From assembly GCF_012273015.1 (NCBI RefSeq), contig NZ_CP050954.1:1798001-1862000 (forward strand): a DNA stretch of 64,000 nt, in the 5' to 3' direction. Each line of letters starts with the position of its first letter. The first letter of the stretch is position 1. The position numbers and the translations under genes were made by a program. Of the stretch, positions 1 through 64,000 are shown piece by piece. The DNA comes from Hymenobacter sp. BT18. Lineage in GTDB: Bacteria > Bacteroidota > Bacteroidia > Cytophagales > Hymenobacteraceae. The notes beneath the pieces were generated by a model that ran no database searches, had not been told where the DNA came from, and saw only the letters and a program-made list of their open reading frames with translations.

Positions 1-109
1 GTATCAGTGTCAGCCTATACCCGGTGCCGAACCAAGAACTAACCATTAACGCGTGTTTGGAATTTTGCACCAGCGCCATTTCCCTACTGCTTTATCTGGC
101 GCCCGCCTG

Positions 110-163
110 CCGAAGCATCTCCACTGCTTCGGTGAAAAGCCTCACACCAAACAGTGGAGATAC
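110..163. repeat. Nested inverted repeats (REP-like)
   Basis: Two alternative hairpins share sequence. An 8-bp perfect stem pairs 110-117 (ccgaagca) with 125-132 (tgcttcgg). A second perfect 10-bp stem pairs 117-126 (atctccactg) with 152-161 (cagtggagat). The stretch 1-278 otherwise shows no convincing gene. It could be an intergenic REP-type element or the terminator of the operon ending at 279. Confidence 0.5.
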
Positions 164-278
164 TGCGGCTGCGCTTAGCAGGACGTTCTAAAAGTAGGCT
201 TTTACAAAAATCAGACATACTCTCAGCAAACAGATAACCGCGCGTGAGACACGTGCCCGTGTGGTGCTATTCGCAGAG

Positions 279-692
279 CTACTCAGAATCGCGCGAAACC
301 CTTGTGCGCACCTTTTTGAGGAGCATCTTAACAAAGGGAAACACAATTCCTAGAGGTATAGAATATATAAAATATTTGTAATAGTTATCACCAGTTAGAT
401 TATCATAGAATATTAACAAAAATGACGTGAATACCAAAGAGAATAATATCGTATTGAATAATAATAAATACAATTTTTCGTCGGTATTTTTTTCTATATA
501 AATTAAACCAGGAATTAGAAAAATGGAAAGAAAAAAAATAATAACAATAATATAAACAGAAGTATAAATGAAGTTAGATAAAAAATTCATTTCATCCACA
601 TAAAACTTTAATTTCAAAAACAATGAGCATACGAAGCACCAAAGCACTGCAGAAGAACATAGTACTAGCAGATTTTTTGAAAATTCTTTCAT
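279..692 (-). CDS. Small four-helix membrane protein, unknown function
   Basis: The predicted product has 137 residues when started at the ATG at 692. An in-frame ATG further upstream would overlap the preceding gene. Four hydrophobic segments are visible: near residues 8-28, 38-65, 75-97 and 104-124, with few charges between them and a basic C-terminus. I do not recognise the family. The start lies one base after the stop codon of the upstream lipoprotein gene (694-696), so the two are almost certainly translated as a coupled pair. The DNA is much richer in A+T than the household genes further on, which suggests accessory or acquired origin. By position it could be a partner or immunity protein of the upstream product, but nothing in its sequence proves that. 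Confidence 0.6.
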   Translation of the reverse strand: MKEFSKNLLVLCSSAVLWCFVCSLFLKLKFYVDEMNFLSNFIYTSVYIIVIIFFLSIFLIPGLIYIEKNTDEKLYLLLFNTILFSLVFTSFLLIFYDNLTGDNYYKYFIYSIPLGIVFPFVKMLLKKVRTRVSRDSE

Positions 693-693
693 C

Positions 694-2329
694 TCAAGGG
701 CATGTAAGCGTTGAAAGCGGAATTTTATTGTTAATCGCATACATTACTGGGGCATAGTACGGCCTATTCCGAATACTTGGTCGAACTATTGCTTTTACCC
801 CGCTTGCATTCAAACTATTTGCTATCCTATTCATAGTACCATTCCACAAGGCATCTCCTTTAGCAAATTGCAAATATTCACCATTATTGGCTATTTTGAC
901 TATATACCCCAGCACAGCATCTAACTCGCCCGTTATTCTATCAGCTCCTTGAGTATAGAATTCGTAGGTACCATCAGCGTTTTTACGGCACCCAAATGTT
1001 CTATTTTCCAGTTACGGGATGTTGATAATTATATGGATCTTGGATTGTGGTAAAGGTCCAATAAGCATCGTTTACAGTAGTGTTGTATTCACTGACAATG
1101 ACTGAACCTCTATCCATGGGGATGCCAATTGACAGTATAGACCCTATAGGATTATTCGCCCATAAGAAAGCATTGTTAGCCGGCGCATAAGGATGAGGCT
1201 GGAACACTGTACCGGTATATGTATTCAAATTAGTTCTTACCTCATTCATAAACTGCACCGGCGTCATCATCCGCCCATTTACAATAGGCAGCTTATCCAT
1301 TTTAACAGAAAATCTATCCAGATTAATTGCCTGACCGCCAGCATTTATTAAATCCTGAACTTTCCAATCAATAATATTTCTGTCAATAGTTGACATAGCC
1401 CTCAATTTATCATATACTATCTGAGGAGGGTATAGAGTAATCTATTTTTTCCAAGTATCGTTAAGACCAGGGCAAGGACCGAAAAACGCTGTTCGGTTTG
1501 CCATCAATTCAACATAAAGATATTCGCGGTAAGTTGCTACAGGGTCGGGCGCGGGCTGTGACGGAACTCCAGGATTATAAGGATTGGGATTGTATGGATC
1601 AGAGGGATATGGATTATATGAACTGGTAGGTGTACATACAGGCTCGATTATCGTTTGAACCTGCGTCCAATGACCGCATATAAACGTATCCTCTGGGTAG
1701 TAGCACCCATCCACTCCTGATGTCTGAATATAGTTTGAACCTGTGCCACACGTGCTTTCGTTAGTCCAGTAGCACGTCCAGTTATTTACACAACCAGCTG
1801 TTAAGGCTTTTTCTGTATTTTTAACCCTATCTTTTTTTTTACCATTTTCAATTATCTCCACATATAGCTTATCAGTATGTAGCTCTTTAATTAGACGTGT
1901 GCCAGAGTATGGCTTACCTTTAATGTACCCTTTCGCATCCAAAAAAGTCTGTACGCTAAATTCCATTGGCGAAACCATTTTAACTGCCAGGAATTTATTG
2001 GTTCTGATGAAATTTACTGGCTGCCCTTGCTTCTCTGCTTTGAGAGGAATGTAATAGAATAGTACGGAATCGGGGTAAAGCTTAGCGTACCCTTTATTCC
2101 AGACCGGGCGCCAATGAATCCCTAGCGCAGTTGCGTCCTGAATCTTATCATGAAGAGCTGATTCATCAAAAGTTGTCCTAATCAACTCAATTGCTTGGTC
2201 ATTTTTTGCCTGCTTCGCCAAGCTCAGAGCTTTGTTTACTTGAACATATTGTTCCTGCTCAAATACTTTCTTTTCACAGCTTACTAAGCCTAATAGCAGC
2301 ACACTGTACGCAAACAGTTTTTTTACCAT
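694..2329 (-). pseudogene. Broken lipoprotein gene: nonsense codon plus frameshift
   Basis: Three open segments look like one gene of about 545 codons. The first (2329-1442) ends in a TAG at 1442-1444. The same frame stays open straight past that codon through 1405 and on to 1001. There a TAG at 1001-1003 ends it, right after a run of four A (plus-strand TTTT at 1004-1007). Dropping one A restores a frame that runs to the TGA at 694-696 and joins HPVTG to NRTFG. The joined C-terminal part resembles, from memory, a family of secreted Bacteroidota proteins of unknown function with a conserved HPVxGNRxFG segment. A single T-to-A change would turn a leucine codon into the first stop. Sequencing error is possible for the homopolymer lesion, less so for the substitution. 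Confidence 0.65.
1442..2329 (-). CDS. Lipoprotein, N-terminal part of the broken gene
   Basis: This 295-residue open frame begins with a lipoprotein signal peptide (hydrophobic residues 5-16, then LVSC as the lipobox, Cys18). The exported part contains a mixed region to about residue 175, then a cysteine-rich stretch with paired aromatic residues (CVNNWTCYW, CYYPEDTFICGHW), a low-complexity linker of Asn, Pro, Tyr and Ser (about residues 235-262), and a segment ending PCPGLNDTWKK before the TAG. The same frame stays open after that stop, so this is probably a truncated product rather than a complete protein. If expressed it would still be anchored in the envelope. The function is unknown. The DNA is AT-rich compared with the downstream genes. 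Confidence 0.6.
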   Translation of the reverse strand: MVKKLFAYSVLLLGLVSCEKKVFEQEQYVQVNKALSLAKQAKNDQAIELIRTTFDESALHDKIQDATALGIHWRPVWNKGYAKLYPDSVLFYYIPLKAEKQGQPVNFIRTNKFLAVKMVSPMEFSVQTFLDAKGYIKGKPYSGTRLIKELHTDKLYVEIIENGKKKDRVKNTEKALTAGCVNNWTCYWTNESTCGTGSNYIQTSGVDGCYYPEDTFICGHWTQVQTIIEPVCTPTSSYNPYPSDPYNPNPYNPGVPSQPAPDPVATYREYLYVELMANRTAFFGPCPGLNDTWKK

Positions 2330-2441
2330 TTTTTCTATATTTAATAAAATTCGTTACAAATAAACGTTGGGACTGCAACTTATGCAAATGAATACAGCCT
2401 AAGCTCTAAAAAAATGTATTTCCCTTAATATCAACCTCTTA

Positions 2442-3227
2442 CTAGTGCTGCGTGGGAAGCTGGCGCCGCTCGAAAACCCGGATTCCCTGGAAAACGGTAA
2501 GCCGCAAGTCTAAGCCCAGCACGGGCGTGCGAAAATTGCGGGGGCCGCCGGGAATGGGGTTACCCTCCTCGTCGGTCTGGCCCAATACCAGTTGGTAGGC
2601 AGTAGCATAGCCGGCCCAGGGCGTCAAGTCGAGCCAGTCGGTCAGGCGCAGGCCTACTTCGCCGCGCGCCAGGCCAAAATCAATGAAGCGTTCCTTGGGC
2701 TCGTCTTCCGCCCGCTGCAGGCGCAGGTAGGCGGTCATTTCGTAGGACAGGCGCGGGCGGATGCGCACACTCCGGCCAATCTGAAAAGCCCGTTCCACGT
2801 CGAGACGCAGGCGGGTGCTGGCCCGGTTCTGGTCCGCGGCTTCCGCAAACCGGTACTCCGCGCTCAGGCGCTGGCCCACGGTGAAGCCACCCAGGTCGCC
2901 GCGGTGGCGCAGAAACCCTTCCGGGGTGAAGGCGCCGGCATCTTCCACGCGCTGGTAGCGCGCCGTGCCGCCGAGGCTCCACTGAGAATTCCAGAAATGC
3001 TCGTAGCCTACCTGCAGCTGTTTGCCATAGAATCCCGCCGGGTTAGCAATGGCGGCATCGGTGGTACGCTGGCCGCGTAAGCCTACAAACGCGTAGTCGC
3101 CGCTTTGGAGGGCATATTCTACCTGAGCTTCGGGCCAGAGCTCCAGCTCGTAGCGAATGTGCTTCTGCGCCTGGGCGGTGCCGGCAGCCAGCAGCGTGGT
3201 AGCTCCAAGTACAATAGATTTATGCAT
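2442..3227 (-). CDS. Outer-membrane beta-barrel-like protein (possibly DUF2490)
   Basis: The product has 261 residues with a clear signal peptide (residues 1-20, cleavage after AQA). The mature part alternates polar and aromatic residues in short strands, such as YALQSGDYAFVGLRGQR, GYEHFWNSQWSLGGTARYQ and RPRLSYEMTAYLRLQ, as expected for an outer-membrane barrel. The length and the layout of a small barrel recall DUF2490 proteins, but the assignment rests on memory of the pattern only. Its start overlaps the stop of the M20 amidohydrolase gene by 8 bases, so the two are co-translated. A role in the same uptake or turnover process as the amidohydrolase is possible but not shown. Confidence 0.6.
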   Translation of the reverse strand: MHKSIVLGATTLLAAGTAQAQKHIRYELELWPEAQVEYALQSGDYAFVGLRGQRTTDAAIANPAGFYGKQLQVGYEHFWNSQWSLGGTARYQRVEDAGAFTPEGFLRHRGDLGGFTVGQRLSAEYRFAEAADQNRASTRLRLDVERAFQIGRSVRIRPRLSYEMTAYLRLQRAEDEPKERFIDFGLARGEVGLRLTDWLDLTPWAGYATAYQLVLGQTDEEGNPIPGGPRNFRTPVLGLDLRLTVFQGIRVFERRQLPTQH

Positions 3228-4452
3228 GGGCGGCTTCGGAATGAGTGACGGTGACGGGTTCCAGCGAGGCTAGCTCCTTTAGGGCCAGCCAGGCCATCAG
3301 CCCCGGTCCTACCTCCAGGGCGTGGGCGTCCACGTCGAAGGTAGGTGTGTGCACGGAGGAGGCGTGGCGGCCATCGGCCGCCCGGGTACCCAACCGGTAG
3401 AAACAGGCACTGGTGGCTTGGGAGAAATAGGCGAAATCCTCGGCCGCCATCCACTGGTCGAGCTCAATAACGTTTTCCGCGCCCAGATATTCTTCTGCCG
3501 CCGCGCGGACGCGGGCCGTGAGCTGGGGCTCGTTTTCCAGGTAGGGGTAGCCCCGGCGGATTTCCAGCTCACAAACGGCCCCCATAGAGTCGGCCAGCCC
3601 CTCGCATAGGCGGCGCAGGTGCTGGTGGGCCTCCTCCCGCCACTGCTCATTGAGCGTGCGGAAAGTGCCTTCGATATACACCTCGTTGGGAATGACGTTG
3701 GTGGCGCCGTTGGCAATAACCTTCCCAAACGACAGCACAGAAGGCAGCTTCGGATTGGCCCGCCGGCTCACCAGCTGCTGCGCGGCCACAATAAGGTGAG
3801 CAGCCACCAGCACCGGGTCGAGGTTCATTTCGGGCATGGCGCCGTGGCCGCCTTTGCCACGCACCGTCAGGTACAACTCGTCGGTGCTGGCCATGTACCG
3901 GCCGGGCCGGATGCCAATCTGCCCAGCCGGCAACATCGGGAATACGTGCTGGCCCAGTACGCTGGCGGGCGCCGGGTTTTCCAATACCCCTTCCTGAATC
4001 ATGAGGGAAGCACCGCCGGGCAGCAATTCCTCGCCGGGCTGAAAGATAAGCTTCACGGTTCCCTCAAACTCGTCGCGCAGCTGGGTGAGCAGGCGCGCCA
4101 CGCCCAGCAGCGACGAAGTATGCACATCGTGGCCGCAGGCGTGCATGACGCCGGGGTTGGTTGATTTGTAGGACACCTCGTTCTGCTCCTGAATGGGCAG
4201 GGCGTCCATGTCGGCGCGCAGGGCTACCACGCGGCTGCCCGGGTTGCGGCCTTCAACCAGTGCCACGACTCCGGTTGTGGCCATGGGCTGCGGATCGAGC
4301 CCGAGGCGGCGCAGCTGCTCCGTAACGAAGGCGGCGGTGTTGAACTCCTGAAACGACAGCTCCGGGTGCGCGTGCAGATGCTGACGCAGGGCTACAGTTT
4401 CGGCGGCGGCTTCGGCAGCCAGCTCTTTCAGGCGAGGAAGAAGGTGTTGCAT
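3220..4452 (-). CDS. M20 family amidohydrolase (N-acyl amino acid / hippurate type)
   Basis: This 410-residue enzyme belongs to the M20D metallopeptidase family, which hydrolyses N-acylated amino acids and related amides. Visible family signatures are LRQHLHAHPELSFQE near the N-terminus, the metal-binding HACGHDVHTSSLLG with Cys and His ligands, FQPGEELLPGGAS with its Glu pair, and GQHVFP with the dimer-domain histidine. The start at 4452 (MQHLLPRL) was chosen because upstream codons give an extension the family lacks. No signal peptide is present, so it should be cytoplasmic. The exact substrate cannot be read from the sequence. The stop overlaps the start of the barrel-like protein gene by 8 bases. 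Confidence 0.9.
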   Translation of the reverse strand: MQHLLPRLKELAAEAAAETVALRQHLHAHPELSFQEFNTAAFVTEQLRRLGLDPQPMATTGVVALVEGRNPGSRVVALRADMDALPIQEQNEVSYKSTNPGVMHACGHDVHTSSLLGVARLLTQLRDEFEGTVKLIFQPGEELLPGGASLMIQEGVLENPAPASVLGQHVFPMLPAGQIGIRPGRYMASTDELYLTVRGKGGHGAMPEMNLDPVLVAAHLIVAAQQLVSRRANPKLPSVLSFGKVIANGATNVIPNEVYIEGTFRTLNEQWREEAHQHLRRLCEGLADSMGAVCELEIRRGYPYLENEPQLTARVRAAAEEYLGAENVIELDQWMAAEDFAYFSQATSACFYRLGTRAADGRHASSVHTPTFDVDAHALEVGPGLMAWLALKELASLEPVTVTHSEAAHA

Positions 4453-4515
4453 AACAATGCAAGGTAAGAAGCGGGCCCACTTGCGCATACCTGCCACCTA
4501 AAAAAGCAGCGGTGC

Positions 4516-4911
4516 TTACTCGAATAATACGCTCAGGTGAGGCTTGACAGTGAGCAACATGGGACGCCCCAGGATGTTCGGACTGAAGGCAGCCTCCAAT
4601 TGCTCCTCGGTAGCCAACAGGCGGCTTACCACCAGACAATCGGCAAATTCCAGGTACTCGCCTCGCTTATCATTGTTGTAGCGAATCCGACCGCGCACGG
4701 CTACCGTCATATCCAGCAGAATGGCTTTGGTCAGGGTGTCGAACAACGTCAGGTCTACCATGCCGTGCTCCGGCCACAACGACACCCGCAGTTGTAGTGC
4801 GCCCTGCTGCACCCGGTAGCGGAAGCTGCCGTTCTCGCCAGCGGTGGGTATACCTTCCAGCCCTTGCAACAAGTCCAGCTCATCCCACTGCAATTGCCGC
4901 AACGTAGACAT
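4516..4911 (-). CDS. Conserved hypothetical protein, 131 residues
   Basis: This is a soluble, acidic protein without a signal peptide or membrane segment, and I do not recognise a family. It has alternating hydrophobic strands (LQLRVSLWPEHGMVDLTLFD, VAVRGRIRYNN) suggesting a compact beta-rich fold. It starts five bases after the stop of the SPOR-like lipoprotein gene and lies upstream of the M20 amidohydrolase gene in the same orientation. The likely transcription unit is deoC, lipoprotein, this gene, amidohydrolase, barrel protein. Codon use and GC content match the neighbours, so it is probably an ordinary resident gene. Confidence 0.65.
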   Translation of the reverse strand: MSTLRQLQWDELDLLQGLEGIPTAGENGSFRYRVQQGALQLRVSLWPEHGMVDLTLFDTLTKAILLDMTVAVRGRIRYNNDKRGEYLEFADCLVVSRLLATEEQLEAAFSPNILGRPMLLTVKPHLSVLFE

Positions 4912-4916
4912 CGCGC

Positions 4917-5465
4917 TTAGAAAGCGGTTTTGTTTAGAAGCACCTGCGCTGGTTGTAGCTCAGCTTTGGGAGCCAGTGGCCGAATACGTAGCATGGCGGC
5001 TTCGGCTTCCAACCGGGTAAGGTAGTCGCCAATCCAGAGGCGGTAGAGGGGCTGCTTGAAAGTAATGTAGTCCGTTTCTTCAGGGTAACGGCTGATAACT
5101 TCGCGGCGGATGCTCATGGCCTGCTCCCGCTCCATGCCCACGTAGGCTAGGATGCGGAAGCCCTGGGCATATTTCACGTTTTGATTGGTGAAGGCCTGGT
5201 CGCGGAGGCGCTGCTCCACTTGGGCATTTACGTGGTTTACCGGCGCCACGGTAGCAGCGGCTTTCGGAGGCAAGGCTGCGGCGGGTTTGGGGGCGTTGAA
5301 CACGGGCCGGTAGCGGCTTAAGTCCTCCGCGGGCAACGCAGTGGTGGTAGCCTGGCGGGTCGTGTCAGGTACGGTGGTAGAAGCAGCCGGTGCCGAAGCA
5401 GCGCAGGCCCCTAACGAGAAAAGAACAGAAAGCAACAGCACGTTACGAAGTAGCAGAAGTTTCAT
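4917..5465 (-). CDS. Lipoprotein with SPOR-like C-terminal domain
   Basis: The product has 182 residues with a lipoprotein signal (basic start, hydrophobic residues 7-18, lipobox LGAC). An Ala/Pro/Thr-rich linker follows to about residue 85. The last 80 residues (YAQGFRILAYVGMEREQAMSIR, then YRLWIGDYLTRLEAEAAMLRIR) have the repeated strand-helix pattern of SPOR domains, which bind denuded peptidoglycan glycan strands. It is therefore probably an outer-membrane lipoprotein that contacts the cell wall. Its start lies 23 bases inside the end of deoC, which implies translational coupling although the functions are unrelated. Confidence 0.75.
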   Translation of the reverse strand: MKLLLLRNVLLLSVLFSLGACAASAPAASTTVPDTTRQATTTALPAEDLSRYRPVFNAPKPAAALPPKAAATVAPVNHVNAQVEQRLRDQAFTNQNVKYAQGFRILAYVGMEREQAMSIRREVISRYPEETDYITFKQPLYRLWIGDYLTRLEAEAAMLRIRPLAPKAELQPAQVLLNKTAF

Positions 5466-6129
5466 CGGCAGGAAGCAGCAAAGCTATACTATTGGAAGAG
5501 CCCAACCGGTCGGCCCCGGCGGCTACTAAGGCCAGGGCCGCCTCGCGTGTGCGGATGCCGCCCGAGGCTTTAATACGGATATGCGCCGGCAGGTGGCGGC
5601 GCATCAGCTCAATATCGGCGACGGAAGCACCCCGATTGGCAAAACCCGTGGAGGTTTTCACGAAGTCGGCCCCAGCTTCGGTACACAGCTGGCAGGCCTG
5701 AATGATTTCTTCCTCCGTCAGCAGGGCCGTTTCAATAATCACCTTCAGGATAGCCTGCTTGAAGTGACACAGCTCCGCCAACTCCCCTACTTCATCCTCT
5801 ACCTCACTCAGCCGGCCAGATTTAAAGGCGGCCACATTCAATACCATATCCACTTCCTTGGCCCCGTCGTTTAGGGCTTGGTGGGCTTCAAAGAACTTCA
5901 CTTTCGCGAGTTGATAGCCTAGCGGAAAACCCACTACAGTACACACGGGCACCCCGGAGCCATGCAGTTCTTCTACGGCCTGACGGACGTAGCAAGGCGG
6001 CACACACACCGAGGCAAACTTATACTGGGCCGCTTCGGCGCAAAGCTGGGCAATCTGTTCCCGGGTGGCGTCGGGGCGGAGTAGGGTATGATCGATGCGA
6101 GCGGCTAAGTCGGGGGCAGCAGTGGGCAT
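5443..6129 (-). CDS. deoC: Deoxyribose-phosphate aldolase
   Basis: DeoC cleaves 2-deoxyribose 5-phosphate to glyceraldehyde 3-phosphate and acetaldehyde in deoxynucleoside breakdown. The 228-residue protein shows the expected signatures: RIDHTLLRPDATREQI at the N-terminus, LKVIIETALLTEEEI with the proton-relay region, FVKTSTGF with the Schiff-base lysine, and RIKASGGIRT with the second active-site lysine. The start at 6129 (MPTAAPDL) fits family length. An upstream in-frame ATG at 6177 would add an atypical cysteine-rich leader overlapping the hairpin after secA. Its end overlaps the following lipoprotein gene by 23 bases. Confidence 0.93.
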   Translation of the reverse strand: MPTAAPDLAARIDHTLLRPDATREQIAQLCAEAAQYKFASVCVPPCYVRQAVEELHGSGVPVCTVVGFPLGYQLAKVKFFEAHQALNDGAKEVDMVLNVAAFKSGRLSEVEDEVGELAELCHFKQAILKVIIETALLTEEEIIQACQLCTEAGADFVKTSTGFANRGASVADIELMRRHLPAHIRIKASGGIRTREAALALVAAGADRLGSSNSIALLLPADETSATS

Positions 6130-6157
6130 ACGCAGCACGGAAAGGGTGGGGAAACAG

Positions 6158-6186
6158 CAGTGGCAGGCGAAACTCACCTGCCACTG
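6158..6186 (-). terminator. Hairpin downstream of secA
   Basis: A perfect 10-bp stem (cagtggcagg / cctgccactg) with a 9-base loop lies 26 bases after the secA stop codon. The tract following it on the minus strand has only a short T run, so termination may be partial and leave some read-through into deoC. Confidence 0.6.
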
Positions 6187-6212
6187 GCTAATACTACAAA
6201 GACGCGGGAAGT

Positions 6213-9200
6213 TTAGTCGATGATGACGGCGCGGTTATTCACCACGTCTTCCTCCACGCTCTTGTATTTCACATCACGCACGATGCGGCCGTCCATGTAC
6301 TGCACGCTCACCCGGTCGTTGCGGTTGGCTACTTTCTGGGAGCGGGCGGGCGTTTGCTTTTCTAGCACCTGAGGCTGCTGCCCGGCCTGCTCCAGGTCCT
6401 CGGGGCCAGCGCCCAGCGAAGCCGACGAAACCTCTTTTTCGGCGCGCAGCTTGGGCTGGGGTGCAGCCTGCGGGATTTCGTCTTCCACATAGAACTCGGG
6501 CTCCTCGATACCAGCGTCGCCGGCCTGCATGGGAATATCGGCGCGGAACAGGAAGTGTACCGTTTCCTCGTTCACTTTCGCAATCATGCGCTTGAACAGC
6601 TCAAACGACTCGAACTTGTAAATCAGCAGCGGGTCTTTCTGCTCGTACACAGCGTTCTGCACCACCTGCTTCAGGTCGTCCATGGCGCGCAGGTGCTTGG
6701 TCCAGGCTTCGTCGATAACGGCAAGCGTCACCACCTTCTCCATGCCCCGGATGAGCTCCTGGCCGTTGGTGGCCTGAGCGCGGCGCAGGTTCACTACCGA
6801 CTGTACTTGCTTGCGCCCGTCGGTGAAGGGCACGGCAATGTTTTCGAAAGGCGCGTTTTGGGCAATCAGGTCGTTGATGAGCGGCATAGAATGCTCACCA
6901 ATGACGTTGCTCTTGTCCTCGTAGTAGCCGAGTGCCTCGTCGTAGAGCTTCTGCGTGAGCTGGGGCGCCGGCATGCTGCTCAGCTCCTGGGCCGTGAGGT
7001 GGGTATCGTAGCTGAACAAGCGGATAACGGCCAGCTTGAAGTCCTCGAAGTCGTTGGAGGATTTGTGGGCCGCTACGATGTCTTCGCAGACGTCGTAAAT
7101 CATGTTCCACACGTCCAGCTCCAGCCGCTCGCCAAACAGGGCATTGCGGCGGCGCTTGTACACCACTTCGCGCTGGGCGTTCATTACGTCGTCGTACTCC
7201 AGCAGGCGCTTGCGGATGCCGAAGTTGTTTTCCTCGACCTTCTTCTGGGCGCGCTCAATAGAGCTCGTAATCATGGAGTGCTGGATTACTTCCCCTTCTT
7301 CCAGACCCATCCGGTCCATCAGCTTGGCAATACGCTCCGAGCCGAACAGACGCATCAGGTTGTCTTCCAAGCTCACGAAGAACTGCGAAGAACCCGGGTC
7401 GCCCTGGCGGCCGGCGCGGCCCCGCAGCTGCCGGTCTACGCGGCGGCTTTCGTGGCGCTCCGTGCCAATGATGGCCAGTCCGCCCGATTCTTTGGCGGTG
7501 CCGCGCAGCTTGATGTCGGTACCACGACCAGCCATGTTGGTGGCAATGGTCACGGTGCCGGGGTGACCAGCAGCGGCCACAATCTCGGCTTCGCGCTGGT
7601 TTTGCTTAGCGTTCAGGACCTGATGCGGGATGTTGCGCAGCTTGAGCATACGGCTCACCAGCTCCGAAATTTCCACCGACGTGGTACCTACCAGCACCGG
7701 ACGGCCGGCTTTCACCAGCGTCTGGATTTCCTCGGCCACGGCGTTATACTTCTCGCGCACCGTCTTATATACCTTATCGTGCTCGTCCTTGCGCGAAATG
7801 CCGCGGTTAGTCGGAATCACGACTACGTCGAGCTTGTAGATTTCCCAGAACTCGCCGGCTTCCGTTTCGGCCGTACCCGTCATGCCGCCCAGCTTGTGGT
7901 ACATGCGGAAGTAGTTCTGCAGCGTTACGGTAGCGTAGGTCTGGGTGGCGTCTTCCACGCGCACGTTTTCCTTGGCTTCAATAGCCTGGTGCAGTCCGTC
8001 GGAATAGCGGCGGCCTTCCATCACACGACCGGTCTGCTCATCCACGATTTTTACCTTGCCGTCATCGGTCAGGATGTACTGGTCGTCGCGCTCAAACAGG
8101 GTGTAGGCTTTCAGCAGCTGGTTCACGGTGTGCACCCGCTCCGATTTCTCCTGGTAGTCGTTGATGACCTTTTCCTTCTGGTGCAGCTTATCTTCTTCCG
8201 AAATGACGGCGCTTTTCTCAATGGCCGCAATTTCAGACCCAATGTCGGGCATGATGAACAGGTGCGGGTCTTCGCCCTGGGCCGTAATCAGGTCAATGCC
8301 TTTTTCAGTCAGCTCAATCTGGTTGTTCTTCTCGTCAATTGTGAAGAACAGGGGCTTGTCGGCCTCCGGCATCTGACGGGAGTTATCCTGCATGTAGTAG
8401 TTTTCTACTTTCTGCAGCACGGCGCGCATGCCAGTTTCCGAGAGGAACTTGATGAGCGGCTTGCTCTTGGGCAGGCCGCGGTAGGCGCGGAACAGCATCA
8501 GGCCACCCTCCCCTTCTTTGGGGCCGTCGTTGCCTTCTTTAATAAGCTTGCGCGCCTGCACCAGGTAATCCTGTACCTGCTTTTTCTGCTCGTTCACCAG
8601 CCGCTCGATGCGGGGCTTCAGGATATGAAACTCATGTACGTCGCCGCGGGGCACCGGGCCCGAGATGATGAGCGGGGTACGGGCGTCATCGATCAGTACG
8701 GAGTCCACTTCGTCGACCATGGCGTAGTGGTGCTTGCGCTGCACTAGCTCCCCGGTTTCGCGGGCCATGTTGTCGCGCAGGTAGTCGAAGCCGAATTCGT
8801 TGTTGGTGCCGTAGGTGATGTCGGCCAGGTAGGCTTTGCGGCGGGCATCGGTGTTGGGCTGGTGCTTGTCGATGCAGTCAACGGTGATGCCGTGGAACTC
8901 GAACAAGGGGGCATTCCACTCGGAGTCACGCTTAGCCAGGTAGTCGTTCACCGTTACCAGGTGCACGCCGCGGCGGGCCAGGGCGTTGAGGAAGGCGGGT
9001 AGGGTTGATACCAGCGTCTTACCCTCGCCGGTTGCCATTTCAGCAATTTTGCCCTGGTGCAGCACCACGCCGCCAATCAGCTGCACGTCGTAGTGTACCA
9101 TGTCCCAGGTGATTTCAGCCCCGCCGGCCAGCCATTTGTTGCTCCAGATAGCCTGGTCGCCCTGAATGGTCACGTTGCTCTTGCGGCGGGCAATTTCCCG

Positions 9201-9620
9201 GTCAAAATCCGTAGCGGTAACTACCAGCTGGCCGTTTTCCTTGTAGCGGCGGGCGGTTTCCTTCACCGTGGCGAAGGCGGCAGGCAGCACCTCCATCAGC
9301 ACCACTTCCAGGTCCTTGTTGCGCTGCTTTTCGAGGGTATCAATCTGGTCGAAGATTTTCTCCTTCTCCACAATGTCCAGATTGGGCTCGTCGGTGATGC
9401 GCTGGTGCAAGGCGCCCAACTGGTCGTCAATGCCCTTTAGCCGTTCGTCAATGCGGGCACGCACGTCGGCAGAGTGTTGGCGGAGCTGGTCGTCGGTAAG
9501 CGGTGCCAGTTTGGCATATTCGGCGTTGATGAGTGCCACATACGGCAGAATCTCTTTCAAATCCCGCTCGGACTTAGAACCGAACACTTTGGCAACTGCC
9601 TTCCCTATGAAATCAAACAT
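6213..9620 (-). CDS. secA: Preprotein translocase ATPase SecA
   Basis: SecA drives post-translational export through SecYEG, whose SecY is encoded at 48916-50232 in this window. The 1,135-residue product has Walker A (MATGEGKT, about residues 195-202), VTVNDYLAKRD, the DEAD-type Walker B (MVDEVDSVLIDDARTPLI), NMAGRGTDIKL and QLRGRAGRQGDPGSSQFF of the second nucleotide-binding fold. It is longer than the E. coli protein because of insertions, including about 45 residues before the first motor domain and another near residues 340-400, as in other Bacteroidota. The end (VKYKSVEEDVVNNRAVIID) lacks the common C-terminal CxCxSGx6CH zinc motif used for SecB and lipid binding. A TAAATTTG promoter element lies 38 bases upstream of the start. 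Confidence 0.97.
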   Translation of the reverse strand: MFDFIGKAVAKVFGSKSERDLKEILPYVALINAEYAKLAPLTDDQLRQHSADVRARIDERLKGIDDQLGALHQRITDEPNLDIVEKEKIFDQIDTLEKQRNKDLEVVLMEVLPAAFATVKETARRYKENGQLVVTATDFDREIARRKSNVTIQGDQAIWSNKWLAGGAEITWDMVHYDVQLIGGVVLHQGKIAEMATGEGKTLVSTLPAFLNALARRGVHLVTVNDYLAKRDSEWNAPLFEFHGITVDCIDKHQPNTDARRKAYLADITYGTNNEFGFDYLRDNMARETGELVQRKHHYAMVDEVDSVLIDDARTPLIISGPVPRGDVHEFHILKPRIERLVNEQKKQVQDYLVQARKLIKEGNDGPKEGEGGLMLFRAYRGLPKSKPLIKFLSETGMRAVLQKVENYYMQDNSRQMPEADKPLFFTIDEKNNQIELTEKGIDLITAQGEDPHLFIMPDIGSEIAAIEKSAVISEEDKLHQKEKVINDYQEKSERVHTVNQLLKAYTLFERDDQYILTDDGKVKIVDEQTGRVMEGRRYSDGLHQAIEAKENVRVEDATQTYATVTLQNYFRMYHKLGGMTGTAETEAGEFWEIYKLDVVVIPTNRGISRKDEHDKVYKTVREKYNAVAEEIQTLVKAGRPVLVGTTSVEISELVSRMLKLRNIPHQVLNAKQNQREAEIVAAAGHPGTVTIATNMAGRGTDIKLRGTAKESGGLAIIGTERHESRRVDRQLRGRAGRQGDPGSSQFFVSLEDNLMRLFGSERIAKLMDRMGLEEGEVIQHSMITSSIERAQKKVEENNFGIRKRLLEYDDVMNAQREVVYKRRRNALFGERLELDVWNMIYDVCEDIVAAHKSSNDFEDFKLAVIRLFSYDTHLTAQELSSMPAPQLTQKLYDEALGYYEDKSNVIGEHSMPLINDLIAQNAPFENIAVPFTDGRKQVQSVVNLRRAQATNGQELIRGMEKVVTLAVIDEAWTKHLRAMDDLKQVVQNAVYEQKDPLLIYKFESFELFKRMIAKVNEETVHFLFRADIPMQAGDAGIEEPEFYVEDEIPQAAPQPKLRAEKEVSSASLGAGPEDLEQAGQQPQVLEKQTPARSQKVANRNDRVSVQYMDGRIVRDVKYKSVEEDVVNNRAVIID

Positions 9621-9657
9621 GCTGGTAGATATTGACTGAAAACGCCGCAGCGTAACT

Positions 9658-9665
9658 CAAATTTA
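9658..9665 (-). promoter_or_regulatory. Bacteroidota -7 element before secA
   Basis: On the minus strand this reads TAAATTTG, a perfect match to TAnnTTTG. No good TTG -33 element is present at 19-21 bases upstream, so support comes from the -7 box and its position only. Confidence 0.45.
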
Positions 9666-9693
9666 CGGCGTTTTTCGGGAATCCCTTGAAACG

Positions 9694-9732
9694 ACGAAAC
9701 CCCAACACCTCAAAGAGTGTGCGGGGTTTCGT
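9694..9732 (-). terminator. Terminator-like hairpin between glf and secA
   Basis: A perfect 10-bp stem (acgaaacccc at 9694-9703, ggggtttcgt at 9723-9732) lies 125 bases after the glf stop. It is flanked by only short T tracts. It may stop transcription from glf before the secA promoter. Confidence 0.6.
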
Positions 9733-9856
9733 TTGAACAGACACATTGGCAATCGAAGAAATGGTTAGCCAATGAAATAGCGGATTTTATGCGCAGTCGG
9801 CGCTATTCACGCAGACTGCGCATTCTGCACCTCAAACGCTCTGTTTCACCACTTCA

Positions 9857-11035
9857 CTACTCCTTAGCCGGAGTCCGGGGCAGAATTTTCTCCATGATGG
9901 AAGCAGAGCCCGTAATGGGCGGCGTCGTAGCGGCCTTTTCGATGGGCTTGTCGGTGAGCTTTTTGTAGAGGGTCAGGGCCTGCGCTACTACCTGGTCCAT
10001 GTTGTAGTACTTGTAGGTAGCAAGGCGGCCTACGAAGTGAACATTGGGCGTTTCATCGGCCAGCTTCTTGTACTTGTTGTACAGATCAGCATTTTCCAGA
10101 CGAGGTACGGGGTAGTACGGGTCACCTTCAGCTTTCGGGTATTCATACACCAGCGCCGTTTTGGGGTGCTTCTGGCCGGTGAGGGCCTTGAACTCGGTGA
10201 TGCGCGTGTACAGGTTGTCGTTGGGGTAGTTCACGACCGGCGCGGCGAGCTGCTGCTCCACGTTCAGGGTTTCGTGCTTGAACTCCAGGGAGCGGTAAGG
10301 CAGCTTGCCGAATTTGAAGTCGAAATACTCATCTACCGGGCCCGTGAAAATCATTTCCTTGAAGGGAATGAAGTCTACTACGTCGTGGTAGTCGGTATTC
10401 AGCATAATGCTGATGTTGGGGTGGTCGAGCATCCGCTCGAACATGCGGGTATAACCGTGCAGCGGCATAGCCTGGTACGTGTCGGTGAAGTACCGGTCGT
10501 CGCGGTTGGTGCGGGTGGGCACGCGCGAGGTCACCGACTTGTCCAGCTCCGAGGGGTCCATGCCCCACTGCTTGCGGGTGTAGTTCTTGAAGAACTTCTC
10601 GTACAGTTCGCGCCCTACTTTGCTTACTACCACGTCTTCCGACGTTTTGATAACCGGCACCTGCTCAGCCACCGACTCAAAGAACTGCTCAACCTCAAAG
10701 GAGTTCAGCGACAGGCCATAGAGCCTGTTGATGGTATCGAGGTTGATGGGCATGGGCACCAACTGGCCATCTACCGAGGCCAATACGCGGTGTTCGTAAG
10801 GGCGCCAGTCGGTGAAGTTGGATAAGTACTCGAATACGTCCTTCGAGTTGGTGTGAAAGATGTGCGGCCCGTACTTATGTACCAGAATACCTTCCTCATT
10901 GTAATGGTCGTAAGCGTTGCCGGCAATGTGGTTGCGCTTATCAATAATGAGTACTTTTTTGTTGCTGCGAGTGGCCAGCCGCTCGGCTAGGACGCTACCG
11001 GCAAACCCGGCTCCGACGATGAGATAATCAAACAT
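9857..11035 (-). CDS. glf: UDP-galactopyranose mutase
   Basis: Glf is a flavoenzyme that interconverts UDP-galactopyranose and UDP-galactofuranose for cell-surface polysaccharide. The 392-residue sequence begins with the FAD-binding dinucleotide fold (YLIVGAGFAGSVLAERLA) and the conserved HIAGNAYDHYNEEGILVHKYGPHIFHT segment, here cut as HIAGNAYDHYNEEG and YGPHIFHT. It contains NYTRKQWG and RIGRLATYKYYNMDQ-type C-terminal residues (VGRLATYKYYNMDQV). It starts 54 bases after the stop of the glycosyltransferase gene in the same direction. The pair probably makes or uses galactofuranose in an exopolysaccharide or lipopolysaccharide. Confidence 0.95.
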   Translation of the reverse strand: MFDYLIVGAGFAGSVLAERLATRSNKKVLIIDKRNHIAGNAYDHYNEEGILVHKYGPHIFHTNSKDVFEYLSNFTDWRPYEHRVLASVDGQLVPMPINLDTINRLYGLSLNSFEVEQFFESVAEQVPVIKTSEDVVVSKVGRELYEKFFKNYTRKQWGMDPSELDKSVTSRVPTRTNRDDRYFTDTYQAMPLHGYTRMFERMLDHPNISIMLNTDYHDVVDFIPFKEMIFTGPVDEYFDFKFGKLPYRSLEFKHETLNVEQQLAAPVVNYPNDNLYTRITEFKALTGQKHPKTALVYEYPKAEGDPYYPVPRLENADLYNKYKKLADETPNVHFVGRLATYKYYNMDQVVAQALTLYKKLTDKPIEKAATTPPITGSASIMEKILPRTPAKE

Positions 11036-11089
11036 ATGCTAGGGCTTGGGTTGTGGGAAACAGGTCGTTATCAGGTACTAGTACGCAGG

Positions 11090-12313
11090 TTAGGCCGGCT
11101 TGTTGGCAAGGCGCTGCGTCATCAGGTCCACCATTTGCTGCCAAGTGAGGTCCCAGCTGATGGTTTTCAGGTATTCATCGGTGCGGTGGCGCCAGTCGGT
11201 ATCGGTGTTTTGCGCCAGGGCCCGCTCAATGGCGGTACCGAACGCCTCAGCCGTAGCAGCTATCTGCACTAAGTCCAAGTCGCCGTAGGGCCGTACCACG
11301 TCGCGGATGGGCGTGCTTACCACGGGCTTGCCAGCGGCCAGGTACTCCGGTGTTTTGGTCGGCGAAATGAATTTTGTGCTTTCGTTATCGGCGAAAAGCA
11401 AGGTGGCCACGTCCCAGCCGCGCAGGTAAGCGGGCAGTTCCTGGTAGTCTTTGCCACCGAGGTAGTGGATATTTTCCGTGCGGGGCAGCAGGGCCGGGTC
11501 AATCTTGACCACAGGCCCGATGATAACGAACTGCCACTCGGGATGGGCCGCAGCCAACTCCCCCAGCAGGGCAATATCCAGTCGCTCATCTACCACCCCA
11601 AAAAAGCCAATGCGCGGGTGCGCAATACCGGCCTGGTCGGCGGGCTCGGGCATTTCCTGACGGGCCTGCCCGAAGTGGTCTTTATCGATGGAACTGGGGA
11701 AGGGATGCGCGTCGGCGTGCTGCAGGCTTTTGGCTTCGTAGAGCGTGTGGCCGCCCGTGAACACCAGATCGGCTTTTCGGAACAGCTCCTGCTCACGCTC
11801 CCGCAAGGCCGGAGGCGCAAACTTGAAGGCCGCCAGTTCGTCCATGCAGTCGTACACGGTAAGCACTGGTGCCAGATGACGCGACTTGGCCAGGGCCATG
11901 GGCGTGTAGTACCAGAAGATATACTTGTTGAGGCTGGTATCGGCGAAAAAGCGCGTCAGTACGTCGGCCTGGGCTGCATCGGCGGCATCTTCCTGCCCCC
12001 GCAGGCGCTGGGGCAAGTGGGCCACCACCACTTTCACGCCGTTTTGCCGGTCTTTTACCTCAATATGCGGCTCAATCAGGTCGTCGTTGTGGAAGAAGGG
12101 CTCCTCCACGTAGAAAACCCGGCCCACCTGCGCAAAGCGCGACAACAGGTGCTGGGGGCGCTGCCACACAAAATCCCAGTGCAGGTGCGCGAAACAAACT
12201 AAATCGGGAAGGGCAGTAGGTGTAGTACTCGTAGAATTCAGCGCGGATTGGTTGGGCGTTGGCGTCGGGTGAGAGGCGCGCACGGGCGCTTCGACCGAGG
12301 TCGTGGATGGCAT
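11090..12313 (-). CDS. Glycosyltransferase family 1-like protein
   Basis: The 407-residue protein has an N-terminal Thr/Pro-rich stretch of about 35 residues, then LVCFAHLHWDFVWQRPQHLLSRFA, here noted by its WQRPQHLL core, which is typical of a glycosyltransferase group (TuaH-like) often found beside glf. The C-terminal Rossmann half contains IGFFGVVDERLDIALL, FVIIGPV and the acceptor/donor segment FISPTKTPEYLAAGKPVVSTP with the conserved E-x-aliphatic-A-x-GKP pattern for nucleotide-sugar binding. No membrane segment is visible, so it is probably a cytoplasmic enzyme of surface-glycan assembly. The glf gene follows directly. Donor and acceptor sugars cannot be read. Confidence 0.85.
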   Translation of the reverse strand: MPSTTSVEAPVRASHPTPTPNQSALNSTSTTPTALPDLVCFAHLHWDFVWQRPQHLLSRFAQVGRVFYVEEPFFHNDDLIEPHIEVKDRQNGVKVVVAHLPQRLRGQEDAADAAQADVLTRFFADTSLNKYIFWYYTPMALAKSRHLAPVLTVYDCMDELAAFKFAPPALREREQELFRKADLVFTGGHTLYEAKSLQHADAHPFPSSIDKDHFGQARQEMPEPADQAGIAHPRIGFFGVVDERLDIALLGELAAAHPEWQFVIIGPVVKIDPALLPRTENIHYLGGKDYQELPAYLRGWDVATLLFADNESTKFISPTKTPEYLAAGKPVVSTPIRDVVRPYGDLDLVQIAATAEAFGTAIERALAQNTDTDWRHRTDEYLKTISWDLTWQQMVDLMTQRLANKPA

Positions 12314-12434
12314 ACAGACGATGATAAAAAGTGAACTGCCGCCCGGACTCCCTGGAATACTACAACACGTTCCGGTAAGCCTTCTAGCTTACGCCCAATT
12401 CACTTAAAAGGATACGTTGCGGGAGTTGAAATTT

Positions 12435-12992
12435 TTAACCCGCCCTTAATCCGCCTGAAACAAGCTCATCTATACTGGAAAACACATATTGGTATTCTAC
12501 AACATCCTGCCAACCATCCGCCATATGGAGCCATTGACGGCGCACTCCTACCCGTGAAAATCCTATTTTCTCAAACAGCTGCTGACTTGCCCGGTTCCGG
12601 GTAGCCACCGAGCAGTAGAGCTGGTGCAGGCGTAGCGTATGCCGGGCATAGGGCAGTAGCAGCTGCAAGGCCGCGTGGGCGTAGCCGTGGCGCCGTGCGG
12701 CCGCCAGCACCGTGATGCCCACGCCGGCCCGCTGGTGCAGGGGGCTGAAGTCAAACAAATCGACGGTGCCGACCGCCTGGCCCGTGGCCTGGCTACCAAT
12801 GACCAGCCGCAGCTGGCGTACCTGATGAAAATCGGCGCCGGCGTGCTCTAGGTACTGGCGTAGCAAGTGGCGCGACACGGGCGCCAGCGTATCGGACACG
12901 CCCCACAGGTCGGCGTCGTTTTCCAGGGCGTACAGAAAGTCCAGGTCTTCGGCTTCGAGGGCCCGCAGGAACACCACGTCGTTGCCCAGCAT
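12435..12992 (-). CDS. GNAT family N-acetyltransferase (RimJ/RimL/SpeG-like)
   Basis: The 185-residue protein begins FLRALEAEDLDFLYALEND, the usual first strand and helix of the RimJ/RimL branch. It has strand 4 plus the acetyl-CoA loop at VGITVLAAARRHGYAHAALQLLL, and the C-terminal SVATRNRASQQLFEKIGF with the Asn and the LFEKxGF motif. These support an acetyl-CoA-dependent N-acyltransferase. The acceptor could be a protein N-terminus, a polyamine or a small amine. The gene starts three bases after the dapF stop and is likely its operon partner. Confidence 0.85.
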   Translation of the reverse strand: MLGNDVVFLRALEAEDLDFLYALENDADLWGVSDTLAPVSRHLLRQYLEHAGADFHQVRQLRLVIGSQATGQAVGTVDLFDFSPLHQRAGVGITVLAAARRHGYAHAALQLLLPYARHTLRLHQLYCSVATRNRASQQLFEKIGFSRVGVRRQWLHMADGWQDVVEYQYVFSSIDELVSGGLRAG

Positions 12993-12995
12993 ACG

Positions 12996-13790
12996 CTAAA
13001 TAGTTACGGTGCCCTCAAACACGCGGGTGGCGGGGCCGCTGAGGTACACCTGCGTGAAAGAGCCATCGGGCCGGGTTTCGAAGGTCACGCGCAGGTCGCC
13101 GCCCGGGGTGCGCAGGTGCACGGGGCTGCTGGCCCCGCGCCGCGAAGCCGCCAACGCTACGGCCGTGACGCCAGTACCGCAGGAGAAGGTCTCGTTCTCC
13201 ACGCCCCGCTCATAGGTGCGCACCTGCCAGGGCTGATCGGGAGCGGTAGGCGCTTCTACGAAGTTGACGTTGGTGCCCCGTTCCCGAAACCGGTCATTGT
13301 AACGGATGGCGCGGCCTTCGGCAAACACGTTCAGCTCGGCCAGGGTGCTGGCGGGCAGAAAGCGGACCAGGTGGGGGGAGCCGGTATCCAGAAAAACATC
13401 TTCTTCCACGGCCTGCTGCCCCAGCACATCCTGCATGCGCAGGTGCACGGTGCCATCGGCCTGGTCGATGCGCGCTTCGTGCGGACCATCGACGGCCAGA
13501 AAGGTGGTGGCCTCCCCTATCACGCCCAGCTGTTGGGCAAATGCCACGGTGCAGCGCCCCCCGTTACCGCACATGGAGCCCAGGTACCCATCGGCGTTGA
13601 AGTACACCATCTCAAAGTCGTAGCCATCGAGCAGGCGCAGTAAAATGAGCCCATCAGCTCCAATGCCCAGGCGCCGATCGCAGAGGCGGCGTACCAAGGC
13701 GTGGTCTTCGGCGGGAAACTGCCGGGCGCGGTCGTCCACCATCACGAAGTCGTTGCCGGTGCCCTGGTATTTATAGAAGTGAAGCGTCAT
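12996..13790 (-). CDS. dapF: Diaminopimelate epimerase
   Basis: DapF converts LL- to meso-diaminopimelate for lysine and peptidoglycan synthesis. The 264-residue protein shows FYKYQGTGNDFVMVDD at the N-terminus, the first catalytic cysteine in MCGNGGRC and the second in ENETFSCGTGVTAVALAA, all diagnostic for the family. The length is normal. A promoter of the form TTG-N19-TATCTTTG lies about 150 bases upstream and uses a base triplet of the 21-bp repeat array as its -33 element. The GNAT gene follows at a 3-base gap. Confidence 0.95.
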   Translation of the reverse strand: MTLHFYKYQGTGNDFVMVDDRARQFPAEDHALVRRLCDRRLGIGADGLILLRLLDGYDFEMVYFNADGYLGSMCGNGGRCTVAFAQQLGVIGEATTFLAVDGPHEARIDQADGTVHLRMQDVLGQQAVEEDVFLDTGSPHLVRFLPASTLAELNVFAEGRAIRYNDRFRERGTNVNFVEAPTAPDQPWQVRTYERGVENETFSCGTGVTAVALAASRRGASSPVHLRTPGGDLRVTFETRPDGSFTQVYLSGPATRVFEGTVTI

Positions 13791-13939
13791 GACGGGGTTG
13801 GTTACTGCCAGGGAAGAGCTTGCGTCCAGCAGCGCGCCGGCTCCCTGGGTTGATTTCGGCCGGTCAGCAAAAGTACACCAGGATGCGCTACCCGCACGGT
13901 TTCAGGTGAGGCAGGCTGCCGGGCACGGGCGGCAGCTTC

Positions 13940-13969
13940 CAAAGATACCCCACTGACCTCGGAGGTCAA
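13940..13969 (-). promoter_or_regulatory. Candidate dapF promoter
   Basis: On the minus strand TTG (13967-13969), 19 bases and TATCTTTG (13940-13947) match the Bacteroidota housekeeping promoter layout. The TTG lies inside repeat unit 1 of the neighbouring 21-bp array. A second -7-like box, TACTTTTG, is at 13868-13875 but has no TTG partner. Confidence 0.55.
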
Positions 13970-14185
13970 CCAGACCTTCTTTGAAGCCTTCCGTTGGTCC
14001 TCGGAAGACCACCCGATGTCCCCCAAGGACCAACGGAGGGCTTCGGGGGACAACCCGATGTTGCCCGAACCTATCCGTCGGTCATCCGGAAACAACCAGA
14101 TGTCCTCCGAGGACAACCCGATGCCCCGGGAGGACATCTAGTTGTCCTCCGAGGGTAACTTGAGGTCCTGCGGGGACAACCAGCC
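13955..14185. repeat. Degenerate tandem array of eleven 21-bp units
   Basis: Units can be laid end to end without gaps from 13955 (13955-13975, 13976-13996, and so on to 14165-14185). The clearest unit is at 14102-14122: GTCCTCCGAGGAC followed by AACCCGAT. The first 13 bases of that unit are a near-perfect palindrome about a central C. Several units keep GTCCTC and ACAACCcGAT, while others are diverged. The array fills the gap between the divergent dapF and methyltransferase genes. Because 21 is a multiple of three, short open frames across it show seven-residue periodicity, but I see no evidence they are genes. Confidence 0.85.
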
Positions 14186-14214
14186 AATACGGTGGCGTCC
14201 GTTCTTCCCTTCGT

Positions 14215-14222
14215 TACCTTTG
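14215..14222 (+). promoter_or_regulatory. Bacteroidota -7 element before the methyltransferase gene
   Basis: TACCTTTG matches TAnnTTTG and ends five bases before the ATG at 14228. A transcript starting in the usual place would have almost no leader, so the message may be leaderless. No TTG is seen at the -33 position. Confidence 0.45.
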
Positions 14223-14227
14223 CGGGC

Positions 14228-15112
14228 ATGTACTCCTTCCTGACCACCAGCCCCTGGGCCGATTACGAACTGCTGGACGCCGGCAACTTTGAAAAGCTGG
14301 AGCGCTTCGGCCGCTACGTGCTGGCCCGCCCCGAGCCCCAGGCCGTGTGGGACCCCAAGCTGCCGGCCAGCGAGTGGCAGCGGGCCCACGCCTCCTTCAC
14401 CCGCGAAAAAGGCAGCCAGGAACGGGGCCAATGGAAGCTAAAGCCTGGTATGCCCGAGCAGTGGGTAATTGGCTACGAGCGGCCCGACGGCCTGAAGCTG
14501 AAGTTCCGGCTGGGGCTGTCCTCGTTTAAGCACGTGGGCTTGTTTCCCGAGCAGGACCCCAACTGGCAGTTCATCTACGAGCAAACGCGCCAGCGCCGGG
14601 CAGCCGTACCCCGGGTACTCAACCTGTTTGCCTACACCGGCGCCGCCACCCTAGCCGCCCGCGCCGCCGGGGCCGACGTGACGCACCTCGACTCCGTAAA
14701 ACAGGTGAACTTCTGGGCCCGCGACAACATGGAAGCCAGTTCCCTCGACGGGGTGCGCTGGCTGGTAGAAGATGCCTGGAAATACGTGCAGCGCGAGGTA
14801 AAGCGCGGCAACAAGTACCAGGGGCTGATTCTGGATCCGCCCGCCTATGGCCGTGGCCCGAATGGCGAAAAGTGGCAGCTGGAAGACCAGCTCAATGAAA
14901 TGCTCAAGCTCTGCCAGCAGCTGCTCGACCCCGAGGACCACTTTTTCCTCATCAACCTCTACTCCCTGGGTTTCTCGGCCCTGATCCTGGACAACCTCGT
15001 GACGGACATCTTCCCGAAAACCCACCTCACCCGCGAAATCGGGGAAATCTACCTGCACGACCAAGCTGCCCGCAAGCTACCCCTGGGCACGTTCTGCCGG
15101 TTCGCCAACTAA
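14228..15112 (+). CDS. Class I SAM-dependent methyltransferase, RlmI/RlmK-like
   Basis: The 294-residue protein carries the SAM-binding motif I region NLFAYTGAATLAARAAGA and motif IV LILDPPAYGRG. This combination is typical of the 23S rRNA methyltransferase group that includes RlmI and RlmK. The N-terminal part lacks the PUA domain found in RlmI itself. The probable substrate is ribosomal RNA, but the exact base cannot be inferred. The start at 14228 is preferred over an upstream in-frame codon because it sits just after a TACCTTTG element and gives the expected N-terminus. The gene stands alone, divergent from dapF across the 21-bp repeat array. Confidence 0.85.
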   Translation: MYSFLTTSPWADYELLDAGNFEKLERFGRYVLARPEPQAVWDPKLPASEWQRAHASFTREKGSQERGQWKLKPGMPEQWVIGYERPDGLKLKFRLGLSSFKHVGLFPEQDPNWQFIYEQTRQRRAAVPRVLNLFAYTGAATLAARAAGADVTHLDSVKQVNFWARDNMEASSLDGVRWLVEDAWKYVQREVKRGNKYQGLILDPPAYGRGPNGEKWQLEDQLNEMLKLCQQLLDPEDHFFLINLYSLGFSALILDNLVTDIFPKTHLTREIGEIYLHDQAARKLPLGTFCRFAN

Positions 15113-15169
15113 TTCCTGACTTACTCTTGCCTGCAATAGTAAGCTGTTCGCCGGTCCTTGTGTAGCCTT

Positions 15170-15643
15170 ATGTCGCTTTTCTCCATTATAACTCGTGTGC
15201 GGTTACCCTCAGAGCCCTTGCCTTGGAAGCTTCTGCTCTTAGCCGACCCAGCTGAGGAACTCGTGCATAGCTACATTCAGGAGAGCCAAGTATACCTAGC
15301 AGAATCGGGCAATACCGTTGTGGGTATATGCGTGGTGCAGCCGCAGACCCATGTCCGGGCCGAAATACGCAACCTCGCCGTGGCCCCCAACTGTCAAGGC
15401 CGGGGCGTAGGCAAAGCTCTGCTCAAGTATGCAGAAGAACAGGCTCAGCAGCAAGGTATCTGTACTTTGCGGGTGTGTACCGGCAACAGCAGTCTAGGGC
15501 CATTGGCTTTGTATCAGAAGTCAGGTTTTGCTATGGTGGATTTACAGCGCCATTTCTTTACTCAGCAGTATCCCGAGCCCATCTGGGAAGATGGAATTCT
15601 CTGCCAACATTTACTGGTGCTCGAAAAAGACCTATCCGCATGA
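15170..15643 (+). CDS. GNAT family N-acetyltransferase
   Basis: The 157-residue product is a single GNAT domain. The acetyl-CoA binding core is visible as EIRNLAVAPNCQGRGVGKALL with the Q/RxxGxG/A pattern, followed by LRVCTGNSSLGPLALYQKSGF, the Asn-turn and LYxKxGF of strand 6 and its helix. The ATG at 15170 was preferred because it aligns the first strand well. The stop codon overlaps the start of the Ppx/GppA gene in an ATGA arrangement (15640-15643), which indicates translational coupling. The acceptor substrate is unknown. Confidence 0.85.
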   Translation: MSLFSIITRVRLPSEPLPWKLLLLADPAEELVHSYIQESQVYLAESGNTVVGICVVQPQTHVRAEIRNLAVAPNCQGRGVGKALLKYAEEQAQQQGICTLRVCTGNSSLGPLALYQKSGFAMVDLQRHFFTQQYPEPIWEDGILCQHLLVLEKDLSA

Positions 15644-16593
15644 ACGCACCCCGCCACCGCCGCCTGGCCCTGATTGACATGGGCACCAACACCTTTCACC
15701 TGCTGATTGTGGAGCTGCCCGAGCCCCGTCACCAGGAACCGGTGGTTCTGCTGCGTACCAAAGTCGGCGTGAAGCTGGGCGAGGGCGGCATCAGCCGCGG
15801 CGAAATTGCCCCGGAGCCATACGCCCGGGCATTGCATACGCTGGCCGCTTTCCAGGAAGAAATTGAGCTGCACCAGGTAACCGAAGTGCGTGCTACGGCC
15901 ACCAGCGCCATGCGCGTAGCCCGCAACGGCCCGGAGCTGGTGCAGGAAATCTTCGAGCAAACCGGCATCCGGGTAGAAGTTATTCCTGGGGACCGGGAGG
16001 CCGAGCTCATTGCCAAAGGCATCCGGCAGGCCGTGCCCCTGGGCCCGGCCACGCATTTGCTCATGGATATTGGCGGCGGCTCGGTCGAATTCATCCTGGC
16101 CAACGCCGACTCGATTTTCTGGAAGCAGAGCTTTGAAATTGGGGCCCAACGGCTGTTGGACAAGTTTTTCCACCACGACCCGCTTACTGAGGCCGACATC
16201 CAAGCCGAAAAAGCCTACTTGGCCGATGTACTGACGCCCTTGAGTGCCGCAATAGCCACGCACGCACCCGTTGCCCTGGTAGGCGCCAGTGGCACCTTCG
16301 ATACCCTCTGCGACCTGCAGGCGGCTCGCAACGGCCAGCCCGAACTGGTGGGCAAAGCGGCCCCTGCCACGACTATTTCCGGCGCCAGCTTCCGCGCCAG
16401 CTACGAGCAGCTCACCTCCCTCGACCACGCCGGCCGCCTGGCCTTGCCCGGCATGACGCCCCTGCGCGCCGACATGATTGTGGTGGCCTGCGTGCTCATC
16501 GATTTCGTGCTCGACACTTACCAGCTGTCCGGCATTACGGCTTCCTCCTACGCGCTGAAGGAAGGGCTGCTGGCCGAGCTGCTGGAAGGGTAG
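15640..16593 (+). CDS. Ppx/GppA family phosphatase
   Basis: The 317-residue protein has the ASKHA-fold ATPase signatures of exopolyphosphatase and guanosine pentaphosphate phosphatase: ALIDMGTNTFHLLIVEL (phosphate 1), LLMDIGGGSVEFIL (phosphate 2) and VALVGASGTFDTL (adenosine region). It corresponds to the two N-terminal domains only, the short form of the family without the HD-like C-terminal part of E. coli Ppx. It probably degrades polyphosphate or pppGpp. The start at 15640 overlaps the GNAT stop by four bases. A longer upstream frame is just overlap with the GNAT gene. Confidence 0.9.
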   Translation: MNAPRHRRLALIDMGTNTFHLLIVELPEPRHQEPVVLLRTKVGVKLGEGGISRGEIAPEPYARALHTLAAFQEEIELHQVTEVRATATSAMRVARNGPELVQEIFEQTGIRVEVIPGDREAELIAKGIRQAVPLGPATHLLMDIGGGSVEFILANADSIFWKQSFEIGAQRLLDKFFHHDPLTEADIQAEKAYLADVLTPLSAAIATHAPVALVGASGTFDTLCDLQAARNGQPELVGKAAPATTISGASFRASYEQLTSLDHAGRLALPGMTPLRADMIVVACVLIDFVLDTYQLSGITASSYALKEGLLAELLEG

Positions 16594-16685
16594 TATGGCA
16601 GCAAAAACCAACTCCGCTCAGCAGGGTACCCCTTCCCGCCTACCCTGCGCCTGACAGTCTCCTCTTTTGAGCCAACGCCCTTCTC

Positions 16686-17753
16686 ATGACCACTACCTTT
16701 TCCTACACGCACCTTTTCTCTTTCACCGAGGCCGTTTTTCGTAGCATGGGCTGCCCGGAGGCCGATGCTACCCTGGCTACCGAAACCCTGCTCTCGGCCG
16801 ATTTGCGCGGCATCGACTCGCACGGGGTGGCCCGGCTGATTGGGTACGTACGCTTGTGGGAAGCCGGCCGCATCAACCCCACGCCCCGGGTAGGCGTCAC
16901 CTACGAAACGCCCAGCACGGCCGTAGTAGACGGGGACGGGGGGCTGGGCCTAGTAGTGGGCCCCAAAGCCATGGATGTGGCCCTTGAAAAAGCCCGGCAG
17001 GTAGGCACGGGCTGGGTATCGGTGAAAAACTCCAACCACTTCGGCATCGCCGGCTACCACGCCATGAAGGCCCTGGCCCACGACATGATTGGCCTGGCCA
17101 TGACCAACGCCTCGCCCCTGGTAGCCCCTACGTATTCGCTGGAGCGGCTGCTGGGCACCAACCCCATTGCCGTGGCCGTACCCGCCGGCGAGCAGCCCGA
17201 CTTTGTGCTGGATATGGCCACAACAACAGCTGCCAATGGCAAGCTCGAAATAGCCCAGCGCAAGCAGCTGCCCATTCCCGAAGGCTGGGCCCAAGACGCC
17301 ACCGGCGCCGGCTCCTCTGACGCCAATGCTGTGAAGAATGGCGGGGCGCTACTCCCGCTGGGCGGAGCCACCGGCTCGCACAAGGGCTATGGCCTGGGCG
17401 CCGTGGTCGATATTTTTTCGGCAGTGCTGAGCGGAGCCAACTACGGGCCCTGGGTGCCCCCGTTTGTAGCCTTCCTGCAGCCCTCGGCCAACCCGGTAGG
17501 CCAAGGTCTCGGCCACTTTTTCGGGGCTATGCGCGTCGACGCCTTCCGCCCTGCCGACGAGTTCAAGGCCCACATGGATAACTGGATTACTACTTTCCGG
17601 GGTGCCCAGGCTGTGCCGGGCCAGCAGGTACTCATTCCCGGCGACCCGGAGCGTGAAACCTCCGCACAACGGTTGCTCGACGGCATTCCGCTGCTGGAGC
17701 CCGTGGTGCGCGACCTGGAAATGCTCGGCGCCAAGTTTGGGGTGAAATTGTAG
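16686..17753 (+). CDS. Malate/L-lactate dehydrogenase family oxidoreductase
   Basis: The 355-residue protein belongs to the LDH2/MDHII family of NAD(P)-dependent oxidoreductases acting on 2-hydroxy acids. Family marks are DLRGIDSHGVARL with the catalytic His, VKNSNHFGIAGYHA, AMTNASPLVAPT, LGTNPIAVAVP and DMATTTAANGK, plus GSHKGYGLG in the C-terminal half. No signal peptide is present. The family includes malate, lactate, ureidoglycolate and 2,3-diketogulonate reductases, so the substrate is open. The gene ends 18 bases before a strong bidirectional terminator shared with the convergent L,D-transpeptidase gene. Confidence 0.9.
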   Translation: MTTTFSYTHLFSFTEAVFRSMGCPEADATLATETLLSADLRGIDSHGVARLIGYVRLWEAGRINPTPRVGVTYETPSTAVVDGDGGLGLVVGPKAMDVALEKARQVGTGWVSVKNSNHFGIAGYHAMKALAHDMIGLAMTNASPLVAPTYSLERLLGTNPIAVAVPAGEQPDFVLDMATTTAANGKLEIAQRKQLPIPEGWAQDATGAGSSDANAVKNGGALLPLGGATGSHKGYGLGAVVDIFSAVLSGANYGPWVPPFVAFLQPSANPVGQGLGHFFGAMRVDAFRPADEFKAHMDNWITTFRGAQAVPGQQVLIPGDPERETSAQRLLDGIPLLEPVVRDLEMLGAKFGVKL

Positions 17754-17770
17754 TCCTGCTGGTTGCACAA

Positions 17771-17811
17771 AAAAGGCCCGGCCGCAGAATGCGGCCGGGC
17801 CTTTTGCTTTT
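17771..17811. terminator. Strong bidirectional terminator
   Basis: A GC-rich perfect stem (aaaaggcccggccgc / gcggccgggcctttt) with a 5-base loop is flanked by A and T runs. It lies between the convergent stops at 17753 and 17823 and can serve both genes. Confidence 0.9.
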
Positions 17812-17822
17812 CAAGCAACTGA

Positions 17823-18650
17823 CTATACCAGGGCGCCCGTCTGGAAATAGGTTTGCAGCGCTATATCCTGGTTCAGGTACTTGGATGAATACTGTGCGTC
17901 GGCCCCGTTCAGGAACAGACAGGTGCCACCCGTTATGGTGCTGATGATTTCGTTGTACTGGTCCATGGGCAGGGCGGGGCAACCCAGGCTGCGGCCCAGA
18001 CGGCCAAACTGGTTAATGAAGTCTTGGCTTACGTACTCGGCGCCGTGCATCACCACGGAGCGGCTCATGGCATTGTCGTTATAGCCTTCATCCACGCCTT
18101 CCAGCTTGAGCGAGCGGCCATGCTTGCCCTGGTACTCGCCCTGAGTTACGTAGAATCCCAGGCTGCTCATGTTCGACTCATTCTCGTTGGAGAAGCTGGT
18201 GGCCAGGTTCTCACCGGAGTTGTGGCCGTGAGCCACTAGCGTGTTGAACAGGATTTGCTTGGTGGCTAGATCCAGCACCCACAGGCGCTTTTCGGTGGAT
18301 GGCTTTTCGAAATCAATAACCGTCAGGAGGTGCTTGTCTTCGCTCAGGCGGCCATCGTGGCGCAGGTTCAGGTAGCCCATCAGTGCCTTCTGAAAAACCT
18401 CGTAGCGCAAGCCGGCTGCCTCCGCTCCCAGCTCAGTAAATAACTGGTGAGCGGTGCTGTTGAAGGCCGAAGTGCGCAGCTCTGTAGCCGTGGGCACCCG
18501 ATACTCGGCCCCGGTGGCTTTGGCCGAGCCCATAGGCGTGGCCAGGGGTGTAGCCAAAAACAGAGAAGCAACGAACGGCAGGATACGACGAGCCGCCCGA
18601 CGTGCCCGGCGCTTCAGGCGGTTGCGGCGAATTACACTCGGCTTTTCCAT
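17823..18650 (-). CDS. Murein L,D-transpeptidase catalytic-domain family protein
   Basis: The 275-residue product starts with a very basic stretch and a hydrophobic segment (residues 20-38), so it is exported. The catalytic part carries VAHGHNSGENLATSFSNE, SSLGFYVTQGEYQGKHG, SVVMHGAEYV and GRSLGCPALP with the catalytic Cys of the YkuD-like SxGC motif. Such enzymes cross-link or trim peptidoglycan through L,D bonds. The start at 18650 is preferred over an upstream ATG at 18692 with a cysteine-rich leader. A paralogue sits at 21922-22767, beyond the amylase and SMI1 genes. Confidence 0.85.
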   Translation of the reverse strand: MEKPSVIRRNRLKRRARRAARRILPFVASLFLATPLATPMGSAKATGAEYRVPTATELRTSAFNSTAHQLFTELGAEAAGLRYEVFQKALMGYLNLRHDGRLSEDKHLLTVIDFEKPSTEKRLWVLDLATKQILFNTLVAHGHNSGENLATSFSNENESNMSSLGFYVTQGEYQGKHGRSLKLEGVDEGYNDNAMSRSVVMHGAEYVSQDFINQFGRLGRSLGCPALPMDQYNEIISTITGGTCLFLNGADAQYSSKYLNQDIALQTYFQTGALV

Positions 18651-18979
18651 AGGTAAGGACTGATTAGTGCAGGGATTAAAACAGCAGCACAAGTAAAAAA
18701 GTGCCTGCCGACTTGCTTTATACGCAAACGCCCACCAGAAGATCTAACCTTTAAAGATGAGCGAACAGCTTTCTTGGCCTGCTCTGTACGGAAGCACTTG
18801 TCTTGTCTTCCATGAACGTGAGTAACTACTCACTTGCCCGGAATAACAACATTATGTCATACAGCCATTATGCTATATACACTCTCTATATTTAGTGTCG
18901 CAATAGTTAAATACTCCCTGCCTATTGCGAATTTTCGCTCTTTTACCATTTTTCATCACCCAAATTCCCCTTACCTTTC
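18651..18979. other. Divergent intergenic region, 329 bp
   Basis: This gap separates the minus-strand L,D-transpeptidase gene from the plus-strand amylase gene. No gene was seen. It holds a 16-bp palindrome at 18818-18833 and, directly before the amylase ATG, TACCTTTC (18972-18979), one mismatch from TAnnTTTG. Confidence 0.6.
18818..18833. promoter_or_regulatory. Candidate operator palindrome
   Basis: GTGAGTA-AC-TACTCAC is a perfect 7+7 inverted repeat near the middle of the divergent amylase/L,D-transpeptidase gap. Its size suits a dimeric regulator, but no regulator gene is adjacent, so the call is tentative. Confidence 0.35.
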
Positions 18980-21346
18980 ATGCACACTTCTATTAAATGG
19001 TTACAAAAACTTGTTCTGGCAGGCGCCGCATTGTGTGTGTTGGGCAGTCAACCGGCCCACGCGCAAAAAGTAGTGCTACAGGGCTTCTGGTGGGACTACT
19101 GGAACACCAATTACCCGAACGGCTGGGCTAACTACATTGCCGACCTGGCGCCCCGCCTGAAGGCAATGGGCATCGACGCCGTGTGGATGCCACCTACCAT
19201 TAAAAATGGTAACCAAGGCAATGGCTATTCGCCCTTCGACAACTACGACCTGGGCGACAAATACCAGAAAGGTTTTGTGGCCACCCGCGTGGGTAATAAG
19301 GATGAGTTGCTGCGGGGCGTCGCTATTCTGCACGCAAACGGCATTGATGTAGTGCAGGATGTTGTGCTGAACCACAACGATGGAGCCGGCTCGGCTACCG
19401 GCGCGGGCGGGCAGGACCCGGCTGCCTGGGAAGACTACACCACCAGCAAGTACAAGAACTTCCGCTATGTGAGCTACAATAAGCCAGCTACTGACGAAAG
19501 CGCCGCCAACTACCTGGCCCGCGACGGGCGCTTTTCGAAAAACTGGCCCAACTTCACGCCTAACGTAGGCAACAACTCTACCAGCGGTGATGAAAACGCT
19601 GTGCTCTTCGGGCCCGACATCAGCTACTACTCGGGCTCCTACGGCCAAAGCTCCAATGCCACCTTCAACCCGGTTCAGGGCTCTGACTACATGCGCAATA
19701 AGCAGCGCGAATGGCTGATTTGGTACAAAAAGCAGGTAGGCTTTGATGGAGTGCGCCTGGATGCGGTGAAGCACTTTCCAGCCTTTGCCATGGAAGATTT
19801 CCTTTATAACCTACAAAGCAACGCTGGCTGGGCCAATGGCGGTGCCACTATGTTTGCCGTGGGCGAATGGGTAGGCGGCTCCAGCCAGCTGGACCAGTGG
19901 TGTACCAACGTGCAGGACCGGGCCGGTACCTTTGACTTCTCGCTGCGCAACGGCCTCTACAACATTGTGAGTGGCGGCGGCAACTTCGATATCGGCTCCT
20001 TGCCCGGCTACCAGCAAGGCCGCCGCGTGGTGCTTATCAACGGTACGTATGTTCACCGCACCGTGCCCTTCGTGAATAACCACGACACCTTTCGCCCCCA
20101 GGTGAGCAGCACCGGTAACTATATCGGCTGGAACACCGGCTCGGAGCTGGCCCCGCACATCGACCCCTTCGACCCGCGCTTGTCGGCCGTGTATGCCGCG
20201 GCCCTGGCCGTGGACGGCTCCCCCCAGATTTTCTTTGAAGACCTGTTCAACATCGGCAACACTGGCAAGCGCTACTCACACTCGCCCAAAAGCACCACCG
20301 ACCTACCCGTGCGCGGCGACCTGGAAAACCTGATCTGGTGCCATCAGAACCTGCAGTTTAAGCAAGGCGCTTACAAAGTGCGCTGGCAGGCCGCCGACCA
20401 CCTTGTGATTGAGCGTAGCACCAAAGCCATTATCGGCATCAACGACAGCTGGAGCGCCTGGCAGAACAATACCGTGAGCTGTGACTTTGCGCCGGGCACC
20501 GTGCTGAAAGACTACTCCGGCGCCAACGGCACCGCTACCGTAACGGTGAGCAGCTCGCAAACGGTAGCCATCAACACGCCCCCCTGCAACGGCACGGCCA
20601 ACGGTGGCCGCCGCGGCTACTCCGTGTGGGCGCCCGTGAATGCGGCTACCGGCTACAACCTGGTAGGCCGCGCCACCACCCAGGAATGGGAGCTGGCCAA
20701 CGACCTGGGCGACTCGCACGCTTCTTCCCTAAAGCAGGGTGGGCAGTTACCCGCCGCCTCCACGGCTTATCGTACAGCAGGCCGCATCTATTCGGATGCC
20801 GGCAAAACCGTTACCTATACCCTGTTCCCTACCGACGCTACCCGCAGCCTCACCGTGGAGCTGGTGAACGGTAGCGGCACGATTCTGACTAGTCGTACCG
20901 GCACTGGCAACCTCACGGGCACCTACACGCCTACGGCTGCGGGCTGGATTACGCTGCGCGCCAAAAATGCCAGCACCGCCAACCCTGCCCAGCGTGCTTT
21001 TGTGAAGGTGACCTACACGGCCCCAACGGCGGTAGTGGGCTCCATGACGGCCCGGGGTGGCGCTACCGTAACGGACGTTACCGCCGAAGCCGCGCTGAGC
21101 GACGCCCTACACGTGTACCCCAACCCCACCGCCGCCAACCGCATCGACGTGGTGGTAGAGTCGGTAGGACAGCGCACGGCTACTCTGCGCCTCTACGATC
21201 TGACCGGCCGCCTCGTGCATCAGCAAACCACCCGCCTCTACCCCGGCACCAACGAGCTGCGCCTGAGCGTGGAAAGCCTGCCAGCTGGCGTGTACCAGCT
21301 TTCTTCGCCCGAGCTGAACCGCAGCAGCAAGGTGATGGTGCGGTAG
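18980..21346 (+). CDS. Secreted alpha-amylase (GH13) with type IX sorting domain
   Basis: The 788-residue protein has a signal peptide (residues 1-29, AHA-Q) and a GH13 catalytic barrel that starts with QGFWWDYWN. The catalytic residues are visible: the nucleophile Asp261 in GVRLDAVKHF, the acid/base Glu296 in AVGEW and the third acid Asp369 in NNHDTF. DVVLNHN is conserved region I. After the barrel and a beta domain come a pre-peptidase-like beta domain (about residues 540-690) and a C-terminal sorting domain with VYPNPT and DLTGRLV, ending in KVMVR. It should be exported by Sec, then passed through the type IX system to the surface, where it cuts starch-like alpha-1,4-glucans. Neighbouring genes do not form a polysaccharide utilisation locus. 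Confidence 0.93.
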   Translation: MHTSIKWLQKLVLAGAALCVLGSQPAHAQKVVLQGFWWDYWNTNYPNGWANYIADLAPRLKAMGIDAVWMPPTIKNGNQGNGYSPFDNYDLGDKYQKGFVATRVGNKDELLRGVAILHANGIDVVQDVVLNHNDGAGSATGAGGQDPAAWEDYTTSKYKNFRYVSYNKPATDESAANYLARDGRFSKNWPNFTPNVGNNSTSGDENAVLFGPDISYYSGSYGQSSNATFNPVQGSDYMRNKQREWLIWYKKQVGFDGVRLDAVKHFPAFAMEDFLYNLQSNAGWANGGATMFAVGEWVGGSSQLDQWCTNVQDRAGTFDFSLRNGLYNIVSGGGNFDIGSLPGYQQGRRVVLINGTYVHRTVPFVNNHDTFRPQVSSTGNYIGWNTGSELAPHIDPFDPRLSAVYAAALAVDGSPQIFFEDLFNIGNTGKRYSHSPKSTTDLPVRGDLENLIWCHQNLQFKQGAYKVRWQAADHLVIERSTKAIIGINDSWSAWQNNTVSCDFAPGTVLKDYSGANGTATVTVSSSQTVAINTPPCNGTANGGRRGYSVWAPVNAATGYNLVGRATTQEWELANDLGDSHASSLKQGGQLPAASTAYRTAGRIYSDAGKTVTYTLFPTDATRSLTVELVNGSGTILTSRTGTGNLTGTYTPTAAGWITLRAKNASTANPAQRAFVKVTYTAPTAVVGSMTARGGATVTDVTAEAALSDALHVYPNPTAANRIDVVVESVGQRTATLRLYDLTGRLVHQQTTRLYPGTNELRLSVESLPAGVYQLSSPELNRSSKVMVR

Positions 21347-21367
21347 TTTCCGATTGAGTTCATTTGT

Positions 21368-21404
21368 AAAAAAGAGCCGCTGGAGTTTCCAGTGGCTCTT
21401 TTTC
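21368..21404. terminator. Bidirectional terminator after amylase gene
   Basis: The stem aaagagccgctgg / ccagtggctcttt, with one mismatch and a short loop, is flanked by A and T runs. It lies between the convergent stops at 21346 and 21406. Confidence 0.85.
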
Positions 21405-21405
21405 G

Positions 21406-21903
21406 TTACTGCGAAAGTTTTTTCAGTCTTTTCCGCCAGCTGTACAACCCTTCCACTTCCTCTCCTTCGAAAACGCCTTCACGTAAGAACTTATTAATGA
21501 ATTCGTACAAGGAGTCGGTCAGAACAACCGGCTCCTCGGTATGGTGGTTGGAGTTTACAATGACGTAGCGCGCAGAATTCCCTTCATCGAGAACTACTTC
21601 CCATACGTCGCTAAAAATCATGTAGTCAGCAACAGGAAAGTGTCGTTTGGTGTTGGAGCTGGTAGCAGCAGGCACTTCAAGTTCCACCAGTATATCGGCC
21701 ATTGAAAGAACCCGGAACAGTCCATCGTTCGTCCAAAAGCCCGGGCACTGCGCATAGAAAGCTCGTATTTCCTCGGGCAGACGCCTGTTCAGCCTTGCTT
21801 CTACCTCAGCTATGCAGCTTTGGGTTTCATTGAGGTGAAACTCTACATCAAGCCGTTTGCGGGCATCCTGTATTTGCTGAAGTAGCGCTGGCAATGAAAA
21901 CAT
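21406..21903 (-). CDS. SMI1/KNR4 (SUKH) family protein
   Basis: The 165-residue soluble protein has the SUKH pattern: an N-terminal helix, then IAEVEARLNRRLPEEIRAFYAQCPG (core LPEEIRAFY), a mid-region strand-rich segment with FPVADYMIFSDVWEVV, and a C-terminal helix with DSLYEFINKFL. SUKH proteins often act as immunity proteins to nuclease or deaminase toxins, but orphan members are common. No toxin gene is adjacent. It starts 18 bases after the stop of the upstream L,D-transpeptidase-like lipoprotein gene. Function beyond the fold is not known. Confidence 0.75.
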   Translation of the reverse strand: MFSLPALLQQIQDARKRLDVEFHLNETQSCIAEVEARLNRRLPEEIRAFYAQCPGFWTNDGLFRVLSMADILVELEVPAATSSNTKRHFPVADYMIFSDVWEVVLDEGNSARYVIVNSNHHTEEPVVLTDSLYEFINKFLREGVFEGEEVEGLYSWRKRLKKLSQ

Positions 21904-21921
21904 CGAAAAGCAGAAAAGAGC

Positions 21922-22767
21922 CTACATCCACCCCCGTGCTGCTAGCCTCTCGGCAGCCGAAGCACCATCCAGCCAATTGGATTCCAGGCCAGGGCCGCTG
22001 AGCAGCAGGCAGCTGCCATCGGCCACGGCGGAAATGATGGCGCGGTACTGCTCGGGAGGCAGGGCGGGGCAGCCGCGACTGTTGCCGGCTTGTCCGTGCC
22101 GTTCCAAGTGGCGGCGGCTTACGTAGTCGGCGGCGTGCAGCACCACGTAGCGGCGAAGGGCATTGTCGTTCTGGCCCGCATCAAGACCACGCAGGCGGCG
22201 GGAGAGGCCGTGCTTGCCTTCGTAGGTGTCCTGCGTAGCATAAAAGCCCAGGGCCGTGCACGCCGATTTGATGGTGTTGGAAAACCTACGGGCCCGTAGG
22301 TGGCCCGAGCCGCGCCCGTGCGCCACGGGGCTGTGCTGCAACACTTCGGCCTTGCGTAGATCTATCACCCACAAGCGTTTTTCCGAGGACGGCAAATCCA
22401 TGTCGGCCACGGCCAGCACCCCGGCCCGGCGCACCCGCCCGGCCTTGCGCAGGTTGAGGTAGCCTATGCAGGCCCGTTCCAGCACGGCCGGACGTAGCGT
22501 TGCCGCCGCCGGCCCCAGGCGCTTATGCAAAACCTGCACAGTTCGCCGCAACGAATCGGGGACGGCAGCCAGGGGTGCTAGGGGCGTCAGCTGCAGGGAG
22601 TCTGGCACCAGCACCGTTGCCGCCGGCCTGGGTGGCAGCGGCCCAGCCCGCAGCTCCTGACGCGCAACCTCCGGCGACTGACAAGCGGCTGAAAGGAACA
22701 GCAGCCCTAGAAGTAGCCCCAGGCGCCCAGCCCACGCAGCAGAAATCAAGGATTCGAAAAGCAGCAC
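21922..22767 (-). CDS. Murein L,D-transpeptidase-like lipoprotein
   Basis: The 281-residue product is a paralogue of the protein at 17823-18650. It has a lipoprotein signal (LLLGLLFLSAAC, lipobox Cys about residue 29), a Pro/Ala/Leu-rich linker, and the catalytic region with PVAHGRGSGH, CTALGFYATQDTYEGKHG, YVVLHAADYV and GNSRGCPALP carrying the catalytic Cys. Unlike its paralogue it should be anchored in the outer membrane. It starts 46 bases after the TonB-dependent receptor stop in the same direction and may be the tail of that transcription unit. It probably modifies peptidoglycan from the periplasmic face. Confidence 0.85.
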   Translation of the reverse strand: MLLFESLISAAWAGRLGLLLGLLFLSAACQSPEVARQELRAGPLPPRPAATVLVPDSLQLTPLAPLAAVPDSLRRTVQVLHKRLGPAAATLRPAVLERACIGYLNLRKAGRVRRAGVLAVADMDLPSSEKRLWVIDLRKAEVLQHSPVAHGRGSGHLRARRFSNTIKSACTALGFYATQDTYEGKHGLSRRLRGLDAGQNDNALRRYVVLHAADYVSRRHLERHGQAGNSRGCPALPPEQYRAIISAVADGSCLLLSGPGLESNWLDGASAAERLAARGWM

Positions 22768-22813
22768 GGCCTAAAGTTCGCAGTTACGGGCCGAATGCAA
22801 GCCAACAAGCAGG

Positions 22814-25114
22814 TTAGAAAAATACGCTGGCGTTCAGCTTCACGAAAAACGGCGTGCCCGGCGTGAAATGTAATTCCGACACTGGCTCGGATTCCGTGCG
22901 CAGCTGGCTTTCCGTATCGAACTGGGCTTGGTTCCATGCCACATTCAGCAGGTTTTCGGCGCTGGCTCCCACCTGAAAGCGGGGGCGGGTATAGCTGAGT
23001 ACCGCATCAAGCAGAAAGTACCCGCGGGCGCGTACTGAGTTGGTTTCGTTGGCAGCCCGGTCGTTGAGGTGCCGATAGCGCAAGCTGCCACTTAGTCCGC
23101 CAGAGCGCTGGTAGGTAAGTCCTCCAATACTGGTAAAGCCGGGGGCCAGCGGAATGTAGTTCTCCCCTTTTGGCAGGCCAACGGCCCGGCCGTGGTTGTA
23201 ATTTAGGTCTACATCGGCGTAAAGGCGTTGGCTAAGCTGGTAGCGCACCGACATATCGGTACCGAAGCGGCGGGTGGGGCCGGCACTTTCCGTCACACCT
23301 TCATCACCCACGTACACCAGCTCGTCCTGCAAGTGCAGGGCCCAAAGGGCTATGTTCACCACCAGTGCCGGACGAGGCTTGAACGTGCTACCCACCTCGT
23401 AGCCAATGGCCCGTGGCAGCACCTGCGCCGTGCGGTTGGTCACCACGGCCCGGGCATCGTTGGAGTGGAATCCGAAACCGGAGCGCGCAAACAGCTGTAC
23501 CGTGGGCTTCAGGTCGTAGTAGAAGTTCAGCTTGGGGCTCATGCGCGCTTTACCGGCTCGGCCCGACAGCGCGGCGTCCCGGTCCTCGTGAAACGCAAAC
23601 CGGAAGTAGTCGAGCCGCAGGCCGGCATTCACCGTTAGCCGGTCATTTAGCAGCAGGTTTTCCTCTACGAAGGCATTGAAGTTCTGCTCGTACACCCGCC
23701 CGCTCACGATGGTATCGGTGGTGGTGCGGCGCACGGCGTGGCGCAAAGCCAGGTTTATATCATCGATACGGGTACCAATGCCGGCCAGGGTGCGCAACGT
23801 GCGAGCCCCCAGCGCGGTGCTCCGCTCGTAGGTGCCCAGGTAGCCGTACAGGTTGCGGGCCTCGGTCTGGCGGATTCCGTCGCCCTGCGTGGGGTTTTCC
23901 TTGAAGAAAGTGAAGTTGGAAAACAGATTGAACTGGTAGCGCGAGTAGTACACCTGCTGCTTGAGCACGGCGTCGTGCGGCAGGGCCACCGTAAGCATGA
24001 CGTTGGCATTAGCCCGGCTGGTGCTGCCCCCTTCGGAGTCGTCGATGCTGCCGTAGCGCGAAATAAGGCCGCTTTTCACGGCCCGCTCCGGCACCTGCCC
24101 CGAGGCATCCCACCGGGAGGCGAAGTGGGAGCCGCTCACCATCAGCGAGGTGCGCTCAGAAAGCAAACCGGTGTATTTTGCTAGCCCATTAAAGCGGTTC
24201 AGGTGCTGCTTGGCGTCGAAGTAGGAATTGGTGAAGTAGTATTCGCCGGCAACGTAGGCGCTTTCGGTGCGCTTGCTCAGCAGGTGCTTATCCTTCGGCA
24301 GCACATTCAGCAACAGTAATGCCCGCCGCGTATCAAACTGGCCTACTTCCACTTTTGCCTGGCTGCGCTCCAAGGACGTTTTGGTGGTAAACTCTCCCGC
24401 GCCGGCCGTGGCAAAATCCCCGAACCGGGCCGAGTAGGGACCTTTGTAGACTTTCAGCTGATCAACGGTTTCGGGAATGACAAAGTGGAAATCGGCGTAG
24501 CCCTGGCCGTGGGCGTGGCTTACCATATTCACCGGCAGCCCGTCAATGCTCACATTAAAGTCGGTGCCGTGGTCGATGTCGAAGCCGCGCAGGAAAATTT
24601 GTTCCGCCTTGCCCCCACCCGCGTGCTGGGCAATGAATAAGCCGGGCACCAGCGGCAGCAAGTCCTGGGCTGAGTTGAGCGGCCGCAAAGCCCGGTCAAT
24701 GTGCGAAATGGCCGCCATACTCTGGTTAGGGTCCTGCTGCTGCGCTACCGTCACCTCGCCAATATTAAGCGGCACACTTGGCAGCGTGAATAGAGCCGCT
24801 GTGGTTTCGCCGGGCTGCACGGTTAGTTGCTGAGTATGGGGCCGGTAGCCTAGCGCGCCTACTCGCACGGTATGTGAGCCCGGGGCCACGGCTGCTAACC
24901 GAAAGCGCCCCAGCGCATCAGTTGTCGAGCCACTCGGCTGCCCATCGAGCCACACACCGGCACCGTTGAGCGGCTGACGGGAGGCAGAATCGGTAGCGGT
25001 AGCTAGGATAGTGCCCGCAAGGCCCGGAGTTGGCGTTTGGGCCTGCGCCTGCCAGCAGCAAAAAAGGCACAGAAAGGCAATACGCAGCGGGAAGCTTCGT
25101 AAAGAAAGATACAT
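22814..25114 (-). CDS. TonB-dependent receptor
   Basis: The 766-residue outer-membrane transporter has a signal peptide (residues 1-26), a carboxypeptidase-regulatory-like beta domain (about residues 30-110, TDALGRFRLAAVAPGSHTVRVGALGY), a plug domain with QIFLRGFDIDHGTDFNVSIDG and VNMVSHAHGQGYADFHFVIPE, and a 22-strand-type barrel ending in FFVKLNASVFF with the terminal aromatic. The His-rich plug loop HAHGQGYADFH is unusual for a siderophore receptor and hints at a metal or small metal complex as substrate. The start at 25114 gives a clean signal peptide; upstream codons give an Arg-rich leader. It is co-directional with the HupE and DUF4331 genes upstream. Confidence 0.9.
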   Translation of the reverse strand: MYLSLRSFPLRIAFLCLFCCWQAQAQTPTPGLAGTILATATDSASRQPLNGAGVWLDGQPSGSTTDALGRFRLAAVAPGSHTVRVGALGYRPHTQQLTVQPGETTAALFTLPSVPLNIGEVTVAQQQDPNQSMAAISHIDRALRPLNSAQDLLPLVPGLFIAQHAGGGKAEQIFLRGFDIDHGTDFNVSIDGLPVNMVSHAHGQGYADFHFVIPETVDQLKVYKGPYSARFGDFATAGAGEFTTKTSLERSQAKVEVGQFDTRRALLLLNVLPKDKHLLSKRTESAYVAGEYYFTNSYFDAKQHLNRFNGLAKYTGLLSERTSLMVSGSHFASRWDASGQVPERAVKSGLISRYGSIDDSEGGSTSRANANVMLTVALPHDAVLKQQVYYSRYQFNLFSNFTFFKENPTQGDGIRQTEARNLYGYLGTYERSTALGARTLRTLAGIGTRIDDINLALRHAVRRTTTDTIVSGRVYEQNFNAFVEENLLLNDRLTVNAGLRLDYFRFAFHEDRDAALSGRAGKARMSPKLNFYYDLKPTVQLFARSGFGFHSNDARAVVTNRTAQVLPRAIGYEVGSTFKPRPALVVNIALWALHLQDELVYVGDEGVTESAGPTRRFGTDMSVRYQLSQRLYADVDLNYNHGRAVGLPKGENYIPLAPGFTSIGGLTYQRSGGLSGSLRYRHLNDRAANETNSVRARGYFLLDAVLSYTRPRFQVGASAENLLNVAWNQAQFDTESQLRTESEPVSELHFTPGTPFFVKLNASVFF

Positions 25115-25224
25115 ACGAAATAGGGTACTGAGGCTGCATCCCAGCCGCATGACCGGACGGACAACCTCAAGGTTGGGAATAAGACAACGCTGCAACCGGG
25201 CTCTACTGAGCGGTTGCGGGTCAC

Positions 25225-25617
25225 TTATCCCCGGCGGGGAGGCGCAAACAGAACGGTGCGCACGCCCGCGGGCACTGCTGCGGCAGGCCAGCATGTAAGG
25301 TTTTCTGGCTGCTGGAAGGCCATAAGCGGAGCATCTGGTCGGACTACCGCCGCCAGCAGGTGGGTATCCAAGCCGTGCAGCAAGCTCAGCAAGTGCAGGG
25401 GCGAGTCCTGACCGGTGCGCGGGTGCCAGGCGCGCTGATTACCGTTGCAACGCTCAAAACAGTCGAGGCGCAGGTAGTTTTCCTGCTGGCACATGGCGCT
25501 GTGGTGATATGGGTGCGCTATCTGCTCCCGCAACAGGCTGTCGGGCCGGTGCACGAGGCCGGCCCCTACCATCAGCAGGTAATTGAGTAGTAGTAATAGC
25601 ACTAGCCAGGAGCGCAT
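25225..25617 (-). CDS. Small membrane-anchored His/Cys-rich protein
   Basis: The product has 130 residues and one N-terminal hydrophobic segment (MRSWLVLLLLLNYLLMVGAG) that may be a signal anchor. The exported part has a cluster of possible metal ligands: HPYHHSAMC, then LDCFERCNG, so two His pairs and three Cys lie within about 25 residues. I do not recognise a named family. The gene starts 10 bases after the HupE stop and precedes the TonB-dependent receptor, which makes it a probable member of the same transport unit, for instance a periplasmic metal carrier or lid. A longer start at 25671 would overlap the HupE gene. Confidence 0.6.
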   Translation of the reverse strand: MRSWLVLLLLLNYLLMVGAGLVHRPDSLLREQIAHPYHHSAMCQQENYLRLDCFERCNGNQRAWHPRTGQDSPLHLLSLLHGLDTHLLAAVVRPDAPLMAFQQPENLTCWPAAAVPAGVRTVLFAPPRRG

Positions 25618-25627
25618 GCAGCAGAAA

Positions 25628-26311
25628 TCAGGCAGTAAAGAAAATCCGTTCCACCGTCCAGTAAGCGGCAATCAGCCCGATGACGACGGAAGCCGGAATA
25701 ACAATGCGCTGCTTGTACCAGGGCTTGCCCGCAAACCAGCGCCCAACAAGCGCATAGAGCAGTAAAATGACCGTGACCTGACCTAACTCCACTCCCACAT
25801 TAAACGCCAGTAACGACTCGAGGAAAGAGGTACGAGGCAGCCCCACCGAGGACAGAGCGCTGGCGAAACCCATACCGTGGATAAGACCAAAGCCAAAGAC
25901 CACAGCCAGCCGCCACGGGTTAAGCCGCTCGGTAATGATGTTTTCAAGCGCCACGAAAAGTATGGAAAGAGCAATAACCGGCTCGACAATGGATGCTGGC
26001 GGTGAAATAAACCCATACATCGACAAGCCCAGCGTGATGGAATGGGCCACGGTGAAGGCAGTAGCCTGCCAGAGCACCGAGCGCAGCTTAGGCTCCAGCA
26101 AGTACAAGCTCACCACAAACAGGATGTGGTCGAGCCCCAGGGGCAAGATGTGTTTGTAGCCTTCCAGCAGGTAGGTCGATAGCACGTCGGTGCGCGACAG
26201 TTTGCTCAGGTCCTGGTCGAGCACGTGCGCCTTAGCCACCTGAGGCAGCAGCCACAGCAGCAAGCCTACCAAAGCCGGCCACCAACGACGAGCAACAGAA
26301 AGTCGGTGCAT
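25628..26311 (-). CDS. HupE/UreJ family membrane protein
   Basis: The 227-residue protein has a signal-like first segment and about six further helices. Conserved family patches are visible: YKHILPLGLDHILFVVSLYLL, ATAFTVAHSITLGLSM, FVALENI, FGLIHGMGFASAL and FNVGVELGQVTVILLLY. The intramembrane His and Asp/Glu residues in these patches resemble those of HupE/UreJ nickel and cobalt permeases. It may move a divalent metal across or out of the inner membrane. It follows the TPR protein gene by 33 bases and precedes the small His/Cys-rich protein and the TonB-dependent receptor. Confidence 0.88.
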   Translation of the reverse strand: MHRLSVARRWWPALVGLLLWLLPQVAKAHVLDQDLSKLSRTDVLSTYLLEGYKHILPLGLDHILFVVSLYLLEPKLRSVLWQATAFTVAHSITLGLSMYGFISPPASIVEPVIALSILFVALENIITERLNPWRLAVVFGFGLIHGMGFASALSSVGLPRTSFLESLLAFNVGVELGQVTVILLLYALVGRWFAGKPWYKQRIVIPASVVIGLIAAYWTVERIFFTA

Positions 26312-26344
26312 CGCGAGAGTTTCGAAGAGAGTAAGTGGCCTGGC

Positions 26345-27679
26345 TTAGCGCACGGCCAACAGCTTGCGGCCTTCGTCGGCCAAATCGGCTTCTAGGTACG
26401 GGTTAATAGCCAGCGCCTGCTTAATAAGTGCCTGCCCGGCGGAGTCCTGCCCCGTTTTGAGGGCAATGAGGCCGGCGCGGCACAGTTGGGTGGGGTTTTG
26501 CGAGTTGGTGCGGCGGGCTTTTTTCATGTATTGCGCGGCGGCGGCATACTCTCCCCGCTTGTAATGCACCCAAGCCATAGTTTCGCACACGTCAATGTTA
26601 TCGGGCCGGCGCTTGTACTCTATTTGGGCGTGCTTTAGCGCCTTATCCAGCTCATTGGTTTTGAGGTAGGCAAAAGCCAGCTCCCGGTCCACGTAGTGAC
26701 CTACGTTTTCGTCGGCTTCGGCTGCTTCGGCGCTGGCATCCAGCTGCCGAATGGCGTCACGGGCAGCAGCCTGAGCTTTCTGCGGCTCGCCGTTCAGGCG
26801 GTATAGGTCGGTTAGCTCATCCGTGAAAGCATAGTCGGCCACAAGGGTGCGGGCTTTTTCCAGCTGCTTAATAGCAGCCGGGTAGTGCTGGCGGGCCCGC
26901 TCCACGCGGCCCAGCCCAGCCAGCGCGTAGGCGTAGGATGGCCGGTACTGCAACGACTGTTGGTAGTTGTTTTCGGCTTGCTCGAGGTTGCCGGTGATTT
27001 CGTACAAATGGCCCAGCGTCACGCGGGCCCATTCGGTTTGCTCCATGCCCGGCACGCCGGCCCGCACGGCCATTTGCATAGCTTCTACAGCGCCCGGTAG
27101 GTCCCCGTGGATTTCGCGCAGGTAAGACACGCGGGAATAAGCCGTCAGGTCGGGGCGAATCTGGTTCATTTTATCGGCCATGCGCACGGCAGCGGCGTAG
27201 CTGCCCAGCTCTACGTTGGCATCGCAGAGTAGCCCGTACACAAAGCCACTGTGCGGATTCACTGCTTGAGCGCGCCGCGCCAGCTCTAGGCCTTCGGAAA
27301 AATGGTGCTGGGTGAGGCTAAGGGACGCCTTGCAGCACAGGGCTTCGAAATTGTCGGGCTCAGCGCGTAAGACCCGATCCAGCAGTTGCACAGCTGCGGC
27401 ATCGTAGTAGGCATGCTCGCCGGTGACACGGCCTTCCTGCATGAACGCCTGGGCGAGCTGTAGCTGGGCCTCGTGGTCATTGGGCTGCTGCCGCAGACGC
27501 GCTTGCAAACCTGCTACGGCCTTGCGGGTGTTCAGCCACTCGCCCCCGGCGGCCATGGCACCTTGCCGAATCTTAAGCTGCGGAAGCGGAGCCGTTGGCC
27601 GGCGGAGTAGCAAGGCACCTACCGTCGCGATAAAGCCTACGACCAGCAAGGCGTATAAAATGCGTCGAGGTGTTGTCAT
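26345..27679 (-). CDS. Membrane-anchored tetratricopeptide repeat protein
   Basis: The 444-residue product has an N-terminal membrane anchor (ILYALLVVGFIATVGALLL) and then many helical pairs with TPR spacing, such as NDHEAQLQLAQAFMQEGR, DNFEALCCKASLSLTQHHF, PSYAYALAGLGRVERARQHY and QNPTQLCRAGLIALKTGQDS. About ten repeats are recognisable. It probably faces the periplasm as a scaffold. The start at 27679 is preferred to an upstream ATG at 27709 because the anchor then follows directly. It sits between the DUF4331 and HupE genes in one direction, suggesting a shared complex. Confidence 0.85.
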   Translation of the reverse strand: MTTPRRILYALLVVGFIATVGALLLRRPTAPLPQLKIRQGAMAAGGEWLNTRKAVAGLQARLRQQPNDHEAQLQLAQAFMQEGRVTGEHAYYDAAAVQLLDRVLRAEPDNFEALCCKASLSLTQHHFSEGLELARRAQAVNPHSGFVYGLLCDANVELGSYAAAVRMADKMNQIRPDLTAYSRVSYLREIHGDLPGAVEAMQMAVRAGVPGMEQTEWARVTLGHLYEITGNLEQAENNYQQSLQYRPSYAYALAGLGRVERARQHYPAAIKQLEKARTLVADYAFTDELTDLYRLNGEPQKAQAAARDAIRQLDASAEAAEADENVGHYVDRELAFAYLKTNELDKALKHAQIEYKRRPDNIDVCETMAWVHYKRGEYAAAAQYMKKARRTNSQNPTQLCRAGLIALKTGQDSAGQALIKQALAINPYLEADLADEGRKLLAVR

Positions 27680-27708
27680 ATGATGAGGTAATGTGGGCAC
27701 AATGCACA

Positions 27709-27736
27709 CGTCCGGCCGCCTTGCAGCGACCGGACG
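27709..27736 (-). promoter_or_regulatory. Intercistronic hairpin after the DUF4331 gene
   Basis: An 11-bp stem with one mismatch (cgtccggccgc / gcgaccggacg) and a 6-base loop lies between the DUF4331 stop and the TPR start. It has no T run, so it may protect or partly attenuate the message rather than end it. Confidence 0.4.
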
Positions 27737-27756
27737 GTTACATCGTTAATAAACGC

Positions 27757-29871
27757 TTACTCTTTGTTTTTCAGCAGCTTCACCGACTGCAGCATCGTAC
27801 GCCCCGTGGAGAGGCGGGCAATATACAAGCCGCTGGCCATGCCGGCGGGAGCCTTCCATTCAAACTCGTACGTACCGGGCTTCACTACTTTGTCGCGCAC
27901 CGGCGTAGCTATTACGCGGCCGTTGATGTCCACAATGGTGATAGTGATGGGCATACGCTGCGTAATGCGGTAGCTGAACGTAGTCTGCCCTACGAACGGA
28001 TTGGGGTAGTTCTGCGACAATTCCGCCAGCTGAGGCTGCAGGCCCAGGCCCGATCCGCCACGTTGCGACGTTACGGTAGGCTGCGCTTTGGTGCCCGACC
28101 AAGGAGTTTGCTGGTAGGGGAACGTAGCTTTCAGCGTGGTATCGTTCTTTTCTACGCCCGTTGTGAAGGTTAGCACGTTTTGCAGCTGCTGGGTTACGGG
28201 GTTCGTAGCGGCGGCGTCAAAGTCGTCGTACCAGAGGCCCACGGCGGCCAGTACGGCTCCGCTCACGGCTTGCAGCTCAATCCGCACTACGTCATCTTCT
28301 AAGCGGCGCCCGTTCGGGAAACCGTCCATGTTTGGAATGGCCTGGAGCGTGGCGTTGGCGTTATAGCGCGGGTCCGTCAAACCCAGTACAGCAGCAGCCA
28401 GCAGTCCTTCGGAGCTGAAGTCGGCCGATTTACGGTCGGTAACGGGCACGGCCATGTTCAGGCGCAGCATGTCGCCGACTACGGGCAGGAAGTTATTGAT
28501 GAACGGCTTACCCGCCGTGAGGGGGTTGCCGCCCGTTTTGCCGGTAGCCAGCTGATACGGAATCAGGTTAGGCACGCCGGTCACGAAAATCGGCAATATG
28601 TCTACGGAACGCGGATTGTTGGCCTGTAGCAGGATCGGACCAAAGGTGGCATCGGCAAACACGGTTCCGGCGCGCTGGGCCGGCGTCAGCACCGACAGGC
28701 CATCGGCACCGTTGCGGAAGTCGAAGCCCGCAGCCGGCAAGCCGGGGCGGCCGGCCAACGACTTCGACTGAATGCGCAGCTTCATAAAGCCGGGCACTGC
28801 TTCGCCGTAGTACGTCTGGCCGGCGGGCTTGGGCGCAGCTGGTGCTTTCGGCGCGTCGTCGGCCATGTACAGCGCCAGCTCGGGGTTCACGAAGTTGGCG
28901 TTGAAGGCCGCGTTTTCGTTGTAGGGCGTACGGGCGTTAAACTCGTCCTTGTTACCGATGGGGTTAACCACCTCGTTGGTAAGCGGCATGCCCAGGCGCG
29001 AAACCTGTACCCAGTCGCCGCTGTGCTCCTGCGTGCCATCGGTTTTCAGGGTGCGAATAGCGCGGCGGCTAGCCGAAGCCCACACCCCAATCACGAAGTC
29101 ACCGTCGAGAATGTTGGCGGCTTTATCCACGGTTTTGCCATCCTTCTGCAACTCCGAAATCGGGATTTGCAGCGCAATGGTGTTGACGTTCTTATGATAC
29201 AGTCCGTCGCGGGCATTCTCGGGACGCAGGCCACCCAGGTCTTCAATAGCTCCAATGTCTACGAAAAATGGGTCATCAACGGGGCCGCAGAACACTTTGC
29301 TGCCGCCGGCTGTCTCAATGGCGCCGTTCATCAGCGACTCGTAGCTGGCAGCAGCCAGCCCGGCGGCGCCCGTAATGGCGCGGGGGCCTACGTTGTAAGG
29401 CGGTACGGTACCTGCGCTAACCAGCGTGGTAGTGGCGCCGCCCTTGATGCGCTCCAGCTTGTAGGTGGTCTTCAGGTTTTCCTTCTTCAGCCGGATGTTG
29501 AAGTGCGTAGTCGGGTCTTCGTTGGTCCTGGTAAAGGTAAAGCGGTACGTAATGTCGTCGCCCGTGGTCGTAGCGTCGTTTTTGATGTGGATTTCGTACC
29601 GGATGTCTTCCCCGAAGTGGTAGTAGTTGGGTCCGCCCTGCGGCAGCTGGAAGGGAATAAAGTTGGCAATGATGGTTACCAGCTCATCGTTGCTGGGGTC
29701 GCGAAAGGCGTACACATCGGTGTTGTCGGCCAGCGGGTCATCCGCAATGAGCGGCGCTTCCCGGTGGCTGGATGCCTCTAGCGGTGTTGTCTGGCTACTC
29801 CAGACCGCCAGTCCGGCGGCTCCCAGCGCAGCCAGCGCTACCGATAGAATCGGACGAGTAAATTTCTTCAT
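27757..29871 (-). CDS. DUF4331 protein with type IX sorting domain
   Basis: The 704-residue secreted protein has a signal peptide (about residues 1-33) and begins its mature part with SSHREAPLIADDPLADNTDVYAF, whose SSHREAPLI and DxTDVYAF segments mark DUF4331. This domain of unknown function runs to about residue 610. The end is a type IX sorting domain (NYPNPFVGQTTFSY, VDINGRV, GLYIARL, SVKLLKNKE). It should therefore be placed on the cell surface or released. It is the first gene of the run with the TPR protein, HupE, the small His/Cys-rich protein and the TonB-dependent receptor, so it may capture the ligand which that system imports. Confidence 0.88.
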   Translation of the reverse strand: MKKFTRPILSVALAALGAAGLAVWSSQTTPLEASSHREAPLIADDPLADNTDVYAFRDPSNDELVTIIANFIPFQLPQGGPNYYHFGEDIRYEIHIKNDATTTGDDITYRFTFTRTNEDPTTHFNIRLKKENLKTTYKLERIKGGATTTLVSAGTVPPYNVGPRAITGAAGLAAASYESLMNGAIETAGGSKVFCGPVDDPFFVDIGAIEDLGGLRPENARDGLYHKNVNTIALQIPISELQKDGKTVDKAANILDGDFVIGVWASASRRAIRTLKTDGTQEHSGDWVQVSRLGMPLTNEVVNPIGNKDEFNARTPYNENAAFNANFVNPELALYMADDAPKAPAAPKPAGQTYYGEAVPGFMKLRIQSKSLAGRPGLPAAGFDFRNGADGLSVLTPAQRAGTVFADATFGPILLQANNPRSVDILPIFVTGVPNLIPYQLATGKTGGNPLTAGKPFINNFLPVVGDMLRLNMAVPVTDRKSADFSSEGLLAAAVLGLTDPRYNANATLQAIPNMDGFPNGRRLEDDVVRIELQAVSGAVLAAVGLWYDDFDAAATNPVTQQLQNVLTFTTGVEKNDTTLKATFPYQQTPWSGTKAQPTVTSQRGGSGLGLQPQLAELSQNYPNPFVGQTTFSYRITQRMPITITIVDINGRVIATPVRDKVVKPGTYEFEWKAPAGMASGLYIARLSTGRTMLQSVKLLKNKE

Positions 29872-30259
29872 GCGGAATGATGGGGGTTAAGTGAAAGGAT
29901 ATAGAATAGCCACGTAGCACCCTGAAAGGCAGAAATGCCGGTGGAAAAGAAGCTCAGAAGAGTTGCAGTAGAAAAAACGCCGCTTGAATTAAGACGGACG
30001 CAGGCAGCTGGCTAGTAATCAGCTGAAAATAAGAAAGGTAAATCAGTCGGAGGCGGGAACCGTAGACCACATACGGGATAGTGAGCTCGACCGGATTGAT
30101 TTATTTAAAGTTATTTCAGTACATAATTCCGGCTAACCTCGTCTGTGCGGCCCCCGCGCATTCTTCGCTACTTTTGTAGCCTCCCAAACGGTTTGCCACG
30201 CAGGCTGTTCTAGTACTATTTCGCCCCTTGCGCGCCCTCGCGGCGCTTCTTTTTTTGCT
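29872..30259. other. Divergent intergenic region, 388 bp
   Basis: This gap separates the minus-strand DUF4331 gene and the plus-strand HscA-type gene. No gene is supported. The only clear site is a TACTTTTG box at 30169-30176 on the plus strand. The half near the DUF4331 start contains TATCCTTTC-like sequence on the minus strand, a weak -7 match. Confidence 0.55.
30169..30176 (+). promoter_or_regulatory. Bacteroidota -7 element before the hscA-type gene
   Basis: TACTTTTG matches TAnnTTTG about 84 bases before the ATG at 30260. No TTG is present at the -33 spacing, so confidence is moderate. Confidence 0.4.
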
Positions 30260-32122
30260 ATGGCTAAAGTTGCAATCAACCTCTCTACCGGCAGTATTCA
30301 GCAGGAAGAAATCATCGTCGGTATCGACCTGGGCACCACCAACTCGCTGGTAGCCTACATTCACCCCGATGGCCGCCACCCCATAGCCATCAACGACCAG
30401 GGCCGCGGCACCATCGTGCCCTCGGTAGTGCACTTTCCAGCCGGCGGCGAAACGCCCATTGTGGGCACTGAGGCCAAGGAGTACTTGCTTACCGACCCGC
30501 AAAACACCATCTACTCGGTAAAGCGCCTGTTAGGTAAGTCGTATAAGGACCTGGGCCAGCATGCCCGCGACCTAGGCTATAAGGTTATCGACGACAACTC
30601 CGAGGGACTGGTGAAAATCCGGGTGGGCGAGAAGTTCTACTCCCCCATCGAGCTGTCGGCCGAAATTCTGAAGGAGTTGCGCGCCCGCGCCGAGCATGCC
30701 CTGAAAACGCCCGTCAACAAAGCCGTGATTACGGTGCCGGCCTACTTCAACGATTCCCAGCGCCAAGCCACCCGCGACGCAGGCCGCCTGGCCGGGCTGG
30801 AAGTGCTGCGCATCGTGAACGAGCCCACCGCGGCAGCTTTGGCCTACGGCATCGGCCTCGACCCCGAGGAAGAGAAAACCGTGGCCGTGTACGACCTCGG
30901 CGGCGGCACCTTCGATATCAGCATCCTGCACCTGCACCAGGGCATTTTCGAGGTGCTCAGCACCAACGGCGACACCTACCTCGGGGGCGACGACCTCGAC
31001 CGCGCCATTATCAACCACTGGACCCAGCAGCACAACCTAGCCACCACGCTGGCCGACAACGGCCCGCTGCAGCAGGAGCTGCGCCTGCTGGCCGAAGCCG
31101 CCAAGCGTTACCTCAGCCAGCACGACGACTTTGGAGCCAACTTCCACGATAACCTGGTGCTGCGCCTCACGCGCCCGGAGTTTGAGGAGCTGATTCGGCC
31201 GCTGGTGGAGCGCACGATTGATTCCTGCCGCATCGCCCTGGCCGATGCCAAGCTGCAGGTCCAGGACCTGACGGCCGTGCTACTCGTGGGGGGTTCTACC
31301 CGCGTGCCGCTGGTGTACAACGCCGTTTCCGAGTTTTTCAGGCAGCCGGCCAACAACTCCCTGAACCCCGACGAAGTAGTAGCCTTGGGCGCCGCCATTC
31401 AGGCCGACATCCTGGGAGGCAACCGCCGCGACGTGCTGCTCCTGGACGTGACGCCCCTCACACTGGGCATTGAAACCCTGGGCGGGCTCATGGACCCCAT
31501 CATTCCACGCAACTCCAAAATACCCACGAAGGCCGGCCGCCAGTATACCACCTCCGTGGATGGGCAGGTGAACCTGAAGATTTCGGTGTACCAGGGAGAA
31601 CGGGACTTGGTGAAGGAAAACCGCAAGCTGGCCGAGTTCGACCTGCGCGGTATCCCGGCCATGCCCGCCGGCCTGCCCAAAGTCGACGTCAACTTTATCC
31701 TGAATGCCGATGGTATTCTGAAGGTGGAAGCCATAGAGTTGCGCTCCAACACCCGGCAGGCCGTGGAAATCAAGCCCCAGTACGGCCTCACCGACGAGCA
31801 GGTGGAGCAGATGCTCATGGACTCGATGACGCACGCCCGGGAGGATATTGCGGCCCGCATGGTGATTGAGGCCCGCACTGTAGCGGAGCAGATGCTCTAC
31901 CAAGTGGAGCGTTTCGTGGCGAAAAACGGCCAGCACCTCACCGCCGAGGAAATCACGCAGACGACAGCCGGCGTGGCTCAGCTCAAAGCGGCCCTTACCA
32001 CTCAGGAGAAAGACGTTATTCTAAAGGCCGTAGATGAGCTAGAGGAGCTGACGCGCCCCTTCGCCGAGCGGGTGATGAACATTTCCATCAGCCAAGCCAT
32101 GGCCGGAAAGAAGATAGACTAG
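30260..32122 (+). CDS. hscA: Hsp70-family chaperone, HscA-like
   Basis: The 620-residue protein is an Hsp70. The ATPase domain shows [14 protein letters not shown] (phosphate 1), [51 protein letters not shown] (phosphate 2) and [13 protein letters not shown] (adenosine). The substrate domain begins [14 protein letters not shown]. About 18 residues precede the ATPase start ([17 protein letters not shown]), a feature I associate with Bacteroidota HscA, the Fe-S cluster assembly chaperone, rather than DnaK. The C-terminus lacks a DnaK-like Gly/acidic tail. The usual partners hscB and iscU are not adjacent, so the assignment to Fe-S assembly is by sequence pattern only. Confidence 0.8.
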
Positions 32123-32167
32123 CCGAACAGGGCTTGTCTGTTTGCCCTCCAGAAACTTCTTCAGGAA

Positions 32168-32254
32168 GTCATCCTGAACCGAACGAAGGACCTATGCACA
32201 GCTGCACAACCTTTGCGTGGATGTAGCAAGGTCCTTCGCTCCGTTCAGGATGAC
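32168..32254. repeat. REP-like inverted repeat
   Basis: Two 26-base arms, 32168-32193 (gtcatcctgaaccgaacgaa...) and 32229-32254, are reverse complements with few mismatches around a 35-base loop. The core TCATCCTGAaCgnAACGAAGGACCT is of the kind widely dispersed between genes in Bacteroidota and other bacteria. It lies between hscA and anmK, and its right arm contains a potential ATG of anmK. Confidence 0.85.
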
Positions 32255-32300
32255 ATTCTTTGACTTTTGCGCCCATACGTTCACCAAAGCACGTAAGCCC

Positions 32301-33506
32301 TTGAACCCGCACGTTGCCCGTCTCTACCAGCTTGCCCAGCAGCCCAGCCGCCGCGTGGTGGGGCTGATGTCGGGCACCTCGTTGGATGGGCTGGATGTGG
32401 CGTTGTGCTGCCTGCATGGGCACGGCACCAGCACCAAGCTGGAATTGGAGCAGTTTGCTACCGTACCCTACTCTGATGCGGTGCGTCGCCGCATCCGGCA
32501 GGTGTTTGCGCAGCCCCAGGTGAGCCTGGAGTATCTTACCCTCCTGCATCCGTGGATAGGTCAGTTACACGCCGATATGGTCCTGGACTGCCTGCGCGCC
32601 TGGCAGGTGCCACCCGAGGCGGTAGACCTGCTCGCCAGCCACGGCCAAACCGTATTTCACGCCCCGCACCACCAGCACCAGCAGCCCGACTTTGCGGGGC
32701 GCAGCGCTACTCTGCAGCTCGGCGATGGAGACCAGCTGGCCGTGCGCACGGGCATCATTACGGTCAGTGACTTTCGGCAAAAGCACGTAGCCGCGGGCGG
32801 CGAAGGGGCTCCACTGGCCACGTACGGCGACTATCTGCTGCTAAGTAGCTCGACGGAAGCCCGCGTCCTGCTCAACCTGGGGGGCATTGCCAACTTCACT
32901 TTTCTGCCCCGTCTTGGGGATGCTTCGCTCCTACCCTTCAGCACCGATGCCGGGCCGGGCAATACGCTGCTGGATGCCACGGTTCGACAACGTTTGCCGG
33001 AGTTGGCTTATGACGAAGGTGGAAAGCTGGCCGCAGCCGGAAAGGTACACGCCGGGCTTTTGGCCCATTTGCTAAACGCCTCCTTTTTTACGGCTCCGGT
33101 TCCCAAAACCACCGGCCCCGAGCTATTCAGCGCTGCTTATGTGCGCCAGGCGCAGGAGCGTACCCAGACGCAGCACTTACCTCTGGAAGATCTGCTGGCT
33201 ACGCTCACGGAAGTAAGTGCGGCCGGCGTAGCCCTTGCGCTGGAACAAACTTGCGGGAAGCAGCCCGCCCTGGCTATCTACGCTAGTGGAGGCGGCGTGC
33301 ACAACGCGGCGCTGCTGGCCGCCTTGCAGCGCCGCTTACCAGCCTGCACCTTCGCTACTACCAGCTCGCTGGGGGTGCCGCCCGATGCCAAAGAAGCTAT
33401 TCTGTTTGCGCTACTCGCTAACGAGACGGTAGCAGGCACCCCGCTGGCGGTTCCGCTGGCGGGCATTCCAGCCGTGCTCTGCGGCAAGATTTCCTTGCCA
33501 GCCTAA
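32301..33506 (+). CDS. anmK: Anhydro-N-acetylmuramic acid kinase
   Basis: AnmK phosphorylates 1,6-anhydro-MurNAc released during cell-wall turnover and opens the ring to MurNAc 6-phosphate. The protein shows VVGLMSGTSLDGLDVALC near the N-terminus, LLASHGQTVFHAP, TVSDFRQKHVAAGGEGAPLA, VLLNLGGIANFTFLP and FSTDAGPGNTLLDA, all typical. I chose the TTG at 32301 (NPHVARLYQLAQ) because the family N-terminus starts there. The ATG codons at 32217 and 32250 lie in the loop and right arm of the REP-like repeat and would add unrelated residues. Its stop overlaps the stop of the convergent gene at 33503. Confidence 0.9.
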   Translation: MNPHVARLYQLAQQPSRRVVGLMSGTSLDGLDVALCCLHGHGTSTKLELEQFATVPYSDAVRRRIRQVFAQPQVSLEYLTLLHPWIGQLHADMVLDCLRAWQVPPEAVDLLASHGQTVFHAPHHQHQQPDFAGRSATLQLGDGDQLAVRTGIITVSDFRQKHVAAGGEGAPLATYGDYLLLSSSTEARVLLNLGGIANFTFLPRLGDASLLPFSTDAGPGNTLLDATVRQRLPELAYDEGGKLAAAGKVHAGLLAHLLNASFFTAPVPKTTGPELFSAAYVRQAQERTQTQHLPLEDLLATLTEVSAAGVALALEQTCGKQPALAIYASGGGVHNAALLAALQRRLPACTFATTSSLGVPPDAKEAILFALLANETVAGTPLAVPLAGIPAVLCGKISLPA

Positions 33507-33964
33507 GGAACAAGCGGCAGGCTTGGCTGATGCGCAGCAGCTGGCACCGGGGTAAAATACAGTATCCGCGTAGCTACCGAGTCGCGAAACGAAACATCCA
33601 GCTGCACGTGCGGGGCTCCGGCCAGCGTATCACTTTTGAAGGTGAAAGCGCAAAAGGGCCGAATAGTATTTCCCTCGCCCAGGCGCAAGCCCAATTTGTA
33701 CAGCGCAAAGTCGGGCCCGAACTGCTGGCCCTGCGCGTACACGGGTTGCATGGCCGCCGCAAACTGCACGGGCGTCAGGCGCTGGGCTACTCCCGCCTCC
33801 AGGAAACCGTAGGCCGTTGGGTAGTCGGCCCGCAGGACCGCCAACAGAAACTGCCGGGCCACTTGTACCTGAGACAGGGGCTTGGGCTCCGCTCGCGAAT
33901 CTGGCTGCAGCAGTGTGCTACTCAACAGCCCCAGGGTAGTCAGCAGCAACTTGGGAAGGCGCAT
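33503..33964 (-). CDS. Exported hypothetical protein, 153 residues
   Basis: The product has a signal peptide (residues 1-25, ending near SRA) and a single small domain. VARQFLLAVLRADYPTAYGFL followed by VAQRLTPVQFAAAMQPVYAQG resembles small periplasmic DUF3887/DUF4864-like folds in which a helix pair packs on a beta sheet, but I cannot assign a family with confidence. The stop overlaps the convergent anmK stop, so there is no room for a terminator between them. The function is unknown. Confidence 0.6.
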   Translation of the reverse strand: MRLPKLLLTTLGLLSSTLLQPDSRAEPKPLSQVQVARQFLLAVLRADYPTAYGFLEAGVAQRLTPVQFAAAMQPVYAQGQQFGPDFALYKLGLRLGEGNTIRPFCAFTFKSDTLAGAPHVQLDVSFRDSVATRILYFTPVPAAAHQPSLPLVP

Positions 33965-34038
33965 AGATTTGGGAAGGTCAGATTAGGTGCCCTTCCAACA
34001 CTACTGTTGCTAAAATAACTCAGTCATCCGCAAAGAAA

Positions 34039-34086
34039 AACCGGCGGCACCCAGCTGGCCGGAGCCTGAACTGGATACCGCCGGTT
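34039..34086 (-). terminator. Terminator of the CUB/CARDB surface protein gene
   Basis: The stem aaccggcgg / ccgccggtt encloses a 30-base loop. On the minus strand it is followed by TTTTTC, 28 bases after the stop at 34114. Confidence 0.65.
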
Positions 34087-34113
34087 GTACACCTGGCGAA
34101 GAAGGCAAGTTTA

Positions 34114-37100
34114 TTACTCGACGACCACGCGCTTCACTACGTGCAGGTTGTTGCCGGTGATGTGCAGCAGGTACACGCCTTGGCTCAGCTCACGCGTGGA
34201 GAAGGTAGCCACGCCGGTTCTACCCGGCAGGGTGCGTTGCTCCAGGCGCTGTCCAATGCTGTTGAACAGCGTGAGCGTAGCCTCCTCGGCCGAAGCCGTG
34301 GCGCCCTGCAGCGAAACCCGGAAGTAGCCCGCCGAAGCCGGATTCGGATACACTCCAATGGTTAAGCCGGCGGTCTGCTCCTGCTGGGCCGTGGCCACGG
34401 TTACCGTGAAGGCTACCCGGGCCAGGTTGTTGGTGGTGCTGCTTTCCGCTACCGTATTATCCGGGTTGAGCACTACCAGCAAATAGTAGTTGCCCGCCGT
34501 GGTGGTGGCTGGCACCGTCACCGTCAGCTGCTGCTGGCTGGAAGCTCCGCTGGCCAGGGTAGTGCCTGCGGCGCCGCCCAGACTGATATCCGCGGCATCA
34601 AAGTTTTCATCAGCCGACAGGTACACGGCGAAGGGCGTGCTGCTGGCTGAACCCGTGCCGGCGTTGGTGAACGTGCTGCTCACCGTAAGGGAGCTGCCGG
34701 CCGCCCCCGCCGAAGCCGACAGCGTGGTGGATGAAGCCAGGAAAGTGAGGTCCGGCATGAGGGTTACCACCGGGTCAGTAACCGCCAGCGCAACGGTAGC
34801 TACGTTGTTGGTTTCATTGCTTTCCGTCACCGCGCTCTGCGCATCGGCCACGAACAGCACGTAGTAGCCGCCCGCCACGGTAGCGGCCGGGATGGTGAGC
34901 GTCGCCGTACGGGTAGCACTGGCATTGGCACCCAAGGCACCACCTGTTGTCTGGCCCAGGCTTACGTCGGTGGCGTCCAGCGTGGTGTTTTTGGAGAGGT
35001 AGTAGCCCACGGTACTGGCCGATGCAGCTGCATTGCCGGAGTTGCTGATTTGCACGCTGGATGATACGGTGCTGCCCTTTACAACCGTTGCGGCCTGCAA
35101 CGTAGCTGAGGCCAGGGAAAGGTCAGCCACTGCTGGAGCGGTAACCGCCAAGCTAGCCGAGGCTACGTTGTTGGTTTCGTCGCCTTCCGTTACGCTGCTC
35201 TGAGGGTCGGCCACAAACAGGACGTAGTAGCTGCCGGCCGCTGTGGTGGCCGGAATCGTGAGGGAGTTGGTGCGCGTATCGGAAGCCGCTGCGGCCAGAC
35301 TGGCACCCGTCACGGTTTTCAGCAACACGTCGTTGCCATCCCAAGTCGTGTTGGCTGAGAGGTAGTAGCCGATGGTGCTGCTGGCGGCCGAAGCCGAGCC
35401 TTGGTTTTTGATGCTGACCGAAGTCGTAACAGTATTGCCCGTTACAACCGTGCTGCTGCCCAGGGTAGCCGAAGCCAGAGTTAGGTCAGCCTGGGTGGCT
35501 TTCACCGTCAGGGCCACGCTCAATACGTTGTCGGTTTCGTTGCTTTCCATGATGGTGCCCTGCGCATCGGCCACAAACAGCACGTAGTAGCTGCCGGCCG
35601 TAGTAGCCGCTGGAATACTGAACGAGCCCGTGCGCGTAGCGCTGCCCGAAGCCGCCAGGGTTCCGCCCGTGGTTTGGCCCATGCTCACGTCAGCGGCATC
35701 GTAGACAGCATCTTTGGACAGATAGTAGCCCACGGTGCTGGCCGTGGCACTGGCCGTGCCCGTATTCTTGATGGTAACGCTGCTGGTAAGCGCCGCCCCG
35801 GGCAGCCCGGAGGCAGCCGACAGCGTAGCCGACGCCAGCTCCAGGTTGGGCTGGGGCCGGGTTACCTTCAGGCTCACCGACGTCACGTTGTTGGTTTCGT
35901 TGGTTTCCGTGACCTGCTCCGAGGGGTCAGCCACGAAGAGCACATAGTACGAGCCCGCAGCCGTGCCCGACGGAATAGCCAGCGTAGCACTCCGGGTAGC
36001 CGATGCACCGGCAGCCAGAGAAGCGCCCGTAGTCGTAGCCAAGGGCACGTCACTGGTGCTGAAAACGTTGTCGGTGGACAGGTAGTAGCCCACGGTGCTG
36101 GCACTGGCGCTGGCTTTGCCCGAGTTCGTCACCTTCACCGAGGCCGACAATGAGCTACCTGCATTAATGCTGGTGCTGCCCAACGTGGCGGCGGAAAGAG
36201 CCAGGTCAGGGTTTTCGGTGGCGCCGATGCAGGAAACCGTCGCTTCGAAGCCCGTGGAAACGTAGTAGTCGGTGCTGAAGACCACCGTGATGGCCCCGGT
36301 GCTGTTGGTGGCTTTGAGGGTACCCGGCGCTACGTTGTAGTAGGTGTAGGAGCCCAGCAGCGGCGACGAGGTGTCGGGGCCGTCGTAGATGTACAGGTAG
36401 GAGTAGTAGTTCAGCGAAAACTGCGTGAAATCCAGTTGCACTTTGGCCCCGGCGGTCGATGGGTAGATAGTCAGCGTGCCGCTGGTATAGGACGCGTAGT
36501 TTTCCGTGCCGCCGTTGTCGTAGATCTTGGTGCCGCAGGTGGTAACGCTCGTTTTCCCGGAGGTGGGCACCACTGTACCATTGAAGGGCTCCGCTACGGT
36601 GAAGCTGATGGCCGTGGTGTTGTTCTGCTCGTTGGTTTCGGATACCGCGTTGGTGGCATCGGCTACCAGCAGGACGTAATAGGCCCCCGGCGTGGTGGTG
36701 CTGGGAATGGTGGTGCTGAAGGAGCGGTACGAGTAGTCGTAGGCCGAGAGGTAGCCGCCGGTGGAAGTGGTCAGCAGCTCATCGTTGTTGTCTAGGGTGA
36801 CATCTTTGGAGAGGTACACCTGCGCGTTGCTGGAAGCCGAGTACGTATTGCCGCTGTTGTACACGTAGAACGAGGAGGTTACGCTGCCGCCGGCCGCCAC
36901 CGAAGTGCGTGACAGCGAAGCCGAGTAGATCGACAGGTCGATGCCCGGCGTGATAACGGTGAGGGCATAAGAGGCTACGTTATTCTGCTCGTTGCTTTCG
37001 CTCAGGGAGTTTTCGTAGTCGGCCACAAACAGGATGTAGTACGAGCCGGCGGCCGTGGTCGATGGAATCTGCACGGTTGTGTAGGGGTATGCGTAGTTGC

Positions 37101-38850
37101 CCGCGCTGATACCGCTCACCGAACTCGACTGCAGCAGTACATCGTTGCCGTCGAGGGAAGTGTTCTTGGAAAGGTAGAAGCCTACTTTCGAAGCGCTGGC
37201 CGTAGAGTTGCCCAGGTTGTACACGTAGGCCGAAACCGACACGCTGCTGCCACTGGCTACCGAGGTAGTGCCCAAGGATGGGTATTGCACGTTCAGGTCC
37301 ACGTAGGGGTCCTCAATCTTCAGCGTGAGGCTGGCCACGTTATTCGTCTCGTTGGACTCGGTTACCTTGTCCTGGTAGTCGGCGGCAATGAGAAGATAGT
37401 AGGTGCCCGAGGCCGTGGTAGCCGGAATCGTGAGATAGGCACCGCGGTAGCTGCTTACGTTAGCCGCCAGCGAAGAGCCGGTCACCGAATTCAGGAGCAC
37501 ATCTTTGGAATCCAGCTTGTTATCCGTCGACAAATAAAAGCCCACGCTGGAAGTACCCGCCGTGGTATTGCCCTGGTTGTAGATGTAGGTCGCCGCCGAA
37601 ATGGTAGTGCCGGCCGTAGTAGTCGAAGTGCTGATCTGCGACTGGGTCGGAACCAGGTCGATGCTGGCTTTGGCCACCGTAATAGCCACGGCCGTTACGT
37701 TGTTGTCTTCATTGGATTCCTCCACCAGTCCCTGGTAGTCGGCGGCAAACAGCACGTAGTAAGATCCCGGCGTAACCGAGGTCGGAATGTTGGTGTAGGC
37801 GTTGGCGTAGTTGGAGTAGCCCGCGTACAAGCTGCTGCCGTAGGTAGAGGTCAGCAGCTGGTCGTTGCCATCGAGCTTATTGTCGGAAGACAGGTAGTAG
37901 CCGATGCTACTGGAGCTGGAGGCAGTGTTGCCGTTGTTCTTGATGTACGAAGTCAGGCTGATGGCATTACCAGGGGCCGTAGAAATAGGCGACACGCTGG
38001 CCTGGAGCATAACCAGGTCTACGGAAGCGGGTATCACGTTCAGCGAGACGCTGGCAATGTTGTTCTCCTCGTTGCTTTCCGCTACGCTATTCAGGTAGTC
38101 GCCCACAAACAGCATGTAGTAACTGCCCGTGGTAGTGGTGGCCGGAATCTGCACGGAGGCCTCGCGGTAGCTGGAGCTGCCCACGGCCAGGCTGCTGCCG
38201 GTCGAGTTGCCCACCAGAATGTCGCTGTCGTCCAACTTAGAGTCGGCAGATAGGTAGTAGCCCACCGAGCTGCTGGTGGCCGTGGTACCCGTCAGGTTGT
38301 AGATAGACGACGTCACGTACACGTTGTTGCCCGCTACCACCGACAGCGGCTGCACGGAGGCTCCCTGCACCGCCAGGTCTGGCTTGGGCACCGTGGTCAC
38401 GCAGCTGATGCTGGCGGCAAACCCCGAGTAGCTGTAGTAGCTGGTGGCAAAGCGCACCGTCAGGGCCCCCGTGCTGTTGGTGGCGTACACCGTGCCGGGG
38501 TTCGCCGAGTTGGTGAACGTGCCAATCACCGCGCCCGAGGTAGAGTTGCCATCGTAGATGGTTATCTCATCGTAGTAGTAGGTGGAGACGGAGCTGAACT
38601 CCAGCTTGATTTTGCTGCCGCTGGTACCCGGGTTGATGGTGATGACCCCATTGGCATACGCCGTATAGTTGCCATTAGCGCCACCATCGTCGTAGAGGGT
38701 GCCTTCGCACGTGGTAATGGAAGCCGTGCCCGAGGCCGGAATGTTGTAGTTCTGCGCGGTAGCCGTGGAGCTAAACCAGGTACATGCCAGCAGCAGCACA
38801 CTAAGGGCAGCCCATTTAGGGCAGGTAAATAAACGGTACAGTTTCATCAT
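34114..38850 (-). CDS. Giant surface protein: duplicated CUB + five CARDB module, type IX sorting domain
   Basis: The predicted product has about 1,578 residues. After a signal peptide (to about residue 32) comes a CUB-like domain (about 35-150; CEGTLYDDGG, ITIYDGNSTSG, GFAASISC). Five CARDB-type repeats of about 118 residues follow, each with SxVGYYLSxDxxLDxxDxLL, GSYYxLFVADYxxxVxESNExNN. Near residue 755 a second CUB-like domain (CGTKIYDNGGTENY, LYIYDGPDTSS, GFEATVSC) starts, followed by five more CARDB repeats. The end is a sorting domain (VYPNPASAGYF, FNSIGQRL, VKRVVVE). The layout is therefore the same module twice. CARDB repeats form rod-like adhesion stalks, so this is probably a cell-surface adhesin or matrix protein. 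Start codons at 38850 and 38847 are both possible. Confidence 0.9.
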   Translation of the reverse strand: MMKLYRLFTCPKWAALSVLLLACTWFSSTATAQNYNIPASGTASITTCEGTLYDDGGANGNYTAYANGVITINPGTSGSKIKLEFSSVSTYYYDEITIYDGNSTSGAVIGTFTNSANPGTVYATNSTGALTVRFATSYYSYSGFAASISCVTTVPKPDLAVQGASVQPLSVVAGNNVYVTSSIYNLTGTTATSSSVGYYLSADSKLDDSDILVGNSTGSSLAVGSSSYREASVQIPATTTTGSYYMLFVGDYLNSVAESNEENNIASVSLNVIPASVDLVMLQASVSPISTAPGNAISLTSYIKNNGNTASSSSSIGYYLSSDNKLDGNDQLLTSTYGSSLYAGYSNYANAYTNIPTSVTPGSYYVLFAADYQGLVEESNEDNNVTAVAITVAKASIDLVPTQSQISTSTTTAGTTISAATYIYNQGNTTAGTSSVGFYLSTDNKLDSKDVLLNSVTGSSLAANVSSYRGAYLTIPATTASGTYYLLIAADYQDKVTESNETNNVASLTLKIEDPYVDLNVQYPSLGTTSVASGSSVSVSAYVYNLGNSTASASKVGFYLSKNTSLDGNDVLLQSSSVSGISAGNYAYPYTTVQIPSTTAAGSYYILFVADYENSLSESNEQNNVASYALTVITPGIDLSIYSASLSRTSVAAGGSVTSSFYVYNSGNTYSASSNAQVYLSKDVTLDNNDELLTTSTGGYLSAYDYSYRSFSTTIPSTTTPGAYYVLLVADATNAVSETNEQNNTTAISFTVAEPFNGTVVPTSGKTSVTTCGTKIYDNGGTENYASYTSGTLTIYPSTAGAKVQLDFTQFSLNYYSYLYIYDGPDTSSPLLGSYTYYNVAPGTLKATNSTGAITVVFSTDYYVSTGFEATVSCIGATENPDLALSAATLGSTSINAGSSLSASVKVTNSGKASASASTVGYYLSTDNVFSTSDVPLATTTGASLAAGASATRSATLAIPSGTAAGSYYVLFVADPSEQVTETNETNNVTSVSLKVTRPQPNLELASATLSAASGLPGAALTSSVTIKNTGTASATASTVGYYLSKDAVYDAADVSMGQTTGGTLAASGSATRTGSFSIPAATTAGSYYVLFVADAQGTIMESNETDNVLSVALTVKATQADLTLASATLGSSTVVTGNTVTTSVSIKNQGSASAASSTIGYYLSANTTWDGNDVLLKTVTGASLAAAASDTRTNSLTIPATTAAGSYYVLFVADPQSSVTEGDETNNVASASLAVTAPAVADLSLASATLQAATVVKGSTVSSSVQISNSGNAAASASTVGYYLSKNTTLDATDVSLGQTTGGALGANASATRTATLTIPAATVAGGYYVLFVADAQSAVTESNETNNVATVALAVTDPVVTLMPDLTFLASSTTLSASAGAAGSSLTVSSTFTNAGTGSASSTPFAVYLSADENFDAADISLGGAAGTTLASGASSQQQLTVTVPATTTAGNYYLLVVLNPDNTVAESSTTNNLARVAFTVTVATAQQEQTAGLTIGVYPNPASAGYFRVSLQGATASAEEATLTLFNSIGQRLEQRTLPGRTGVATFSTRELSQGVYLLHITGNNLHVVKRVVVE

Positions 38851-38939
38851 AGAAGCAGTAAAAGGGCAAAACAAGCGGGGATAATACACGCACCGCCCCC
38901 CTCCGCGGCGGCAAACCAGGCGGCCAATAAGAGTGGATT

Positions 38940-39254
38940 TTATTCTTCGGTCTGAGGAACAAGCAGGAAGACGTCCTCACCGGGGCGCTTCATAATGTAC
39001 TTCTCCCGGGCAAACTTTTCCAGTAGCTCCGGGCTGCTCAGCAGCTCTGCGCGGTCTTTTTTCACTTTCTCAATTTCACTTAGATAGTATTCTTTTTCCG
39101 TGTTCAGTTCCCGCCACTTGGCGTACACTTCATACTGCTTGATAAAGTCGTTGGCATCGAACAGGAACATCCAGCCCAGGAACAAGGCCCCGGCCAGGAA
39201 ATAAAAGCTCCGCAGGAAACCGGGCACGCGCTCCAGCATCGTATTCAAATACAT
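38940..39254 (-). CDS. DivIC/FtsB-like septum formation initiator
   Basis: The 104-residue protein is a typical bitopic FtsB/DivIC. A short cytoplasmic head is followed by one membrane helix (SFYFLAGALFLGWMFLFDA), then a coiled coil (EVYAKWRELNTEKEYYLSEIEKVKKDRAELL) and the conserved C-terminal block LEKFAREKYIMKRPGEDVFLL. It joins the FtsL/FtsQ complex at the division septum. It lies 83 bases after eno in the same direction, separated by a 30-bp palindrome. An eno/divIC neighbourhood is common in this phylum. Confidence 0.88.
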   Translation of the reverse strand: MYLNTMLERVPGFLRSFYFLAGALFLGWMFLFDANDFIKQYEVYAKWRELNTEKEYYLSEIEKVKKDRAELLSSPELLEKFAREKYIMKRPGEDVFLLVPQTEE

Positions 39255-39273
39255 AGAAGTCAAAGGTAAAGCA

Positions 39274-39303
39274 AAGGAGCCGATCTGTACAGATCGGCTC
39301 CTT
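39274..39303 (-). terminator. 30-bp perfect palindrome after eno
   Basis: The sequence 39274-39303 is its own reverse complement over all 30 bases (aaggagccgatctgt and its complement) with no separate loop. It lies 35 bases after the eno stop, next to short A/T runs, so a terminator is most likely. Confidence 0.75.
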
Positions 39304-39337
39304 AAAATTTTACAACTCTGAAGTAAAATTACTGCTA

Positions 39338-40729
<1,392 letters not shown>

Positions 40730-40785
40730 TCAGCATATGCTAAGGCAGCACCGAAAAAAGCGTGTGCAAGCGTAGCCGCCTGCCC

Positions 40786-41568
40786 CTACCCTTCCAGCCA
40801 CCGGCGGAACTCGGGCGTCTGGGCGGCGCTGGTGGTCAGGATTACTTCGTTTTTGCCGCGCAGCTTCACGGCCAGCCGGTTGTTGAAATACGGCTCGACT
40901 TTCTCCACAAAGGCAATGTTGACCAGCTCAGAGCGGTTTAGGCGCCCGAAGTGCGCGGGGTTCAACTGCCGCTCTACTTCCGTGAGAGTGCCGCTGAGCG
41001 GGTAGCGGGTACCTGCCGCATCCACGGCGAAGGTTACGCCTTCGTCGGCCTGCACGTAGGCTATGTCCTCGATCTGCAGAATGAAGAGGCCGTTGCGCAT
41101 CCGCACGGAGAAGCGCTGTTTGTACGTGGGCTGGTTGCTTTGGCGCAGAGCTTGGCTTAGCTCACGCACCACTTCTGGGCTGAGCGCCGGGGTGGCCGGC
41201 TGGGCAAAGCTGCCTTGCAGTAAGTGGTACTTGGCCAAGGCTTCCTGAAACTGTTCGTAGGTGAAGGGCTTGAGCAGGTAGGCAATGCCATTGCCCCGGA
41301 AGGCGGGCAGCAGGAATTGGTCGTAAGCCGTGGTGAAGATGATGGGGCACGTAACGCGAAACCGCTCATAGAGCGAAAACACGTTGCCGTCGAGCAGCTC
41401 GATATCCGAGAAAAGCAAATCCGGCATGGGGTTAGCCTGGAGCCACTCCAAGGCTTTCGCCACACTGCGCACAATGGGCGGAGCAGTAGCGCACAGACCG
41501 GCCTGCTGCAGGAACTGCACTGTTTGCCGGGCGGCTGGCTCTTCGTCTTCCAGAATCAGTATGGTCAT
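40786..41568 (-). CDS. LytTR-family response regulator
   Basis: The 260-residue regulator has a receiver domain (acidic pair EDEE at residues 7-10, phosphoacceptor Asp55 in FSDIELLDG, Thr79/80 and Lys100 in LLKPF) and a C-terminal LytTR DNA-binding domain (about residues 150-258; RFSVRMRNGLFILQIEDIAYVQADEG, FGRLNRSELVNIAFVEKVEPYFN). Such regulators act with LytS-type kinases. The cognate kinase gene ends 15 bases upstream in the same direction, so they form one two-component system. Targets are unknown; the nearest gene upstream encodes an erythromycin-esterase-like protein. Confidence 0.92.
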   Translation of the reverse strand: MTILILEDEEPAARQTVQFLQQAGLCATAPPIVRSVAKALEWLQANPMPDLLFSDIELLDGNVFSLYERFRVTCPIIFTTAYDQFLLPAFRGNGIAYLLKPFTYEQFQEALAKYHLLQGSFAQPATPALSPEVVRELSQALRQSNQPTYKQRFSVRMRNGLFILQIEDIAYVQADEGVTFAVDAAGTRYPLSGTLTEVERQLNPAHFGRLNRSELVNIAFVEKVEPYFNNRLAVKLRGKNEVILTTSAAQTPEFRRWLEG

Positions 41569-41583
41569 CGGCTCTTCTTCCGC

Positions 41584-42615
41584 TTAGGCAGCATGGTAGA
41601 CCTGAGCAGCAGCCACCAGCGGCACGGCCACGGCGAAGGTAGTGGCTGTAGCCGTTACCGTGATTTCCCGATTACCCAGCAGCCGGTACCGCTCGCGCAG
41701 GTTAGCTAGGCCGGTGCCAGTCGAGTCAACCGGCGTCAGCTTGGGGCGGCGCGAGTGGGTGACGGCCAAGGTGGTTTCCGTAACGCTGATAGTAATCAGT
41801 AGGGGCTCATCGTCGTTGCCGGCATTGTGCTTGATGGCGTTTTCAACCAGCAGCTGCAGCGTGCCCGGAACGATTAGCAGCCGGTCTAGGTCAATGCCTT
41901 CGGGGAACGTCTGCCGGAAGTCGTAAGCCGTACCAAAGCGGTGCCGGAGCAGGTAGATGTATTCCTCCACGAAACGCAGCTCCTCCGTCAGCGGCACGAA
42001 GTCCTCGTCCTTGTAGCGAATGAGAAAGCGGTAGAGGGCCGCAAAACGATTGAGGAACTCGTTGGCCTCGGCTGGGTCGTGCTGGATAAGAGCGCGCAGC
42101 ACGTTGAGGTTGTTGAAGAGGAAATGTGGGTCGAGTTGGGCTTTGAGGTTGCGCAGCTCACTTTCCGTCTGGGCCTGGCGCACCTGCAGGAGCTTTTGCT
42201 GCAGGTCGAAGTAGCGCTTGGCCGTGAGCAGTACCGCCAGTAGCCCGTAGCTTTTGGCATGGGCCACCGCCCCCAGCACAATGCGCATGCCCGACAAATC
42301 GATGCGGTGCCCGAGCAGGCTGCCGTACACAATCAGGTACAATCCTCCACTTACCAGCAAGAACACCGGCACCTGCCCCAGCCGCGACCAGTGCTTGCGT
42401 TCCAGAAAAAGCGGCAGAAACTGACTGACGATTACCGCTACCGTGACGGTATCGAACAACACTGTTACCAAGACTACCGGCAGGGCCCGCCACCCGCTCC
42501 ACCCGGTATCCGATACGTACTGGAGCAGTAGCACGGGCGCTACCACGGCCCAATAGGCCAGAACCAGCCGGGCATCGGAGCGCGTGAGGCAGTGCTTGAG
42601 CAGAAACGAGGTCAT
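41584..42615 (-). CDS. LytS/YehU-type sensor histidine kinase
   Basis: The 343-residue kinase has four membrane helices in the first 130 residues without a clear extracellular domain. A short coiled coil (QKLLQVRQAQTESELRNLKAQ) leads to the His-kinase motif LDPHFLFNNLNVLRALI with the phosphoacceptor His164, and the ATPase domain has QLLVENAIKHNAG (N box) and GTGLANLRERYRLLG (G box). The start at 42615 was chosen because the upstream extension is arginine-rich and non-homologous. It partners the LytTR regulator gene that follows after 15 bases. Confidence 0.9.
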   Translation of the reverse strand: MTSFLLKHCLTRSDARLVLAYWAVVAPVLLLQYVSDTGWSGWRALPVVLVTVLFDTVTVAVIVSQFLPLFLERKHWSRLGQVPVFLLVSGGLYLIVYGSLLGHRIDLSGMRIVLGAVAHAKSYGLLAVLLTAKRYFDLQQKLLQVRQAQTESELRNLKAQLDPHFLFNNLNVLRALIQHDPAEANEFLNRFAALYRFLIRYKDEDFVPLTEELRFVEEYIYLLRHRFGTAYDFRQTFPEGIDLDRLLIVPGTLQLLVENAIKHNAGNDDEPLLITISVTETTLAVTHSRRPKLTPVDSTGTGLANLRERYRLLGNREITVTATATTFAVAVPLVAAAQVYHAA

Positions 42616-42689
42616 GGTGCGAATGTAAGGCAAGCGGCGGGCCGGACAAGTACGCTTTTCGGCTACTAGGTGCCGGGATTGGAGCGTGC

Positions 42690-43997
42690 TCACGGCTGCA
42701 GGGCCTGCACAGCGGCCGAGTTGCGCACCAGAATCAGGTATTGCACATAAGCCGTGGCCGGCAGCTCCGGCCGAAAGTGAATCTGCTGCCCCTTGGGTAC
42801 GCCCGCGGCGTAGCTTACCCGAATAGGCTGTTGGTTGGTCACGGCCGTGGGGGCGTTCAACTGAAACACGGTAGTACTACCTGGTTGGGTTTGCGCTTTC
42901 AGTTCGGGCATACCATCGATGAGCGTGAGCGGGCCATCGTGGTTGAACTTGTCGAATTGAACATAGCGCGGGGCCGGACCAGCCGAGGGCAAGAAGTTGC
43001 CCGGCAGCAGCATCTGGCAATCGGCAAATACGCACATCAACGACACCACCTTGTCGTGCACCGGCAGGGTGCTCTGGCGCACCAGCCCGGCAAACAAGGT
43101 AGCGCCGCTTTGCAGGGGACTTTGCAGCACGTGCGCCAGTCCCCAGAAGCCGTACAGCTTCTGTCCGGCCAAGTGCTGAGCCTCATACAGAGCCTGAAAG
43201 TTGGCGAAGATATTCTTTTCCCGCACCAGCATGTTGCTGCGGTTCTGCGTAGCGCCTACCAGCAGGTGCCGTACCTCCTCATACCGCTGGCCAAGCGTGG
43301 CGCGGTGGTGGGCTTCCGGCTGCTGCAGGGCAAGTAAGGTACGCTGAGCCACGCCCGCCAGCACAGCTCCACCTGGCGGCGGTTGCCGAAGCAGCACCGT
43401 TACCGAGTCCAGCTGGGTGCGCAAGTCCGGTGCTAACCCTTTTTGTGGCAGCAGCGCTGTAAGGTAATCCGCTGCCAAAGGCAAATCCTGGAGCTGGTCA
43501 AGCCCCAGAAAACGAATCTGGCGCTTTTTTGGCAGTGTCTGGTTCCAGCTGCGCAGCTGCTGGAATTTTGCCTTTAGCGCCTGGTTGGCCCACTGCGAGG
43601 TTTCGGCGTTCCAACTGCGGAAGATCAGGTCCAGCGTAGCCTCTTGCCCTGTGCGCAGGTATTCGTTCAGGTAGTAGGCTTTAGCGCAGTCCACTTCAGC
43701 CACGTAGGTTCGTACGCCGGCCCGCTCGTTCAGGTGCTTGAGCAGGGCCAGGTCTATTTCTTGGGGGCGTTGTACCCCATGGGCTTCACCCAGCAGAAAC
43801 AGCTCGTTCTGATAGAAGGCCTCGTCGAAAGCCGGAAACGCCTCTTTTCTCCCCAGCTGTATAGCCGATGCGGGTACACCCACGAAGCGCGCCGCAGATG
43901 GCACGGCTTCGGCCGATTGCGCGTGGGTTTGCGTGGCCCCCCACCAGAAGGTAGCGGCACAAAGCAGGGTTTTCAGAGAAAAGGCGTTGGTAGTCAT
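42690..43997 (-). CDS. Secreted erythromycin-esterase-like protein
   Basis: The 435-residue product has a signal peptide (residues 1-26, THA-Q) and an erythromycin-esterase/ChaN-like fold. FLLGEAHGVQRPQEIDLALLKHL carries the GEAHG motif with Glu and His, and RTYVAEVDCAKAYYLNEYL carries a second acidic centre. KLYGFWGLAHVL supplies another conserved His. Most such proteins in Bacteroidota are not antibiotic esterases and have unknown substrates, so resistance should not be assumed. It ends 75 bases before the LytS-type kinase gene. The region between it and rplQ holds the ribosomal operon terminator. Confidence 0.75.
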   Translation of the reverse strand: MTTNAFSLKTLLCAATFWWGATQTHAQSAEAVPSAARFVGVPASAIQLGRKEAFPAFDEAFYQNELFLLGEAHGVQRPQEIDLALLKHLNERAGVRTYVAEVDCAKAYYLNEYLRTGQEATLDLIFRSWNAETSQWANQALKAKFQQLRSWNQTLPKKRQIRFLGLDQLQDLPLAADYLTALLPQKGLAPDLRTQLDSVTVLLRQPPPGGAVLAGVAQRTLLALQQPEAHHRATLGQRYEEVRHLLVGATQNRSNMLVREKNIFANFQALYEAQHLAGQKLYGFWGLAHVLQSPLQSGATLFAGLVRQSTLPVHDKVVSLMCVFADCQMLLPGNFLPSAGPAPRYVQFDKFNHDGPLTLIDGMPELKAQTQPGSTTVFQLNAPTAVTNQQPIRVSYAAGVPKGQQIHFRPELPATAYVQYLILVRNSAAVQALQP

Positions 43998-44140
43998 TGT
44001 AGCGAAAGGAGTAGCGTGAAAGAATGACTCAAAGCACGCCGTTTAGGCCCCTCCTCCCGCTGCCTATCCTACCAAGCCGCTAAAACTCCTGGTGAACTGT
44101 AGGAAAAATCCATCGAACAACCGTGCGACCTGGGCAAGAA

Positions 44141-44172
44141 AAAAGGGACGCACCTTGCGGTACGTCCCTTTT
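44141..44172 (-). terminator. Terminator of the alpha operon after rplQ
   Basis: The stem aaaagggacg / cgtccctttt with a 12-base loop lies 30 bases after the rplQ stop. It is followed by a T run on the minus strand. Confidence 0.9.
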
Positions 44173-44201
44173 CGGGTTGTAAGCTCAGCTTACGAAACCA
44201 A

Positions 44202-44774
44202 CTACTCGGCGGCTTTCTCCTCGCGGGTTTCGCCTTCTTTCAGGGTTTCCGTAGCCGTGTCTTCCGGAGCCGATACCTCGGTAGCAGCAGCGGCAACTGG
44301 AGCAGCCTCAGCAGCCGGAGCGGCTACTTCAGCACCAGCGGCTTTCTTCTTGCCACGCGAACGACGGGTAGTCGTTTTGGCCTCGCCGGCCGACTTGGCT
44401 TCCAGTAGGGTTTCGTTGTAGTCAACCAGCTCGATTACGCACATTTCGGCGTTGTCGCCCAAACGGGAGTCGCTCAGCTTAATAATGCGGGTATAGCCAC
44501 CGGGGCGGTTCGCAATTTTGCCAGCTACAACGTCGAACAGCTCCTTGATGGACTCTTTGTTCTGCAGCGTAGCGAATACGGTACGACGTGAGTGCGTTGT
44601 GTCGCTCTTCGACTTGGTCAGCAGGGGCTCGATAAACTTGCGCAGTGCTTTGGCTTTAGCTACCGTGGTGGTGATACGCTTGCTCACGATCAGCGACGAT
44701 GCCATGTTGGAGAGCATCGCGTTGCGGTGAGAGGCCGTGCGGCCGAGGTGGTTGATGGTTTTACCGTGACGCAT
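44202..44774 (-). CDS. rplQ: 50S ribosomal protein L17
   Basis: The 190-residue protein begins [21 protein letters not shown], the diagnostic L17 start (first 12 residues [12 protein letters not shown]), and the core domain ends near residue 120 with [11 protein letters not shown]. About 70 extra residues follow, rich in Ala, Lys, Glu and Thr, first basic ([11 protein letters not shown]) and then acidic. The start at 44774 was chosen on homology over an upstream in-frame codon. It is the last gene of the ribosomal cluster. A 213-base gap with a long palindrome separates it from rpoA. Confidence 0.97.
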
Positions 44775-44910
44775 AAAAAAAAGAAAGTGTAGGCTTGCGA
44801 GCAACGACCACGGCGGAAAGCAAGTGCAGCTCTCTCATTAGAACCGTTGTTCCTTGGGCCTACTAGTGAAAAAAGGAAACGTGAAAATTGAGTTTACTAT
44901 TCGGAAGGCG

Positions 44911-44984
44911 TTAAATGAAAAATGTGCTGATGTAGTCACTGTGCTTTTCACACATCTGACACATTCAGCACATTTTCACATTAA
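44911..44984. repeat. Imperfect palindrome between rpoA and rplQ
   Basis: Left arm 44911-44933 (ttaaatgaaaaatgtgctga...) and right arm 44961-44984 are reverse complements at about 21 of 24 positions around a 27-base loop. Short direct repeats of the type aatgtgctga occur in the arms. No T run follows, so it is not a standard terminator. Confidence 0.75.
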
Positions 44985-44987
44985 CAC

Positions 44988-45977
44988 CTATTCTTCGTCG
45001 AGCTTGTACTTGCCCAGGTCCATCCCGAAGGTCAGACCTTTTTCCTCTACGAGGTTTTCCAGCTCGGTCAGCGACTTCTTACCGAAGTTGCGGAACTTCA
45101 TCATGTCTGCCATATCCAGCTGCACCAAGTCACCAAGGGTTTTGATGTCGGCCGCTTTCAGGCAGTTGTAAGCGCGCACGCTCAGGTCCATGTCCGCCAG
45201 CGGCGTTTTCAGGACTTTGCGCATGTGCAGGGTTTCTTCATCTACCGTCTCCTCTTCCTCGGCTTTGGCCGTTTCGAAGGTCATGGTGCTGTCGGAGAAC
45301 AGCATGAAGTGTTGAATCAGGATATGAGCGGCACCTTTCAGTGCGTCCTCGGGGTGAATAGAGCCGTCCGTGTGAATCTCGATGAGGAGCTTCTCGTAGT
45401 CGGTCTTTTGCTCTACCCGGGTGTTTTCGATGCTGTACTTCACGTTCTTGATAGGCGTGAAGATGGCGTCGATGGCAATCTGACCAAATACCTGATCGGC
45501 GGGCTTGTTTTCCTCAGCGGGAACGTAGCCACGGCCTTTCTGAATGGTGAACTCAAACTCCAGCTCGGTAGCGGGGTCTACGTTGCAGATCACCAAATCC
45601 GGGTTCAGCACCTGGAAACCGTTGGTAAACTTGCTGATGTCGCCGGCCGTGAAGGTTTCTTGGTTTTTGATCCGAACCGTGATTTTGTCCTCGATAGCGT
45701 CGCTCACCTTTTTGAAGCGGACCTGCTTCAGGTTGAGGATGATTTCGGACATGTCCTCAATCACACCTTCGATGGTCATGAACTCGTGCAGTACGCTGCT
45801 GGTCCGAACCGACGTAATAGCGTAGCCCTCCAGCGACGACAGCAGGATACGGCGCAATGCGTTGCCGATCGTGACGCCGTAGCCTTTCTCAAGCGGTTTA
45901 AATTCAAACGTTCCGTAGAAGTCGTCGGATTTCTCCATCACTACCTTCTCCGGCATTTGAAAAGCTAAGATTGACAT
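44988..45977 (-). CDS. rpoA: RNA polymerase alpha subunit
   Basis: The 329-residue subunit has the assembly domain ([28 protein letters not shown], core [14 protein letters not shown], residues about 20-55), the linker near residues 225-255 and the C-terminal domain with [23 protein letters not shown] and [18 protein letters not shown]. The alpha C-terminal domain contacts activators and upstream promoter DNA. Length and layout are normal. Palindromic elements lie on both sides, between rpsD and rpoA and between rpoA and rplQ. Confidence 0.97.
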
Positions 45978-45998
45978 AAGTGGGGCGTTTTTTAGTAT

Positions 45999-46063
45999 TG
46001 AGCAATGGGTATTAAGTAGAAAGCGCCTCTAGTTAGCTGCTTCGTACTCAATACCCAAACTCA
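45999..46063. repeat. Imperfect palindrome between rpsD and rpoA
   Basis: Left arm 45999-46018 (tgagcaatgggtattaagta) and right arm 46045-46063 (tactcaatacccaaactca) are reverse complements with few mismatches around a 26-base loop. The motif gggtattnagta/tactnaatacc is unrelated in sequence to the other palindromes of the cluster. Confidence 0.75.
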
Positions 46064-46130
46064 GTTCCAATTTGTAACAAGGAAAAAAATCGAAGCAACA
46101 GCAGGCCCAGCCGAAGCCGGGCCGCCAAGA

Positions 46131-46736
46131 TTACTTCGAGTACAACTCGACGATGAGCTGCTCCGTGATTTTCTCCGGAATCAGGTCACGCGAGGGGGCG
46201 CTGATGAACTTGCCCACCATTTCCTTGCCGTCCCACTCCAGCCACGAGAAAGCACGGGCGTTGCGGGCGCTGAGGCTGGTCGTAATGGCTTCCAGCGACT
46301 TCGATTTTTCACGTACGGCAACAACGTCGCCGGCACGCAGCTTGTAGGAAGCAATGTTTACTACTTCACCGTTCACCGTGATGTGCTTGTGCAGGACGAG
46401 CTGACGAGCAGCCCGGCGCGTGGGCGCAATGCCCAAACGGTACACCGTGTTGTCGAGGCGCGACTCCAGCAAAGCCAGCAGGTTGTCACCGGTGATGCCG
46501 GGCAGCGTAGCCGCTTTGTGGAACAGGTTCTCGAACTGCTTTTCTAGGACGCCGTACATGTACTTCACTTTCTGCTTCTCCATCAGCTGGACAGCGTACT
46601 CGCTTTGCTTCTTACGACGACCACGGCCATGCTGGCCGGGGGGGTATGCTTTCTTGGTGAGTGCCTTGCTTGGGCCGAAGATCGGCTCATTGAAGCGACG
46701 GGCAATCTTGGTTTTAGGACCAGTATAACGTGCCAT
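46131..46736 (-). CDS. rpsD: 30S ribosomal protein S4
   Basis: The 201-residue protein begins [20 protein letters not shown] and contains [20 protein letters not shown] and the S4 RNA-binding domain ([34 protein letters not shown], core [10 protein letters not shown]). It is a zinc-free form because the N-terminal cysteines of the zinc-binding type are absent. S4 nucleates the 30S body and forms part of the mRNA entry site with S3 and S5. It lies 115 bases after rpsK. Confidence 0.97.
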
Positions 46737-46851
46737 TTCGGGGTTGTTGTGTGTTGAGGGGGTTGAACCGCGTGCATTGGATAACTAGTGCAGCCCTGCG
46801 GGCCAGAACCATCTTCCAATACCGCTGGCCAATGAAGGCCAGTTCGCTAAA

Positions 46852-47244
46852 TCAAACGCGACGACGTTTGGGAGGACGGCAGCCGTTGTGGGGCAGCGGC
46901 GTCACGTCCTTAATGGTCGTTACCTCAATACCCACGTTACCCAGCGTGCGGATAGCCGATTCACGGCCAGCACCCGGACCCTTTACGAACACCTCGGCTT
47001 TGCGCATGCCCAGGTCGTGAGCTACTTTGCCGCAATCCGTGGCAGCCATCTGAGCTGCGTAGGGGGTGTTCTTTTTAGAACCCCGGAAGCCCATCTTACC
47101 AGCCGACGCCCAGGAAATAACCTGGCCGTTGTTGTTGGTGATGGAGATGATGATGTTGTTGAACGAGGCTTTGATGTGTACCTGGCCTACGGGCTCAACA
47201 ACAACAACGCGCTTCTTGGCTTTGTCTTTTCTTTTTTGTGCCAT
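46852..47244 (-). CDS. rpsK: 30S ribosomal protein S11
   Basis: The 130-residue protein has the S11 core: [43 protein letters not shown] and the conserved C-terminal block [18 protein letters not shown]11 lies at the 30S platform near the E site. The length is normal. It is encoded between rpsM and rpsD as in most bacteria, with an 80-base gap before it and a 115-base gap after it. Confidence 0.97.
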
Positions 47245-47324
47245 TTGGTTATCGCGAAAAACTGCGGAAGGTGTTGAAGCCGGCTATCCAGTCCGGAAAG
47301 CCGGGCTTCGATTCCCGCTACAGA

Positions 47325-47702
47325 TTATTTAGTAGCCTTCTTCTTGCCAGCAACGGTCTTGCGCTTGCCCTTGCGGGTACGCGAGTTGTTCTTGGTACGC
47401 TGACCACGAACCGGCAGACCTTTGCGGTGACGCAGACCCCGGTAGCAACCGATGTCCATCAGGCGCTTAATGTTCAGCTGCACTTCTGAGCGCAGCACAC
47501 CTTCGGTTTTGAACTCAGCAGCAATGATGCTACGAATTTCACCAGCCTCAGCTTCCGTCCAGTCTTTCACCTTCTTGTTCAGGTCGATGCCTGCTTTGGT
47601 AAGGATCTGCTGGGCCGAAGGACGACCGATGCCGAAAATGTAGGTCAGCGCGATTTCACCGCGCTTGTTGTCTGGGATATCTACCCCTGCAATACGAGCC
47701 AT
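47325..47702 (-). CDS. rpsM: 30S ribosomal protein S13
   Basis: The 125-residue protein starts [26 protein letters not shown], with the core IAGVDIP...YIFGIG, and ends with [27 protein letters not shown], the typical basic tail. S13 contacts the P-site tRNA and the 50S subunit. It follows rpmJ by 27 bases in the alpha operon. Confidence 0.97.
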
Positions 47703-47729
47703 GTGCTTTTTTAAAAAAGTCTGGTGCTA

Positions 47730-47846
47730 CTACCCTTGACGCTGTTTGTAGCGGGGGTTCTTTTTGTTGATGACGTAAAGCTTGCCTTTGCGGCGAATTA
47801 CCTTACAGTCGGCGCTGCGCTTCTTAACGGACGCTTTGACTTTCAT
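47730..47846 (-). CDS. rpmJ: 50S ribosomal protein L36
   Basis: The 38-residue product starts [20 protein letters not shown] and ends NPRYKQRQG, clearly L36. Of the four zinc ligands of the classical form only one Cys (position 14) remains. The other positions are Ser, Asn and Tyr, so this is the zinc-independent type usual in Bacteroidota. It sits between infA and rpsM. A palindrome built from octamers separates it from infA. Confidence 0.95.
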
Positions 47847-47866
47847 GTGGATGGAGTTGTTAGGAG

Positions 47867-47913
47867 CTTAGGGTCTTGGGGTCTTGGTACAGGAACCGAA
47901 GTCCCTAAGACCC
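47867..47913. repeat. Octamer-based palindrome between infA and rpmJ
   Basis: The left side has cttagggtcttggggtcttgg, tandem copies of an 8-base unit GGTCTTgG. The right arm near 47896-47913 (gaagtccctaagaccc) is its imperfect reverse complement. The same octamer builds the palindrome between rpsG and fusA at 63713-63810. Confidence 0.75.
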
Positions 47914-47914
47914 G

Positions 47915-48133
47915 CTACTTGTAACGGTACACAATTCGTCCCTTCGACAAGTCGTAGGGCGACATTTCCAGCTTTACCTTATCTCCCGGCAGGATCTTGA
48001 TGTAGTGCATCCGCATCTTGCCCGAAATGTGGGCAATCAACTGGTGACCGTTCTCCAGCTCCACTCGGAACATGGCGTTGGAAAGGGCTTCCAGGATGAC
48101 TCCGTCCTGCTCAATGGAAGTTTGTTTGGCCAT
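47915..48133 (-). CDS. infA: Translation initiation factor IF-1
   Basis: The 72-residue OB-fold protein begins [22 protein letters not shown] and contains [32 protein letters not shown], with the typical IF-1 core [14 protein letters not shown]. It occupies the A site during initiation. It starts four bases after the map stop, so the two genes are coupled. Gene order map-infA-rpmJ is common in Bacteroidota. Confidence 0.97.
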
Positions 48134-48137
48134 AAGG

Positions 48138-48908
48138 CTACTGTAAGGCTTTTTCTATGTATTCGAAGGAGGTAAGAATTTCCGCCTTGTCTTTTCTGAC
48201 TACCACGGTATGCTCGAAGTGCGCCGAAGGCTTGAGGTCTTTGGTGCGGATGGTCCAACCATCTTTCTCCTGAACCACACTCTTGGTACCAAGGTTTACC
48301 ATAGGCTCAATGGCTAGCACCAAACCCGTTTGCAGCTTCAATCCCGAACCACGTTTTCCATAGTTGGGTACTTCCGGCCGCTCGTGCAGCTTCTGGCCGA
48401 TACCATGACCAACCAACTCCCGAACTACACCGTACCCACGCTTTTCCACGTGATTTTGAATAGCAAAGCTGACGTCGCCCATCCGGTTACCCGCCACTGC
48501 CTGCTCGATACCGAGGTACAGTGACTTCTTGGTTTCTTCGAGCAGCTCCAGTACCTCTGGCGCCACCTCCCCTACTGGGTAAGTATAGGCGCTATCGGCG
48601 TGGTAGCCATTCAGCAGTACGCCGCAGTCTACCGAGATGATATCCCCGCTTTTCAGGGTGTAGTCACTTGGGAAACCGTGCACCACCACCGAGTTGGGCG
48701 AGATGCAAAGGCTGAAGGGGAAATCATTGTAGCCTTTAAACGAAGGCTGCCCGCCATGATCCCTGATGAACTCTTCCGCGCGAAGGTCTAGTTCCCGCGT
48801 AGTCACTCCTTCCCGGATCATGCCCGCGACTTCGCCGTGAGCCTGAGCCAGCACCTTCGCGCTGGCTCGCATTAGTTCAATTTCTTCCTCGGTCTTGTAG
48901 AAGATCAT
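48138..48908 (-). CDS. map: Type I methionine aminopeptidase
   Basis: The 256-residue enzyme removes the N-terminal Met of new proteins. It is the short type I form. Metal ligands are visible in [18 protein letters not shown] (two Asp), [19 protein letters not shown] (His), VLAIEPMVN (Glu) and the last Glu in HFEHTVVV. The start at 48908 ([14 protein letters not shown]) matches family start; eight extra residues from 48932 would overlap secY. It lies seven bases after the secY stop. Confidence 0.95.
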
Positions 48909-48915
48909 GACCGAA

Positions 48916-50232
48916 TTAGGATGCCATAGCAATTGGCGTCGAACGCCCCCGCACTTTACCCGACTTCATCATGCCGTCGTAGTGACGCATCAGCAGGTAG
49001 CTCTGTACCTGGTTAAGCGTATCCAGTACCACGCCTACCATAATGATGAGCGAAGTTCCGCCGTAAAAAGCTGAGAACGGACGCGTCACCCCGAATAGCA
49101 GGGCAATAGCCGGGAAGATGGCAATCAGGGCCAGGGCCAGCGCCCCGGGCAGGGTAATACGGGTGAGTACCTCATCAATGTATTCGGAAGTATCAGCTCC
49201 AGGCTTGACGCCGGGAACGAAACCGCCGCTGCGCTTCAGGTCGTCGGCAATCTGGTTGGGGTTCACGCTGATGGCCGTATAGAAATACGTGAACAACAGA
49301 ATGAGCGTCCCGAATACTAAGTTGTACTCCCAGGAAGTGTAATCCGAGAACTTAACGCCAATGGTGTTGGCTAGGTCGCTGTCGTTCTGCCATACCGAGG
49401 CCACAATGGCAGGCACAAACATGAGCGACTGGGCAAAAATGATTGGCATCACCCCCGCTGCGTTCACCTTCATAGGGATGAACTGACGCTGGGAGTTAAG
49501 CTGAGCGGTACCGCCTATCTGCTTGGCATATTGCACTGGAATCTGGCGCACAGCCTGAGTCAATACAATCACCGCCATGACTACGAAGAAGAGCACCACC
49601 AGTTCCAACAGGAAAATGAGTGCGCCATTCAATCCTTTAGCAGCTGCTTCACCGATAATGGCGCCGGGAAAACGTGATACAATCCCGATCATGATGATCA
49701 TGGAAATACCGTTGCCGATGCCTTTATCAGTAATTTTCTCACCAAGCCACATGCAGAACAGCGTACCAGCGGTGATGATAATCATCGATGATACCGTGAA
49801 CAGCACGCCCGGATTGATAATGGCATCAGCATTAATGGTAGCAATAAAGCCGACCGACTGAGCCAGAACAATGGGAATGGTGAGAATACGGGTGTACTGG
49901 TTGATTTTCTTGCGTCCCGACTCACCCTCTTTCTGCAGCTTCTGGAAGTACGGCACCGCAATCGTCAGCAGTTGCAATACAATGGAAGCCGAGATATAGG
50001 GCATGATGCCCAGTGCAAAAATCGATGCGTTGCTGAAAGCGCCCCCGAGGAGCGTATCCAGAATACCGAAAATGCCTGCGGCGCCTTGTTTCAGACGGGT
50101 AGCATCAACTCCGGGCAGCACCACGAAGGAGCCTAGCCGATAGATGGCAATGAAAAAAAGCGTATTGAAGATCCGCGTACGCAGATCTTCAATCGCAAAA
50201 ATGTTCTTTATCGTTTCGATAAACTTTTTCAT
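48916..50232 (-). CDS. secY: Preprotein translocase subunit SecY
   Basis: SecY is the channel of the Sec translocon, working with the SecA encoded at 6213-9620. The 438-residue protein shows ten membrane helices and typical segments such as IYRLGSFVVLPGVD, GIMPYISASIVLQLL, KIQKEGESGRKKINQYTR-like (QKLQKEGESGRKKINQYTR), the plug region and NPNQIADDLKRSGGFVPGVKPG. It lies 14 bases after rplO, in the conserved spc operon position. Confidence 0.97.
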   Translation of the reverse strand: MKKFIETIKNIFAIEDLRTRIFNTLFFIAIYRLGSFVVLPGVDATRLKQGAAGIFGILDTLLGGAFSNASIFALGIMPYISASIVLQLLTIAVPYFQKLQKEGESGRKKINQYTRILTIPIVLAQSVGFIATINADAIINPGVLFTVSSMIIITAGTLFCMWLGEKITDKGIGNGISMIIMIGIVSRFPGAIIGEAAAKGLNGALIFLLELVVLFFVVMAVIVLTQAVRQIPVQYAKQIGGTAQLNSQRQFIPMKVNAAGVMPIIFAQSLMFVPAIVASVWQNDSDLANTIGVKFSDYTSWEYNLVFGTLILLFTYFYTAISVNPNQIADDLKRSGGFVPGVKPGADTSEYIDEVLTRITLPGALALALIAIFPAIALLFGVTRPFSAFYGGTSLIIMVGVVLDTLNQVQSYLLMRHYDGMMKSGKVRGRSTPIAMAS

Positions 50233-50246
50233 CGCCGATTATGACT

Positions 50247-50690
50247 TTACAGCGTCACAGCTTTACCACCGGCTTTCTCAATGGCTTCTACAGCCGATTT
50301 TGAGAAGGCGTGGGCGTGTACTTCCACCGCCGTAGCAATTTCGCCACGACCCAGAATTTTAATCTTGGCGTTTTTCGAGGCCAGACCAGCATTTACGAAG
50401 AAAGCCGAATCCAAGGTAGTAACGCCACCCTCAGTGAGGCTAGCCAGTACGTCCAAGTTGATGGCTTTGTACTCCACGCGGTTCAGGCTCTTGAAGCCGA
50501 ACTTAGGCACGCGGCGCTGCAGGGGCATCTGGCCACCTTCGAAGCCGGACTTTTTGGAGTAGCCCGAGCGGGACTTGGCACCTTTATGACCGCGCGTTGA
50601 AGTGCCGCCACGGCCGGAACCCGTACCACGGCCTACACGCTTCTCATTGCGGGTAGCACCAACGGCGGGTTTGAGATTGCTGAGATTCAT
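50247..50690 (-). CDS. rplO: 50S ribosomal protein L15
   Basis: The 147-residue protein starts MNLSNLKPAVGATRNEKRVGRG and has the Gly/Arg-rich N-terminal tail GRGTGSGRGGTSTRGHKGAKSR, core KGAKSRSGYSKKSGFEGGQMPL, and a C-terminal globular part ending AIEKAGGKAVTL. L15 binds 23S rRNA late in assembly. Length is normal. Confidence 0.97.
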   Translation of the reverse strand: MNLSNLKPAVGATRNEKRVGRGTGSGRGGTSTRGHKGAKSRSGYSKKSGFEGGQMPLQRRVPKFGFKSLNRVEYKAINLDVLASLTEGGVTTLDSAFFVNAGLASKNAKIKILGRGEIATAVEVHAHAFSKSAVEAIEKAGGKAVTL

Positions 50691-50704
50691 GATCGAGATA
50701 CTTC

Positions 50705-50884
50705 CTACAGTTCGGTTACTTCCAACAGGTGTTTCACGGCGTTTACCATGCCAGCAACCTGAGGCGTGTTCTCCACGCTCTTGGTGCTACCCATTTTGCC
50801 GAGGCCAAGGGCCTTCACCGTGCGTTTCTGACGCTCTGGGCGGTCGATAACGCTTTTCACGAGTTTAATTTGGATCTGCGCCAT
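50705..50884 (-). CDS. rpmD: 50S ribosomal protein L30
   Basis: The 59-residue protein starts MAQIQIKLVKSVIDRPERQK and has GKMGSTKSVENTPQVAGMVNAV, typical L30. The start at 50884 was chosen because the longer frame overlaps rpsE and adds non-homologous residues. It begins seven bases after the rpsE stop and ends 14 bases before rplO. Confidence 0.95.
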   Translation of the reverse strand: MAQIQIKLVKSVIDRPERQKRTVKALGLGKMGSTKSVENTPQVAGMVNAVKHLLEVTEL

Positions 50885-50891
50885 CTGACTC

Positions 50892-51485
50892 TTAACCGTT
50901 AAATACTTGGGCGAGTGTGATACCGCGAGCCTGTGCAATTTGCATGGGGTCACGCATTTTCAGCAGCGCGTCGAAGGTTGCCTTCACCACGTTGTGGGGG
51001 TTAGACGAGCCTTTCGACTTGGCCAGTACATCTTTGATGCCGGCGCTTTCGAACACAGCACGCATAGCACCACCAGCAATTACGCCGGTACCGGCAGCAG
51101 CTGGCTGAACCAGTACGAAACCACCGGAGTACTTGCCTTCCATCACGTGAGGAACAGTGTGCTTGTACAGCGGCACTTTCACCAAGTTCTTCTTCGCGTC
51201 GTCAATGCCTTTAGCAATGGCGTCCGTTACTTCGTTGGCTTTGCCGAGGCCGTAGCCTACGGTGCCGTTGCCGTCACCTACTACCACGATGGCGGAGAAG
51301 CTGAAGCGACGACCGCCCTTTACTACTTTCGCTACGCGGTTGATAGCAACCACTTTTTCTTTCAGATCGGACTCGGCCGCGCGGGGAGCCTGGTCACGGT
51401 TACCGCCTCGGTCGTTTCCACCACCACGACGGTCGTTGCCGCCCCGGTCATTACCGCCACCACGGTTGTTGTTGAATTCTGCCAT
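50892..51485 (-). CDS. rpsE: 30S ribosomal protein S5 with RGG-rich N-terminus
   Basis: S5 lies at the mRNA entry site and affects decoding accuracy. The core (about residues 40-197) has [31 protein letters not shown] and [14 protein letters not shown], all typical. The first 36 residues form an extra low-complexity tail with repeated [10 protein letters not shown] and NDRGGNR units. Similar Arg/Gly/Asp repeats appear at the end of S3 encoded in the same cluster. The tail may bind RNA or shape the entry channel. Confidence 0.97.
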
Positions 51486-51491
51486 GATGCG

Positions 51492-51842
51492 TTAGAAATT
51501 AAGGCCGCCTTCGCGGGCACCTTCTGCCAATGATTTTACACGGCCGTGGTAGAGGTAACCCGAACGGTCAAATACCACTTTCGTAATGCCTTTTTCCTGA
51601 GCACGGGCGGCAAGCTCTTTGCCGACTGCGGCGGCGAGGGCGACTCCGTTGCCCCCTTCCACCGAAACGTGCTTCGAGGAAGCAGCTGCCAGCGTGCGGC
51701 CGATGGTGTCGTCAATAATCTGAGCGTAGATGCCCGTATTGCTGCGAAACACCGACAAACGCGGGCGCTCGGACGTGCCAGCCACCTTAGTGCGGATGAT
51801 GCGCTGGATCCGTTTTCTTCTAGTTGCTTTATCGAAAGCCAT
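51492..51842 (-). CDS. rplR: 50S ribosomal protein L18
   Basis: The 116-residue protein begins [20 protein letters not shown] and contains [20 protein letters not shown] and [28 protein letters not shown], the L18 signatures (core [20 protein letters not shown]). It binds 5S rRNA in the central protuberance with L5. It starts nine bases after the rplF stop and ends six bases before rpsE. Confidence 0.97.
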
Positions 51843-51851
51843 GGTGTGATG

Positions 51852-52406
51852 TTATTTCGAAGCCGTTTTACCAGCCTTACGACGAATCTGCTCGCCCACG
51901 AAGCGTACGCCTTTGCCTTTGTAAGGCTCAACTTTACGCAGGGAACGAATTTTAGCAGCTACTTGACCCAGCAGTTGCTTATCGATGCTGGTGAGGGTAA
52001 CGATAGGGTTCTTACCCTTTTCAGTTACCGCCGTTGCAGTTACCTCTTTCGGCAGTGCCAGGAAGATGTTGTGCGAATAGCCCAGCGCAAGTTCCAGGGT
52101 GTTACCAGCCATCGAGGCTTTGTAACCTACACCTACCAGCTCCAGCTTCTCTTCCAGACCGTTGCTAACGCCGCTGATGGCGTTGTTCAGCAGCGAGCGG
52201 TAGAGACCGTGCATAGCCTTGTGGCGCTTCTGTTCCGTCGGACGGGAAACAACCAGCTGGCCGTCTTCCTGGGCCACGATGATGTCGCGGTCCACCGGAA
52301 CCACCAAAGTGCCTTTCGGGCCCTTTACGGTTACCGTATTTTCGTTGCTCACTTCAACCTGCACGTTGGCGGGCAGGCTGATGGGCAGTTTACCAATGCG
52401 TGACAT
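51852..52406 (-). CDS. rplF: 50S ribosomal protein L6
   Basis: The 184-residue protein starts MSRIGKLPISLPANVQVEV and has two L6 repeats with VTVKGPKGTLVVPVDRDI and LELALGYSHNIFLALPKEV. The C-terminal block RKVEPYKGKGVRFVGEQIRRKAGKTASK carries the typical EPYKGKGVRF. It sits near the sarcin-ricin loop. It follows rpsH by 20 bases. Confidence 0.97.
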   Translation of the reverse strand: MSRIGKLPISLPANVQVEVSNENTVTVKGPKGTLVVPVDRDIIVAQEDGQLVVSRPTEQKRHKAMHGLYRSLLNNAISGVSNGLEEKLELVGVGYKASMAGNTLELALGYSHNIFLALPKEVTATAVTEKGKNPIVTLTSIDKQLLGQVAAKIRSLRKVEPYKGKGVRFVGEQIRRKAGKTASK

Positions 52407-52426
52407 AGTCTCGTTTTCCTTTCAGA

Positions 52427-52825
52427 TTAGTAGACGTAGCACAGCACTTCGCCGCCCACGTTTTCGGCTTTCGCCTCTTTCTCCGTCATCACGCCCTTGG
52501 ACGTCGACAGAATTGCAATACCCAAGCCGCTCAGTACGCGGGGCAGGTTTTCTACGTGAGCATACGTGCGCAGACCAGGCGAGCTGATGCGCTCCAACTT
52601 GGTGATGGCAGGAGCCTTGGTAGTGGGGTTGTACTTCAGCGCGATTTTGATCGTGCCTTGTACTGCGGCATCATCAAAACGGTAGCTCTGAATGTACCCT
52701 TTTTTGTAGAGCACTTTCGTGATTTCCTTTTTGATGTTGCTGGCCGGAATCTCTACTACCCGGTGGTTTGCCTTGATGGCATTGCGTACCCGGGTCAGGT
52801 AGTCGGCAATTGGATCTGTATTCAT
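52427..52825 (-). CDS. rpsH: 30S ribosomal protein S8
   Basis: The 132-residue protein starts MNTDPIADYLTRVRNAIKANH and ends GLGIAILSTSKGVMTEKEAKAENVGGEVLCYVY, with the S8 cores DPIADYLTRVRNA and STSKGVMTEKEA. In E. coli S8 regulates the spc operon by binding its own message. Here a TATCTTTG promoter-like box and a strong hairpin lie in the 197-base gap before it, so rpsH may head its own transcript. Confidence 0.97.
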   Translation of the reverse strand: MNTDPIADYLTRVRNAIKANHRVVEIPASNIKKEITKVLYKKGYIQSYRFDDAAVQGTIKIALKYNPTTKAPAITKLERISSPGLRTYAHVENLPRVLSGLGIAILSTSKGVMTEKEAKAENVGGEVLCYVY

Positions 52826-52863
52826 TGAGAATGTAGAAAAGAAGCTCCTAATTCTAGGGGCCG

Positions 52864-52871
52864 CAAAGATA
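52864..52871 (-). promoter_or_regulatory. Bacteroidota -7 element before rpsH
   Basis: On the minus strand this reads TATCTTTG, a perfect TAnnTTTG, 38 bases before the rpsH start and just after the strong hairpin at 52873-52911. The -33 position holds TTCTG rather than TTG. Confidence 0.5.
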
Positions 52872-52872
52872 G

Positions 52873-52911
52873 GAAAATTTCGCCGCCACAGAAAGGGGCG
52901 ACGAAATTTTC
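52873..52911 (-). terminator. Strong hairpin between rpsN and rpsH
   Basis: Arms gaaaatttcgccgcc (52873-52887) and ggggcgacgaaattttc (52895-52911) pair with minor bulges around a 7-base loop. The gap also has a weaker 8-bp stem at 52981-53012 nearer the rpsN stop. The hairpin could end or attenuate the upstream transcript. Confidence 0.55.
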
Positions 52912-53022
52912 GGTTAAGACTACTCGGCTCGGCTTATGAAGGCTCGGCCAATGGTTTCTTTTGGCAACCTGCCATGTAATGTTGTCTTGCTCAAAAAACG
53001 AAGGAAGACAACAGCAGTGGTA

Positions 53023-53292
53023 CTACCAGCTAGACTTGGTCACGCCAGGAATCTTGCCGGCCAGCGCCATTTCGCGGAAGCGCACCCGGCTGATGCCGAA
53101 CTTGCGCATATAGCCACGGGGGCGGCCGTCAATTTTGTCGCGGTTGTGCAAACGCACGGGCGAAGCATTGCGGGGCAGTTTGTCCAGACCTTCGTAGTCG
53201 CCAGCCGCTTTCAGGGCCTTGCGCTTCTCGGCATAACGGGCTACGACAGCAACGCGCTTCCGCTCCCGGGCTTTCATCGATTCCTTAGCCAT
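53023..53292 (-). CDS. rpsN: 30S ribosomal protein S14, zinc-free form
   Basis: The 89-residue protein starts [20 protein letters not shown] and ends [24 protein letters not shown], typical of S14 (core [20 protein letters not shown]). It is the longer zinc-independent form with no CxxC pairs. Its start overlaps the rplE stop by eight bases. A 197-base gap follows before rpsH, unusually long for the spc operon. Confidence 0.97.
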
Positions 53293-53845
53293 TGTTTTGT
53301 TTCTTGGCGTTAGCGAACGGCATTCCGAAGGCGCGCAGCAGCTCGTAGCTCTGTTCGTCGTTTTCGGCCGTCGTTACGAAGGTAATATCCATACCGGCAA
53401 TCGACTTGATTTTGTCAATCGAAATTTCCGGGAAGATGATTTGCTCCTTGATGCCTAGGGTATAGTTACCACGGCCATCGAAGCCTTTGTCGTTGATGCC
53501 TTTGAAGTCACGCACGCGGGGCAGCGCTACAGTCAGCAGACGGTCGAGGAACTCGTACATCTGATTGCCGCGGAGCGTTACACGCGCACCGATAGGCATG
53601 CCTTCACGCAGTTTGAAGTTCGACACTGAGCGCTTGGCGATGGTAGGAACGGCTTTCTGACCGGTGATGATGGTCAGCTCGTCCACTCCGTTGTCGACCA
53701 GCTTCTTGTCGGCTACGGCTGCGCCGATACCGCGGTTGATGCAGATCTTGGTGATGCGTGGTACCTGCATGATGCTCTTGAACTGGAATTTCTCCTGGAG
53801 CGCCGGTACTACTTCTTTTTGGTATTTCTCTTTGAGTCGAGCCAT
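53285..53845 (-). CDS. rplE: 50S ribosomal protein L5
   Basis: The 186-residue protein starts [20 protein letters not shown] and has [32 protein letters not shown] and [22 protein letters not shown], diagnostic of L5. It binds 5S rRNA and touches the P-site tRNA. It lies 14 bases after rplX and overlaps rpsN by eight bases. Confidence 0.97.
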
Positions 53846-53859
53846 TGTGGTAGGGCAGG

Positions 53860-54123
53860 TTAGCGGTTGGTCGATTCCACCGCCTTCACGTTGCTCACGT
53901 GAATGCCGGCTTCAATCTTCGTAATGCCGCCCTGGGGGTTCTTTGCACTGGGTTTGTTGTGCTTAGTCACCAGGTTCAGGCCTTCCACGATAACACGCTG
54001 CGTCGAGCGGTTCACCGATTTGATAACACCGGTTTTGCCTTTCTCGTCACCAGCAATTACCAGAACGGTATCACCGGTTTTCACATGCAGTTTCGCGGGC
54101 GTTGCTTTCGTTTTCGTTGCCAT
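53860..54123 (-). CDS. rplX: 50S ribosomal protein L24
   Basis: The 87-residue protein has the KOW motif [23 protein letters not shown] and [22 protein letters not shown], typical of L24 (core [14 protein letters not shown]). It is shorter than the roughly 104-residue E. coli protein. L24 begins 50S assembly by binding the 5' end of 23S rRNA. It starts three bases after the rplN stop. Confidence 0.95.
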
Positions 54124-54126
54124 TGC

Positions 54127-54495
54127 TTAGAGAACTTCAGGGGCCAGCGAAACAATCTTCATGAACTGCTTCTCGCGCAGTTCGCGGGCCACGGGGCCGA
54201 AGATGCGGGTACCGCGGGGCTCGTCGTTGTTGTTGAGCAGTACGGCTGCGTTGTCGTCGAAGCGGATATAAGAACCGTCCTTGCGGCGGATTTCTTTCTT
54301 CGTGCGCACTACTACAGCTTTCGATACAGCGCCTTTTTTGGCGTTGCCAGACGGAATAGCCGACTTGATGGCTACTACGATCTTGTCGCCTACGCTGGCG
54401 TATTTCTTGCCCGTGCCACCGAGGACACGGATGCAGAGAACTTCTTTGGCGCCGCTGTTATCAGCGACGGTCAGACGGGATTCTTGCTGTATCAT
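54127..54495 (-). CDS. rplN: 50S ribosomal protein L14
   Basis: The 122-residue protein begins [22 protein letters not shown] and contains [30 protein letters not shown] and [28 protein letters not shown], the L14 hallmarks ([11 protein letters not shown]). It forms part of the subunit bridge. One base separates it from rpsQ. Confidence 0.97.
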
Positions 54496-54496
54496 C

Positions 54497-54787
54497 TTAC
54501 TTGGCGCGTTCTACGATTTCTACCAATCTCCAGCGTTTGTTCTTGCTCAGCGGACGGGTCGACATGATGCGAACCGTATCCCCTTCGCCACATTCGTTGT
54601 TCTCGTCGTGGGCCATGAATTTGGTCGACTTGGTAACGAACTTGCCGTAGATCGGGTGTTTCATTTTGCTTTCCACAACTACCGTGATGGATTTGTCCAT
54701 CTTGGAGGAGGAAACGCGCCCGATGATTTCTTTGCGCAGGTTCCGCTCGGGGGCGGTAGTTGCCTGCTGTTCTTCGTTGCTTGCCAT
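54497..54787 (-). CDS. rpsQ: 30S ribosomal protein S17
   Basis: The 96-residue protein has [22 protein letters not shown] and [17 protein letters not shown]-type residues ([16 protein letters not shown]), ending [19 protein letters not shown], all S17. About twelve extra N-terminal residues rich in Gln, Glu and Thr precede the OB fold. It starts two bases after the rpmC stop. Confidence 0.97.
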
Positions 54788-54789
54788 CG

Positions 54790-55002
54790 TTAGTTAGCAG
54801 GGTTAGTAGTCTGCTCGTTCTCGCGACGCTTCAACTCGGTCAGCAGACGGGCAACATTCTTGCGGCTTTGCTTCAGACGGATCGGGTTTTCCAGGGGCGA
54901 AATAGCGTGCGCGAAGCGCAGGCTCTGGCCATTGGTCTGTTCGGTCTTGATCTGGTTTTTCAGGTCCTCAACGGAGAGGGCACGGATATCAGCGTTCTTC
55001 AT
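54790..55002 (-). CDS. rpmC: 50S ribosomal protein L29
   Basis: The 70-residue helical protein has [36 protein letters not shown], with the L29 pattern LxxLRF...NPxRLxxxRKxIAR seen as SLRFAHAIS and [11 protein letters not shown]. It lies at the nascent-chain tunnel exit. It is five bases downstream of rplP. Confidence 0.96.
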
Positions 55003-55007
55003 CTTGA

Positions 55008-55430
55008 TTATGCTTCTTGAAAGTCGCGACGAACAACAAATTGCGTACGTACCGGCAGTTTTTGCGCGGCCAGACGCAGCGACTCCTGCGCCACCTCCAG
55101 GGTAACTCCATCCGATTCAAACATGATGGTGCCGGGCTTCACTACGGCTACCCAGTACTCGGGGGAACCTTTACCCTTACCCATCCGCACTTCGGCTGGT
55201 TTCTTGGTGATTGGCTTATCGGGGAAAATCCGGATCCACACTTGGCCTTCACGCTTCATTGCGCGGGTCATGGCGATACGGGCCGCTTCGATCTGTCGTG
55301 CCGTGATCCAAGCCGTTTCGAGCGACTTGATGGCAAACGAACCGAAGTCAATGGAGCTGCCGCGGTAGGCTAGGCCATGCACGCGACCCTTTTGCATCTT
55401 GCGATACTTGGTCCTTTTCGGCTGTAACAT
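55008..55430 (-). CDS. rplP: 50S ribosomal protein L16
   Basis: The 140-residue protein starts [20 protein letters not shown] and has [28 protein letters not shown], the L16 core [17 protein letters not shown], and [24 protein letters not shown]. It contacts the A-site tRNA. A 40-base gap separates it from rpsC upstream. Confidence 0.97.
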
Positions 55431-55470
55431 GAGTTATTCTTGAATTGAGATTCGAGAGAAAGGAAAAGGA

Positions 55471-56352
55471 CTAGCGACGAGGGCCGCCACCTTGACCGCC
55501 ACGATTCTGGCCACCGGGGCCACCACCGCTGCGGCGCTGTCCGCCGCCGGCACCCTGACCACCGCGGTTGTCACCGCCACGGCCTTCGCCACCCCGGTCA
55601 TTCCGGTCGCGACGTGGGCCACGGTCGCCGCCACGGTCGCCACGCTCACCACGCGGGCCACGGTCGTTACCACCACGGGTATCGTTGCCTTGGTTAGCAG
55701 GAACTTGGTTGGGCGACAAATCGGGCTTGCCGAATACCTCACCGCGCATGATCCATACCTTGATACCAATTTTGCCATATACCGTCTGAGCTTCAGACAG
55801 CGCATAGTCGATATCGGCACGCAGCGTGTGCAGCGGAGTGCGGCCTTCCTTGTATTGCTCGGAGCGAGCAATTTCAGCACCACCTAAACGGCCACCGCAC
55901 TGAATTTTGATGCCTTCGGCACCAACGCGGATAGCTGCCTGGATGCTCATCTTCATAGCGCGGCGGAACGAGATACGCGCCTGCAGCTGCTGGGCAATGC
56001 TCTCCCCTACCAGCTTGGCGTCGAGTTCCGGACGCTTAATTTCGAAGATGTTGATCTGAACGTCTTTGCCGGTAATCTGCTTCAGTTCGTCCTTGATCTT
56101 ATCAACTTCCTGACCGCCTTTACCGATTACCACCCCCGGGCGAGCCGTGTTGATGGTAATGGTGATACGCTTCAGGGTACGCTCAATCACGATGCGGCTA
56201 ATGCCACCTTTCGGGATACGAGCCATGATGTATTTGCGGATTTTCTCGTCCTCCACCAGCTTGTCGGCAAAATCCTTGCCGCCGTACCAGTTCGAGTCCC
56301 ATCCTTTGATGACGCCCAGACGGAAGCCAACCGGATTTACTTTCTGTCCCAT
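55471..56352 (-). CDS. rpsC: 30S ribosomal protein S3 with RGG-rich C-terminus
   Basis: S3 binds 16S rRNA in the head and lines the mRNA entry channel. The conserved part (about residues 1-215) has [20 protein letters not shown], the KH domain [15 protein letters not shown] and the C-terminal core [19 protein letters not shown]. The last 75 or so residues are a low-complexity tail of Arg, Gly, Asp, Asn and Gln ([20 protein letters not shown], then [13 protein letters not shown]). This makes the protein about 60-80 residues longer than usual. S5 has a similar tail. Confidence 0.97.
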
Positions 56353-56357
56353 AGTGC

Positions 56358-56837
56358 TTATGCGGTGGCTTCTGCCGTGGTTTCAGTGGATTTCTTGGCC
56401 GAGCTGCGACGAGTGGTTTTCTTCGGAGCGGCGGCGTTATCGGCAGACTTGGTTTCGGCAGCCTGCTGAGCGGCAGCTTTGCTACCGAGCGGTTCTACTT
56501 TCGAATCCAGAATCAGCGTCACGTGGTTGCTGCGCTTGCGGATGCGGTGGCCACGGCCCTGGGGGGCGGGGCGCAGACGCTTCAGCTGGCGGCCTTCATC
56601 CACGAAAATCTCTTTGATGTAGAGGTTAGCATCTTCGATACGCTCGTCCTCGTTCTTCTGCTGCCAGTTGGCCAAAGCCGACAGGAGCAGTTTCTCGACG
56701 CGGGCAGCACCAGAGTTTGCCTCGAATTTCAGCAGGCCCAAAGCACGGGTCACTTTCTGACCGCGTACCAGGTTGGCCACCAAGCGCATTTTGCGCGGCG
56801 AGGTGGGCACATTACGGAGTTTAGCTACTGCTTCCAT
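56358..56837 (-). CDS. rplV: 50S ribosomal protein L22
   Basis: The 159-residue protein starts [21 protein letters not shown] and has [28 protein letters not shown] and [24 protein letters not shown], the L22 core [18 protein letters not shown]. Its beta-hairpin lines the exit tunnel. About 45 C-terminal residues rich in Ala, Lys and Thr extend the usual length. It ends five bases before rpsC. Confidence 0.97.
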
Positions 56838-56840
56838 CGA

Positions 56841-57119
56841 TTAGCGCTTGCCTTTATCTTTCTTGGCAATGTGACCACGGAAGTTGCGGGTGGGAGCAAA
56901 CTCACCGAGTTTGTGTCCTACCATGTTTTCCGTCACATAAACCGGGATGAACTTATTGCCGTTGTGAACGGCGAAGGTGTGGCCAACGAAGTCAGGCGAA
57001 ATCATCGAGCGGCGAGACCAAGTCTTCACCACCGACTTTTTGCCGGAGTCTTCCATTGCCGAAACTTTCTTCTCGAGCCGGAAGTCAATGTACGGCCCTT
57101 TTTTTAGCGAACGTGCCAT
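56841..57119 (-). CDS. rpsS: 30S ribosomal protein S19
   Basis: The 92-residue protein starts [20 protein letters not shown] and has [46 protein letters not shown] (core [17 protein letters not shown]), standard S19. It lies in the 30S head with S13. The gap to rplB upstream is three bases. Confidence 0.97.
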
Positions 57120-57122
57120 TGC

Positions 57123-57950
57123 TTACTTCTTGCCTTTACGGTTAACGATGAGCTGCTCAGAGTACTTGTTCTTGTTGCGCGTCTTCTGACCCTTAGCGAA
57201 GATGCCGTTACGGCTGCGTGGGTGACCACCCGACGAACGACCTTCACCACCACCCATGGGGTGATCTACAGGGTTCATAGCTACACCACGTACGCGTGGA
57301 CGACGGCCCAACCAACGGTTACGACCGGCTTTGCCGAGACGTACGTTCATGTGGTCACCGTTCGAAACAGTTCCTACGGTAGCCATGCAGGTAACGAGTA
57401 CCATGCGCATCTCACCGGAAGGCAGTTTCAGGGTAGCATACCGATCTTCACGAGCCACCAACTGGGCGTACGTGCCGGCCGAACGAGCCATAGCAGCGCC
57501 GCTGCCGGGAATCAGTTCGATGTTGTGCACGATGGTACCCAGGGGGATTTCGCGCAACGGAAGGGCGTTGCCTACTTCCGGAGCTGCACCTGTACCCGAC
57601 ACCACGGTAGCGCCTACCTCAACACCCGCGGGGGCGATGATGTAACGCTTCTCACCGTCGGCATAGTTCAGCAGGGCAATGCGCGCCGTCCGATTCGGAT
57701 CGTATTCAATCGTCTTCACGGTAGCTGGAACACCAGCCTTATCCCGCTTGAAGTCGATAACACGATATTTTTGTTTGTGACCACCACCGATGTAACGGTT
57801 GGTCATTTTACCCGCACCATTGCGGCCACCGGATTTTTTCAGGGGTGCCAACAGCGACTTCTCCGGCTCCGACGTCGTAATCTCGTCGAAGGCCGGGGCG
57901 ATGCGGAAGCGCTGACCCGGTGATGTTGGTCTTAGTTTTTTGAGTGCCAT
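57123..57950 (-). CDS. rplB: 50S ribosomal protein L2
   Basis: The 275-residue protein starts [20 protein letters not shown] and contains [45 protein letters not shown] and the catalytic-site neighbourhood [20 protein letters not shown], including the conserved His. Length and motifs are normal. It begins 41 bases after the rplW stop. Confidence 0.97.
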
Positions 57951-57991
57951 TACGCTAGCTTAGAAATGCTCTATTGCAGGAAGGCGAAGCC

Positions 57992-58279
57992 TTAGATGCC
58001 GTTGTAGAAGTCGATAACGTCGCCTTCCTTCACGGTAACAATGGCTTTTTTGCCATGTGCCCGGCGGCCTGCTACGGCGCCGGTCTTCGTGAACTTGGAC
58101 TTGAGCTTACCGTTGGTGCGGATCGTGCTGATGCCCGTTACCGTCACGCCGTACAGCTGCTCGATGTCCTTTTTGATCTGAACCTTATTGGCTGTGCGCT
58201 CTACTTGGAAAACGTACTGCCCTTTTTCGTTCAGGCCCGTGGCCTTCTCGGTCACGATGGGTTTTTTCAGCGTGCTCAT
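57992..58279 (-). CDS. rplW: 50S ribosomal protein L23
   Basis: The 95-residue protein starts [20 protein letters not shown] and has YVFQVERTANKVQIKKDIEQLYGVTV, typical L23 (core KVQIKKDIEQLYGV). It is the docking site for trigger factor at the tunnel exit. Its ATG overlaps the rplD stop by one base. Confidence 0.96.
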   Translation of the reverse strand: MSTLKKPIVTEKATGLNEKGQYVFQVERTANKVQIKKDIEQLYGVTVTGISTIRTNGKLKSKFTKTGAVAGRRAHGKKAIVTVKEGDVIDFYNGI

Positions 58280-58917
58280 TATTCAGCGGAGGTATAGAGT
58301 TGTTCCAGAGCCGTGAGACCAGCCTCCGACAGCAGCAGCGTGTCGGTGTTCAGCAGGTCGTGCGTGTTCAGCGCCACCGGCGTTGCCACTTTCACTTTCT
58401 GCACGTTGCGAGCCGACAGAACCACGTTCTTATCAACTTCGCCCGTTACCAGCAGGGTCTTCTTGCCGTTGTTCAGCTTCAGACCAGCCAGGATGTTCAC
58501 AAACTCTTTGGTTTTGGGAGCGTCCAGCAGAATGTTTTCCACCAGCGCGATTTTGCCATCCTGAGCCAGCGTCGACAGAGCCGACAGACGGGCCAAACGC
58601 TTGGTCTTTTTGTTCAGCTTGAAGCCGTAGTCACGGGGCTGAGGACCGAATACCCGGCCACCACCAATGAAAACAGGCGACTTCATGCTACCAGCGCGGG
58701 CACCGCCCGTACCTTTCTGCTTTTTCAGCTTCTTGGTAGTGCCGCTTACTTCGTTCCGCTCCTTCGACTTGTGCGTGCCTTGGCGCTGGTTGGCCAAGTA
58801 CTGCTTTACGTCGAGGTACATTACGTGCTCGTTGGGCTCGATGCCGAAAATGGCATCCGACAGCGTTACCTTACGGCCGGTGTCCTCACCCTTGATATTT
58901 AATACTGACAGTTCCAT
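58279..58917 (-). CDS. rplD: 50S ribosomal protein L4
   Basis: The 212-residue protein has [37 protein letters not shown], with the diagnostic KLxxQKGTGxARxG pattern and [21 protein letters not shown]4 represses the S10 operon in E. coli. Here rplC and rplD start a separate transcript, with a leader hairpin at 59569-59593. It lies nine bases after rplC. Confidence 0.97.
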
Positions 58918-58926
58918 CTCTCGGGG

Positions 58927-59541
58927 TTATTTTTCAAGTACCACGTAAGAGTTCCGGGAGCCGGGAACCGAACCGCTTACTACGATTAGGTTTTTGTCGG
59001 CTACTACGCGCAGCACCTTTAGGTTCTGAATTTTCACCCGGTCGCCGCCCATACGACCCGCCATGCGCATTCCTTTGAATACGCGTGAGGGCCAGGAGCA
59101 GGCACCGATAGAACCGGGGTGACGCAGACGGTTGTGCTGACCGTGGGTCTGCCCGCCTACACCAGCGAAGTTGTAACGCTTCACTACGCCCTGGAAACCT
59201 TTGCCCTTGGAGGTACCTACCACGTCAACGAATTCGCCTTCCTCAAAGAGGGTAGCGTTGATTTCGCTGCCAGCTGCGTATACCTCGTCGGTGCGGAACT
59301 CAACGAGTTTGTGTTTGGGCGTAGTGCCCGCTTTGGCGAAGTGCCCAGCCAGGGGCTTGTTGGTGTTCTTGGCTTTTTTCTCGCCGTAGCCGAGTTGGAT
59401 GGCTGCGTAGCCGTCCGTTTCGATGGTCTTAACCTGCGTCACTACGCACGGACCCGCCTCGATGAGCGTGCAGGGAATGTTCTTCCCGTCCGGAGTGAAG
59501 AGGCTTGTCATACCGATTTTTTTACCGATGATGCCAGGCAT
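58927..59541 (-). CDS. rplC: 50S ribosomal protein L3
   Basis: The 204-residue protein starts [20 protein letters not shown] and has [41 protein letters not shown], with the typical core [12 protein letters not shown]. The start at 59541 was chosen on homology; the longer frame would begin inside the leader. A TTG-N21-TAGCTTTG promoter lies about 60 bases upstream, so rplC starts the main ribosomal transcript rather than following rpsJ. Confidence 0.97.
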
Positions 59542-59568
59542 TCGTTTGGGGTTTATAAAATGACACAG

Positions 59569-59593
59569 CGAAAACGCCCGAACGGCGTTTTCG
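59569..59593 (-). promoter_or_regulatory. Leader hairpin of the rplC transcript
   Basis: A perfect 10-bp stem (cgaaaacgcc / ggcgttttcg) with a 5-base loop lies between the predicted start of transcription and rplC. No T run follows. It could be a regulatory leader, for example a binding site for a ribosomal protein. Confidence 0.55.
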
Positions 59594-59604
59594 GAATGGG
59601 AGTG

Positions 59605-59636
59605 CAAAGCTAGGGAATTGTTGGCGCATTTTCCAA
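59605..59636 (-). promoter_or_regulatory. Promoter of the rplC-rplQ cluster
   Basis: On the minus strand TTG (59634-59636), 21 bases and TAGCTTTG (59605-59612) match the Bacteroidota promoter layout. It lies between the O-antigen-ligase-like gene and rplC. It is the best promoter match in the window. Confidence 0.7.
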
Positions 59637-59808
59637 CCCCTTTCTAAAATATTTTCAGGGAGTTAGCAATAGTCACCTATGTGTTCTAGTCGTTCAGTGT
59701 CAGGCTATTTCTCGCAACGGACGGCATCATTTGGTATTCGGTTACCTAAGCTACGAGCCTCCTCCGTTGCCTATCGGGTATTCCAATAGTACAATCTGTT
59801 AATGGGAG

Positions 59809-61089
59809 CTAGCGAGGCCGCCACTGTTGCTCCGGCTCGACTGGCATCTCCTGCCCGTTTAAAGCCAGTAATATAAACAGCAGGGCAAATGTGAGCCCAA
59901 CCTGAGCTTCCAGGGTGTACTCCACTAGGAAGGATAAGGTGATGATCAGGTACTGGGCTAACAGCAACGGCGAATAATGGGGCCAGATGCGAATACCCGG
60001 GAAATAGAAGAACAGCGTAAACAACAGTACGCCCAGCCCACCATAGGCAACTAGGTAATAGAGAAACTGATTGTGCGGTAAGATATATGCCTCCTCGGAG
60101 ATAGAGGGGAACTGCTGGCGGTACTGTTGGGCAATGGCCGGCTTCATGTTGGCCCGGCCAACGCCAAGCACTGGATGCTCTTCAAAGATTTCCAAGGCTA
60201 CCTTATAGGAATAAAACCGCCCTACCAGGGAGTAATTATTGGCCGAGGTACTTTGCCGTACGCGCCCCACGTCGTCCTGGGTATTAAGAAACTTGTTGCG
60301 AAAGGTTGGAAAGACCCCGTAGCTCACCATAGGGGTAAGCAGCATCAGGGAAGCAATGAGCCCGGCGAGCCGCACATTACGCCGCCATAGCAGCAACCAG
60401 CCAATGGCAACACCCGCCAGTGCATACAGCGTTAGCAAGCCGCTGCGCACGGCCAGCATATGCTGATACAAAACCAGGAAGGCAATAATCACCAGCAAAT
60501 ACCGACGCCACGGCCCGTCTACCACCTTCCGTCCTACAAGTACCGTTGCGGCTGCTACCGCATACGTCACCATTAAACTAAACCGGATATGGTCCGGAGC
60601 CGTTGGCATGATTTGCGACTCTAGGTACCGCTGGTTGATTTCGACGAAATGACTTAGATAATAACCCGCACTGCCCAGAGCAGACAAAGTGACGAGTGTG
60701 ATAAAAAACACGTTCAACCTCACTAGGTAACGTCCCGGCAGACCAGGCAACCACAGAAACGCAAGGGGAAGCACTAGGAAAGGCAACTGCAGCGTGACGC
60801 CCCGCCAGAACTCAGCGGCATTCCCAACCTGTGTTTGTAGTCCGGATAATAGTACTAAGCCAAATACCCCTAACAGGCTGTAGTAAACGGCCGAGAACTT
60901 GCTACGATAGGTAGCAGAGCAAGTAAGCCGGTAGAAAAGCGCCACAATAAAAAGAGCAACGATGCCAATGCTCGTCAGGACGCGAAAAAAATTCACCGTG
61001 AATAGCCCAACCATAATGATTCCGCAGCTCAGCGCAGCTAGCCGCAACAGCACAGTAGAGTCTTTTAAATAACCAGGCAAAAAACGCAT
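59809..61089 (-). CDS. O-antigen ligase (WaaL/Wzy)-like membrane protein
   Basis: The 426-residue protein has about eleven membrane helices and, near residues 300-350, a large loop with SLVGRFYSYKVALEIFEEHPVLGVGRANMKP and PHNQFLYYLVAYGGLGVLLF. The G-R-x-x-x-W/Y...HPxxGxGxG and PHNxxL patterns mark the Wzy_C/O-antigen ligase family. It should join or polymerise glycan units on a lipid carrier at the periplasmic face. The start at 61089 (MRFLPGYL) is used because the longer frame begins in the T run of the rpsJ terminator. Its position between rpsJ and rplC is abnormal. No clear promoter was found before it. Confidence 0.85.
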   Translation of the reverse strand: MRFLPGYLKDSTVLLRLAALSCGIIMVGLFTVNFFRVLTSIGIVALFIVALFYRLTCSATYRSKFSAVYYSLLGVFGLVLLSGLQTQVGNAAEFWRGVTLQLPFLVLPLAFLWLPGLPGRYLVRLNVFFITLVTLSALGSAGYYLSHFVEINQRYLESQIMPTAPDHIRFSLMVTYAVAAATVLVGRKVVDGPWRRYLLVIIAFLVLYQHMLAVRSGLLTLYALAGVAIGWLLLWRRNVRLAGLIASLMLLTPMVSYGVFPTFRNKFLNTQDDVGRVRQSTSANNYSLVGRFYSYKVALEIFEEHPVLGVGRANMKPAIAQQYRQQFPSISEEAYILPHNQFLYYLVAYGGLGVLLFTLFFYFPGIRIWPHYSPLLLAQYLIITLSFLVEYTLEAQVGLTFALLFILLALNGQEMPVEPEQQWRPR

Positions 61090-61169
61090 ATGCACTTGAA
61101 GAGCCGGAAGCAGGTGCGTGGCGTTGCATGCTTCGACGAAGAGGGTATTGAGACTGCTAAGTTGAGGAT

Positions 61170-61210
61170 AAAAAAAGAACACCCCGCAGAGGTGGCTCTA
61201 CGGGGTGTTC
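61170..61210 (-). terminator. Strong intrinsic terminator after rpsJ
   Basis: On the minus strand the perfect stem gaacaccccg / cggggtgttc (61201-61210 with 61177-61186) encloses a 14-base loop and is followed by a run of T. It lies 26 bases after the rpsJ stop and separates rpsJ from the ligase gene and rplC. Confidence 0.93.
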
Positions 61211-61235
61211 CTTACTTAATCAAAGAAACCAGTCC

Positions 61236-61541
61236 TCAGACTTTGATTTCAACGTCTACGCCACTAGGCAGCTCAAGCTTCATCAGGGCATCTACCGTCT
61301 TCGACGAAGTCGAGTAGATATCCACGAGGCGCTTGTAGGTGCAGAGCTGGAACTGCTCACGCGACTTCTTGTTCACGTGGGGCGAACGAAGTACGGTGAA
61401 CTTCTCCTTAATGGTCGGCAATGGAATCGGACCGCTTACGATAGCGCCCGTAGCCTTCACCGCCTTCACGATCTTCTCCGACGATTTGTCCACCAGGTTG
61501 TGGTCGTAGGATTTGAGTTTGATGCGAATTTTCTGGTTCAT
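61236..61541 (-). CDS. rpsJ: 30S ribosomal protein S10
   Basis: The 101-residue protein starts [20 protein letters not shown] and has [30 protein letters not shown], with the S10 core [17 protein letters not shown]10 also serves as NusE in antitermination. It is usually the first gene of the S10 operon. Here it ends the rpsG-fusA unit, is followed by a strong terminator, and lies about 1.7 kb from rplC. Confidence 0.97.
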
Positions 61542-61562
61542 GTCTGTTGAATGAAAGCGGTA

Positions 61563-63707
61563 TTAGCGAATGGCGTTACCCTTTTGCTTGGCGATGATAG
61601 CTTCCGCAAGGTTGTTGGGCACCTGATCGTAGTGCGAGAACGTCAGCGAGGCGGAAGCGCGACCCGAAGAGATGGTACGCAGCGACGTTACGTAACCAAA
61701 CAGTTCCGACAGCGGAACGTCAGCTTTGATAACGTTAGCGCCACCTTTCGTGTCCATGCCCTTCATGATGCCGCGGCGACGGTTCAGGTCACCCGTTACG
61801 GAACCCGTGTACTCGTCCGGCGAAACTACCTCTACGGCCATAATAGGCTCGAGCAGTTTCGGACCGGCCAGCTTACCAGCTTCGCGGAAACCACCGCGGG
61901 CAGCCAGTTCGAACGACAGCGCGTCCGAGTCAACATCGTGGTACGAGCCGAAGAACAGACGCACGCGCATGCCTTCGATGGGGAAGCCCGCCAGCGGACC
62001 GTTCTTCATGGCTTCTTCGAAACCTTTCTGAACCGGCGCGATGAATTCGCGGGGGATAACACCACCCGTGATGTCGTTTACGAACTCCAGACCGGGTTTC
62101 TCCGGATCGACCAGTTTGGGGCCGAGTTCGAATACGATGTCACCGAATTTACCACGGCCACCCGTCTGCTTCTTGTAGGTTTCGCGGTGTTCAACCGTTT
62201 TGGTCAATACCTCCTTGTACGCAACCTGTGGAGCACCCTGGTTGATTTCCACCTTGAACTCCCGACGCATACGGTCGATGATGATTTCAAGGTGAAGCTC
62301 GCCCATGCCTTTCAGTACGGTCTGGCCCGTCTCAGGATCAGTCTGTACCACCAGCGTGGGGTCTTCTTCCACGAGTTTGGCAATAGCCATACCCATCTTA
62401 TCCACGTCGGCCTGAGTTTTGGGCTCAATGGCGTAACCGATTACCGGCTCAGGGAACGACATCGACTCGAGTACGATGCGCGACTTTTCGTCGGTCAGCG
62501 TGTCACCGGTCTTGATGTCTTTGAAACCCACACCGGCGGCAATGTCACCAGCCTGGATTTTGTCGATCGGGTTCTGCTTGTTGGAGTGCATCTGCATGAG
62601 ACGCGAGATACGCTCCTTCTTGTTCGTGCGGTTGTTGTGCACGTACGAGCCAGCGTCCAGCACGCCGCTGTAGCAGCGGAAGAAGCACAGACGGCCCACG
62701 AAGGGGTCAGTAGCAATTTTGAACGCCAGGGCCGTGAAAGGCTCGGCATTGTCGGGGTGACGCTCGATTTCCTCGCCGGTATCGGGGTTGGTACCGATGA
62801 TGGCGGGCATGTCCAGCGGCGAAGGCAGGTAGGCCATTACGCCGTCCAGCATCGACTGCACACCTTTGTTCTTGAAGGCCGAACCGCACATTACGGGCGA
62901 GAACTTCATGTCGATAACCGCTTTGCGGATTACCACCATCATTTCTTCGCGGGTGATGCTCTCCGGATCTTCGAAAAACTTCTCCATCAGCGTGTCGTCG
63001 TACTCGGCTACGCTTTCGATGAGCTTCTCGCGCCACTCGGCTACCGTTTCCACCAGATCCTCGGGAACCGGGATTTCGTGGTACGATTTGCCTTGGGTAG
63101 CGTCGTCCCATACAATGGCTTTGCCCGTCAGTAGGTCAACTACGCCTTTGAAGGTGTCTTCGGCGCCAATCGGGATTTGCAGCGGCACGGGGTTAGCGCC
63201 CAGTTTCTCCTTAATCTCGTTAACCGCCTTGAAGAAGTCGGCACCGGCACGGTCCATCTTGTTGACGAAGCAGATGCGGGGCACCTTGTACTTGTCAGCC
63301 TGGCGCCATACAGTTTCCGACTGGGGCTCTACGCCCGAAACAGCGCAGAACAACGCAACAGCACCGTCGAGTACGCGCAGCGAGCGTTCAACTTCTACCG
63401 TGAAGTCAACGTGGCCGGGAGTATCGATGAGGTTGATTTTGTACTGCTTGGTTTCCGGCGTCGGGTCGCCGTTGGCGTCGGTCGGGTAGTTCCAGAAAGT
63501 GGTAGTAGCAGCCGACGTGATGGTGATACCACGCTCCTGCTCCTGCTCCATCCAGTCCATCGTAGCAGCACCTTCGTGCACTTCCCCGATTTTGTGGGTC
63601 TTACCGGTATAGTAGAGAATGCGCTCCGAGGTCGTGGTCTTACCGGCGTCGATGTGCGCCATAATCCCAATGTTCCGGAGGTATTGCAGGTCTTTATTAA
63701 CAGCCAT
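61563..63707 (-). CDS. fusA: Elongation factor G
   Basis: EF-G is the GTPase that moves tRNA and mRNA through the ribosome. The 714-residue protein has G1 [19 protein letters not shown], the switch I region [12 protein letters not shown]3 [17 protein letters not shown]4 NKMDRAG, and the domain IV to V region with [16 protein letters not shown]. Length is normal. It lies between rpsG and rpsJ, with a long octamer palindrome before it. Confidence 0.97.
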
Positions 63708-63712
63708 GATTT

Positions 63713-63810
63713 TTGTTGGGGTCTTAGGGTCTTAGGGTCTTAGGGTCTTGGTTGTCGTTCGGTTTGTACCAGAACAAAACCAAGACCCCAAGACCCTAAA
63801 ACCCCAACAA
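63713..63810. repeat. Octamer-built palindrome between rpsG and fusA
   Basis: The left arm (63713-63752) has ttgttgggg followed by three copies of GTCTTAGG and one GTCTTGG. The right arm (63774-63810) is its reverse complement with one octamer fewer. A 21-base loop lies between them. The same octamer family occurs at 47867-47913. Confidence 0.85.
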
Positions 63811-63814
63811 CTGA

Positions 63815-64000
63815 TTAGAAGCGGAAGTGCGAGAAGGCCTTGTTAGCTTCGGCCATCCGGTGCGTGTCGTCCTTTTTCTTCACGGCAGCACCTTCACCTT
63901 TGGCAGCGGCAATGATTTCGCCAGCCAGCTTGTCTTTCATGGTTTTCTCACCACGACGACGCGCGTATTGAATCAGCCACTTCGAACCAACGGCGATGCG
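63815..64000 (-). CDS. rpsG: 30S ribosomal protein S7 (partial)
   Basis: Only the C-terminal 61 residues lie in the window; the gene continues past its end. The segment reads [20 protein letters not shown], then [41 protein letters not shown], with the S7 hallmark [19 protein letters not shown]7 binds the 3' part of 16S rRNA. It precedes fusA as in the str operon. Confidence 0.95.

Follow-up and report, generated by a model that had tools for sequence, protein, structure and literature searches.

In the 64-kb window, by which we mean the whole stretch of DNA that was analysed, the minus strand carries, in order, rpsJ, a terminator, an open reading frame for an O-antigen-ligase-type protein, a promoter and rplC. 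Judged by sequence comparison, the insertion is real, old and lineage-specific, and it placed an ordinary gene of the O-antigen-ligase type at a site that is less disruptive than first supposed. The best joint explanation, to which we give a probability of roughly 0.83, is that one WaaL-type ligase gene was gained in an old gap between two transcription units, descended with losses and is served by a weak promoter of its own; here the layout, the age of the boundary, the distribution and the predicted fold come from comparing sequences, while the single gain, the promoter, the expression level and the activity are what we infer. In Cytophagales, the rpsJ-rplC junction has the look of a long-standing operon boundary at which insertions, and even full separation of the two genes, are tolerated, so that a foreign gene disrupts far less there than its position suggests. 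Gains and losses in the interval (the slot, below) form a natural series in which to study how genes settle beside highly expressed ones. Among the listings and passages of literature covered, on Hymenobacter O-antigen and LPS and on the S10 operon and gene order of Bacteroidetes, we found no account of a ligase between rpsJ and rplC.

Boundary signals between rpsJ and rplC

The open reading frames, the terminator call and the Pfam matches agree with the layout given in the preliminary description (Table 1). The longest reading frame of the ligase starts at a GTG (61182) that falls within the rpsJ terminator, and ATG 61089 is the likely start instead. The gene has a GC content of 0.521, the window one of 0.572. 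A scan of the window for E. coli-type promoters does not list the rplC promoter, an Rfam scan of the window gives no match, and Rfam searched on the slot gives only matches below the gathering score, nearly all of them over the terminator.

Table 1. Features of the rpsJ-rplC interval, in window coordinates and in the order of transcription.
Feature	Position	Strand	Basis
rpsJ (S10), last gene of the upstream unit fusA-rpsJ	61236-61541	-	Pfam Ribosomal_S10, E 3.4e-38
Intrinsic terminator 3' of rpsJ	61174-61213	-	18 pairs (9 G-C) and T run; found in relatives with and without ligase
Candidate ligase promoter, CAACTT-N16-TCT (putative function)	61140-61164	-	(C/G)AACTT enrichment in ligase slots
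WaaL-type O-antigen ligase (predicted), 426 aa (probable ATG start)	59809-61089	-	Pfam Wzy_C, AlphaFold2 model, match to WaaL 7TPG
AT-rich near-palindrome (CTGAAAATATTTCAG type), 5' of the rplC promoter	59643-59657	-	Conserved across the genus in alignment
rplC promoter, Bacteroidota type, TTG-N21-TAGCTTTG	59605-59636 (TTG 59636-59634; box 59612-59605)	-	Sequence comparison
rplC leader hairpin, GAAAACGCC..GGGCGTTTTC	59570-59592	-	9 pairs, 54 leaders compared
rplC (L3), first gene of the downstream unit	58927-59541	-	Pfam Ribosomal_L3, E 1.3e-16

It is common to treat the S10 operon as a single conserved unit. Here, as in E. coli, rpsJ, rplC and further ribosomal genes follow in the same order (the names past S10 and L3 come from reading the sequence), but unlike in E. 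coli rpsJ closes with a terminator and rplC owns a promoter. In passages of PMC10931766, the E. coli operon is controlled by uL4 acting in its leader. The sequence before rplC has the form of Bacteroidota sigma-A promoters (TAnnTTTG), with the difference that its box continues into a conserved CACTCCC, and its -7 consensus is that given for Flavobacterium psychrophilum in an excerpt of PMC9723704.

These signals do not depend on the ligase. Within 110 nt 5' of rplC, TTTGCACTCC is found in all 81 ligase loci, all 38 ligase-free loci of the genus and all 16 loci from other genera of the family, and the promoter consensus is nearly identical between ligase (73 rows) and ligase-free (38 rows) loci of the genus. 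In the last 300 bp before rplC, or in the whole gap where that is shorter, TAnnTTTG occurs in 130 of 135 loci compared with 11% of single-base shuffles (81/81 with a ligase and 49/54 without; the five loci that lack the TA of the box, L171-L175, all belong to one genus), and 80 of the 135 also have a TTG at the right distance, compared with 1.2% of shuffles. The terminator behind rpsJ is called in 75 of 81 ligase loci, 31 of 38 ligase-free loci of the genus and 14 of 16 loci from the rest of the family, with means of 5.2, 2.2 and 0.1 in dinucleotide shuffles; in the misses listed, a hairpin is visible by eye. Two loci with broken rplC starts (L113, L147) and three rows whose piece lacks rpsJ (L149-L151) were left out of the promoter, terminator and tree counts. 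In other families of the order, TAnnTTTGCA lies within 200 nt 5' of rplC in 15 of 19 regions where 0.13 are expected, both where rpsJ is adjacent (8/9) and where it is elsewhere (7/10). The other four regions are G283, with TTTGCAGTCC only, G169 and G194, with neither, and G180, where the rplC start is misplaced.

Taken together, terminator and promoter speak against rpsJ and rplC forming one transcription unit, and because both also stand in ligase-free relatives the boundary should be older than the ligase. It had been proposed that the ligase cut the S10 operon in two and that rplC acquired a fresh promoter. The first proposal finds no support and we reject it, since ligase-free Hymenobacter and other genera of the family have the same terminator and promoter; nor is the second supported, as the box also occurs in the majority of the families sampled across the order, with rpsJ adjacent or apart. 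The ligase would thus have entered a gap between two pre-existing units, fusA-rpsJ with a terminator of its own and the rplC operon with a sigma-A-type promoter of its own.

Identity of the inserted protein

The protein in the slot matches Pfam Wzy_C with E 2.6e-19 (69.9 bits, against a curated cut-off of 31.7), and the same family is matched, at E 0.001 or better, by 46 of the 46 slot ligases in our alignment, which draws on 80 intact ones. No match was found in NCBIfam, or by sequence among solved chains at E 1. An AlphaFold2 model built from the 46-sequence alignment has a mean pLDDT of 91.9, and its best match among solved structures is the ligase WaaL (7TPG; Foldseek E 3.2e-6; VIA-align Z 27.2 over 371 residues, rmsd 4.3), followed by SEDS proteins at Z 14.6 or less. 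Three residues, R215, R291 and H339, are invariant in all 46 proteins and are spaced like R191, R265 and H313 of 7TPG, the equivalence being one of spacing alone; the passages of PMC10920833 that bear on these residues name R191 and R265 as the diphosphate-binding arginines and H313 as the proposed acceptor-activating histidine. The predicted protein shares with WaaL (CAZy GT121) the Pfam family, the predicted fold and the spacing of a conserved Arg/Arg/His set, and differs from it in sequence (15% identity) and in being placed between ribosomal operons. The earlier identification of an O-antigen-ligase-type gene between rpsJ and rplC is upheld by Wzy_C and by the WaaL-like model.

Could the protein instead be a Wzy-type polymerase or some other glycan transferase? 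The Pfam family Wzy_C may include polymerases too, and a GT9 gene some 26 kb away is followed by a second gene for a Wzy_C protein. A conserved histidine would also fit this alternative, being found in polymerases of clan GT-C3 as well, according to parts of PMC10920833; in clan GT-C1, however, the same parts report that most polymerase families have Asp or Glu where the ligase has its histidine, whereas the slot proteins keep Arg, Arg and His with the spacing of WaaL, and their predicted fold is clearly closest to WaaL. We consider a polymerase or other transferase improbable, at something like one chance in five. Because WaaL is both the nearest fold and the match in Arg/Arg/His spacing, a WaaL-type O-antigen ligase is more likely than a polymerase. 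Such an enzyme would act in the periplasm, transferring a glycan linked to undecaprenyl diphosphate onto the lipid A core.

The second Wzy_C gene (L035:941-2245, minus strand) is found upstream of rpsJ and before a gene for an ECF sigma factor. At least 37 other genomes of the genus have a match on the same strand, 25-28 kb upstream of rpsJ, a count that is a lower bound with some weak second-copy rows left out.

Distribution and descent of the ligase

Among 120 Hymenobacter genomes, rpsJ and rplC share a contig in 115; three of the rest have no match to rpsJ or rplC and two have the genes on different contigs. A ligase lies between the two genes in 74 of the 115 (broken or split in three, G060, G080 and G085), 36 have a short ligase-free gap of roughly 239-383 bp, 230 bp being the smallest, and four have a longer gap without ligase. 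One more genome, G057, has rpsJ 990 kb away and the ligase still 5' of rplC, and is not counted among the 74. In the family sample of 60 genomes, the slot holds a ligase in all 8 genomes from one nearby genus and in none of the 16 fetched from four other genera. The order sample has 136 genomes, 121 of them outside the family, and 119 of these have both rpsJ and rplC. The two genes are adjacent in 39 of the 119, with gaps of 147-404 bp that are too short for a ligase, apart on one contig in 23, and on different contigs in 57, some of which may reflect assembly breaks. In seven of 17 other sampled families (f2, f4, f11, f14, f16, f17, f18) rpsJ never adjoins rplC in the sampled genomes, for f16 on the basis of different contigs alone.

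Named genomes give the same picture. A first scan with a single ligase protein as query returned no match; among the best 79 of 199 ligase loci, the ligase is flanked within 2.5 kb by rpsJ in front and rplC behind in 54, all of them titled Hymenobacter or Solirubrum, and two Adhaeribacter loci have a relative situated elsewhere. The preliminary description regarded the gene as an insertion and not as ancestral, and comparison of the interval across the order did not find the ligase throughout it. A gain specific to this lineage stands, as none of the 16 genomes from other family genera has a slot ligase and none fits the gaps in the 39 genomes outside the family where the two genes are adjacent.

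On a species tree made from fusA, rplC and rplD of 135 loci, the presence of the ligase requires 16 changes, compared with 42.7 in shuffles (0 of 500 shuffles are as low), and at least 14 changes are forced by well-supported branches. Parsimony counts of this kind cannot separate gain from loss, and the 16 changes could conceal several gains by transfer. The deepest Hymenobacter-Solirubrum branches carry the ligase, which fits one gain on the stem followed by repeated losses. The ligase tree, from which four short ligase ORFs are omitted and in which row L178, an ORF on the wrong strand, is to be disregarded, broadly tracks the species tree; the distances in the two are correlated across 75 slot ligases (r 0.657, L098 with its second-type slot ligase left out), a value that none of 1000 permutations attains (maximum 0.177). 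Ligases that lie outside the slot in genomes from two distinct subclades of the species tree cluster together, so some transfer or relocation took place. The ligase in the slot of G064 clusters with a second type, on long branches that call for caution. By these comparisons the insertion is not recent but older than most of the genus. We envisage that the gene entered once, before the Hymenobacter-Solirubrum clade diversified, and thereafter would have passed mainly by vertical descent; it would also have been lost repeatedly, relocated or transferred in some cases, and in one case apparently replaced by a ligase of another type.

How well do other histories account for these data? Several independent insertions by horizontal transfer, rather than a single gain followed by many losses, would explain the changes that well-supported branches force and the different ligase type in G064, but the agreement of the ligase tree with the species tree and the ligase on the deepest branches of the clade make such a history rather unlikely. 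Very unlikely indeed, by our estimate, is an insertion into an intact S10 operon that brought terminator and promoter with it and placed the ligase under growth-rate control with the ribosomal genes: it would give the layout as described, and agrees with the lack of a slot ligase in all 16 genomes of other family genera, but terminator and promoter are there without the ligase, the ligase is spread over 74 of 115 genomes of the genus, and few ORFs of the window have a lower codon adaptation (see below). A single old gain between two standing units remains our preferred history.

Transcription of the ligase and other features of the slot

The codon adaptation of the ligase is 0.384, third-lowest of 39 window ORFs of at least 150 codons (a mechanical list, not all of which need be genes), while the ribosomal genes and fusA, which are the reference set, have values of 0.616-0.821. 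This speaks against a ligase tuned for high expression or to growth rate, and we reject tuning for high expression. The suggestion that the site places the ligase under growth-rate control thus finds no support, with codon adaptation near the bottom of the window and a terminator that separates the gene from rpsJ.

How, then, is the gene transcribed? Right behind the rpsJ terminator, a (C/G)AACTT element is found in 54 of 81 ligase slots against a shuffled mean of 4.1 (related genomes not being independent); the 34 short gaps of the genus that lack a ligase contain it once, against a shuffled mean of 2.7. As it reads in the window, CAACTT-N16-TCT resembles the -35 and -10 of ECF sigma promoters, with a weak -10 side (17 of 55 have CTC at the best offset). 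The element may be the ligase's own promoter. Two other candidates were rejected. For a sigma-A promoter, TAnnTTTG occurs in 10 of 81 stretches before the ligase, in none with TTG at the right distance, and sigma-A boxes there are at or below the level of shuffles; an SM5-like TAnnTTGY occurs in 11 of 72, compared with 6.4 in shuffles, which is not convincing. Behind the ligase, terminators number 3 in 77 loci compared with 2.3 in shuffles.

Expression could also come about with no working promoter, solely by read-through of the rpsJ terminator, which would couple the ligase weakly to ribosomal transcription. The lack of a sigma-A box above shuffles fits this, as does the absence of (C/G)AACTT from 27 of 81 slots, but the element tracks the ligase, being frequent in its slots and rare in short gaps without it, and the terminator, with its 18 pairs, is a strong one. 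We rate read-through as a minority possibility. On our preferred reading, the ligase probably has its own promoter immediately 3' of the rpsJ terminator, either weak or dependent on an alternative sigma factor, from which it would be transcribed at a low level; because no terminator follows the ligase, this transcription would run on towards rplC.

The slot also takes other genes, and in this small sample surface genes are frequent among them. An antisense GT2 gene is present alongside the ligase in G010, G080, G082, G101 and G104 and without it in G078 and G107 (identified by Pfam in G078, G080 and G082 and by likeness in the other four). The slot of G028 has a GT9 and a GT2 gene behind the ligase, those of G006 and G073 have ORFs of 232 and 187 aa without Pfam match, and in G041 an ORF resembling a SprB-repeat adhesin (L151:3601-15900, plus strand), with at least 4400 stop-free codons, lies between rpsJ and the ligase. 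It is conceivable, though we think it improbable, that the junction is a recurrent landing site for surface genes (ligase, GT2, GT9, giant SprB-repeat adhesin) and that the ligase stands under an envelope-stress (ECF-type) sigma promoter behind the rpsJ terminator. In that case, control over the ligation of surface glycans would reside within the ribosomal gene cluster and leave it undisturbed.

At the start of the rplC mRNA, the leader hairpin has none of its pairs broken in the 54 leaders and two changed on both sides. It is possibly a new ribosomal-protein leader: it has no Rfam match above threshold in window or slot, and the table of PMC7247131 lists no rplC leader for Bacteroidia. The sequence TAnnTTTGCANTCC (window 59602-59612, minus strand; L216-L222) occurs seven times in the genome, compared with once for its reversed control. 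Five of the seven sites precede translation-related genes (bL31, rplC, secE-nusG, bL33 and release factor 1, the ORFs being named by reading, without database search), and the sites are possibly a class of ribosomal promoters.
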